From: Eudorina sp. 2006-703-Eu-15
Taxonomy: Eukaryota; Chlorophyta; Chlorophyceae; Chlamydomonadales; Volvocaceae
NCBI GenBank assembly: GCA_003117195.1
Contig: BDSI01000029.1
Location: 933,023 to 997,022 of the forward strand
Direction: 5' to 3'
DNA: 64,000 nt
Shown: positions 1 through 64,000 of the stretch, piece after piece
Layout of the letters: each line of letters starts with the position of its first letter
Position numbering within the stretch: the stretch's first letter is position 1
Made by a program: the position numbers and the translations under genes
Notes under the pieces: generated by a model
The model's database searches: none
Told to the model about the DNA's origin: nothing
What the model saw: the letters and a program-made list of their open reading frames with translations, nothing else

Positions 1-751
1 CCTTCATTCCATGCAGCGACTCCGCCTCGTCGTCGCGCTTGCGCGTGGCCTTGTTGGGGAAGAGCAGCCGAGCTGCCTCTGGGTTCACCGGGGGTGGCAG
101 GGCGGGCGCTTCGCGCTGAGCCTTGACACACCCAGGGCAGACCCAGGTCCCCTCAGGCACGTAGAGCAGGGGCGGCGTCAGGCATGACATGTGCCACCCC
201 GTGCCACACGCGTCGCACAACAGCATGCTCTCCTCGGAGTGAGGCAGACCACACACCTCGCAAGACAGGTCGGCCAGGGGCCGGGCCAGCTGCGGGGTGA
301 CGATGGGATCGATGTCGGGCAGGTGGCAAGGCACCAGCTGCTCGACACGACGGCGCGCCCTTTGCCCATCCCTACCTATCAGAACCGCTACCCCCAACTC
401 TCCCACGCTCTCAACCCGTAGCACCTCCTCCCGCTGCGGCATCTGCAGCGTGTTCGCCATCTGCCCACGCTTGATGTAGACGTAGTCGCCGGGTGCGATG
501 CTGATCGGCCGCGCCTGGTAACGCCCCGTGCGCACCTTCGCATAGCGCTGGGTGTCACGATGCTGGGCGATGAGCAGGTTTCCTCCTGCTTCCACACAGC
601 GCTGCCGCTGCAACTCCGCTCGCGCCAACATCAGCTCAACACACGCGTCGGGGCTGTCGAAGTCCAGCTCCTGGTCCATGCGCTCACGCGTGGCCGGTGG
701 GACAACTGCCGCTACCCCGTACATGAGCTCGTAGGGCGAGAAACCTGTTGA
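1..751 (-). pseudogene. Integrase C-terminal region with terminal PHD finger (runs off window)
   Basis: This is the continuation of the integrase in the second frame, open from 751 down to base 1. It starts with the conserved end of the core (TGFSPYELMYG), has a basic region with PGDYVYIKRGQ, like an integrase SH3/GPY-type tail, and then a C4HC3 PHD finger at about 128-262. Its ligands are spaced C-x2-C-x11-C-x2-C-x4-H-x2-C-x14-C-x2-C, with the typical LLCDAC, GWH and WVCPGC segments. PHD fingers commonly read histone H3 tails, so the module may steer integration to particular chromatin; that role is inference. The C-terminus lies outside the window. Confidence 0.7.
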
Positions 752-2163
752 GGCGACGTGCGGTAGCCCAGCGCGATCCACGGCAAGGCACGATCCCACG
801 TGTGCACATTCTTCTCCGCCTCACAATGCTTCCTCAACGCCGCCTTCAACACCTGCACTATCCTCTCCGCAGCACCGTCCGCCTGGGGGTGACCCGCCGA
901 GGTCAGTCGGTGGTCAATGAAACACTGCCTCAACAACTCATCAAACTCGCCCTCAAACTCCGTGCCGTTATCCGTCAAGATCTCCGCAGGTGCACCAAAC
1001 CGTGCGATCACGTACGATAGCACGACCTGCGCGGTCTCAGCAGCCGTCTTGCCACGCAGAGGTACCAGCTCCACATGCTTGCTGAAATGCTCGATGGCAA
1101 CCAGCACATACGAGTAGCTGTCGCCGCCCTCCACCAGCGGCGTAGTGGGACTGAAAGGCCCCGCCAGATCCACGCCCCAGCGATAGAACAGCCCCTTAAC
1201 TGCCAGTGGGTGCAGCTGCTGAGTGCGCGGAGCACCTCGCGCGTTGCCCATGTCACAGAGCTTGCAACGGCTCACCACAAACTGCACCGCCCTGCGCATG
1301 CCGTACCACCAATAACCAAGCTGCAGCAGCGCAAGGGTGCGGCGCACCCCGAAATGCCCCAACTGCTCATGAACCCCCCTAACCAACCCCACACGCTCGT
1401 CCGGGTGAGGACAGACGCGAACAGCCCCATTGGCCATCAGCCTCTGAAGCTGCCCACCGTCCCACCGGTAGTGACGCGCCCGTCGACGGACACGCTTCGC
1501 CTCCTTGTCTCCAGCTTCAGCCGGCGCCGCTGGACCAGACATGAGAAACCGCAGGCAAGCCTCGTCCGTCCAGATGTCCGGATGGGACTCCCCGTCAGCC
1601 TCCACATCGGCCGCAGCTGCCAGCGTGGTTGTCAGGACGACCGCCAGCTCTCCAAGCGGCCGCCCCTCGAGCAACGCCGTGGCGATCTGTGCCGCCCCGG
1701 CTTCTCCGACCGCCGCAGCCTCCACAGCAGCAGCCTCCTCCTGAGTCGGCACCAGCGATACCGGCAGGGCATGCGTGTCGTGTGGTGTGACAAACCCACG
1801 CTGCAAGGCCAGCGCCGCCGCCACCGCAGCCTTAAAGACTCGGGGCGGCGCACCGTCCTGCAGATGCGTGAGAGCGTCATCCCGCTGCAGCCCCGCCGTC
1901 ACGCCCGCCGGGTAGTCCAGAAAACCTTCCCACACACCCGCCGTCAGCGCCACCGCGATGTTCCAGTCCGGACCGGTGACCACCGCTGGCCCTTGCAGGC
2001 CAGCAGGTATCGCCGCCAGCCGTTGACCAGGTAGGTGCAGCGACACGTACGGCGGCCGTACAACCTCCTCTGCCACCGCCGGCCGGCAGCCAGGCGGCAG
2101 CAGCTGCTCCAGGGCACGGCGAGGGCACTGGTACTGGCACTCCCCCCCACAACTGACCAGCAA
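712..2163 (-). pseudogene. Retroelement integrase (zinc finger and DDE core), frameshifted
   Basis: The frame is open over 712-2163. The last two thirds show an HHCC zinc finger (HEQLGHFG, then CKLC) followed by the integrase catalytic core. The three acidic residues are visible: Asp in GVDLAGPF, Asp in LTDNGTEF and Glu in AAERIV, the D,D-35-E arrangement used for strand transfer of retroelement DNA. The first ~220 residues resemble no domain I know. Near 745-757 the conserved stretch after GYRTSP leaves this frame and continues in the next one (TGFSPYELMYG), so a 1-2 base change broke the ORF. The start at 2163 is simply the first possible start in the frame; the real N-terminus (RT/RNase H) is absent. 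Confidence 0.72.
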
Positions 2164-3522
2164 AGCACCAAGTCAGTTGGCAACGTGTAGGGTGCGAGCC
2201 GTGCACACCTGACCACGCCAACATCCCTCCGGATCCACCAAAGAGAACGTCACGCAAAGCAGCGCACGTGGCATGCAGTGAACACCCGATGTCCAGCAAT
2301 GCACACAGAAGCGGAACATAGCAAGGGAAAAGCAAGGAAAGCCAGCCCTGACGCAGCGAACAACTAACGGTGCAAATGCATGCAGCTCCTGCGCCTCCAT
2401 CTCCTGCGTTCCCCTGATCCAGACAACCCAGGGTGGCTACCACATCGAAGGTGGAGTCTAAGGCCCAGTCCCCTCCTGCGCCTGCTGAAGGGATCATGCA
2501 GCGGGGAACACCTGACAAACCCGGCAACTCAAGCCCCGCAGCTTTCACTCACAAGCCAAGCGCGCCCACATTGTAGCAGGGAGTTCATGAGCTGCGCTGC
2601 CTCCAGCACCTGCCTCTAGCTTTCGCTGCAACCCCAAGGAAAGTCAGAGCAAGAACGAACGAACGCCCGTGCTGTCACCACACCAAAACGGCAAACCCGC
2701 CCCAACTCCATGCAATGTCTGCTGCAAGGTGACGCCGTATACGAGCACGCCACAGCCAGTCCGGCCCTGTGGACAGTCCTTTCGGACGAGCAACCCCTTT
2801 CGGCGAGACGCGCCCCCCCAGCGCAAAGCCCGGCGAGTTAGCCTGCCTTCAGGGATATCCATAGACCTGAACCTAAACGGAAACCGTCAATTCCTCCTCA
2901 ACCAACCTTCTGTCAAGCAGCAGACTTGCGGTGGACCTACGACGCATGTCCTCACTGACCTGGTCCCGAGACCTTCAACCGAAGCAAAAGGAAACTCGAT
3001 AATCATAATGATTATACCGCATTGCGACCAGGCATGCTGCGCGTTCGCCTGCCACTTCTCCTACCTTCGAGTTCAAACATGTCAAGCCGCCGCCATACGA
3101 ATCTCTTCCGATACACACAGCCACTTACGCAGCATAAAGCACTGACCATGATAAATAGTTGGCTCCTCAGTGCCGAACTAACCAAGGCGGTCGGTCGCAA
3201 GCCGAACCAAGCGATGTCGGATGCCTTCACCACCGAACTCGACAAGCCGAAGCGCCATGGTTGTTCTCTTTCTGGGTTGCTCGCTCAGCCCTGTTTGTCC
3301 GCTGCCCTAGCTGAGGAGTCACGGAGCATAGGCTCGCGAAAGCCTACCACCGGATTCCCTACCTGCAACGGGTCCTGCCCGCGCAAGCGAGACACACCGC
3401 CATTGCTGACATTGCTGACAGTAGCTGTGCTGAATGCCAGGCATCGCCGCGCCGTTCAGGGACGGCGACTGGTCCCTCCTCTTATCCTGTCACGTTACAT
3501 GACCCGTGGCTGTCTCTATCGC
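2164..3522. other. No supported gene
   Basis: Only short unrelated ORFs are present. I see no RT, protease or gag motif that would complete the integrase fragment on its left, and no copy of the candidate LTR found at 9768-9958. Confidence 0.5.
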
Positions 3523-4224
3523 TCAGAAGCAAGGCAATGAGCTCACGCTTCGGTCTTGGAGAGAAAGAGAACAACGTCGAGCTTCGCTCGCGTTGCCACA
3601 TAAATAGCAGCCCAAACGACCGTACGATCGCCTGCCGTACAACCACCAGTACGTCATAACCAACCAACCTGCTCGGGAACCGCAACGGGACAAAACACCA
3701 ACGGTGCCTGACAGGGTCTTGACGGCCTGCGCGGGCCTGGGGTTCTCCTTCTCAAACTGGGCGACAAGCTCTGGCACATCAGCGCGCAGGGTCGCCTCGT
3801 CGATGTAGAGGTTCTCGTGAACATCGTATCCCTTGAACTTGACCAGATAGGAGACCTTGTTCGTGATCGGGGTGATGTTGCGCTTGAGAATGGCTTCCAC
3901 CTCGTAGAACAGGTCGCCGGTGTCGTTGATGATCGGCTCGGTGGAGCCTGAGTCCTTGTCTCTGGGCGGGAATTTGGGCTCAGACAGATACGGGCGTACC
4001 TGACTGATGTTCACAACTGGGTGGATCCGCATGTGGGCCGGCAACTTGAGCTTGATCGCATTGCGGGACACCACTGACTCGACCTCGAGAGGACCGATGT
4101 ACCGCGGGTTGAACTTGGTCCGGGACGTTTGCGTCAGCAGGCGCAGGTTTGCAGTTGTCAGCAGAACCTTGTCACCCGGCTTGTAGCGTACGTCCTTGCG
4201 CTTGATGTTCACGTGGCGGGCCTG
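3523..4224 (-). pseudogene. Integrase GPY/F tail and chromodomain of the chromovirus
   Basis: This stretch is in the same frame as the integrase ORF upstream and is separated from it only by a TGA codon at 4227-4225. It contains the GPY/F module (RYIGPLEV, then IHPVVNISQVRPYL) and a chromodomain of about 55 residues (YEVEAIL, YLVKFKGYD, then an ELVAQFEKENP helix). Chromodomains of chromoviruses bind methylated H3 and direct integration to heterochromatin. The expected WEP-type residues are altered: NLYIDEATL stands where an NTWEP-like motif is usual. About 65 residues of unrelated sequence follow before the stop at 3523, so the natural end is uncertain. There is no ATG; the piece would be expressed only by stop readthrough. 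Confidence 0.75.
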
Positions 4225-6063
4225 TCATGTTTGCGCGGCGCGCACGTGTGCCTTTGCGATTGCTAGGGCATATTCTCGGGCAAGCATGAAGTCGGTGACT
4301 GCCACGTTCGCTGGCTCCCAGTTCGGGTGCGATTCCAGCAGTGACAGTGGGGTCTTGGGCTCAAAGCCAAGCACCAGACGGAAGGGTGAGTACCCCGTCG
4401 ATGCCTGGACAGACGAGTTGTAGGCAAACTCGAGTGAGGAGAGGAGGTCACACCAGTTGTTCTGGGTGGCGTCCACATAGTGCCGAAGCATCTCCTCCAA
4501 GGTGCGATTCGCACGCTCGGTCTGCCCATCTGTCTGTGGGTGGTTCGCCGTGGACATGGCCAGCTCTGTACCCGACAAGGAGAACAGAGTCTGCCAGAAG
4601 GTGCTTGTGAACTTGGGATCTCGGTCAGACACAATGCTGTCTGGGTGGCCAAACATGGTGAAGATCCAATCATGTGCCACCTCGGCCAGGTACTCGGCCG
4701 TGATGTCCGTCTTGCAAGGGATCAGCCGAATCATCTTGCTCAGCCGATCGACGAACACAGCAATTGCGTCATCGCCTTGGTGTGACTTGGGCAGTTGAGT
4801 GATCAGATCCATCGAAATGGACTGCCACGGTCTCTCGGGGATCGGCAGCGGTTGGGCTTTGCCCGGCACCTTGCCATGCCTGGGTTTCATACGCTGGCAG
4901 GATGGGCATGTGTCGATGTAGCGTCGAACATCATGGTCCATGTGCGGCCAGTGAAAAGCGCGTCTCAGGCGGGCCACGGTCTTGTCACGGCCAAGATGGC
5001 CAGCCAGAGGAATGTCATGCGCCTCGTGTAGCAACTTGGCGCGTAGACCTGGGATATCTGGAATCACCAAGCGTGCACGCAGGGCACCTGGGGGCTCGAA
5101 GTAGAGCAGCCCGTTGTACAGCTTGTACAGCGACTCGGGATTGGACATGGCCTGAAGGCGGAGTTGCATGTATTCAGCATCCTTGCGGTAACCCGCCTTG
5201 ATCGTGTGGGCCAAGTCCTCCTTGGGTGCGGCGACTGTAACAGTCAGGGCCGCGGCTCGGAAATCGGGCCGGCGACTAATCGCATCAGCCACGACGTTGG
5301 TCTTGCCAGGTTTGTGCTCGATGACGTAGTTGAATTCCTCCAACTCCATCAGCCAACGAGCCTGTCTGCGATTGAGCAGCGGCTGCGTCTTGAACTTGGA
5401 TACGGCAGAGTTGTCCGTCCAGATAGTGACTGGGTGCGGACCCTTGAGATGGTGCCACCACACACGGAGGCAGTGCACAACTGCCATCATCTCCCGATCG
5501 TGCGCGGCGTACCGACACTCGGTGGGAGTGAGCTTGCGGCTCTCGTATGCAATGACTCGTTCTTTGCCGTCTTGGACCTGGGACAGGACGCCACCGGTCG
5601 CGTAATCTGACGCGTCCGTGGTAACCGTGAAAGGCAAATTGGCGTCCGGCGGGGCGACGACGGGCGCACTCGTAAGTGCGTCCTTGATGGCTTGAAAGGC
5701 CTTGGTGCAATCGTCGTCCCAACCCGTGATCAACTGCTTGGTGCCTTTGCCTGTGTGGCCGGCGAGCAGATTGGTCAGGGGCGTAGCAAGGTGAGCGAAT
5801 CCCTTAACCATTCGGCGGTAGTACTGCGCAAGTCCCAAAAACGAGCGCAAATCCGTGATGGTCTTGGGCTGCGGCCATTTGGAGACCGCATCGAGCTTGC
5901 GAGGGTCAGCAGTGATGCCATCAGCGCTCACGACGTGACCCAAGAAGTCGATCTCGGTGACACCGAAGGCACACTTGGATGCTTTAGCGTACAACTTGTG
6001 TTCTCGCAACAGCACTTGTTCCAAGTGGTCTGCGTGCTCCTCAGTGGTCTTGGAGTAGATCAG
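4225..6063 (-). pseudogene. Chromovirus pol, RT thumb, RNase H and integrase
   Basis: The frame is open from the RT-deletion junction (6063) to a TGA at 4225. In order it encodes the end of the RT palm/thumb ([16 protein letters not shown]), an RNase H domain ([33 protein letters not shown]), an integrase HHCC finger ([13 protein letters not shown], then CPSCQRM) and the DDE core, with Asp in SMDLITQLP, Asp in VSDRDPKF and Glu in [12 protein letters not shown]. All residues expected for RNase H and integrase catalysis look intact. The block is therefore recent, but it is cut off from the upstream RT by the deletion and from its own chromodomain by the TGA. Confidence 0.85.
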
Positions 6064-7436
6064 AGGTACACCAGTACAAACTGGTCCAGGAACGGACGGA
6101 AGATGTTGTTCATCAGCCGTTGGAAGGTGGCTGGGGCATTGGTTAGCCCGAACGGCATGACCGTGAACTCGAAGTGCCCGTAACGCGTGTTGATCGCGGT
6201 CTTGGGAATGTCCTCCTCCGAAACTCGGATCTGGTGATAACCGGACTGGAGATCGATCTTGCTGAACACTTTGGCGCCGTGGAGGCGGTCCAGCAATTCG
6301 TCTATGCGTGGCAGGGGGTAAACGTTGCGCACCGTGGCCTTGTTAAGGGCGCGGTAATTGATGCACATACGCAAACCACCATCCTTCTTGGACGCGAAGA
6401 GGACTGGGGCACCGTAGGGAGAGACGCTGGGCCGGATATGACCTTGGTCCAGCAACTTGGTGATCTGGGATTTGAGCTCGGCCAACTCTTCTTGCGACAT
6501 GCGGTATGAGTTCCGACTCATCGGCTCATGGGTATTGAGCTCGATCTTGTGGTCCACCGCACGCTGCGGTGGCATCCCCTTGGGTTCATTGAACACATCC
6601 GGAAACTGGTTAAGTACAGGCGACATGTCGACTGCGGGCTTGGGCCCTTCCGGGGTGTCAACCTCGCGTACGACGCAAAGGTTGTACGACCGTGTGGCTC
6701 GGACCAGGCGCTTGAACTGGAGGGCGGACAGCAGCTTGGGTTTATGCTCTTGCATGGCCGTGGGCGGGTCCGAGTGCAGGACCAGCGTTTTGGCGCCTTG
6801 GGAAAGCGTGAGCGTGTTCTTTTGCCAATCGATCTGGGGGTTGAATCGCTTGAGCCAGGGTTTGCCGAGTACCACGTCAAAATCGCCAAGGTCAGTGGCC
6901 GTAAGGGTAACACGGCTCTTGTGCGACTTGAGGCAGACGGGCACGTGGGGCAACACATGGGGGCAATCTTGGTACTGTCCGTTGGCTAGCTTGACCCGAA
7001 GGTCAGGCACAGCCTTGGCCGCCTTGAGGTCCTTCCGAGCGAGCCACTTGGTGCTGACAAAATCACCGGTTGCGCCGCCATCCACAAGGATGAGTGCTCG
7101 GCGGCCGCAAACTGTTCCGGCGAAAAGCAGCTGCTGGGCACCTGCGTCCAGATGCACGGCTGCTAAGAAAAGCTCTGGTACTGGGGGCTCATGAGCATCT
7201 TGGGCCTGGGAATCCGGGGCTGGGGCTACGGGTTCCGGGGTCTGGGGCTCGGCTAGGGGCACAGGGGATGTACTGGGTTCCTGGGGGTTCTCGGGTTCCT
7301 CTGGGGTGTTCCTGGTGGTTTCTGGGACAGGGATTGGAACAGACGAACCTAGGGGTTCAGAGGCAAGGGCCCCTAGGTTTACTTCTCGTTTTTTCGGAGC
7401 GGGCACTCGATCGCCTTGTGCTTGCCGGTGCGGCAC
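6060..7436 (-). pseudogene. Chromovirus protease and N-terminal reverse transcriptase, active site lost
   Basis: The frame overlaps the gag end by 58 bases in the -1 frame. It encodes an aspartic protease ([14 protein letters not shown]; the usual Ser/Thr after the catalytic Asp is Gly here) and RT fingers/palm ([53 protein letters not shown]). It ends at a TGA directly after LVYL, exactly where the Tyr-x-Asp-Asp catalytic box should follow. About 10 bases are missing relative to the family pattern, taking out both Asp codons and shifting the frame. The start at 7436 is a GTG inside the gag overlap and is not a true start; pol would be made by ribosomal frameshifting. Confidence 0.85.
7346..7394 (-). 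promoter_or_regulatory. -1 programmed ribosomal frameshift signal at gag/pol
   Basis: On the minus strand the heptamer A AAA AAC lies at 7394-7388 and is in the correct phase with the gag codons (CGA AAA AAC GAG AAG TAA). An 8-nt spacer (7387-7380) leads to a perfect 10-bp stem: AACCTAGGGG at 7379-7370 pairs with CCCCTAGGTT at 7355-7346, with a 14-nt loop. Slipping back one base continues exactly into the protease frame. Heptamer, phase, spacer and stem all match known retroviral -1 frameshift sites. Confidence 0.88.
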
Positions 7437-8506
7437 CGGAAGCAGAGGCCGCTCTCCATGAGCTTCACCTTCTCCTCGGCCGACAGCTTCTGGAGCTTGG
7501 GCGGCGCGGAGGTATCGGTTTTGGGCTTGGGCGGCGGGCCGTTCTTGCCCTTCTTGGGCACGAACTTGCTTGGGTTGAGGGCGTTGACCTCCATGACGCT
7601 GGTGTCCTTGGACGTGGAGGCACCGCCTTGGCGAGACGGTGCGCCAGCGCTCTTGATGGCGTGGTCAATGCTCTCGGCCTTGTCGCACAGCTCGCTGTAG
7701 GTGAGCTGGTCGGGCTTGGCCACCTGCACAGCCAAGGCAACGCGGACCTCGGTCAGCAGCGCCGCGATGAGGCGCTCCTTCTTCTCGGACTCTGCGATGT
7801 TGGGGATGTGCAGGCACAGCCAGTCGATCTGCGTGACCAACGCAGAGACCGACCCCTTGTACACGACCTTGCGCAGCTTGGCTCGGGCCTTGTCGGCGGC
7901 AAGGTGGTCCGTGAACTTCTGGGCCAGGTTGGCCGTGGCGTCTGGGTACGCGAACACCTTGCCCTCGATGTGGGTACGCCAGTACAAGTTGGCGTCACCC
8001 GTGAGCATCTGCGCCATGGCGGTCATGCGGCTGGTGTCGTTGAGGCCTAGGGCATCGAAGTAGTTGTTCGCCCGGTAGATGAACTCGTCCCAACGCAGCT
8101 CGCCCTTCTTGCTTTCACCGGAAAAATTGGGCGGGCGCAGGTGCTTGAGCACATCTTTCATGACCAGGGCTTGCAACGGGGCTTGGTGCGCGGTCGTGTA
8201 GGCAGTTTGCTGGGCTACTTGCTGCGCCGTATGGTGGGCAACGGCGGCGGCTTGCTGCTGTGCGATGGCGGCTGCGTGCTGCACAACTTGGTGGGCAGCG
8301 GCGCTAGTGGCTTGGTGTGCGGCTTGGGAAGCTTGTTCAGCTGCAGAGTTGATGGGGGACTGCAGCGTTTGCTGAACGTGACGCACTATCTCAGGCATGG
8401 CTTCACGCATCAGCTCTTGCACCAAGCTACGCACGGCTGGATCTTGGTCAGGTGCAAGTGGGTGAGACTCAGCATGCTCAGAGCGGGGCGTTTGTTGTTC
8501 CTCCAT
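7379..8506 (-). CDS. Chromovirus Gag (capsid/nucleocapsid)
   Basis: This is an intact 375-residue ORF starting with ATG at 8506. The N-terminal ~120 residues are rich in Gln, Ala and His and probably helical. Residues ~125-320 look like the retrotransposon gag domain ([19 protein letters not shown], then [12 protein letters not shown]). The C-terminus has one CCHC zinc knuckle ([14 protein letters not shown]) for RNA packaging. The stop TAA at 7381-7379 is the 0-frame end of the frameshift site. The ATG follows the stop of the upstream ORF by only 2 nt (TAA CA ATG), which would suit termination-reinitiation, although an internal leader is equally possible. Confidence 0.85.
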
Positions 8507-8508
8507 TG

Positions 8509-9534
8509 TTACAATTCAGAGGAACCTTCGACAACAACCACCGCCACTCGCAAACTACAGCTCCTTGGACGGCTTGGTTCCGGCCGCCGGCAGGCTAGCC
8601 CGCGACGGCTGGTTCTTCTCGGACCGGGACTCGGGCCTGGACTCGGGCCTGGGTTTTGGCGCTGCGGCGAGCTGAAGATGGGCTCCGGGCCCGGGCGCTT
8701 GTACGGGTTGCTGCCGGAGGGCTGGGTACCGTAGTGCGCAGCCAGCAAGGTGGAGATCTGTTCGGCCAATGGGATGCGCCTCAACTCAGCCAACTCCTGC
8801 TTGGTCCGCTCCAGCTCCCGGTTCTGAGCGACGTACTTGCTGTGCCGCTCTTGGTCCTTCTCCTGCAGGCTGTGAAGCTCTTGGTCCTTGGCGCTAATGA
8901 GCTCGACGTGCATGCTCAGCTGGGTCTTGAGGGCCTCGTAATCATCCTCGTACTTGGCCAGCTGCTTCTTGAGTTCGTCGCGCTCTTGGACCAGCAGGTG
9001 GTACGGGGTGGGCCTGTAGGGTGAAACGTCTGGGGTCTCGACCTCGGTGTAGCGCTCCAAGGCGCCGTAGGCCGTGTTGAAGCTAACCAGCTCGGTCAGG
9101 AGGGCCTCGTTGATCAAGGTGTAGACGTCTTGGATGTTGTCAACCGCCTCGCGGGTCTTGGTGATGAACGCATTGAACAGCGGGTAGCTTGAGACGTCAC
9201 CATCGGCGATCGACAGCAGCAACTTGAACTGATCCTTAGTCTCGTCCGTCAGGGTCTTGGATTCAGCGAAGGTCGTGAGGGCCTCCTTTTCCTCTTTGGT
9301 GAGGGCCGGCTTGAAGCTTCGGAATGTAGGCTTACGGCAGCAAGCGTTCAGCGTGCTCCTGAGGTGCTCCGCGGCGCTGGACAGCGCAAAAAGCAGCTTG
9401 TAGACCGCATCCCGAAGGGCAGGCCGGACAGGGCTGAGACGCTTGGTGGTTCGGATAGCCTCGTCGTAGGCCGCAATGAGACCTTCCAGGGACGGGCTCA
9501 GGTCGTCAAGGTTCTCGGGCAGGGACTTGGGCGC
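8509..9534 (-). CDS. Coiled-coil ORF upstream of gag in the chromovirus
   Basis: The frame is open from 9534, directly after a TAG, to TAA at 8509: about 341 codons with no ATG in the first 100. The middle is strongly heptad-like (LVQERDELKKQL, then LERTKQELAELRR). The C-terminal part is Pro/Ser/Gly-rich with a PGPSPGP repeat. The very end may be out of frame: one base over at about 8590-8545, the other frame reads as a more natural tail ending in KEL and a stop. It is probably part of the element because it abuts gag and shares its orientation and composition. I do not recognise a family; it may be an extra structural or Gag N-terminal protein. A lost start codon is likely. Confidence 0.5.
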   Translation of the reverse strand, partial: APKSLPENLDDLSPSLEGLIAAYDEAIRTTKRLSPVRPALRDAVYKLLFALSSAAEHLRSTLNACCRKPTFRSFKPALTKEEKEALTTFAESKTLTDETKDQFKLLLSIADGDVSSYPLFNAFITKTREAVDNIQDVYTLINEALLTELVSFNTAYGALERYTEVETPDVSPYRPTPYHLLVQERDELKKQLAKYEDDYEALKTQLSMHVELISAKDQELHSLQEKDQERHSKYVAQNRELERTKQELAELRRIPLAEQISTLLAAHYGTQPSGSNPYKRPGPEPIFSSPQRQNPGPSPGPSPGPRRTSRRGLACRRPEPSRPRSCSLRVAVVVVEGSSEL

Positions 9535-9753
9535 CTACGGCACACAGGACCCGTACAAGTGACTTTTGAGGCCTCGGACTTAGGTCTTGATCAATTTAAT
9601 TTGAACAAGTACCTGCTTGGACATTGTTGATGTTGACATCTCACAATGCAAAGGTCTCGGGTTCGAAACTCGAGGACTTCGTTGCAGGTTGACTTAGGTA
9701 AATCTCGGACTTCTCGGGTGACCTCGGGCTGGGGTACCTTGACAGAATCGAAC

Positions 9754-9766
9754 GGTCTCGATACCA
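9754..9766 (-). other. Candidate primer-binding site
   Basis: On the minus strand this reads TGGTATCGAGACC, one base after the end of the candidate LTR. The first seven bases equal the TGGTATC of initiator-tRNA-Met primer sites used by many plant and algal LTR elements; the rest is shifted. Support is position plus partial match. Confidence 0.35.
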
Positions 9767-9767
9767 A

Positions 9768-9958
9768 TGTAGAAGGGTAGAAGTGCTCCGGTACTGGGGA
9801 CAAGGGGCCTCGGGTGTAATACTTAATAGTTACATGCTTGGTTGTCTGAGAGTCAAGGGGAATCAAGGATAATTGTCCGGAATGGCCTGGGGGCCACTTA
9901 AATAGCGTTCCATGTCGTACACACTCCAGGAGGGGCCCTCGGATACTCGGGCCCTTCA
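9768..9958 (-). repeat. Candidate 5' LTR of the chromovirus (191 bp)
   Basis: On the minus strand it begins TGAAGGG and ends CTACA (TG...CA ends), contains a TATTTAAG TATA-like box, and is followed by the candidate primer site. No second copy exists in the window, so the identification rests on the ends and position only. Confidence 0.35.
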
Positions 9959-10558
9959 ACGACTAACCAAAGATACCAAACGGATAGCCGGCGGACCTTC
10001 CATCCGTATCGCTACATATACTAACTACTTCCATCTCAGGACATCGGGTTGCTTGCGAAAGCGTTAAGATAACGAAATCACGGTTCAAAGGTCGCGGGAT
10101 TGATCCCCGCACGAATAAATACCTATTTTGATAGCATCCTGCTACAACGGCAGTATTCGCGCGGAGCAGGGTTTCCCCCATTTCACTACCGTGCTGGAAG
10201 CCATGGCCCGGGACCCAGCTCGGTTAGCAAGACTTTTGGAGCGCATGTGGGCCCATCGCAACTCAATCGTCCCCTTTGGACGGTAGTAGTCTCCTTTTTT
10301 TCCCCTGGTTAGTGCATTGTCATGCGCGTGCTTTTAGGCGTTTTTCGCGTGCCCTTGGGCCTACGGCTCGTATGGGTAGACACACTTACCTGCCTTTCCT
10401 CCACCTTTGGCATGCTCTTCTATCACCTTATCCAATCTGTTCACACGCGAGCAGCTTCACTTAGAACACACAATAACTTACATCTCAGCTTTTGCTTCGC
10501 CCCGTTCATGGAACGCTGGATATGCTGATTCCCAGTTTCAGAGTTGGCTTAAAGAGTT
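9959..10558. other. No supported gene
   Basis: The stretch contains a tRNA T-arm-like segment (GCGGG, a 7-nt loop, CCCGC at 10094-10110) but no matching acceptor or D-arm. Nothing else is recognised. Confidence 0.5.
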
Positions 10559-10741
10559 GGTTAAAGATGCGGCATAGCCGGATTGCTCCACGAAGATGAC
10601 CTTGCGCTGGCTGTCCGCGGCCTGCCGTGTTCGTCACCGATGGACTCGGAGACGTGATGACGCGGCAGCGGAGCAGACCCCCGCAGGACCCTGACCTCCT
10701 CCAGCCGGCCCCCGGCAGCCAGCTCCGTTCATCCCCGCCCA
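10559..10741 (+). repeat. 183-bp dispersed duplicate, copy A
   Basis: It is collinear with 31436-31618 over 183 bases with no indel and 4 substitutions (three clustered in the middle, one near the right end). Copy B lies in intron 6 of the FtsH-like gene. On the minus strand part of the unit reads like protein (DSQRKVIFVEQSGYAA). The origin is unknown; it could be a captured gene piece. Confidence 0.9.
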
Positions 10742-11871
10742 CTTACGGGGCAATATCGGTATTGGAGGGCGAATTCGCGCAGCAGGGAATTAGCGCAAAT
10801 TCGGATGCGCAGTACGACGGACTGAATTCGGTGTACCGCTCACCTACTTTGCGTGTACAGCCCCTCTAGTGCGCGCGCTGCGTATTCCCTTACGCTGTAC
10901 TCACAAAGGTGTTGATTACTTCATACTTGCTTGAAATTCAATCCTTCCTATGTAATCATTTGCGTGTACTTTCTGTAACGGTGTCATAGATTCAAAAATA
11001 ACTTCTCGGGAAGAGCCTGCTATACATCGCTCCTTTACTGCAACTTTCAAACGCGGCACAAGGAGCATTAGTTTCCAGCTTAACGGCAACTGTGTGACCA
11101 TCACCCGGGTCGGGGGGGGTTAAGTCACCTGGACGATGTTGCGGCGATCGCGAGGGGGCCGGAGGGTTGCATTGATTAGAGATTGGGACCGGGTACTGGT
11201 CAGGGAAGAATTAGGATAAATATGGAGGGGGTAGGATTAGGATAAGAGGTGATCCCAAGATAGGGATAGCAACCCGAGTGTAGGATTAGGATTAGGACCC
11301 GGTCTAACAGGATTAGGATGGGCACCCTGTTGACCGGATTAGGATGAGCACCCCACGCACACAATTAGGATGAGTACACGGGTGTAGGATGAAGATTAGC
11401 ACCCGGCAAAATGGATGAGGATGTGTATACTGCCAAGGACGCCGATTAGGAACCTGGGTTGGATGCCGGACATACAGCGCCAGCACGTTACAGACAGCGG
11501 TCGGATCCTGCTGTGAATGTATTCCTTATGTACTGTACAGAGCTCGATCATTTGCCGAATACATGCAGATACGACAGGGTACGACTATGTTCGGGAGCTG
11601 CAGTTAATAGGAAGCTCACATCTCTCACATCACCGGTAAATCAAATAGAGGCTCAGATCAACCGAGTAGTTTACATGCCAAAATCGCCTGAGCAGAGAGG
11701 ATCCAGATATCCCTTTCATCCCTCGACCAAATACTCTCATCATAAAGCGACGACCCGTGGGTCAGGTCGTTACTCCACGCAAAACAGTCAAGACGGTTAT
11801 GCCGTGTATGCACGAGCTCTGCGCGCTTACATGCCCTTGTAACACTGTCCTAACGGACTTGAACTAGAACG
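10742..11871. repeat. Intergenic with a degenerate GGATTAGGAT-type array at about 11160-11455
   Basis: Between 11160 and 11455 the motif GGATTAGGATGRGCACCC recurs about every 30 bases with heavy drift (e.g. GGATTAGGATGGGCACCC and GGATTAGGATGAGCACCC). No gene is seen in the rest. Confidence 0.6.
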
Positions 11872-11873
11872 GT

Positions 11874-12497
11874 ATGGGCTACCGTCTCATAACTGTCCTA
11901 CCTATACACTACCCGCGTCCACAAATAATTCGACTGTACACATTCGAATTCCACGCGTTGCTATATGTGTCAGCCCATATACAAGCTCATGGAACCTACA
12001 CGGACGGCTCCGTTCGCACGGACGGCTCCGTTCGTACGAACGCTATTGTTTGGCTTGATTGGAGCAATGGAGCCAAAGAAAGCCATGGGGAGTGGGTAAT
12101 GACGCCCACGTTTCTTTCATTGCAGGAGCAGGCGACGACCTGCAAGGCCTCAAGTCCTGACGTCTCAGCTGACTCGTGGCCTTTTCTAATACTTGCCTCT
12201 GGCTCGTTCGGGAAGCCATCGGTGAGAACCCTGAAGGTCAATATGGAGAAGTTTGTGGTACCCGGGAGCAAAATGCCTGTTCCTGCTCGTGGCAAGCTTA
12301 AAGTTCAAGAGCTTGCGATCCCTTTCCTATCCCATTATCATAACATGCAACAGCTCGTGCCACTCAGCAACTTGGGGATGCTCCAAACACCTACTCGTCC
12401 CAAAGGAACTATTTTTCAAAGGGCGTCTGAACTTGCAACAGATCCACCTAACGGGAAGCCGGCATGGAGGAAGCTGATGTCAGTTGCAGTTCTGTGA
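11874..12497 (+). CDS. Unassigned ORF of 207 residues upstream of catalase
   Basis: This ATG ORF has no recognisable family. It includes a short duplicated block (TDGSVR twice, 12001-12036 in DNA) and ends 261 bases before the catalase ATG. Composition is mixed and not low-complexity. A chance ORF of this length is possible in 64 kb, and it could also be a pseudogene or the catalase 5' flank. No domain, signal peptide or membrane segment stands out. Confidence 0.22.
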   Translation: MGYRLITVLPIHYPRPQIIRLYTFEFHALLYVSAHIQAHGTYTDGSVRTDGSVRTNAIVWLDWSNGAKESHGEWVMTPTFLSLQEQATTCKASSPDVSADSWPFLILASGSFGKPSVRTLKVNMEKFVVPGSKMPVPARGKLKVQELAIPFLSHYHNMQQLVPLSNLGMLQTPTRPKGTIFQRASELATDPPNGKPAWRKLMSVAVL

Positions 12498-12758
12498 CTG
12501 TCGTAGAGCGGTTGTCCATCGTCATCAACCGTGAGACACAGGAAACACAAAACGCAGTACTGATAAAGAATGATTGAGTCAAATTGGATACGTTGGCTGG
12601 CCCTGCGGAATTGAAAGAGCCTACAAGGTCGCTTGCTGGCAGCTGTGCAACTTTACGGTATCATTTGGTTAGCTGATTAGCAGAACATCATTGACAGCGG
12701 CGTCAGCGTCATAATATAAACTTCTTGGGCAACTTAGTCGTCATCTCGGAAAGCAGGC

Positions 12759-15700
12759 ATGGATCCCGCTAAGGTGCGATGCCTTGACTACTGGTTAAAT
12801 GGGATGCTTAATTGCCATATGTTCACAAGTTCAATTTCTAGCACCTAAGGACCATAGCAGTTGCATTGTACGCAATTGCGCGACGCACGTGAGCCATGAC
12901 GCGCCACGACAACCTCAGACGAGGTCAATGGCTGACTAGGATAGGATGGTCATTTTAGTGCTGTTACAATTATCGTTCAGCAGTATTCGCGTTCGTTGGC
13001 GAGAACGTTGAGGGGGGCACTGTTTTGCTGTCAAAGGCCCCTACCCTTCTACCATTCCGTCATGTATCTGGCTCAGGACATGCATTGCTGTGTGGGGCAG
13101 GTCCGCCCGAGCTCCGCCTACAACTCGCCCTACTGGACGACCAACAGTGGAGCGCCGGTATGGAACAACAACAACTCAATGACTGTGGGGCCACGTGGTC
13201 CCATCCTTTTGGAGGTGTGTCGCTGCCAGGGTGGTTCTACGGCGCATCGGTTTGTTTCTTGGATCACGCCTGTCAGTCAGTCCGCTTTAGAGGGGCCCTC
13301 ATGTTCAGAGCATTCCACTTCATCGTCAGCGTTGAGCCCCATGGTGGTGGTGGTGATGGTGGGGGTTACAAAAGAAAAACAGCCCAGACACACCCAGCCC
13401 GGCGACAGGTGGGGGAAGGTGCCGGGTTGGGTGCATTGCAGTTTGCTGAGCAGCGAATTCTTTTCCGTCAGCTATATCCCTCTTAACACAGCAACTCTGC
13501 CCGTTTAGATACTTTGAAAAAGCAGCTAAGCTCTCTTTTGCCGTGCTCCGCTACTTTTAGTTGAGCTATTGCTCCGTTGTAGGTTGTCAATATCAGACGC
13601 CAACGGTCCGGCAGTTCAACCGCCTACATGATCAAATAGGCGTTAGGCACAAAGTATTCGTTTCATTCCAGTGAGCCAGTGTTTGCCCCTGGCACTGTTC
13701 TGTCCACCCTGCCCTCAGGACTACCACCTGCTGGAGAAGCTGGCCCAGTTTGACCGGGAGCGCATTCCGGAGCGTGTGGTGCACGCCAGGGGCGCCGCTG
13801 CCAAGGGTTTCTTTGAGGTACGGCGACGGCATTTCCTGCGCGCAGTGTGCTGGAATCGCACCACCGGAAAGGAGGGGGTGCTGCTTTTGCCTTGCCGAAT
13901 AACATCGCGCCCCGGCTCGACACAGCATACCTGAACGTTGCAACACCCAAGCGCCCCTCAACTCCGTGGTGGTTTCGGTCATACTCTAATTGTACGATTC
14001 ACCGCTAGCCTCATTATCATCATATTACCCTCGTTATAGGAGCGGCAATATCCGCGTTGTAGGTTGGTAGCACGCGAGCATGATATTCCGTAAGCAAACC
14101 GTAATAGCCTCCACCAAACCCCCAACCCACAGGTGACCCACGACGTGTCGCATCTGACGGCCGCGGACTTCCTACGGGCCCCCGGGGTGCAGACCCCCGT
14201 CATTGTCCGCTTCTCTACGGTGGTCCACGAGCGCGGCTCTCCAGAGACACTGCGCGACCCCCGTGGCTTTGCGGTCAAGTTTTACACCCGAGAGGGCAAC
14301 TATGACATGGTCGGCAACAACATGCCGGTGAGGAGCCGGGGGCCGTGATGTGCCTGGGGGCGAGTATGACTGGCGAGTGTGAGGGATTGAAGCGATGGAG
14401 TCGGCGGGGGGGGGGCAGCAGATGGAAGCAGGGGTCGCCAAACCTGGGCCAGTTGGGCCGATGAAACCGCGCCTGCCCGTGCCCTATATTGCTCCGCATT
14501 CGCTGCACTCTGGCGGGCTTCTGGAGCAGTTTGCTTCGTACAAGATGTTTCCGGGCTGTGTTCTGTAATCGCGCCCTTTCAGGTGTTCTTCATTCGCGAC
14601 GGCATGAAGTTCCCTGACATGGTCCACGCTTTCAAGCCCAACCCCAAGTCTCACATTCAGGAGGCCTGGCGCATCATGGACTTCTTGTCGCACCACCCCG
14701 AGTCGGCGCATATGGTGAGTGGCACAACGACCCATGGGGTCTGCTGGGCTGTGGAACGGCCAAACGCCCTCTCGTTTTGAGCCCTCGCATACCTGTCCGC
14801 GTCCTCTGCTTTCTTCCTCGCTTCAAGCGGATGCTAGGCAAAACACGCAAGGGCCGAGCGCGCAGTAGCATTGCTTGGTTATCATTAGGTAAGGTCGCGC
14901 ACGGATCGGCCGTGCGCGTGCCTTGCAAGCCGTTTCTAAAAGTACAAGGGCAAGAGGGTACCGTACTGCCTCAAATTATTTCCGAGTTAAGTAAAATATA
15001 TTTAATTATTTTGGACTTCGCAAAGCCCTGAAGTAATTGCCGAGGAAACCTCGCAAATAAGTAGAGTTCATAAATACATACGTCGACAACCTAGCAAGAT
15101 AATATCGCAGAAGTAAAGTAATTCGTGCATGCGGTCGTTGCTAGGTGATTTGGTATAGGATCGCTTAGAACCGGTGTCGTTGGGTACGCAGGGTCGATGG
15201 TCCACGCTGCTAGCCTGTGCCTGCCTGTGACAGGTCCGGGTTGCAACACTGCGTTCCATGCGTTCACTTCCGTTCCGACGGAGGAGCACAGTGACCTAAA
15301 TTTGTCCACGGTCGGGCTGCCTCGCATAGCTATACAGTTCCTAGACAAATTCGTAAGCGCACCTTGCAAATAATGTACAGTTTCTAACCTCAATATATTT
15401 ATTGTTTTCGGTCCTCACATTCATTGCGATTGCAAATAAGTAGAGGCAGTACGGTAATTCAACCATCTATCCTCAATCAGTGCGGTATGGTGCCTACGTG
15501 GCATTTTGCGTTTTCGGCTAGGGAGTTGGGATCTCGATGTTTTGAGGTTTGCGAGGCACCCGAGGCGTAGGCCCAGATCGGAGCGCACGTGCCGGGGGGG
15601 CGCCGTAGAAGACGAATTCCATGTCCTAATGGAATGTCCAGTCTATAGGCCTTTACGGGAGGCAGTAAACTTTGATTTTGAGGAGGAGTCTATGGTGGAG

Positions 15701-18700
15701 GTCATGACGAAAATGGACCAGGCGAAATTAGGTGACCTTTTGGCGCTAATCCAAAAAGCGCGAAGGGACATTCTCACGAATCGGGCATAGATTCCTTCCT
15801 CCTTTTAGTTAACTCGTCTTTGTGCGCCCCTTGACGCAAATCGTTGTGGGGGAACGCATGTCAGTATTGGCCATACGACTAGTACAACATGTAACATACA
15901 TACATCTATCCTCAAACAACAGTTAGCCAAAGCGGTGGGCAGGCGCGGGCGGGCGACGTCACGTAAAAGTACGAGTGTTCGAATGAAGGACACTTGCATT
16001 GTTGCCCCCTGTACCTGTGCCCGCCACGTTGCAGCTGACGTTCCTTCTGGACGATGCGGGCATTCCGCTCAACTACCGCCACATGCCCGGTTTCGGAGTG
16101 CACACGTTCAAGCTTATCAATAAGGCTGGCAAGGAGACGCTCGTCAAGTTCCACTGGATTCCCAAGTGTGGTGAGTTCGGCAGATAATGGCGGGCTGCAC
16201 GAGGTTTTGGGGGATCAGCAACGGGCGGACATGGATCAGTCAAGACTGGATGCTCGCGAACTGCTGTGCAATGCTTTTCTACCTGTTGTACGGTACGGCA
16301 GGCGAGAAGTACCTGCTGGACGACGAGGCGGTGCTGGTGGGCGGCGCCAACCACAGCCATGCCACCAAGGACTTGTACGACGCCATCGCGGCGGGTGGGT
16401 GTAGGGGCTGCATGGGGCAGCGTAGGTAAAGCGGTATGACGCGGGTAATCCTATACTTGCCCGGTGCATTTGTTCGGAGAAGTGCACATGAATAGTACTC
16501 GAATCACGCGGCTTTTTTCGTCACCATTTTCTGCTGACTCTGGGTTTCAGAGCTCCTGCCAGTCCACTCGTGGAAGCTCTCTTATCGTAGCAATCGAGAC
16601 ATTATTACGCCACCCGCACCTCTTGAATAACTGCTCCAGGCGACTACCCGGAGTGGGCTCTGATGATCCAGACGATGGACCCCGAGGACCAAGAGAAGTG
16701 GGTCGGGCCTGGGTTGCTGATGAATGAATTATTGCCGGGCGTCGGGGATGCCTGAAACCTAACGAAGTGTCAGGAAGCCGTTTTGCCGAGGGTCCTTAGG
16801 GCCGGAAGCTGTTTGACTTGGTATCAATCCTTGAAGCCGGTTGACTTGGATATCGTGCTTGCTAATTCTTTCATTAATTTGTGCATCGCCCACCGTAACC
16901 ACCCTTGACGCGTTCGCGGCCGTCACCCCAATTGCGATCCGGACTGGCAGATTTGACTTCGACCCGCTGGATGTGACCAAGACGTGGCCCGAGTCCCTGT
17001 TCCCAATGCAGCCGGTGGGCCGCATGGTGCTCAACCGCAATGTGGACAACTTCTTCAATGAGAACGAGCAGGTCGCCTTCTGTCCAGCCATCATCGTGCC
17101 AGGTACGACGAAACCCTGGAGTGGATTCTCGCGATACATGTGGCTGGCCAGAGTTGTAGTAGGTGGACCCTGAGTCCCGACCGGGCGTGCGTTCCATCGG
17201 GCCCAGATAGCTCGTAGGCGCCGCATCTCAACAACCCCTACAAAGGACTGCACACCCATCCTCCATCACCCCGGGGGGGTCATGCAGCCGTACCGGCCAA
17301 CACACCAGGTTACCAGCGCGCCAGGATTGCCTCTCCTGGAAACCGCGCCAGAACCGCCGAATTACTTGGTGGGGAGGGCGCCGCCAACGGAGTTGCCATG
17401 GTTGTCTGCCATTTGAGGGCGCAGCAGACCTGGTCCCGCAACGGGCATTCTGCCCCTGCCACGGTTGACGACCGCGTTAAGGACTGCTTGCTTCAAGCAG
17501 TCATCGAGTGATTGCCCAAGAGTTGTTGTCCGGGACTTTTTGAGTCGAGTTCGCCATGCAATCGGACGCAAACCAATGTACACCATTACCGAAATAACTG
17601 AAAGCCCACGTCACTGTCTCCCAGGAAGGGAAGTGCAAATAAGGAAAGGGGGAAAAATTGCCGGGTACTCTCCCGGGCTCGCCACGTGCGCTGTCCCGCA
17701 CCACAATAACACAAGGCGAGCACCTGCACACGCGCGTAGGCCGCCGCACCGGCGATGTCCTAAGCGCATACACCCCCCAGAACCTGGGAAACGAACTATG
17801 GACCAATCTGCCTGCGAACGGCGAAAAGAACAAAAATAAGACGAGAGGAGGGCGGGCGGGAAAACAAAGGTCTCCGAATAACGCGAGCACGTCTGTCCGT
17901 CCACACTGCTCTAGAGGTCAGAGTACGTTGGTCTAGCTAATTTGCAGCGCCAAGGCTCCTCACGTGAAGTGCAAGGCGCGACGTCTAAACCGGCAACAAT
18001 TTACCGCTCAACCCAGCGCGGCTCGCAAGCGGTGGTCACAGTACGGCCCATCCTCTGCCGTACCCGTGCCAAAGCACGGCTGTTAACTCGCCTGCACCAT
18101 ATTTTCGGATTAACCTAAATCTAATTTTCGGGCTGGCTTGCACTCGGTTTGCGATTATGCCCCTCCGCGTGACCTCCGCCCCACAAACCCTTATGCCCCA
18201 TGATGCCCTGTGGATACACCCCATGAAGGTATTGGTTACAGCGATGACAAGCTGCTGCAGACCCGCATCTTTTCGTACCCGGACACCCAGCGCCACCGCC
18301 TAGGTCCCAACTACCTGTTGCTGCCGGTGAACGCCCCCAAGGCATCCCACCACAACAATCACCACGAGGGCTTCATGAACTTCATGCACCGGGACGAGGA
18401 GATCAACTACTTCCCGTCCAGGTGAGAAAGTAAACCTGAGCTGACAACTCATCAGGGTGACGGATGAGGTCATCGGTTTGTGTATGGAGCCCGTTTTTGC
18501 GGTCATGATTGACGATAACGGGGCGGTTAGATTGTCTTGTCGGGGTCGGAAGATGGGAGGGAGTGCAGGAGTGGTTGGGTGGACTCGGGTTTATGTCGTG
18601 CCGATGCACGCGGGTAGGTTCATGGGACAGGTAGGACAGGTAGCGGGGCGCATTGCGGAAGACGCAGGACTAAAGCCGCGAACGTTTCAAGTGTTGTGTC

Positions 18701-19629
18701 CCCTACATCCTCTCGCGGCAGGTTCGATCCGGTTCGCAACGCTGAGCGGGTGGCTGCGGTGTCGTCTGCCCCGCTGGCGGGCCGCCGGGAGAAGATGGTG
18801 ATTGCCAAGGAGAACAACTTCGCGCAGGTACGGGGTCTGCAGCTGCAGCGGTATCTTCCAGAACCGCTGTCATCCGTCCGCCCGCCTTATTAGCCTTTGC
18901 CCATTTTGCTGTCTTCTTCTCACCTCGATTGGCTTGCGTTTCTACCTCTGCTTGGTCGACCAACAGCCGTAGCGCTGTCCCGACGGCATTATGTTACCCC
19001 TGACCATATGTTTGGGGGCACTGCACCGTCTCATCCCCGTCCGCTACTCGTCTCCCTCAGGCTGGGGCCCGGTGGCGGTCTTTCGATCCTGCCCGTCAAG
19101 AGCGCTTCGTGGTGCGGGTCGCGGATATGCTGGCGGACCCGCGCTGCACTCAGGTGGGAGCACCGGGTCGGTTGGGGGAGGCTTTAGGGTATGCAACAGT
19201 GAGTCGGCGCTTTGTGAGATCATTGATGAAAGTTAGCCGTGGGGCTGGAAGAGGCAAAGCATGGGCTTTTCGATCGCCTGGAGGCATTGCTGCCGGGTCT
19301 GCGCAATGCGGGCGCGCAGGCGCATGGGACACAACTGTTTCGATTGACTTGCCTGGAAATTGCTGGAGGGATAGAGTTTGATTCGTCTGGCGCTCGTTTC
19401 AGTCCGATCTTGATTTGTTGCCCCTCTCCCATTCCTGTTCCTCCCCTCCCACCATCTTTCACTTGTTTAGGAGATCCGCCGCATCTGGGTGGGCTACTGG
19501 TCCCAGGCGGACCCGCAGCTGGGCTCCCGCATCGCCGCCAAGCTGCAGGTGGGTGCAGCCGGATTAGCTTGTAGCGACGAGAGGGGTGCAGCAGACGTAA
19601 CACAAGTCTACCACTACACGATTAGATAA
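12759..19629 (+). CDS. CAT: Catalase (heme, monofunctional, plant type)
   Basis: It breaks down hydrogen peroxide to water and oxygen, normally in peroxisomes/microbodies. The 13 exons have consistent GT-AG sites and phases: 12759-12773, 13101-13214, 13719-13817, 14133-14327, 14583-14714, 16035-16170, 16302-16394, 16640-16697, 16951-17102, 18229-18421, 18722-18827, 19061-19153, 19471-19629, giving 514 residues (plant enzymes have about 492). The first exon is only five codons (MDPAK) joined to [12 protein letters not shown], matching the plant N-terminus. Catalytic His65 (RVVHARGA), Asn138 (GNNMP) and the heme ligand Tyr348 ([12 protein letters not shown]) are all present. The last 26 residues after AAKLQ are unlike other catalases; either a donor at GTGGGT (19549) leads to an unseen exon or the tail is real. 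No SKL-type end is seen. Introns 5 and 9 carry mobile-element debris. Confidence 0.93.
15506..15790 (+). mobile_element. 3' remnant of a non-LTR retrotransposon inside catalase intron 5
   Basis: The ORF ends with the zinc-binding tail found after LINE-type reverse transcriptases ([20 protein letters not shown]). The first Cys pair is reduced to CRGG. It lies wholly in the 1320-nt intron 14715-16034, in the same direction as the gene. Only the 3' end remains, consistent with a 5'-truncated insertion. Confidence 0.65.
17161..17362 (+). repeat. Dispersed repeat family R1, copy 1 (catalase intron 9)
   Basis: About 200 bases beginning AGGTGGACCC and containing AGATAGCTCGTAGG and CACCAGGTTACCAGCGCG are shared with 38397-38600, and the first part with 24067-24150. 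It lies in the 1126-nt intron between exons 9 and 10. Confidence 0.85.
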
Positions 19630-21361
19630 CTTGGAGATTGCTGTTCTCGGGAGAGTGGGATAGTCGCGGAAGGCAGAAATGGTTTCCGGGTCTGCGTGCG
19701 TGTGGCTGCTCATGGGGCAAGGCGCCAGGCCTTCTGCAAACTGCAACTAGTATTAGACTTCACGAGGCTCAACGTGATTGGAACTCGTGGCGGCGTGCCT
19801 TTGTAGGGGCGAGGCTGCCTGTGAAGCGGTCAACGGGCAACCTGAGGAGGCGTCGCGGGGAAGTGGGCTCCGAGCGGCCAGACGGCAGTGCAGCTGTCGT
19901 CGAAAGGCCGTATGATTGCTCGTATCCGGGTCATCTCGAGCGGGAGCTCGCAAGGCTTAACACTGGGTCACCACCGACATTACAGCGGCTGTTTACTAGG
20001 GTAATTCAACGCACGGAAATGCGCCGCGATATCGGCAGCGGCATTGTAGTTCGGCGGTTGATTGGACCGGGTTACGAAGTGTTGTACGGACGGTAGTCGT
20101 CGTGTGCATGCATGGCGATGCTGAATAGGTAACCATCATCGCTGGTTACCTGTGGTAATGTGGCTGACGCAGGGCTTTGGAGCTTTGTGGATGCGCATCT
20201 GTTGAGACGTTGCGGTGTGCTGTCGGGCTTCCGCGGGCTTCACTACGCATCTCTGCGATGGGTCGGGAAATGACGAGTTTGTTGACGGAGTCCGCGCCGA
20301 GTAGCTGCTCTGGCAATAACCTGACTCGAGGGTGCCTGCAGAATTGTGCGCAGACCACGTGGGGGCTACCCTGGGCTACTAGATGTACCGTACTCAGACG
20401 ATGGACCAAGAACTCGCATGTAACAATGCGTGCACCCATATGGGTGAGAGAGTAAGAATTGATCCTGCATCTGACAATCCTTGCGCGGCAAAGCTGAGGC
20501 GTGAACCGGTTGTCCAGTTGCGACTGAGCTCTCGGACAATGCCCTTCGATTCGGCGCGCCAGCGCTCGGACCCTGCCTTGAGGTTTGGATATTTTATAGC
20601 TTGGCATCGCAACGTACTACCCTTGTCGTATATCCCTTGGCAACAACCTCGGCAGCATCCCAATCCACACGAGAATTCAGCTCCGGCGCGTACACTAGAC
20701 TTCGCAATGTGGACGGTCGTTGCCATCAGGCCAGTTTTGGTCACTGCGGCTGCGGCCATCCATCCAGCCACTAACCATAACAGCACAAAGGTTCGCCCTG
20801 GTGTTGACTGGGAATGGAAAATGAAGAGTATTGAGTGACTGCGTACGCAGCTCTCCAGGAGCCACAACGGTGCCGTTCGCACGTAATGGCTTAAATGAAT
20901 GGCTGAACGACACTGTTGGCCGCGCACAGGCATCATCGTTGCCGAACGATCATACTCCCTGCGGCAGTCCCAGACAGGCAGCTGAGAACACCGCCCCGGG
21001 GGTGACCTCCCATCGGAACGGCAGTCCTGACGCCCCACCGCAGCAATACCGTACTCACATCCCTCGCCACAGGGCTACTCCGGGACACAGCACACCCGCC
21101 GCCTTCCTAAGCAGTGCAGAGTACCAAGCCTGCTTGCCTCCAGTCCGCGGGGCGGCTACTGTGCAGCACACGACACCGCCAGTTCGGTGGCCCCAAGCTG
21201 ATTCATGGACGGCGGCAAGGCCTTAATGCGCATGCAGCCAGCACACTAACTCGTCTCCGCGAGCCCGTCCCTGGGGGCACGGCCAGGGGCGCACCCGACC
21301 ACCCGCAGGATCACAGGTGGCCCTCCACCGCCGACTGGGCACATGTGGCTTCAAGAGCGGC
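19630..21361. other. Between the 3' ends of catalase (+) and the FtsH-like gene (-); no supported gene
   Basis: This convergent spacer probably holds both 3' UTRs. A TGTAA, the algal polyadenylation motif, occurs at 20419-20423 on the + strand. A perfect 9-bp hairpin (AGGTAACCA, 7-nt loop, TGGTTACCT) lies at 20127-20151. No ORF shows a recognisable domain. Confidence 0.5.
20127..20151. repeat. Perfect 9-bp hairpin
   Basis: The arms AGGTAACCA and TGGTTACCT flank a 7-nt loop. Function is unknown; it could sit in the catalase 3' UTR. Confidence 0.6.
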
Positions 21362-35556
<14,195 letters not shown>

Positions 35557-35909
35557 CCTAAAAAATTAAGAAATTATACAAAACCTTATAACCTCCAATC
35601 CTATTTGACTTGTTATCTTACTATGACGCCCTAATGCGGCGGCGTATGACGATTTTTGGTACGCCCAGACCCGCCGCATTTAAATTTCTAGTAAGAGCAC
35701 TATACAGATGTCCGAATGGAGCATGACAGTGAGATCGCATCCCTTGCTCTGCTCGTCGCAGCGGCTGCCGTGTCCCTCACCAAGTCAGATCATTGATTGA
35801 TACGCACATAAGTAATCATATGTGGCTTCACTTCAATCCGTTAGGCAAGTCAATGCTCCGGAATCATAAACGGCTGTACGGCTTTCCTATTGAAGGTCAG
35901 CCCCGTCCT
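35557..35909. other. Upstream of the FtsH-like gene; no supported gene
   Basis: An AT-rich stretch directly 5' of the ATG at 35556, expected to hold the promoter and 5' UTR. No clear TATA box or ORF is seen. Confidence 0.4.
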
Positions 35910-36312
35910 ATTCACATTTGAGTCAGAAATTCCGTGAGTCAGAAATTGTTACTGTAACAAAAAGTCGCCGGGGTGAATATAATATTCAAGACGCGTTCAC
36001 ATTTACCCTTGCCCGAGGGAAAAAGTGAAACTGGCCATCAGGCGCCGCTTCTTCGACTATATCACAGAAACCATCGTATTGGTCCTGCTGGAGAAGGTTG
36101 CGGCAGGCGGCGAGTGGCGGCGAGTGGCAAGCGGTATTTTGGCTTCGTGGTATTATTAGTTTCAGCTCTACGAAACAGAGACTTTCATCCACTCGCGTCG
36201 ATGAAAGTCGGCGTCGTAGATATTCAAATTTTTCCTCATATGTGAACAGCTTTTCAGTTACAGCCACACCACTTTAAGTTACAGGAACACAATTTCTGCC
36301 TCAAATGTGAAT
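35910..36312. mobile_element. Candidate 403-bp terminal-inverted-repeat element (MITE-like)
   Basis: The ends are inverted copies over 22 bases with one mismatch (left ATTCACATTTGAGTCAGAAA...). The related TTCACATTT motif recurs inverted inside (about 35995 and 36240). No clear target-site duplication is visible and there is no coding capacity. Confidence 0.55.
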
Positions 36313-36458
36313 CCCGCCTAAAGTCCCAGAACCTGGCTCCAATTAGGGCCCGTTTACATATGCTGGAAACTCCTTCGGACAATTTTGTATTTACCCGAAA
36401 ATCATTTTTTAACTGGTGTTTACATATCGTACCAAAATCAGTTAAAAAGTGAAAACAA

Positions 36459-36502
36459 TTTTTGCTAGTTGTCATGACGGCCGTCATGACAACTTGCAAA
36501 AA
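36459..36502. repeat. 44-bp near-perfect palindrome
   Basis: Two 22-base arms meet at 36480/36481 (…GTCATGACGG CCGTCATGAC…); 21 of 22 positions pair, with no spacer. It lies near the left end of the PIF-like element. Confidence 0.9.
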
Positions 36503-36749
36503 GTCCTCTGACACAAACTCTTTATGCTTTTAATCTGAAAGGATACGAATCGTATGCCCAAGCCAACCCAAACTATACATGAACGCGACACATTCCACTT
36601 GAACTTCAGTTGATAGATCAGATTTTGTTGTGGCAATAGGCGCTTTCCGCTGCCAAAATGAACGTCAACGAAGGATGCCAGACCTACTCTGGTGGCGAAG
36701 CCGTTCTTCCGCCCAACCCTCCAGGATAACAACTAAAGACTGTTGCGAA

Positions 36750-37019
36750 GAACGCCGTGGCACCGTCCTGCCCAACTTCCCCTGCCACCCCGCCGTGCTG
36801 CCGACCGTCCACGCGCCGCTCTTCGCCTTCGAGGCACAACGGCGGGGACGATGGGGGGAACGGCGGCAGCTTTAAGTGGCTGCTGGTGGGTGACGCGGAC
36901 ACGCTGTTTGTGCCGCACGCTGCAGCTGCTCAACGGCTGAAGCAGCACGTGCGCTTCTGCTTCCGCGGCAAAACACTGGCAATCGCAGGCACGCACGCGC
37001 CCTATAGAACCACCTCGTA
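36750..37019 (+). pseudogene. Fringe/DUF604-like glycosyltransferase fragment
   Basis: One frame reads SFKWLLVGDADTLFVPHA, very like the KW-LL-GDDDT-F acceptor/metal-site segment of Fringe and beta-1,3-galactosyltransferase families; the middle Asp of the DDD run is Ala. A neighbouring frame upstream (LPNFPCHPAVLPTVHAPLFAFEAQ) also looks protein-like, which suggests a frameshift or a lost intron. Only about 90 residues exist and there is no start, so I call it a captured gene fragment inside the transposon. If correct, the parent enzyme would act in the Golgi on surface glycans. Confidence 0.38.
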
Positions 37020-37119
37020 GAGCAGTGGCGGCGTTGGATCCCATGACAAAGCTGTTGCCTTCACTCAGGAGGAGAACGTCTCTCGGGCCAGGGGGTCAGG
37101 GGGCATGCACGCCACAAAA

Positions 37120-37342
37120 TAGAGGGTACTCTTCCCCTGCTCGGCAGGAGCTTGGACCTGAGATGAATGTGTCCCTCCAGGGAGCCCGCAGGAGGGAGGG
37201 TCCCTCCTGGGACCTGACAGGAGGTTGGGCTACCTTCTGCAGGAGGCTAACATGTTCTTGCAGGACTCCCTCCTGACTCCAACTAAGGCTCCTGTGGGGT
37301 CACATTTGTAACCTCCTGCCGAACCGGGAAGAGTACCCTCTA
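37120..37342. mobile_element. 223-bp MITE with 7-bp target-site duplication
   Basis: The ends are inverted repeats starting TAGAGGGTACTCTTCCC (17 of 17 identical), continuing after a short divergence into TCGGCAGGAG on both sides. The flanks are identical: CACAAAA at 37113-37119 and 37343-37349. The inside is rich in CAGGAGG and non-coding. It is nested inside the PIF-like element. Confidence 0.85.
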
Positions 37343-37617
37343 CACAAAAGGGCTGCTGCTGATTCCGTCCACCGTCGTGAGTGATAACAGCGGGGAGGAC
37401 GCCGCCGACGGGGAGGACGACGCAGACACCGATGATGGGCGTGTGGTGCCGGGCCGGGTTCGGTCGTCATGCATGGCTGACTCAAGCCAGGGTGAATTGC
37501 CGGAACAGCTATGGAAGAACGTAGGGGCTTTACATCTGCCACGCTCAGGGAACTTTGCCGCAACAGCCTCCACACGTGTGGGGCTTGGGCCAGGGACATT
37601 TCTCCGGGGTTCGGCCA

Positions 37618-37691
37618 GGTTCGGCTGCAGTCCTGCCACGCCAACACCAGGGTTGACCCTGGTGTTGGCGTGGTAGGACTGCCGTCGAACC
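37618..37691. repeat. Foldback hairpin, 36-bp arms
   Basis: The centre is at 37654/37655 (CCAGGGTTGACCCTGG). 33 of 36 positions pair and two of the three mismatches are G-T. It would form a very stable hairpin or cruciform. Confidence 0.9.
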
Positions 37692-38062
37692 CCTTCATGG
37701 TTCATGCGTGTGCAGCAGCTCCGGGCGTTTAGAACTTCCCATTCGTGGCGTGTGTTAGTGTCCGCAGAACGAGGCCCGCAGCTGGCCGCTGGCTGTAACA
37801 GTGACAGAATGCGTCAATTAACACCGCGGTATTAACTGATATGTCCTTTGTAGATTAGCACTAGTAGGAAGGTTGTAGGCTACGTGACGCTCTGTATTAT
37901 TGAGCTGCTTACTAGCAACCCAGATCATTTGTTTTTGGTTGAAAGGGAATGCGCCAAAAGCATATGTAAACACTTTGTGTGCGAAAGAGTACTTTTGACT
38001 TATTGCATTTCCGACAGACGCCTTATTGTATAAATGGATTTTTCGCATATGTAAATGTCCCC

Positions 38063-41000
38063 TTATAGAAGCATGGCAAGTGTGTTGCTTCACCGTGGCA
38101 CAGATACACGCATGATGTTCATGAACCCGTGTGTCACCACCTGTAACCATCATACGTAATAACCGGGCCAATTCCGCAATTCATAATCCTGACTTGATAG
38201 CAGAGTGCCACAGAATGTCGGTCGAGGTACTATGCTTGCCGAAATTTGTATGTAATGTCGGCATCCAGCCCAGTCCAGCCACGGATGCCCAACATCCAAC
38301 CAGCAGGAGCCTACACTAGATGGCGGTGCGCCAGCCCTGGATGCGCCGATTAGCCTTTACACCTTCTATACGCATTTTTTAATTATAATTAACCGTGACA
38401 AGGTGGACCCGTATCCCGACCGGGTGTTCCAACGGGCTCAGATAGCTCGTAGGTGCCTCGTCTCATCAACCCCTACCAAGGACTGCGCACCCATCCTCCA
38501 TCACCCGCGGGGGGGTCACGTAGCCAGACCGGCCACTACACCAGGTTACCAGCGCGCCAGGATTGCCGCTCCGGGAAACCGCGCCAGACCCGCCTAATCA
38601 CACGGCGGTGAGGGGACGGGGATGCTACGCATGCTATTGACCCGTACGTCCCACCCGTCCAGTTCATCCACCCAACCCATCTGTCAAACCGGCCCGGACA
38701 AGAAAGCGGCCCCATCCGACCCATCCGTCCATCCGGCCAAGGAAGGATCCGGTGTTCCTGTCCCATTACTCCGTCCATCCATCTATCCCATCAATTAATC
38801 CATCCCGCAAGAGGAAAGGTCCCAGCCCATCGTGCCATTTTGCCCTGGGGAGGTTGCTCCTGTCCCATCGATCCTGTAAAATCCTGCAGCTTCCAACGTT
38901 TCGCCACGGGCATGGCATCCCTCTACAGATCATAACAGATCAATCCTAATCAACCCGTTGATTTAAACCTCTCAAAGGCAGTCCTTGCACACCTTCGACA
39001 CCCAACCCAATCCAATGCCCCAACCCATCCAATCAAACCCAATTGATGCCCTCACCAGCTACCTTGTTTTCCATGTAAACGCCCGCACATTAGCTAGTAA
39101 TGCAATGTAACCGTTACAAGGTGGACCCGTGTCGTTAATCCCCGCATCGGGATAGCACATCAACAGCAGCATTCGAACCGCTGCTCCGTTATCATGCGCT
39201 GAAACCGTTTGTCCGCTTGAAGCGCCACTCGGCAACAGACATGTTCACACTGTCGAAGAGCTTGATGTGGTACGGGCTGCACTTCTTTCTGCAGCAGGCA
39301 CTGGTGTTTGTTTTTGAAGTGGAAGTGATCCTTCACCATCTTCACCGGTTGGCAGGCCGGAAGACTAGCCAGGCTGGGGCTCACCGCGAGCTGGCCGGAA
39401 GTGTGTGCGTGTGAGCGTGCGTGCTGGCCTGCTTGCTTGTGGGCGCCCCGCTGGGCTGCAGTCTGGGTGTGAGGCGCGCGGCGGCAGGGGACAGACAGAA
39501 AGACCACAGACGGTTCAAGCCGCGGCCGAGGACAGACAGACAGACAGACGGTTCAAGCCGCGCGTCCCCCCCCCCTGCGCTGTGGTTCGGCCCCGGCAAA
39601 TGACCAACGGTGCCATTGTTGGAAGGGAATGTGAAACAATATTTGATTATCATGGTTACCGCGGTGGCTTACCATCCTGCTAACTCTAGAGTTAAATGAC
39701 CCATGGAAAGCGCGCGTTCTTACAACTCAAAACCACAGAATAAGGGCGCAATGAGTTGCTCCACTATCTCCACTATCTCCATAACCGAACTCCTACGGGA
39801 CTTCAAAACTCCTATGCGGAAGATTGGCCGTAGGAAGTCCTACGCCGTAGGTGGCATAACCGCCTCCGTGGGAGCCTGTAGGACTCCATAGGATTGGTTT
39901 CGGGCCGTCCTAAGCCCATAGAAACGGGCCTAGTGCTGCCAGGGCCAGGATCAACCCTTTACGTTATACCAGTAATTTCAGCACAGAGACGCCTGCCAAG
40001 CAAGTGCTCTTTGGAAAAAAAGGGTCTCAGCCAAGCAACACTTGAAAAACCAACCATCTGTTTGATTATCATTTTATCCTGCCAGAGTTACGCAAGCATG
40101 CGGGCTGGCATTGGCTACGGTGGTATGCCCATTAGATTGCGCAAATTTGTGCATAATTTTAACGCTGGTTCCAAACCTCTGAAGATCGGCCTCAATGGAG
40201 GTAGGTGCTACTGCGACGTACTGGTCAGTGCTGATACTGCCCTTCGCTTAACAATTACCGACTGCTTGCTCGCAGTATAAGCCATGGGTTCTCAGCTTCT
40301 AACATTGAAGTGACCAGGAGTTGGTTCAGCATAGTCGTAAATTGGATGGTACGCAAGCAACTTTGCCGGGCTGATAAGTCACGACTGTCCAGATAATGCC
40401 AAACATTTCGTTATTGTGCCCTGATGCGATTGTGTGAGACCAGGCAACCGTTAGCAGCGGCCGTGTGACTGGCCGTAATGGCTGCCTAAATGCCACATCG
40501 TCGGCGTACATGGTCTATTGCTTGTGACGCTGACGTTGTTTATCGAGTAAGTCTGTTTCCTGCTTTTCTTTGCCAACGCTGCCTACACCCTCCTACACCT
40601 ATGCGTGTTCCTAAACGTGACGCCTGAAAGCTGGATGGCGGAGTAGTTTTAAGCAAACAGCTTTCCTGCACCTCATAATAAAAGTGGGGAAAATGGTAAT
40701 GCCTGATCAATATGTGTTGTACTCACTTCACGGCAGCGCGGGAGCTACGTACGGCAGAATGGCGTTTGCATCCATGACCGTCTCCCACGTCGTCATCACA
40801 ACCTAGACACTTTCGTTCACACTTTCCATACGCTGAACCTTTTATGCCCGCCCATCACCAGCCCGTAGTTGCGTCTCGACAAGGTCAAAAGTCGGTTTTT
40901 ATGGCTCTGACAAAAAGTGCTAAGTTGTGCTTAACGCCACGTGCTCAATGCAAATGGGCCAGGGAAACAACACTCGGGAATCCACTCCATAGGATGTAGA

Positions 41001-41699
41001 GGAAGCCGTATAGGCCAACACAAGCAGCGAAAGCTCTGAAAGTGCCGGCAGATGACCGAGCCAAGTACCCCTGCCTACAAGCAAGCAGTACAGGTGGCCT
41101 CTAACTGTAAGATTAGAAACTCTCCGAACACGCCTCGTACTCAAATCTCCTCACTGCGTGTCTACGACCACTTCTGCCCGGCAAGTCGTGTGTACTTTGT
41201 AACAAAAACTCTGTCCCCCTCTTTATGATATGCCGATGCATCATGCAGGTACAGCTTGAATGACGGCTTCGACGATAAATCAACGGGTAACAGCCTCGTA
41301 TTGGCAAAAGAGCAATTGATTCGGCGGTTGCTGGCCTTGCCTGGGAGGCCTGCTGTGATACTGGTTCAGGTGCCGCATGTGTGGGGCCTATTCTATAATG
41401 CATTTCACTACACCCCGTAAGCGGCATGTATCTTGTAAAAACATGGTTCAAATTTCAGGGCCTTACCTGCTAACTAGCTGCCAGCTGGCCAGTCCGACAT
41501 AGCACGCCACTTGGCAAGACCTAGCTACCGCCCTCCGTGTTCACCTCTTGCAATGTGCATGAATGCGCCTACGACAACGTGACGGTCAACACTGTGAATG
41601 CCACACCTGAATGAACTACATCCTCAGGGAAGACCTAGAAGGTACGTCCCCAAAAGGATGATCTTCGGAGGCCTTACATCGACGCTAAGTAAACCGTGC
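38063..41699. other. Gene-poor stretch with repeats only
   Basis: It contains R1 copy 3 (38397-38600), degenerate CCCATCC-rich sequence at about 38650-39060 and a short R1 echo at 39115-39131. ORFs up to 128 residues have no recognisable domain. Confidence 0.5.
38397..38600 (+). repeat. Dispersed repeat family R1, copy 3
   Basis: It aligns with 17161-17362 over its full length. The first ~18 bases (ACAAGGTGGACCCGT) recur at 39115-39131, so direct repeats about 720 bases apart bound the segment. Confidence 0.85.
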
Positions 41700-41779
41700 A
41701 CAAATGCGGTCTTCATTGGCATTTTGTACCATGATTACCTTGTTAGCTTTCACTTTGGTAACATGTACATGAACATCGC

Positions 41780-41960
41780 AGGGGCGCTTTCAATGTACCA
41801 CAGTGTTCCGTCCGTGTCCGTCCGAACTGCCACTTACTTGCTCAACGTCCACAAGCCTACCGACTTCAACCAGACCTACTACGGGCATCATCCAATCGAC
41901 ACGGGGCACAAGGGGATGGCCGACTTGGTTGTGCACCTCATGCAAGAGACCGCCATCAGA
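41780..41960 (+). pseudogene. SGNH/GDSL hydrolase-like C-terminal exon, truncated by a repeat
   Basis: In one frame the sequence reads ALSMYHSVPSVSVR, then HHPIDTGHKGMADLVVHLM, the YY-x-VP-x-SVR and HP-x3-GH-x2-MADL pattern of algal/plant SGNH esterases. The His of the catalytic dyad is present; the Asp three residues before it is Tyr. A CAG at 41776-41780 could be the acceptor. The frame runs directly into the hairpin/TG module at 41962, so the normal C-terminus is missing. No upstream exons were identified. It could be a broken gene or a real last exon with a replaced 3' end. Confidence 0.4.
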
Positions 41961-41961
41961 C

Positions 41962-42181
<220 letters not shown>

Positions 42182-42205
42182 GTGTGTCCGGTAACGGCAA
42201 AACGT

Positions 42206-42439
42206 TCATTATCCGCTAAACTAATTCGCTATGTTTGTCATATTAATTGTCCTCTATTGCAAGGTAACTTTGGTTTGGCTGAAAAAAATTCTTTGCGCAC
42301 AAACGGTCAAAGTAAAGCTCCGCGGTTCCCATGGACCCGAGTCAACATCCACCCAACGCCTCTCGCGCTCATATTTGTTGCAACGGGTGCCGCGTGATGA
42401 ATACTTGAATTAGGAATGGGCGGCGCGTGCTAAATTGAA
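42206..42439 (+). repeat. Dispersed repeat R2, copy A (234 bp)
   Basis: It is the same length as 59982-60215 and about 93% identical by eye, starting TCATTATCCGCTAAACTAAT and ending GCTAAATTGAA. It has no coding signal. Confidence 0.9.
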
Positions 42440-45089
42440 TTTCGATAGTGTTCTGATGTTTGAACATTAAGATACCACCAACATCAAGATTTGCCTTTCT
42501 GTCTTGCCAGATGAATACAAATCAACAATATGTATTGAATCCAAGTTTTAAGATGCAAAGGGATAGCGTACCGAGTGCCAACGAGTTCTCCAGTTCCGAT
42601 GGCCCAAAGTCCGGGTCTCACCGCGGCTTTTTCGCACCCTGTTTTTGCCTTACATTTGCTATGTAACTATTGATAGCAAACTTTAGAGGTTCACGTCTGC
42701 TGCGGGCGTGCAACTGAAGGGTTGCATGCCTGCCGACGGACCAAACAACTACAGTTTCAAGGCAAAACAAGGATGCTTCAAGCTTGCTTTGTGATCATCT
42801 GCTTGACAGACGGATGTGGTAGTGCAGAGGCGACTATCGTTACCATAGTGCCGATACGGTGACCGCCGTCGCCGGCGGCGCGTACTGCAGGATGGTTTCG
42901 GGGCTGCCGACGTGTTTGGGCTTGGTGAATCTATGCACGCCGATCCCCCTTCAACATCAACGACACCCCCAATGGCAACCTTTCACTCTCTCACACTGTC
43001 GCGCGGCAATAGAGTTTTCCTTCTAAAGCAAGCGGCCTGTACGGATTATAGAGGGGGCCCCGCCCTTTTCCGGCTTCGAGGAAGCCGACCCCTACTTGTC
43101 ACCAACCCGGTTTCGGATGAGGAGCTGCTTTGGTGTGACGTGCAGATGCCACCCCCGATGTACCAAGGTGAAGCAAGCTGCGCAGCTTTCCTAGCCGGTA
43201 CGGCTGCTTGCTGCCCGCCCTTTTCCGGCTTCGAGGAAGCCGACCCCCTACTTGTATCGGCTATTGGCGAGCAGAGTGACCATGTTTAAGGTATTATTGT
43301 TGACGAGCCCGACAGTGCATCCCACCATCACCCCGCTTACGCAAGGTTTGTTCGACCACTGCGGCCCAGGCGGGGGCCATGTCAAAGCGCATGGCCGCGT
43401 GCGGGCACGGGCACCGTGTCCCTGGGGAATGCGGTACCAGTGCGCGTCGTGGCCTTGGATCGCTTGGATTGGGCGTGCCAAGGTTCAAACAGGGTTTCTG
43501 GTTGCCACCCGCAGACGTGTGGGAAATTGGCCTACGGACCATTGCTGAGTGGAGAATTAAGAAGAGAGGTGGGAAAAACATGTTTTGTGGCAACCATGTT
43601 TGGCAAGCTTTTGCTGTACCACTAACTTCTTGTCCCATCACGAGGGACAGCGTAACGGTTGTGTTATTTGCGGTTTACTTTGGGCGGGTTTCGACTGTGA
43701 CCACTAGCTGTCAAAATTATTATTTAAAGTATCTATTAAACCTTGACAGGAACGGATGCAAAAGGTTTGTATACTTGCACGCTTTTGCGGTGGTATCCCC
43801 TACAGTCCCCTACGCTCCGTTCTTTGGATTACATCTTGTATATGCCTGAGAGCATTGCGGATACATAGAGGAGTGTGCCCCGCCTCGCCCCTTTTTGATT
43901 GATGTGTGCAAGGGGAGACCCCAAGAACCTACGCACTGGAGTTACCTTTCTGCGTGGAGGCATTGGTTGTCACCGGCGTGTCCTTAGCTAGGGTCGCAGG
44001 GCCGATGGAAAGGGGTCGAGATCAACAACGCCCGTCTGTGTTGATTGTCCAGGGGTGGCTCACAAATTGTGACACAGAACACCATCACTGCCTGTCCCTG
44101 GAACGCAATATCAGCAACAGCCGTCGAAATCAACATGGGCGACAGCCCTGCTCTAACACAGTGCGCCATTAATGCAAGGCGATATCGCCACGAACATTAC
44201 AAGCCAGTGCAGGGAGACGCAAGGAAAAGAATGCCTTATGCTCTGCAGAGGGGACTGACAGGTTCCAGACAACAGGGACGCAGGTAGCAATCAGAAGACT
44301 GCCGTGCATGGGCTAAGTCGTGTTGGGGGTGGGTGCTGGCCCTGTCCGACGCTGCCTGCCCGCCTTTCTGGCTTGTTCTTTTCCTTGCATGTGTTCCTCT
44401 TGTGTCCCTTGACTACTGCGGTGGCTGGGTGCTGGTGGTTCTTGGCTGCTTTTTCTTTGGCATGGCTCCCTGCTTAATACACGGCATGCCCCTGGGGTAT
44501 GATGAACCGTCCGTCTGCGCCTGTACGGCGAGGGAGCAGCTTAATTGCTGGTCCCCCTTGTAACCTTGCTTCCTAAGTCCATTTAAGACATACGATGGCA
44601 GCATGGCACCCGTAAGGAGATACCAATTGTCACACAACACACTGCTTAACCTACGCGGGGACAAGGGATTGTGGTCCCAGGACAGTTGCTGTCCGGCAGT
44701 CGTTCATTAGCGTACAATCAAACGAATTATGACAGTTTCATATGGCTCGCGTGAGTGCCTGAACGCTAAAAATGACAGGCTACGATGCACTACGCAGCAA
44801 CGCTGCACACAATCAGTACATATCTTGTTGTAAGCCGTCAATTAAGATAGGACGAAGGAAGGCAAATGGAAAAGTGGAGTTGAACATAGGAGGTAAGCGA
44901 AAGGAAAGAAAGACACGTACGACTGTATGAATGAGACAGCTGAGCATGTTTGGCCATGCAACACATACACATTTTTTCTTCAATTTCGTATTGTCCAGGT
45001 GCTTTGCATGGATTACCGTTACGTGCTGCTTCGCTACCATTGGCCCTTTGGAGACTGCGGTTTCGGGCTAGCACGGGATTGGGGTCAGT
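42440..45089. other. No supported gene; short hairpin repeats
   Basis: A ~38-bp block (CGCCCTTTTCCGGCTTCGAG...) occurs at 43061-43099 and 43216-43255; it contains a 7-bp hairpin CGGCTTC-GAG-GAAGCCG. Several ORFs of 60-160 residues lack any recognisable feature. Confidence 0.5.
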
Positions 45090-48000
45090 ATGCAGAAGTC
45101 TGCCTTTTTTAATGGCACTGTTCGGTCTGGGCAAGTCTCGGCGGTGACTGTACCTCTGGTTAGCGAGTCCATCGTCGCACAGGCACCGTCTACCATACTG
45201 GGCAGCCAAGCTTGCAACCGCGGCGTTCGGTTTCCATCAAGTCGAAAATTTCTCTGGGACAGAACACCGTTGGGTCACACGAAAATTTTCTTGCTCACGG
45301 TGCGATGAGTTCAAGGACTTCGCCCCTTGTTCATAAGCAGGCTGTCTGCAACATGTACATCGCATACCCACGCAGGACAACCCGCCCATTCTCAGCGCTC
45401 CAAGTGACCTGCATCGGCGACTGGGGCTAGGAGGCACTTTGACAGCCTTGGTGACGTGCCCCACTAGCAGTCGGTTACAAATCACCATTCATCCTAGCGC
45501 GACGCCGTACGAGTGTAAGCATGCGCGTCGCACACGTTGCTCCGTGTTGCCCGCCGCGTGTCCTTCACTGCCTTCACTTATGCATGGCGTTATTGCGCTG
45601 CAGCCGGCGGGTCACTGCCGATACTGGTCAGTCCGTCCTGTGGCGGGGGTCCCAGCCACGAGACTCTGGACCTGCTCCTTCGGAACATTCAGCATGGTCT
45701 TGATCGGCGGGGGGCCTTGGGCCTTCAAGTCGGTCTCGCGCTTGCGATGGCCTTCGACTCCAGGAGCAGCACTGCGTCATCCAGGCTGACAGTAACACTC
45801 CTGCTGCCTGCGGCATCGTTGACTCTGACGCCGCTGTACGCCAAGCGGCTGTGTGATACGCCCCTGGCACAGACCCTGGCGCAGCACCCACCGGAGGGTG
45901 ATGTCCAGGTACACAGCCGCAGGGGCGCTGGATCTGCAGCCTAGCTGATAAGCAGCCGGCTGCCTGGAACGCGGCCCTAAGGGCGGCGGGGCCCATGCCG
46001 CTTGTTGCGAATTGCGCCGGGTGTGATTACGCACGGCCGCGCGAGCACGGTCACCATAACCTCCGATTCGGATGGCTCACCACTAGCTACTTAACAGCTC
46101 AATCGTGAGCTTTGCTGAGCCTGAAAAGTGGCCGCAAGCCCACGTCGGGATATCCTGTGGGCGTCCAGCCGACGGACAAGGCTTGGCAAATTTCTCTACT
46201 GCCCGTCCCCGCAGGCAGGCTACCTCACCATGGACCAGGCTCGAAGCCTGCTTCCACTCACCGCAAACGACCCAAATGTGGGTGCTGTCTCATCTGTAGG
46301 TCTGACCTGTCCGCTGCCAGCGACCAGAATGTAGGCCCACTGTCCCTGCACAGGTATGCCAACATGCTGTACTCCGCCACATCCCATCCATGAAGGGCAG
46401 ACGAGCGATGTACGCACTTGGTTATGGCCAGGCAACAGCGTCTGGAATAATTGAGCCCCTCACATGCCTGAAAACTGACTTTTTTGCTGTTACCCTTGGC
46501 ATGATGTTTCACAGGTTTACAGTGTGCCGCTGGTGGGTGTATGGGTGCACGGCGTCCGCGGGTTGGAGCACCCTCTCGTGTACGGCGCCGCGCTCCAATT
46601 CGCGTACTGCTCTACGCTGCCGGACCGCGCCGTACAGCCGGACGGCGCCTTTCTGGTGCTCATCTTCACGGGAGGTACGTTAACGCAAGGAAGGTGTCGC
46701 GGCATGCTGCGTGTTTGCCGATAGTAGGGAACAACGTGCCTTCAGGATCATAGCATCCGGGCTTGGGATGCGCATTGGTCGATGCGGCATATGGCCTGAT
46801 GGGGTCCAGGCTTATACCGCACCTGAGAGGTCGTGGTTCGCAACGCAACATTCGAGATGCACATGGATAGTTTCCATCGAAAAACCTGGAGGCCCCAAGT
46901 GCGCTGCAAACACTTCAGTGCGACTGCTCGGGGAACCGTGGCGTCCGTGAGTTCAGGACATGGCCCAAACTAACCTGACCAGGGTTTTCGGTATTTCTAT
47001 TTGGGCGCAAGGTAGCGTATGCGACATGCAACGGGCGTGTCTGCGCGCTGGGAATACCTTATGTGTTAAATGCCTTTCTGAACAACGGTAAGGCTGTGGG
47101 GAGACGGACCGCCGCCGGAGCTGTCGTGTGGCGCGATAGGATGTGCGTGAGTGTGATGAGCGTGGTGGTCACCACCTGCGAGCACATCGTCTGTATTCAG
47201 CACCCCCGATGACGTCGAATCAAAGCGCAAATACGCACGCGAGCACGAATGTGCGTGCCAAGGCCTCCGTATTGAGGGAACCACGACAGCTTGGCAATCA
47301 CCTGGGGTTTCCGTGTGCCCTGTGCACCTGCAGAAAGCCCAGTGCCGCGTTGCTACGAGGCGCGGTTCACAGACACGGCGCAGAACCAGCAACCGACAAA
47401 CCGCCAGGATGCGCCCGACTCGCTATTCAGTCCCACCGCCGCCTCTTGCGGCGCTGGTGGCGGCGATGCAACTGGCGCTGCCCACAGCAGCAGCGGCCTC
47501 AAAATCCGCCCGTACATTGCGAGGGCTGAGCTGACAGGGCAAACCTCAGCGCCCTTGGAGCTGAAGCCTGTCCAGGACTTAATTACGGCAGCAGCAGCTG
47601 GGCCGCGGCTCATGTTACCCGCAGCAGCTGACCGGTCGTTGGGTCAGACTCCTCAGCGGTCTGGCAGAGTCCTTGCTGACACACAAACGCCGCGTGCGGC
47701 CGGCGGCGGCATATCAGAGCTCAGCTGCAGACCGGCGTTTGCCACCCCAGGGCCAGCAGCAGTGCTGGGTACCGTCTCCAGGTTTGATGCGTACGGCGTT
47801 TACCAGTTGCGGGGAAGCGGCAGCAAGCTGATGACCAGCCCCAGCAAGGCCATGAAAATCCTGCCCGAGGATGCTGGAGATACAGGACTGCTGCAAGACA
47901 GACCCATGCATCCCAGCGCTGGCATTGGCGGTACCATCAGAGGTTGTGTCTCGTGGGGAGCTACGGGCAACCCGTCCGCGGCGGCGGATTCGTCAGCAGC

Positions 48001-51000
48001 TGGGGCAGGGGCCGGGCTGGTTGGTCCAAGCTCGAGCCCCAGGATGCAGTCCTGCGAGGCCGGCAGCCAGGCCGCGGCGCTCGCTGGGCCATGGACGGCA
48101 TCTGGACCAGGTGCCCTGCAGTGTTCCGGACCACAACGCGACTCGCCGCCGGTGCCCTGGAGCTCGGCAGTGCCAGCACCATTCAGGTAGGCCTCCGTGG
48201 GTATCACTGATGCCATGTTTTGGTCAACAACTGGGCCCAAACGGGACCGTCAGCGTGCACTATTAATTCCTCCGCCCTTTTGAGCGCCTGCCTGTTCTGC
48301 CGACTCACAGTGTTGCTTTGTGCACAGGATGGGGCCAGGCCCCGCATGGGACGACGCGCGGGTCCCTAACACCACACACCATGGGCCGGCGTTTGGAGGG
48401 ACACTAAGCGGCAGCAATGGCAGGCATGGAGAATCTTCGGCGGCGGCCTTGCAACCCCGGGACCCCAGGTGCGGCGTGGTAGCGTTCAGGCCTGCATCCT
48501 GTACGCCGATAGTTTGGGAGTGACGCCAGAGGATTAGCACGGATGACGTAGCCGCTGGGATGTCCGCGTGAGGTGCATCAACCCGGGGTTGCGCCCTCCG
48601 ACTACGTAGGTTTTAAGCCAACATGTCACGGTGCTGGCATGTCAGCCGATGTCGCGTCGCTGGGCATGGGATTTGCACTGCGTTGCGGTGCAGTGTACCT
48701 CGGCTGTCCTGGGGTAATGTCTAATGTGGCATGCAGTCAATGTCTTATAGCTGGCATGCTGCCAGCGTTTGCCGCCTAAAGAGGTCAGGCAGACATAGCT
48801 CATCATGTGTCGCTGTGTCGACTCCCCGATTAGGTTGCAACACCTGCACACACCTGGTGCTGAGGCAGGCGGCGACCGTTCCGCATCGGCCGGATGGGAA
48901 TCTCACCGCCACACCACGGATGATGACACAAGCCGGCTGCAACAGTCAAAACCGCCGTCAAAGGAAGTGTTATTCTCTTTGGCAGCCAACACACAGCAAG
49001 CTGAAACGAATGGCGCAAGCAAGCGCCGGCCATGTGTTACGCTGGGCTCATCAGCGGGCGGGCCGGAGTCGCAGCTGGCGGCTGCAACGGCCGATCGCGC
49101 CGCGCTTCGGCCATCTCAACATGGCTTCTTTGACGGCCTGTGCACTGAGGGCTTGCAGAATGACACGGCGTCCGCCAACGCGGATGCGAGTGTGGGGCCC
49201 GAGACAGCAGTCGGGTCGGGGGCTACAAGAGCCGCAGGTAGCCTCCCTGGACCCAAGCAAGCAGGACTTCGATACACCACCGCTGCCATGACTGCCGTGA
49301 ACCCGGTGTCCAGCCAGAGCCTGGATGGGTGGCTCCGCGCTAGCGGGTGGAAGGACTCCTCGTCGCAACCTCAGGGTCAGGCAATTGCCGGGGAACCCAC
49401 CGGTCCGCCCACCGCAGCATCTGGGTCACCGCATCGCCACAGTTCTGGTGACTTCGGGCGGGCCGGCAGCAGCAGTAAGGACGCCTCGCCGCGGATCCAA
49501 CGGCCGCAACCCTGGATTTTGGAACGTGCCCGGCACAAAGCTGCAGCCACTGCTGTGGTGCCGGCACTGCACCTATTGTCACGACCAGCATCCGCAGATC
49601 CGCATAACCAGCCGCCACGCGGCCACCCACAGCTATGGCGTCCACGCCACACCGCGTCTCTGGGAGCGGGACAGTCTTATGGCGTTCTCGGGGAGTATCC
49701 CTGGGCTGGTGTGCAACCCAACGAGGACAGCCTCAGCCAGGGCTTCACCTCGGCATCAGGGTCTGGCACGTTAGATTGCGAGGGGCTGCGAGGCCGGTCC
49801 CGTGTCCCGATGACAGGCGAGCCTGACCTGCAGCAACCTACTGGGAAATCGTCCGTAAGGCAGCATCTTCAACCAAAAGCCTGCCAGCAAGTCCAACAAT
49901 ACACGCAACAATCTCGTGGCGACGGGCGCCCTCAGCTCATGTGCTATTCCCGTCAGCATCAACAGCGATCCCAACCTCCGCGGGCACAACAGTTCCAACA
50001 GCCTCGCGGCGGCGTGGTGCCGAGCATGGTACATCCAGATGAAGCGGAGGGCATGGAGCTTGTGACCTCGGCCTTGATGCCGGCGGAAGACGACCTACCC
50101 GACGATCCAGTGTTGCTGAAGCAAGAGGTGCGGCGGCTGCGGCGACAGGTGAGGGTTCACGTCTGGCCATTTAAATCCCTGGAAAGGGAGTCGCGTGCAG
50201 GTGGGGCAGCCGCATTTGAAACGACTGGCGGGTTTAAAATCCTGTGAGAGATCAGGCATGTCAGTTTGTCTCAGCAATGGGAAACGATTAGATGCTGTGC
50301 CTCCATGATATCGTCGTGTGCAGTATGCCGTTCGTCACAGTGTGAAGGGTGACGTTTTCACAGTCTTCGATCGCGGAGCAGTTGTCACATGGATGTCTTT
50401 TCGAATGTAGCTCCCTGTGCACAACGCCAATTACGCCAGGTCGCCGAGATCCAGCGCCAGCTTCAGGAGCAGCGGTTTCAGCCCGTCGACGGACACCGGG
50501 GCCACACCTGCACGGCAGTGCTGCCGGAGGCGATTGACTGCCCGGGGCCTGCCCCTGCCATATCCGCCGCTGAAGAAGCCACATCAAGTGACCAGTCGTT
50601 GCAGCAAACACCGCTGCTACCGCCGGCGTCAGCTCTGCCGCCGCCACCGCAACAACCGCTGGGCGCTGTGGACGTGTTCGCACGTGATCGGCGCGGCCCC
50701 GCTAGCGCCATCTACGCCTCAATCGCTTCACTCCAACACACAGCAGCTGCGGTGAGCAGCACCCTTTCCCCCACAACAAATGCCAGCTTGGCCTTGTCGT
50801 TTACAGCCCCTGTGCCAGGCAGCGACAATGCGTGCTCCATGGCGCTCGGGGCCCGTCGCGACGATTGTGCTCAACCGCCGAATTATGGGGCGCATGTGGC
50901 CGCAGCCGCCTGCGGCCGCTCAGAGTGTATGGCAGTGCATTCGGATGTTTCTGACGGGGACAGCGTATGGAGAATGGCATCCCTCCGCAACTCAATCCTT

Positions 51001-52268
51001 TCCTGTCACACGAGCGGGGATGCCTTGCGGCCTTCCCTGAGTGGCAGCAATGACGGCAGCGGTGCAACAGGCTACAGTGCGGACGCTGACGATGCCTCTA
51101 ACGGTAGCGGCGGTGGCAGTAGCGGGGAAGATTGCGGCAGCGTGTCCGTGCTGGCCGGTGGCAGCGCGTGCCCAACATACGGACACCACGTAGCTGGTCC
51201 ATGTGCCGCAGCTGAGCAAATCAGAGACAGCTATGAAAGCGAGCAGCCCGATCCTGGTATGTCGTCACCGGGCCAGTCCTGCTTGCTGCTGTATGGCAAT
51301 GAATCAGGCTTGCAGCTTGATAAGCAGGGGCCGGGGGCTGCCACTGCAGCGGCGCTGGCGGCAGCAACAGCTAGCGCTCCACCTAGACATGACAGCAGCA
51401 CCGGGGCGCCCTTAAGCCAGCACGAGGTGGGCAGCCGCTGGCCATCACCATCGCCTGCGCCGTGCAACAGCAATGCAGGTTGGACGGCTAAGCGGTCTCA
51501 TGTCGATGGCCGGGCTCTGCCCTGGAGGTATGTGAACGCTGACAACATCAGTCATCGCGGCCGACGGCGTGCAAGATCTATTAGCAGTGAGAGCGGCAGC
51601 GACCGCTCCCTGCTGTCGGATCCTGGTAAGCCTGCATGATGATGCGGCATTTGTATGTCATTGATGCGCATCGTCTTGAGGAGCTGTGCCTGGCATCAGG
51701 GATCATAAAGAACTCACAATGGGCTCGAAAGGCCATCATGAGCGTAGCCAGATATTCCCGGCCTGTCCAAGGGCAAACTCCATCCGACGTCCCGAAAGAA
51801 GTTCCATTACTGACAGTGCATGTCGGCGGGAATGCAAAGAGGCGCTTTTGCATCCTTGTTCTAACTGCCGGCATGTCCGCACTGCCTCTGGCGTGTGAAC
51901 TGTCGGGGTCCGTGCTGCTATCCCGTACAGAAGACGGCCCTGCGCTCTCGCGGCCGCCAGCTCCCACGGAGCCCGACCGGAACAACTGGTGCACGTCGCA
52001 GCCGGCGGGCATCGCAGGGAAGGCCACGCAGCAGGCTGCGGGCTCCAACGACGCACTTCATGTTCAGCCGCACCGAGTGTCGGTGTCGGAGCCTGCATCC
52101 GCGTTGTCGTCCCCACGGGCCTCCTTGGGGACCGGCTACGTGGCTGCGGCGACAGCATCAGGCCCGCTGGTCCGAACCACTTACATACCTCTGGATGAGG
52201 AAAGCGATGGCGGTGATTCGGAGTCAGAGCTGTTATTGATGCACAAGTATGGTATCACGGCTATGTAG
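45090..52268 (+). CDS. STIL/Ana2/SAS-5-like centriole assembly protein
   Basis: STIL/Ana2 proteins recruit SAS-6 and are activated by Plk4-type kinases at the start of centriole/basal body duplication. Ten exons join in phase (1569 residues; human STIL has about 1290): 45090-45299, 45376-45514, 45604-45908, 46215-46277, 46515-46674, 47334-48186, 48328-48468, 48834-50148, 50440-51625, 51931-52268. The ATG is the first after an in-frame TAG. Residues ~55-305 follow the conserved STIL N-terminal domain: LWDRTP, GYLTMDQARSLL (220-231), VYSVPLVGVWVHGV (240-253), FLVLIFTG and RCYEARF. A long disordered Ser/Gln/Pro/Ala-rich middle follows. A short coiled coil spans the exon 8/9 junction (LKQEVRRLRRQVAEIQRQLQEQ less its first residues; ~1051-1072). 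The last residues (SELLLMHKYGITAM) resemble the STAN motif that binds SAS-6. A PRIQRPQP stretch in exon 8 could be a CPAP/SAS-4 site. Family membership rests on remembered motifs. Confidence 0.85.
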
Positions 52269-53619
52269 GAGTGAGGCACCGGGCGTACATAGTAATGGTA
52301 GGCCATTTGAGACATTGGCGGCATGTGCATGGCCGTCTGGCGTGTTAAGTCCATTAGATGTTGCCGCACTCCTCGCCTCCGCTTGAATACTTGCCATTAA
52401 CACGGGATCCAGGTTGTAGTTGTGACCAGCGGCGGGTGTGTTAGGGAAGGGTGGCATGGCAGGCGCTGTATTAGTCTGCAGCATACCTTACCCCTTACCC
52501 ACACTAGAACTGTTCTCTTGCACCGTGTCCTTGAGTCCACGTTTGAAACGGCGTGAGTTGGTTATGTAGACCATCATCTAGGTCCGACACGCGAGTCCGC
52601 TAAGGCGCCCGGGTGGACGAGCGTGTACGGCGCCCTGTCCGCGGGCACCCGATATGCACCTATCCTCGAATGGAAGCGTATTAGGCAGGGTGAAGTTCAC
52701 TACGCTTTGCCTTCCGAATGCAAATGTGTACGTAATGGTTTTACGCCGGCAAAGTTAATCTTTCGCAATTTCGTTTGCGGCCAGGGGGGGGGTAGGGAAG
52801 TTATTTCCTGAACACATCCTATGAAGTTGTTTTTGGACCCCCCAAACCGACCGACCGACCCTGCCGTACGGTTCCGGAGCAGAAGTCTGCCGTACATCCT
52901 CAAATCTTCACCAAATCGAACCGGAAAAACGCCTGTTGGCTCCTATATGCATTTTCTATTTATTCCAATTAATATAGGAGCGAACGCACGCATCGCAACT
53001 TGTCGTCAGTGGCGCCACACCCCCTCGGCCCATCCCCATCCGGAGGCGGGCAATAAACGCACGTTTTCGCAGGTTTTCCGCACCGCATTAAATACTTCAT
53101 CGGCGTGGCCATGGCGTGACCGTTGCGCAGTGCACAGAGGCCAAGTTAAGTGTCTGTACGTCAGGACGCACGCCCTTAACCCCAACCCTACAAAAGCAAA
53201 GTCTTGGCCCGACCAGGGCCTGAATCTCGTTCATTGGGAATGCGTTCAGAGTACCGTTGAAGCAAAACGCCTTGATGTCCGGGCAGGCGGGGCCTGGGAA
53301 CCTTGCCTCTCCGAAGTCAGCGTGCGCTTCTACACGCCGTGAACCCTGGCCCGGCCCCCACGGCTCCCACGCCCGCCGCGGACCCTGCCTCAGCTACCCC
53401 TGCCACGCCTTCCCCTGGCTTGACCATGCGGCGCATCTGCCCCAGAATCGGGCGGTGCAGCTGGCCCAGCGGCCGGCTCGTTGGCGGGCTCAGCACCCGG
53501 CTCGGTGGCATTGGCACCTTCCCCGGCATCCTGGCCAGCACTGCCGTCACCCCCAATCAGCTTTGCCCAAAACTTTGAAGCGGCCCCCCCCAGAACATTG
53601 GCCCCGCGTTTGAGCTCGG
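52269..53619. other. No supported gene
   Basis: This is the 3' flank of the STIL-like gene. Near 52838-52895 lies ACCGACCGACC followed by CTGCCGTACG; a similar block occurs at about 54050-54100. No gene is recognised. Confidence 0.45.
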
Positions 53620-53862
53620 CTATCCGGCGAAAATGCGTTTCGCCTGGACGCGGTCCTGCTGTAGCGACCTTTTCTGCTTGCAATCTATGCTGTTGAAGTG
53701 CGCGGCCCACTTGTGAGAAGGGGTGTTCGCAGGAAGACACTTGCCGCAGCCCTCCCGACATGGAACTAGTTGAGTAGTCTTTGCGGCACTTCCAGATGCA
53801 TCATTTTTGTCTTCTATATTGTCACGATCTCGTTTGCGCAGCTGGGGCTCGTCAGCATTCAT
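53620..53862 (-). CDS. Small Cys/His-containing ORF, 80 residues, unknown
   Basis: The ATG is at 53862. The N-terminus is charged, then comes CREGCGKCLPAN, then HKWAAHFNSIDC, a possible C-x3-C-x2-C...H-x4-H zinc-binding arrangement. Downstream, a different frame (to 53390) continues with protein-like sequence (HFRRIAELKRGANVLGGAASKFW), so this could be the start of a frameshifted or spliced gene. I know no matching family; the N-terminal DNA-binding finger of a transposase is one possibility. Confidence 0.3.
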   Translation of the reverse strand: MNADEPQLRKRDRDNIEDKNDASGSAAKTTQLVPCREGCGKCLPANTPSHKWAAHFNSIDCKQKRSLQQDRVQAKRIFAG

Positions 53863-56433
53863 CTTTGCGGGGATGGGCTATCGCCATAGGGATGCCTCAG
53901 GTAAGGTGACCGACGCATTAAGTCTATGACTTGTCTGAATAGCGCAAATGAAAGAGCTCAATGAGAGGAATCGTTTCATCTAATTTTCAGCTCAAAACTC
54001 GCAACATGGAAGAAGTTTCAGAAGGGTCCTCCGAAACCTCCCAGACCCCCGACCCCGACCGACCGACCGCTGCCGTACGCCAAACTTTGGAGAAGCCGTA
54101 CGTATTATTCCCTGAGCCAATCCAAGTAATTTTTTAATATTATTAAAGGCCTTAATTAGTACAAAGTAAGTCAGGATATGCTCAGTTATTCTGCTTTCTA
54201 CCCCCCCCTGTTGCGGCCCATAGTTATTTGTCTCAACTGTCCTCCACTGTGAAGCCCGGCGAGGTTCACATGCAAGACCGATTTAAGAAATGGCCCCAGT
54301 TTATTTTTGGGCGGGGCCCCAGCGCGAAGCACGTTCGGGGGGCCCCCCTCCTAGGATTGCCCCTGTCCGTGTGTCTGTGTGTTCCCGGAGCAATGCTCAA
54401 GCATTGCGTAGGGACTCCACCATGTAATGTCTGTGTGTCCGTCACTGAGCGCACCCCGTCTCCGCGCTCTTCAAGCCGCGCTTTTTTCGCAATTCATTAT
54501 TCTCTATTGTTGATGCCCTTCTCCGACTCGGAGAGGCGGCGCGAGCGACAAACGCTTCTCGCAAGGGCCGCTGGAAAGGTGCTAGCCCGGCCACACCTGT
54601 GGCGACCGCGCGCAAGCTAAAAAATTCATAGGCAAATGCCGCATAGTTTCAAACAGGTAATAAAGATAGCGGCGAGCCGTAAGGAAGCGGTCCAGCCGAG
54701 TCGGAAGTGTAGTCGGAAGACCTCCCAACGCGACTGGACGAGGTCCGAAATGGAAGCTGTTGGTACATTGTGTAAAGTTGTATAGCTGGAGCCAAATACT
54801 GGGAAGGGAAAATCATGTTGCTCAGTGCACGCAACTTGCACGCCTTGCGCAGCACATTTCACAGGACGGGCATGCAAAGACGACTGGATGTAAAAACGGT
54901 ACATGTTACAGTGTTTCCTGAATGAACGCTTTTCAACTTTTGTGCGACGGTGATCACACCGATGTATGTGTTCCGGTAATGTAGCCAACTATCAACCGCT
55001 GACAATCTGCGTTCGCCATAATTAAATCGCCACAATCGCAAAAAGAGGGCACATAGTGGCAGAGTTATATCAACATCATATTTGGCTGTTGCGGAAGTGC
55101 CGAATGAACAATGAAGCGCATTTGGTTCATTGCGTTGCTCTTGTCGATCTGCATCGATTTGGCTTGTGTATGGCGAAATACGTGCAACGCCGAGCACGGA
55201 GCTACAGAACTTAGGTACCGCAGGCAACCTTCTGTAGTGTTCGAAAAAGCAGCAGTATGGATCGCACATGTCACCGTTTTTGTAATATTAGCCAAAATAG
55301 GGCATTCCCGAAGGCGCTTAAACGGCGATATCTCACCAACTTCAAAGGATCAAGGTGTGTGAAGGGCTTCTGCTTGACAAGTACCAGAGGCAAGACACAA
55401 CATGCAAACGATCCTCATGGTCGCAGGTGTCAAGGAGGCGCGATGGACATGGAAACTCTGTCTACTAGCTTCTTGGACAATTGCTGGCCTGACATTCCTG
55501 GCAGCTGTGGTTCTTTTGGGTGGCACAGCAACCTCTCAACTACCATCAACTGCCACACAATACCGGGCTGCTTACGCTGTAGCCGGCGAGTCCAGCCACA
55601 AGGACATGTCAGCAGCATGGTTATCAGTGAGCTCACATGTGCACTGCCGTACTGGCAGGCAGAGTGCATCTTTGCGTTGGGTCGATCATGACTTGGCATG
55701 GATGCTGTCCGCACTACCTGAAAACCTAGCGTCCACTGTCTACCATAACTGAAGTACACAACCTCCTGCTGAAAGGCATCGAGCTGTCGCCAGGACTGCT
55801 GCAATCACAGCTGATGGGCTCACCAGGGACAATGGAACATAATGACAGCTGCACTGTTACAAGCCGCCAGCAGGCACACAACCAGCCACACAACAAACCA
55901 ACGCCCCCTACCCAACCCCAGCAACACCCACAGCACAACACCTGCACCTCCCACAGCTCCAGCACCCACAGCTCCACCTCCCACAACCCAACCAGAGCCA
56001 GACAGCAGACAGCTCCAGCAACAAACCAAACCAGCCTCCGGACAATCTCCAGCTACAAGCTCCACCAAGCTCCTGCTACAAGCTCCACCAAGCTCCAACC
56101 CAGCCAACAGCCCAGCTCCTGCTACAAGCTCCGCCAAGCAACCGCAACAAGCTCCTGCTACAAGCTCCACTAACAAGCTCCAACCCTGCAGCTCGCCTGT
56201 ACCCTACCAGCAGAATTCCCACCATTCCGCAGGGCAGCAACCAGCACGCCAGGCCACAATCCTCCACAATGGCGCCCTGAAAAAACAACATACAAGGGAA
56301 ACTTAGAAAATGAACTTGCGTTACAAAGGCAACAAAGCATTCACACATGCAACCAAACACACAGCACAACTCAGGTACCCGGACAACCCAGCAACCCTAC
56401 AACACACCCAACCCAAACATCCCAATACACACC
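53863..56433. other. Anonymous region with hairpin module copy B and a Ser/Thr/Gln-rich repeat tract
   Basis: It contains the hairpin module at 54304-54374. At about 56048-56178 there are 3-4 degenerate 23-bp copies around GCTCCTGCTACAAGCTCC. An ORF at 55402-55752 has a hydrophobic N-terminal segment (LCLLASWTIAGLTFLAAVVLL) but no family match. None is well supported as a gene. Confidence 0.4.
54304..54374 (+). repeat. GGGCGGGGCCCC hairpin module, copy B
   Basis: It is collinear with 41962-42033 (a few changes, e.g. CACG for CGCG) and is also followed by TGTCCGTGTGTCTGTGTGT, a short interrupted TG run. Confidence 0.88.
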
Positions 56434-57420
56434 TTAGCTGGATGCCAGGCCCTTCACAGTGTGGCGGGTGGAGTCAAAGCGGGCCAGCTCCAAGCCCGTC
56501 CCGTACAGGTCAGTCGCCCACGCCAGAATGTCCTGCTGGTACTTGACCAGCACCTCCATGCTCCAGTCCGCCAATTGCTTCGACAGGTCATCTGGGAGAC
56601 CCAGCTCCACCAGCACAGCCAGGCTGGGCACCACTACGTACCCGGTGGCCTTGCAGGTACCCTGAGTGCCAGACACATTCCACACCAGGCCCACAGCCAT
56701 CTGAGCTGCGGCCTGCGGGGCAACCACGGCCCCAGCTCCATCAGCTGCCTCCGTGTTGTGCCGCTGAGACCTCCGCGCCACAATCGGGGTCACCGGTGCA
56801 GCAGTGCCCAGCAGGCCACATGCTGTGCACACCCCGCCCACCTTCTCCAGGCGCCCGGGGCAGCCAGGTGTGCTGCAACACGGCACCCAGCTCAGGACCT
56901 TGTCCCCAATCGGGCACTGCAGACCCGTCAACGTCAGGGCGCCCGGCACCAGCGGCTCATATACAACCGTCTGTCCGCCAGACTTTGGCCGCATTGACGC
57001 CAGGAGCCGACCGGCCTTGGCATGCCCACTCACAGTGCCAATCAGAGCACGGCCCTGAAAGTACAGGTTGGCCGCATACTCCGCAGAAGACGAGGGCATG
57101 ATGCCACCAGCGTGCACAATAGCCACCGCCTGGTCACCAGCTGCCGCCGCCCGCAACTGGTCAACGAGCCTGGACTCATAGGGGTGATGCTGGCTGTCCC
57201 ACAGAGCGATGTCAGCGGACACCAGCTCCACATCCTTTGGGAGAGAACGACCCGCAGCACTGGCACACACCTCCGCCAGGGTGGTCGACGCCTTGCCCAG
57301 CGACCCCAAGATGCCCAGGTGCACACGTCCAGGGGTCCGTCCATGACGGCAACAGCCCCACCAACACCTGGTCCGGCTTCAGCACCACCAGCTCCAAGCC
57401 AGGCTTCAACAGGTCCAACC
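56434..57420 (-). pseudogene. RPA70-like OB-fold/zinc-ribbon ORF, frameshifted
   Basis: The main frame is open at 57324-56434 (296 residues). It reads like an OB-fold ssDNA-binding region (VELVSADIALWDSQ, then AVAIVHAGGIMP and LIGTVSGHAKAGRLLAS) followed by a four-Cys ribbon (CCSTPGCPGRL, then CTACGLL), as in the C-terminal domain of replication factor A. There is no good start. Another frame just upstream (57418-57330, LLKPGLELVVLKPDQVLVGLL) looks like its continuation, so a frameshift near 57340 is likely. RPA-like genes travel with Helitrons in plants and algae, but no Helitron helicase or ends are visible. The family call is tentative. Confidence 0.38.
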
Positions 57421-57633
57421 CCGGAAGATGTACCTGATATACCAGCGCTTCAAAAAAGCACGCGCAACACCAGGACGAGGCTGGTTCAGCACAAAGCCAT
57501 CGGGATGTGACGAATTAGACCCGGCCACCGGGCCCCAGCAAAGCTGCAGGTGGACCAGAGCAGAGAGCTGGGCCACTGACCCTGTACGGCAGGGCAACGA
57601 CCACTTTCCAGCGTGATTTGCTCCTTCGGGCAA

Positions 57634-60600
57634 TAATTATTGACCTTTATATATATGTAAATAAGAAAGCATGTCAAACTTTTGAAATGTTCGAGTGATC
57701 GCGCTACACTTAGGTCGACACCTCTATTTCGAGTAGTTCTGAGCGTACCAATGCACTGAATTTATCAAGAAGATATAATCTTTCGTTAAATGGCTCGTCT
57801 GGGCTGGAGCACCCGGGAATTGCTGCTGGTTCTGGTGTAGGCTTTGTCGGTAAGCTCTCCCGGCGTGCAGTAAGGGCTAATTACCCTTGGTTATGACCAT
57901 GTCAGAAAACTGAGGCAGACAGACGTGGTGGTTCTCGTTGAAATTTTGCCACTGTGTTAGGTAAATGCATGCGCCGGACCCAGCTCAGCCCATGACAGCG
58001 CTATCCGCTTTGTGGATGAGCCCAGAAATCATCGTTATGATCATATGAACGTCTTAGGCGATAAGGGCGCAGGGAATTGTATGCGCCTGTGCTGGTGTTT
58101 GGGTGAATGATGGGGTCGACCATGTGAAACTTCATACGGATACAAGCCCTGTCGCAATTACCCTCGGGGACAATCATACAAAGCACCATGGGCGCTCAGG
58201 CGTAGTGGTTCTGATCCGAAATATTCCACGGTGTCGGCTAAACAGGGCCGCATTGCCCACCTGGCTCCTTGAATGACGCATTCCATACATTGTCAGCATA
58301 TTGCCGTCGTGATCATGTATATTTTAATCATATTGAACGTTTGGGGCGTTCAGGCCATGCGGCACCATGCGAAAACGTGCAACGCGCGCTTTGCCATGTG
58401 TCGCCATGTGCGCACCGGGAGGGCCCGGGGATGGTCGTTACAGTGTGTGTCGTGGTCTCGTTACTGTGGGACGATGGATGGTGCAAGAGGCTGGGGTCTG
58501 AGAACATGTGTGACTCTTGTATATGCCCGGTCGTGGCATTGGACGTCTGGAGACAAAGCGCAGGGTCTTTATGCGGATGCTGGGCTCGGTGAAGATTGTG
58601 TGATGCGAGAGACGCGCAGGATGTCTGGTTGCGTGTATTCGTGCATTGGGCGGGATCGGGGTTGGTCGAACGAAACGGGGTTTGTCAAACGATACGATGA
58701 CGTATGGACTAGATGGAACTCCCCGCTAGACGTGTCGTGGCAACTGTGTCTGGCTGGCTTTCATGTCTGTGCTGACACTTTTGATCTCTTCTCTACCATA
58801 TTGCAGTGCGGGGAGCGGGCTCCTTTGCTGCCCTTCGGGGCCTTTGGGGGCACCACCATGCGTGGTCTACTGTATGTAAAATTCATTCTATTCATGCACT
58901 AAGGTTCCCATCCGATGTGTGCCGGAGTTTTTGTTAGCGGCTTAAGACGGGTCGGGTCGGGGGATGGGATTGGGGGCTGGGCGTGGGGCCGAAATTTGCA
59001 CGCGTCAGGGCTGGCGGGACAGACGACTGCGGGAACGAGTACCGGACGGGCTCCTCGCCCGAAAGTAGCGAATCCCTAGGAACCCCTGGGCCAAAATGAC
59101 CTTAGTGACTTATACTGACTTCCTATGGCGAGCGTTGGTGCCGAGGTGACGCGCTCTGACGCGCGTGGCTCAAAAGCTCTGTGCATGTCCACCACCAACA
59201 TTCCTGGAAGCGCCAAAGCCAAAGCCATGCTGCTTGGAATGAATGTTTATGTATGAGAATAGATGTCAGCGGGTGCGCGTTGCTTGCGAGCGGCCAGAGG
59301 CGCCAGCAGACCTCATAACGGTAATGCGAGGGGATGGTCTGGACGAGCTTCCTATCCATTACATATCAGGTCTTTTGCCCATAATAACTTTGATAGATAA
59401 CATTATTTTATGATACTTTGTCAGGCCGAAGGCGCAAAACAACGCATTTTTTCTGGCGAGGGGTCAGTGGCCCAGCTCTCTGCTCTGCTGCCAACTCCTC
59501 AAGGTCACGGCCATGCTTCGACCCCGAAGAAACCCTGCAACAGGCATCGAAACAAAACAATTGTGACTACTTCGGGACATCATTAACACAAAAGCGAAAC
59601 TATCACAACGGCCATCAGCCAGGCCACACAAGAAGCGCGCACCATACACAACCGCAGGCGATACAAACTACGAACGACTATATACAACCTTCCACAAAAG
59701 CCCTCACAACCTACCCGGCAGACGATGCCGTAGCGAGGGCCACATCCGCAGAGCCGCCTGACATCCTGCTGGTCCTCCAGGCTAATACTAATCACCGTAT
59801 AACTCCATATTCCGATAAAAGTCATTAGGGACCGCTTGCAACACACATACTTGTATACTGATGGACACGTGCTCGAAGGACGACAATAAGGCCCACAATG
59901 CAAAATCCCAACCATCCTCCATTGCATCATTCGGCCGTCCCACTAAAAATTGCTCCGGGCAGTGTTGCGAAGCAACACGGATCATTATCCGCTAAACTAA
60001 TTCGCAATGTTTGTCATATTAATTGTCCTCTATTGCAAGGTAACATTGGTTTGGCTGAAAAAAATTCTTTGCGCACAAACGGTCAAAGTAAAGCTCCTCG
60101 GTCTCCAAGGACCCGAGTCAACATCCACCCAACGCCTCTAGCGCGCATGTTTGTTGCAACAGGTGCCGCGTGATGAATACTTGGATTAAGGGCAGGTGGC
60201 GCGTGCTAAATTGAACGGCCATAGCCCTCCAGGCATGGGCGGCACCGGTCACCGCGGCACCCGGAAAAGTGACCACACAAAAGTTACGTTCTTTAACTTT
60301 GGAAGCACCAGCTATCAAATGTTTATGCAAAATGTATGGTAGTTTTGACAGCAGCGCAAACCGTGCACAAATGAGCAAAATGCCGTAACGGAGACGATAT
60401 CGCAAATTCGCGATCAATGGAGCACAAAAGCGACAAAGTAGTACAACGTAACATTTGCTCTATCAAGTGAAAAATTCAAAACCACAAAAGAAGACGCAAA
60501 TTTGCGCCATCTCCCCTGACAACGCCGTTCAGACAACAGTATGACAATAAACGCTTGATTTAACTAGTTTCCAAGCAATGAAACGTCTGGCATTGATACA

Positions 60601-60638
60601 GACTACGAGCTGTGACAAGTGGACCGCGGGTCGGTTAG
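57634..60638. other. Anonymous region
   Basis: It contains repeat R2 copy B. A 209-codon ORF at 58273-58902 has no recognisable domain. A 17-bp palindrome (GTGTTGCGAAGCAACAC) lies at 59962-59978. Nothing else can be supported. Confidence 0.45.
59982..60215 (+). repeat. Dispersed repeat R2, copy B (234 bp)
   Basis: Partner of 42206-42439 with equal length and about 16 substitutions. Confidence 0.9.
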
Positions 60639-60839
60639 TTGGTATGTTTCGGGCAGTATCGTGCGTGCCTTCACTGGATGCGTCTCGGTGAATGCGCGTC
60701 ATCACCATCGGGCCCAGGTGAGCGGTCTGTAACCACCTGGGCATCGCGCATGTTTGGCAAGTTTAGAGCAACCAACGAAAAAATGCTTCGTTTGTTCCCC
60801 GACACGGATGATAGCTCTGACGACGAGCCAAGCACCTGA
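60639..60839 (+). CDS. Short acidic-tailed ORF, unknown
   Basis: The C-terminus (RMFGKFRATNEKMLRLF, then PDTDDSSDDEPST and a stop) looks like the end of a real protein. The upstream part does not, so a splice acceptor before about 60747 is possible. No family is recognised and no link to the EF-hand gene downstream is shown. Confidence 0.25.
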   Translation: MVCFGQYRACLHWMRLGECASSPSGPGERSVTTWASRMFGKFRATNEKMLRLFPDTDDSSDDEPST

Positions 60840-61020
60840 CGGTAAGATTCATTCGCGTACCGGTCATGAACGCCACAATGTGCAACGAAGTTGCTGCTCA
60901 TTCGTAACCTATCCCGCAGTTGTGGACCTCGTCAGCCCCGACACACCAATTAATCTGGTGTCGCCGGGATCCCGCAACGATGCGGCCCCTGCACCCGCCG
61001 CTGTCGCCGCGACCACAGGT

Positions 61021-61088
61021 GTGGTGGGGTGTGGTGGGGTGGGGTGGGGTGGGGTGGGGTGGGGTGGGGTGGGGTGGGGTGGGGTGGG
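61021..61088 (+). repeat. (GGGGT)n array
   Basis: About twelve GGGGT units, the same type as 25161-25206. Confidence 0.92.
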
Positions 61089-61372
61089 AGGTAGTGAGGT
61101 TGAGGGATGCGCAGCGAGCGGAAGGCGACGGGCAGGGCACCCACCCATCCAGCCACCCACCCACCCACCCACCCGTCCGTTGGTCGCTGCGCGGGTTGTC
61201 CCAGCCGGTCACACCACCGCGGAGGGCCGCGAGCCACCGCGAGCCACCGAGGTAATGTCGCCGCCGACTGACGCGCCGCCGCCGCCGGCCCCGCTGCCCC
61301 ACATGACTTGCGGACCCCGCACTCTCCCTCCCCCCCGCCCCCGCCACCGCCACCACACCCCGCGGGTTGCAG

Positions 61373-63073
61373 ACGGCAGCGGCTTCATCACGCGGGAGGA
61401 CCTCATCCAGGCGCTCAGTAAGACCTGTACCCCCGCGGAGATCGACGGGCTGCTGGCCCAGGCGGACAGCAGTGGGGACGGCCGTATCGACTACACCGAA
61501 TTCTGCGACCTCATGCGCGTGTGAGTGGGGGCGAGACAGGGGGGGCGGGACAGGGGGGAGGGAGGAGGGAGGAGGGAGGAGGGAGGAGGGAGGAGGGAGG
61601 AGGGAGGAGGGAGGAGGGAGGAGGGAGGAGGGAGGAGGGAGGAGGGAGGAGGGAGGAGGGAGGAGGGAGGAGGGAGGAGGGAGGAGGGAGGAGGGAGGAG
61701 GGAGGAGGGAGGAGGGAGGAGGAGGGAGGAGGGAGGAGGGAGGAGGGAGGAGGGAGGAGGGAGGAGGGAGGAGGGAGGAGGGAGGAGGGAGGAGGGAGGA
61801 GGGAGGAGGGAGGAGGGAGGAGGGAGGAGGGAGGAGGGAGGAGGGAGGAGGGAGGAGGGAGGAGGGAGGAGGGAGGAGGGAGGAGGGAGGAGGGAGGAGG
61901 GAGGAGGAGGAGGGAGGAGGGAGGAGGGAGGAGGGAGGAGGGAGGAGGGAGGAGGGAGGAGGGAGGAGGGAGGAGGGAGGAGGGAGGAGGGAGGAGGGAG
62001 GAGGGAGGAGGGAGGAGGGAGGAGGGAGGAGGGCAGGTGGGCCGTACAAGCCTCGGCGCCCCCTCCACCAACGTCGTTCCGCCCCTCCTCCCCGCGAGCC
62101 CATCCACCCCATCCCATCCCACCCCTTCCTTACCCTGGTCCGTTTCACCTCCAGCGGCAACAACGCCCTCCCCAAGGCGGCTCGCACCGTGAAGCAGGGC
62201 CTTATGCGCTCCCCCGCCTCCCAGCTCGATCTCTCACGCCTCCGCGTCGAGAGCCTCTCAGCCCTTGACGTGTACGGCCCCACCGTCACTGCCGTACTGA
62301 TACCGCCCACGGAACTGCAGCGGCAGCAGCAGCAACAGCAGCCACAGCAGCAACAACTGCCGTCGACGCCGCCGCAGCGGCAGGCGCCGTCGCCGGCCTC
62401 AGCTTCCCTGAAATCCCCATCCTCCTCCGCCTCCTCCTTCTCCTCCTCCCCCGCCTCGCCGGCGACGGCTCCGAAGCGAGCAACCGCTTCGTATCTGGCG
62501 GTGCAGACGCCGTCGCAGCCACCGCCGCCGCCGTCGTCGTCATCGTCGTCATCGCAGCGGTTGTTGTCGGTGCAGAAAACCTCCTCACAACAGAAGCGGA
62601 TGTCGGCGGAGGGGAGCAGCGGCGGCGTCGGCGGCAGCGGCGGGAGCAGAAGCAGCCGCAGCGGCGGCGGCGGCGGCGTGCCGATGGCGGTGTCGGGCCG
62701 CTGGTCGGTTGCGGGGCTGCCGCCCATCGCTACTCCAACGCCGCGGCGGCTTCACCCCTCCCTGACCACGCACAACGCCGGGACGGCGGCGGGGGCGTCG
62801 GCGGCGTCGGCGACGGAGGCGGTCCGCAGCCGGTCCATGCACGTGCCGTCGCCGCTGACGCCGTCGTCGCCGGCGCCGGCGCCGACGCCGCTGACGGGGC
62901 CGCACGGCCTGTCCCTGAAGCGCCCCCCGTCGCCCAGCTCGCCGCTCTCGCCCGTGTCGCCCCTGACGCCTATGTCCCCCACGTCGCCGCTGCTGTCCAC
63001 GGCGGGGGAGGAGGGCGGGGGGCTGGTCAGTGCGCTGCACGCGGTGTCGTTCAGCGCCGCAACGGGCAGCTAG
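61373..63073 (+). CDS. Calcium-dependent protein kinase-like C-terminal region (EF-hands plus long tail), 5' incomplete
   Basis: Two exons are clear: 61373-61520 and 62155-63073, joined in phase (GT|C). The first has the CDPK-type EF-hand pair: the end of loop 3 (DGSGFITREDL; its last ligand is Asp, not Glu) and a full loop 4 (DSSGDGRIDYTEF), then FCDLMR. The second encodes about 305 residues: NALPKAARTVKQGLMR, then Gln, Ser, Pro and Ala-rich low complexity with many SP/TP sites (PLSPVSPLTPMSPTSP), and a TAG at 63071. EF-hands in CDPKs switch an upstream kinase domain, which I cannot find in 57-61 kb. An upstream exon at 60922-61018 would fit in phase but does not look like a CDPK. The kinase part may be missing, far upstream or lost. 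Confidence 0.68.
   Translation, partial: TAAASSRGRTSSRRSVRPVPPRRSTGCWPRRTAVGTAVSTTPNSATSCACEWGRDRGGGTGGREEGGGRREEGGGRREEGGGRREEGGGRREEGGGRREEGGGRREEGGGRREEGGGGRREEGGGRREEGGGRREEGGGRREEGGGRREEGGGRREEGGGRREEGGGRREEGGGRREEEEGGGRREEGGGRREEGGGRREEGGGRREEGGGRREEGGGRRAGGPYKPRRPLHQRRSAPPPREPIHPIPSHPFLTLVRFTSSGNNALPKAARTVKQGLMRSPASQLDLSRLRVESLSALDVYGPTVTAVLIPPTELQRQQQQQQPQQQQLPSTPPQRQAPSPASASLKSPSSSASSFSSSPASPATAPKRATASYLAVQTPSQPPPPPSSSSSSSQRLLSVQKTSSQQKRMSAEGSSGGVGGSGGSRSSRSGGGGGVPMAVSGRWSVAGLPPIATPTPRRLHPSLTTHNAGTAAGASAASATEAVRSRSMHVPSPLTPSSPAPAPTPLTGPHGLSLKRPPSPSSPLSPVSPLTPMSPTSPLLSTAGEEGGGLVSALHAVSFSAATGS
61556..62031 (+). repeat. (GGAGGGA)n 7-bp homopurine array in the EF-hand gene intron
   Basis: About 68 units over 475 bases with two phase slips (about 61712 and 61902). 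It fills most of the intron 61521-62154. All frames across it stay open; those ORFs are artefacts. Confidence 0.95.
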
Positions 63074-64000
63074 TCTGGATGGGCGTGCAGCCGCGGGTGG
63101 GATGGGGCTTTAGGGTTTCGGATGGGTCCGGGTGGTGGTGGGGTGTTTTGGTGGTTGGGGGGCCCGCCGCAAGAGGGCGGAGGAGAAGAAAGGGATTGTG
63201 GAACAAAGAGATGGAAAGGCTGTGGAACATGGCTGCCTACCGTGGGTGCCTTACCGTACGGTACGGTACCGTACTGTACCGCGGGTTCAGCGGTACAGAA
63301 CCCGGAGGATGTCCTTGGTGCGCATTTATCGGTGTTGTCGTTGTTATCATCATCGCAGCGGGTGCGGCATGTCGGAGAATGAATGTACATGTGGGGCGTT
63401 GCAATCTGTAGCTGCGTTGACTTCTTCCCTGCCGTGATGCTGGCGCCGTCAGCCTGCCGTGATGCTGGCGCCGTCTGTCGCCGTACACACCAAGTGCTGC
63501 TTTACATCCGTAGCTCGGTCGGTTTGCGAAACCAACCACCCAACTATCAACCACCCCAACCACCTGGCCCATGCGTGCGTGTGTGGTTATTCATGAGTTA
63601 CCCGCGATTGAGCTGGTCGAATGACGAATTCCACCACTGCATTATTATCATTGTATTTTTTCTTTCCATTCCCTGGTGGCGGCTGCGACACGGGAGCTTA
63701 TCGGGGCGCGGGGGAAAGGGGAAGGGGAAACGGGAGCACGGCCCAACACAACCACTGATACACCCGCGGGCAGGGTTGATCCATACCAATGTCGTACTGC
63801 CGTACCGCCACGGTGCCGAGTGCGGCTTGAGGGAGGCGCGGACGAGGATCTCAGCCGCCGTACATTGGGTCGTACCCACGTGCCCTCTCCACTCGGGTGC
63901 CGACCCTGATGCAGGCGCATGCGAACATGGCGGCAGTGCGCAAACGCCGCGACTCTGTGTGGGTGTGGGTGGTGTGTGGGCGTTGGGGGGGGGGTCTCGA
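63074..64000. other. Downstream flank, no supported gene
   Basis: Presumed 3' UTR of the EF-hand gene, then low-complexity GGTG/CCAACC-rich sequence. A GTACGGTACGGTACCGTACTG cluster lies near 63255-63276. No ORF with a domain. Confidence 0.45.

What the first reader, a model, noticed from the sequence alone, without database searches (positions are those of the whole stretch)
45090..52268. STIL/Ana2-like centriole assembly gene in a green alga
A ten-exon model with consistent phases gives an N-terminal domain carrying GYLTMDQARSLL and VYSVPLVGVWVHGV, a central coiled coil and a C-terminal STAN-like end: the complete architecture of STIL/Ana2/SAS-5. This factor evolves so fast that it is hard to detect outside animals. 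A clear copy in an alga that builds basal bodies would place it in the ancestral centriole assembly pathway with SAS-6.
Basis: partly seen in the sequence, partly recalled or inferred. Interest (0 to 1): 0.88.

Follow-up and report, generated by a model that had tools for sequence, protein, structure and literature searches.

The report
Green alga's centriole-building STIL gene
This stretch of a green alga's genome carries a ten-exon gene, predicted from the DNA, for a member of the STIL protein family that starts new centrioles in animals; matching proteins in other green algae and in a distantly related alga suggest that STIL likely belonged to the ancient machinery that builds cilia.

The parts
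45090..45299 (+). exon 1 (aa 1-70): start, N-terminal SAFF (SAYFP in Trebouxia, Ochromonadaceae-like proteins and starfish), FPSSRKFLWDRT block
45376..45514 (+). exon 2 (aa 71-117), subdomain 1 of the STIL N-terminal domain
45604..45908 (+). exon 3 (aa 117-218), start of the STIL_N Pfam match and of subdomain 2
46215..46277 (+). exon 4 (aa 219-239), AGYLTMDQARSLLPLTANDPN; GT donor at 46278 chosen over 46296 because relatives lack the six extra residues
46515..46674 (+). exon 5 (aa 240-293), VYSVPLVGVWVHGV, core of subdomain 2
46983..47087 (+). open 105-nt in-phase stretch inside intron 5, rejected as an exon (in none of five relatives)
47334..48186 (+). exon 6 (aa 293-577): end of STIL_N, island LRGSGSKLMTSPSKAMKIL (unknown role) and the SAS-4/CPAP-peptide-like block RDSPPVPWSSAVPAPFR
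48155..48328 (+). SAS-4/CPAP-binding-peptide-like block PWSSAVPAPFR (aa 567-577, its last codon split by intron 6); P0001 and P0004 read PRSSAVPTPFR
48328..48468 (+). exon 7 (aa 577-624)
48834..50148 (+). exon 8 (aa 624-1062), long poorly conserved linker, ends inside the coiled coil
50101..50475 (+). coiled coil DDPVLLKQEVRRLRRQVAEIQRQLQEQR (aa 1047-1074, across intron 8), 4-3-4-3-4 spacing of hydrophobic residues
   Evidence: helix predicted in relatives
50440..51625 (+). exon 9 (aa 1063-1458)
51931..52268 (+). exon 10 (aa 1458-1569 and stop)
52170..52265 (+). conserved C-terminal tail VRTTYIPLDEESDGGDSESELLLMHKYGITAM (aa 1538-1569), proposed SAS-6-binding tail
   Evidence: low-confidence short helix predicted at the equivalent place in relatives

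Best explanation
The predicted gene at 45090-52268 encodes a green-algal member of the STIL family and likely acts as the adaptor that couples SAS-6 cartwheels to SAS-4 when a new basal body starts. Shown by sequence: a STIL N-terminal domain, a conserved heptad segment and a conserved C-terminal tail, in STIL order. Inferred: the coiled coil makes the protein oligomeric. The C-terminal acidic/serine stretch plus short helix binds the SAS-6 coiled coil, as the C-terminal helix of worm SAS-5 does. The proline-rich block binds the TCP/G-box domain of SAS-4. Subdomain 2 of the N-terminal domain, its best conserved half, docks on a still unnamed partner at the mother basal body. Because PLK4 is reported to drive centriole assembly only in metazoans, SAS-6 binding would be constitutive or driven by another, acid-directed kinase rather than by PLK4.
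Confidence: 0.72

Rival explanations
1. The protein is a STIL-family member by descent but has been turned to another job in algae (for example basal-body maturation, spindle or cell-cycle control) and no longer links SAS-6 to SAS-4.
For: STAN match not significant in this protein; CPAP-peptide arginine replaced in the window copy; long diverged linkers, 0.275 mean conservation after the N-terminal domain against 0.581 inside.
Against: The coiled coil, the proline block and the tail are three of the five longer islands conserved between volvocine species, and the tail motif is shared with Ochromonadaceae-like proteins.
Confidence: 0.17
2. The window copy is decaying or is a gene model error around a once functional STIL gene.
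For: R to W in an otherwise conserved peptide; no TGTAA within 1.2 kb; no transcripts seen.
Against: No frameshift or internal stop in 1,569 codons, canonical splice sites, nine joints supported by relatives; subdomain 2 is 0.75 conserved with volvocine relatives.
Confidence: 0.07
3. The STIL_N similarity reflects contamination by, or recent transfer from, an animal.
For: None found.
Against: Chlorophyte clade 100/99 that holds a volvocine clade 100/99, Monoraphidium joining it at 96/94, and Trebouxia (lineages of Pleodorina, Trebouxia and Monoraphidium); nine introns.
Confidence: 0.01
4. The N-terminal domain is an ATG7-N-terminal-like or MPN-like fold of other descent that merely resembles STIL.
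Confidence: 0.01

Closest known systems
Animal STIL (bird, fish, starfish proteins fetched; Trichoplax 5oi9/5oid)
   Same: STIL_N domain, order of proline block, central coiled coil and C-terminal tail
   Different: Subdomain 1 (CEP85-binding) poorly conserved; no significant STAN with its PLK4 sites in this protein; CPAP block with different spacing and Trp for Arg
Volvocine proteins auto-labelled 'STIL N-terminal domain-containing' (Volvox africanus, V. carteri, Pleodorina, Astrephomene) and Edaphochlamys HYH03_008991
   Same: 34.9-39.4% identity over aligned residues of the whole protein; the same tail in the first four
   Different: Window copy has PWSSAVPAPF, P0001 and P0004 PRSSAVPTPF; V. 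carteri model P0005 lacks the exon-4 peptide; the Edaphochlamys model P0003 runs from the tail into a Rieske-domain gene
C. elegans SAS-5 / Drosophila Ana2
   Same: Works-like comparison: oligomeric adaptor whose C-terminal part binds SAS-6 (PMC4554922 passages)
   Different: No sequence comparison made here; neither was fetched
Ochromonadaceae STIL_N protein (P0019) and unnamed relatives P0012, P0018, P0020
   Same: SAYFP start (SYFP in P0020), N-terminal domain, coiled coil, tail ending in Ixx(K/R)Y
   Different: Shorter (755-938 aa)

Membership tests
STIL (STIL_N family, PF15253) | STIL N-terminal domain by profile | tested here: met
   E 1.9e-24, 86.8 bits against cut-off 27; control with masked motifs and 500 shuffles
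STIL (STIL_N family, PF15253) | Similarity to a solved STIL N-terminal domain | tested here: met
STIL/Ana2/SAS-5 | Central coiled coil | tested here: inconclusive
   Heptad segment at aa 1047-1074 in a conserved island, helix predicted in relatives; Pfam CC_STIL no match (a bird STIL does match) and cross-kingdom profile 123/500 in the window protein, coiled coil found in 7 of 11 proteins
STIL/Ana2/SAS-5 | CPAP/SAS-4-binding PRXXPXP peptide | tested here: inconclusive
   Conserved block at the right place. Looser pattern PR-x(1,4)-(I/L/V)-P-x-P in 7 of 10 chlorophyte proteins, in the unplaced P0017 and in 3 of 6 other protists, chance 6-176 of 2000 shuffles per protein; not in the window copy, P0005, P0007, P0013, P0019 or P0024 (P0015 not given to it)
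STIL/Ana2 | STAN domain | tested here: inconclusive
   Window tail against animal STAN: 48/1000, 500/1000. Relatives' tails: P0002 and P0004 2/1000 each, P0001 132, P0005 110, P0007 253, P0016 157. Trebouxia tails carry a downstream stretch that matches the animal STAN core at 1/1000 and 0/1000
STIL/Ana2/SAS-5 | Binding to SAS-6, oligomerisation, need for centriole assembly | not testable with these tools
   needs experiments
STIL (animal pathway) | Phosphorylation by PLK4 | not tested
   The genome search gave no answer for the window's assembly; a paper says PLK4 drives assembly only in metazoans (passage)
STIL (animal pathway) | CEP85-binding L64/R67 in subdomain 1 | tested here: inconclusive
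   Basic residues lie nearby but subdomain 1 aligns with many gaps; residues from PMC5928214 passages

The most novel reading that the evidence does not exclude
STIL is older than PLK4: green algae and ochrophyte stramenopiles keep a PLK4-free form in which an acidic/serine-rich C-terminal helix binds SAS-6 without PLK4, and subdomain 2 of the N-terminal domain, not the CEP85-binding subdomain 1, is the ancestral docking surface for a partner not yet identified.
Probability: 0.4. Interest if true: 0.78.

Novelty: new member of a known kind. Interest (0 to 1): 0.55.

Why it matters
Core structural centriole proteins are described as universal in eukaryotes, but STIL/Ana2/SAS-5 diverges so fast that it tends to be missed in orthology inferences (PMC10425847 passages). 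An algal STIL whose family members span chlorophytes, an ochrophyte and animals places the SAS-6/SAS-4 adaptor early, and in lineages where assembly is reported not to be driven by PLK4. It turns 'what does STIL do without PLK4?' into an experiment in Volvox, in which genes can be tagged (as I recall), and points to subdomain 2 as the place to look for a missing partner.

Tried and rejected
Extra 105-nt exon 46983-47087 and the longer exon 4: open and in phase, but in no relative that covers them. Reading the algal tail as animal STAN: tried against two STAN segments; mixed training gave 0/500 for the window, separate training did not hold it up, so not claimed. Coiled-coil profile across kingdoms: fails in the window protein against its Q-rich background. 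CC_STIL in algae: none. Chlamydomonas reinhardtii: absent from the hits, but length filters and capped candidate lists forbid a conclusion. VIA-align 2 list: families not listed are not excluded. Papers: ten searches listed none whose title or abstract start is about an algal STIL; several lists were cut (30 of 39, 20 of 241, 20 of 214, 12 of 223), and I saw passages, not whole texts, of 15 papers. STIL plus Volvox plus centriole gave 0 papers. The library holds open-licence papers only; PMC3144413 (Carvalho-Santos 2011) was not held, and Stevens 2010, Carvalho-Santos 2010 and Hodges 2010 were not looked up.

Full report
What was checked. The finding describes a ten-exon gene at 45090-52268. 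I read the DNA and rebuilt the gene: exons 45090-45299, 45376-45514, 45604-45908, 46215-46277, 46515-46674, 47334-48186, 48328-48468, 48834-50148, 50440-51625, 51931-52268, all introns GT..AG, phases matching, 1,569 codons plus TAG. The ATG is the first in frame after a stop seven codons upstream. Coding GC is 63.6%, intron GC 56.3%.

The joints are supported by relatives. One search returned 13 proteins, among them Volvox africanus P0001 (56% identity over 99% of the searched region), Astrephomene P0002, Edaphochlamys P0003, Pleodorina starrii P0004 (71% over 59%) and V. carteri P0005. In a MAFFT alignment (P0003 cut to its first 1,170 residues because its model is fused to a Rieske gene) the window protein runs through the nine joints without a gap or insertion of its own at the joint, in the three to five relatives that cover each. 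P0004 and P0005 do not cover the first exons, P0005 lacks exon 4, and P0004 lacks the stretch around joints 6-7. The open 105-nt stretch 46983-47087 is in none of the five.

It is STIL. Pfam STIL_N hits at E 1.9e-24. The solved-structure search gives one significant hit, 5oi9, E 7.1e-16, titled Trichoplax adhaerens STIL N-terminal domain. An IQ-TREE of 22 N-terminal regions puts the window protein with Volvox and Pleodorina, inside six volvocine proteins (100/99), inside ten chlorophyte proteins (100/99); the five animals form their own group (100/100); the deeper forks are weak. Lineages of four taxa were looked up.

The modules beyond the N-terminal domain. A conservation scan of the six-protein alignment gives mean conservation 0.581 for aa 47-310 and 0.275 for the residues after 310. 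Five longer islands stand out after 310: aa 358-378, 447-469 (LRGSGSKLMTSPSKAMKIL, role unknown), 562-578, 1048-1066 and 1538-1563; shorter ones are listed in the call. The third holds the block read PRSSAVPTPFR in P0001 and P0004 and PWSSAVPAPFR here. Human STIL binds CPAP through a PRXXPXP motif in its CR2 region (PMC5833631 passage). The algal block does not have that spacing, and the looser pattern occurs in 7 of 10 chlorophyte proteins, in the unplaced P0017 and in 3 of 6 other protists, with 6-176 of 2000 shuffles giving a hit by chance per protein, so it is suggestive only. The fourth island is a three-heptad coiled coil (hydrophobic spacing 4-3-4-3-4); a profile from nine non-algal STILs finds it as best place in 7 of 11 algal and related proteins, not in the window's. 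The fifth is the tail.

The STAN question. Profile tests with local shuffles on the window tail: animals plus protists 0/500 and, in another register, 33/1000; animals alone 48/1000, protists alone 82/1000; the first animal STAN segment 500/1000. Among relatives, animals alone find the tails of P0002 and P0004 at 2/1000 each, but P0001, P0005, P0007 and P0016 at 110-253/1000. In the other direction the algal tail profile finds the tails of P0018, P0019, P0020, P0013 and P0012 in their last 60 residues with 1, 2, 2, 5 and 13 of 1000 shuffles as good; a first version over the last 120 residues gave 1, 25, 68, 2 and 95, and 848 for P0024. It does not find the animal STAN (132-891 of 1000). So the tail is probably shared between green algae and Ochromonadaceae-like proteins, and its equivalence to STAN is unproven. 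P0003, P0015 and P0017 were not. Two Trebouxia proteins carry, about 23 residues after the tail motif, a stretch that matches the animal STAN core (1/1000 and 0/1000), possibly an older two-part STAN of which the volvocine proteins keep only the first part. S1116 in human STAN is a PLK4 site (PMC4359743 passage).

Mechanism. From the literature, STIL/Ana2 oligomerises through its coiled coil, binds SAS-4/CPAP and SAS-6, and PLK4 phosphorylates STAN; in the worm the C-terminal 15 residues of SAS-5 are predicted to form a helix that binds the SAS-6 coiled coil (PMC4554922 and PMC5833631 passages). PLK4-driven assembly is stated to be metazoan only (PMC10425847 passage). I infer that the algal protein is the same adaptor without PLK4: a SAS-5-like C-terminal helix preceded by an acidic/serine stretch, a coiled coil and a SAS-4 peptide. 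The N-terminal domain has two subdomains; CEP85 binds subdomain 1 (PMC5928214 passages). Here subdomain 2 is the conserved one: 0.75 against 0.43 among volvocines, 0.32 against 0.18 against eight non-chlorophytes (my boundary at aa 180/181 is approximate). That points to an ancestral partner of subdomain 2, for which that paper found no evidence of CEP85 contact.

Limits. No expression or binding data; the window protein itself was not folded; the window's assembly could not be searched; no Chlamydomonas reinhardtii protein appeared among hits, under length filters. Databases already label algal members by Pfam, so the gene is a new member, not a new family. What is added here is the joint evidence on layout, the stramenopile fold match and the subdomain-2 pattern. 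Ten searches of an open-licence library, with some lists cut short, showed no paper on an algal STIL.

Noticed in passing
window 3526-9534, - strand: LTR retrotransposon remains of the Ty3/gypsy kind by my reading: aspartyl protease, reverse transcriptase, RNase H, integrase, SH3 and chromodomain matches between 3526 and 7664, and an ORF at 8512-9534 with no family above its cut-off; a second integrase-bearing fragment at 715-2172.
   Followed up: partly
window 25795-27886; 28421-28633; 61552-62033: Long tandem arrays of short units: 8-bp CGGACCTC about 271 copies, 9-bp GGAGGAAGA about 24 copies, 7-bp AGGGAGG about 69 copies.
   Followed up: no
window 47795-47863 (aa 447-469): LRGSGSKLMTSPSKAMKIL, a highly conserved volvocine island (0.83) between the STIL domain and the proline block, with no counterpart that I could name; Edaphochlamys has only part of it.
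   Followed up: no
window 45099-45110 (aa 4-7) and P0006, P0012, P0014, P0018, P0019, P0021: N-terminal SA(Y/F)F(P): SAYFP is identical in Trebouxia, Ochromonadaceae-like and starfish STIL, SAFF here and in P0001; P0020 has SYFP. Possibly an overlooked STIL motif.
   Followed up: partly
P0005, Volvox carteri record: The deposited V. carteri model lacks the exon-4 peptide (GYLTMDQARSLL in its relatives) and most of exons 1-2; probably a gene-model error.
   Followed up: no
P0006 residues 1071-1085, P0014 residues 771-785: Trebouxia tails carry PDMSLDSRMYLHM, matching the animal STAN core (1/1000 and 0/1000 shuffles).
   Followed up: partly
P0007, Monoraphidium minutum: A STIL-family protein with the tail motif in Selenastraceae, algae in which flagellate stages are, as I recall, not seen.
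   Followed up: no
No Chlamydomonas reinhardtii, C. incerta or C. schloesseri protein among the hits although Edaphochlamys is there; an unusual gene-model length, the capped lists or loss could explain it.
   Followed up: no
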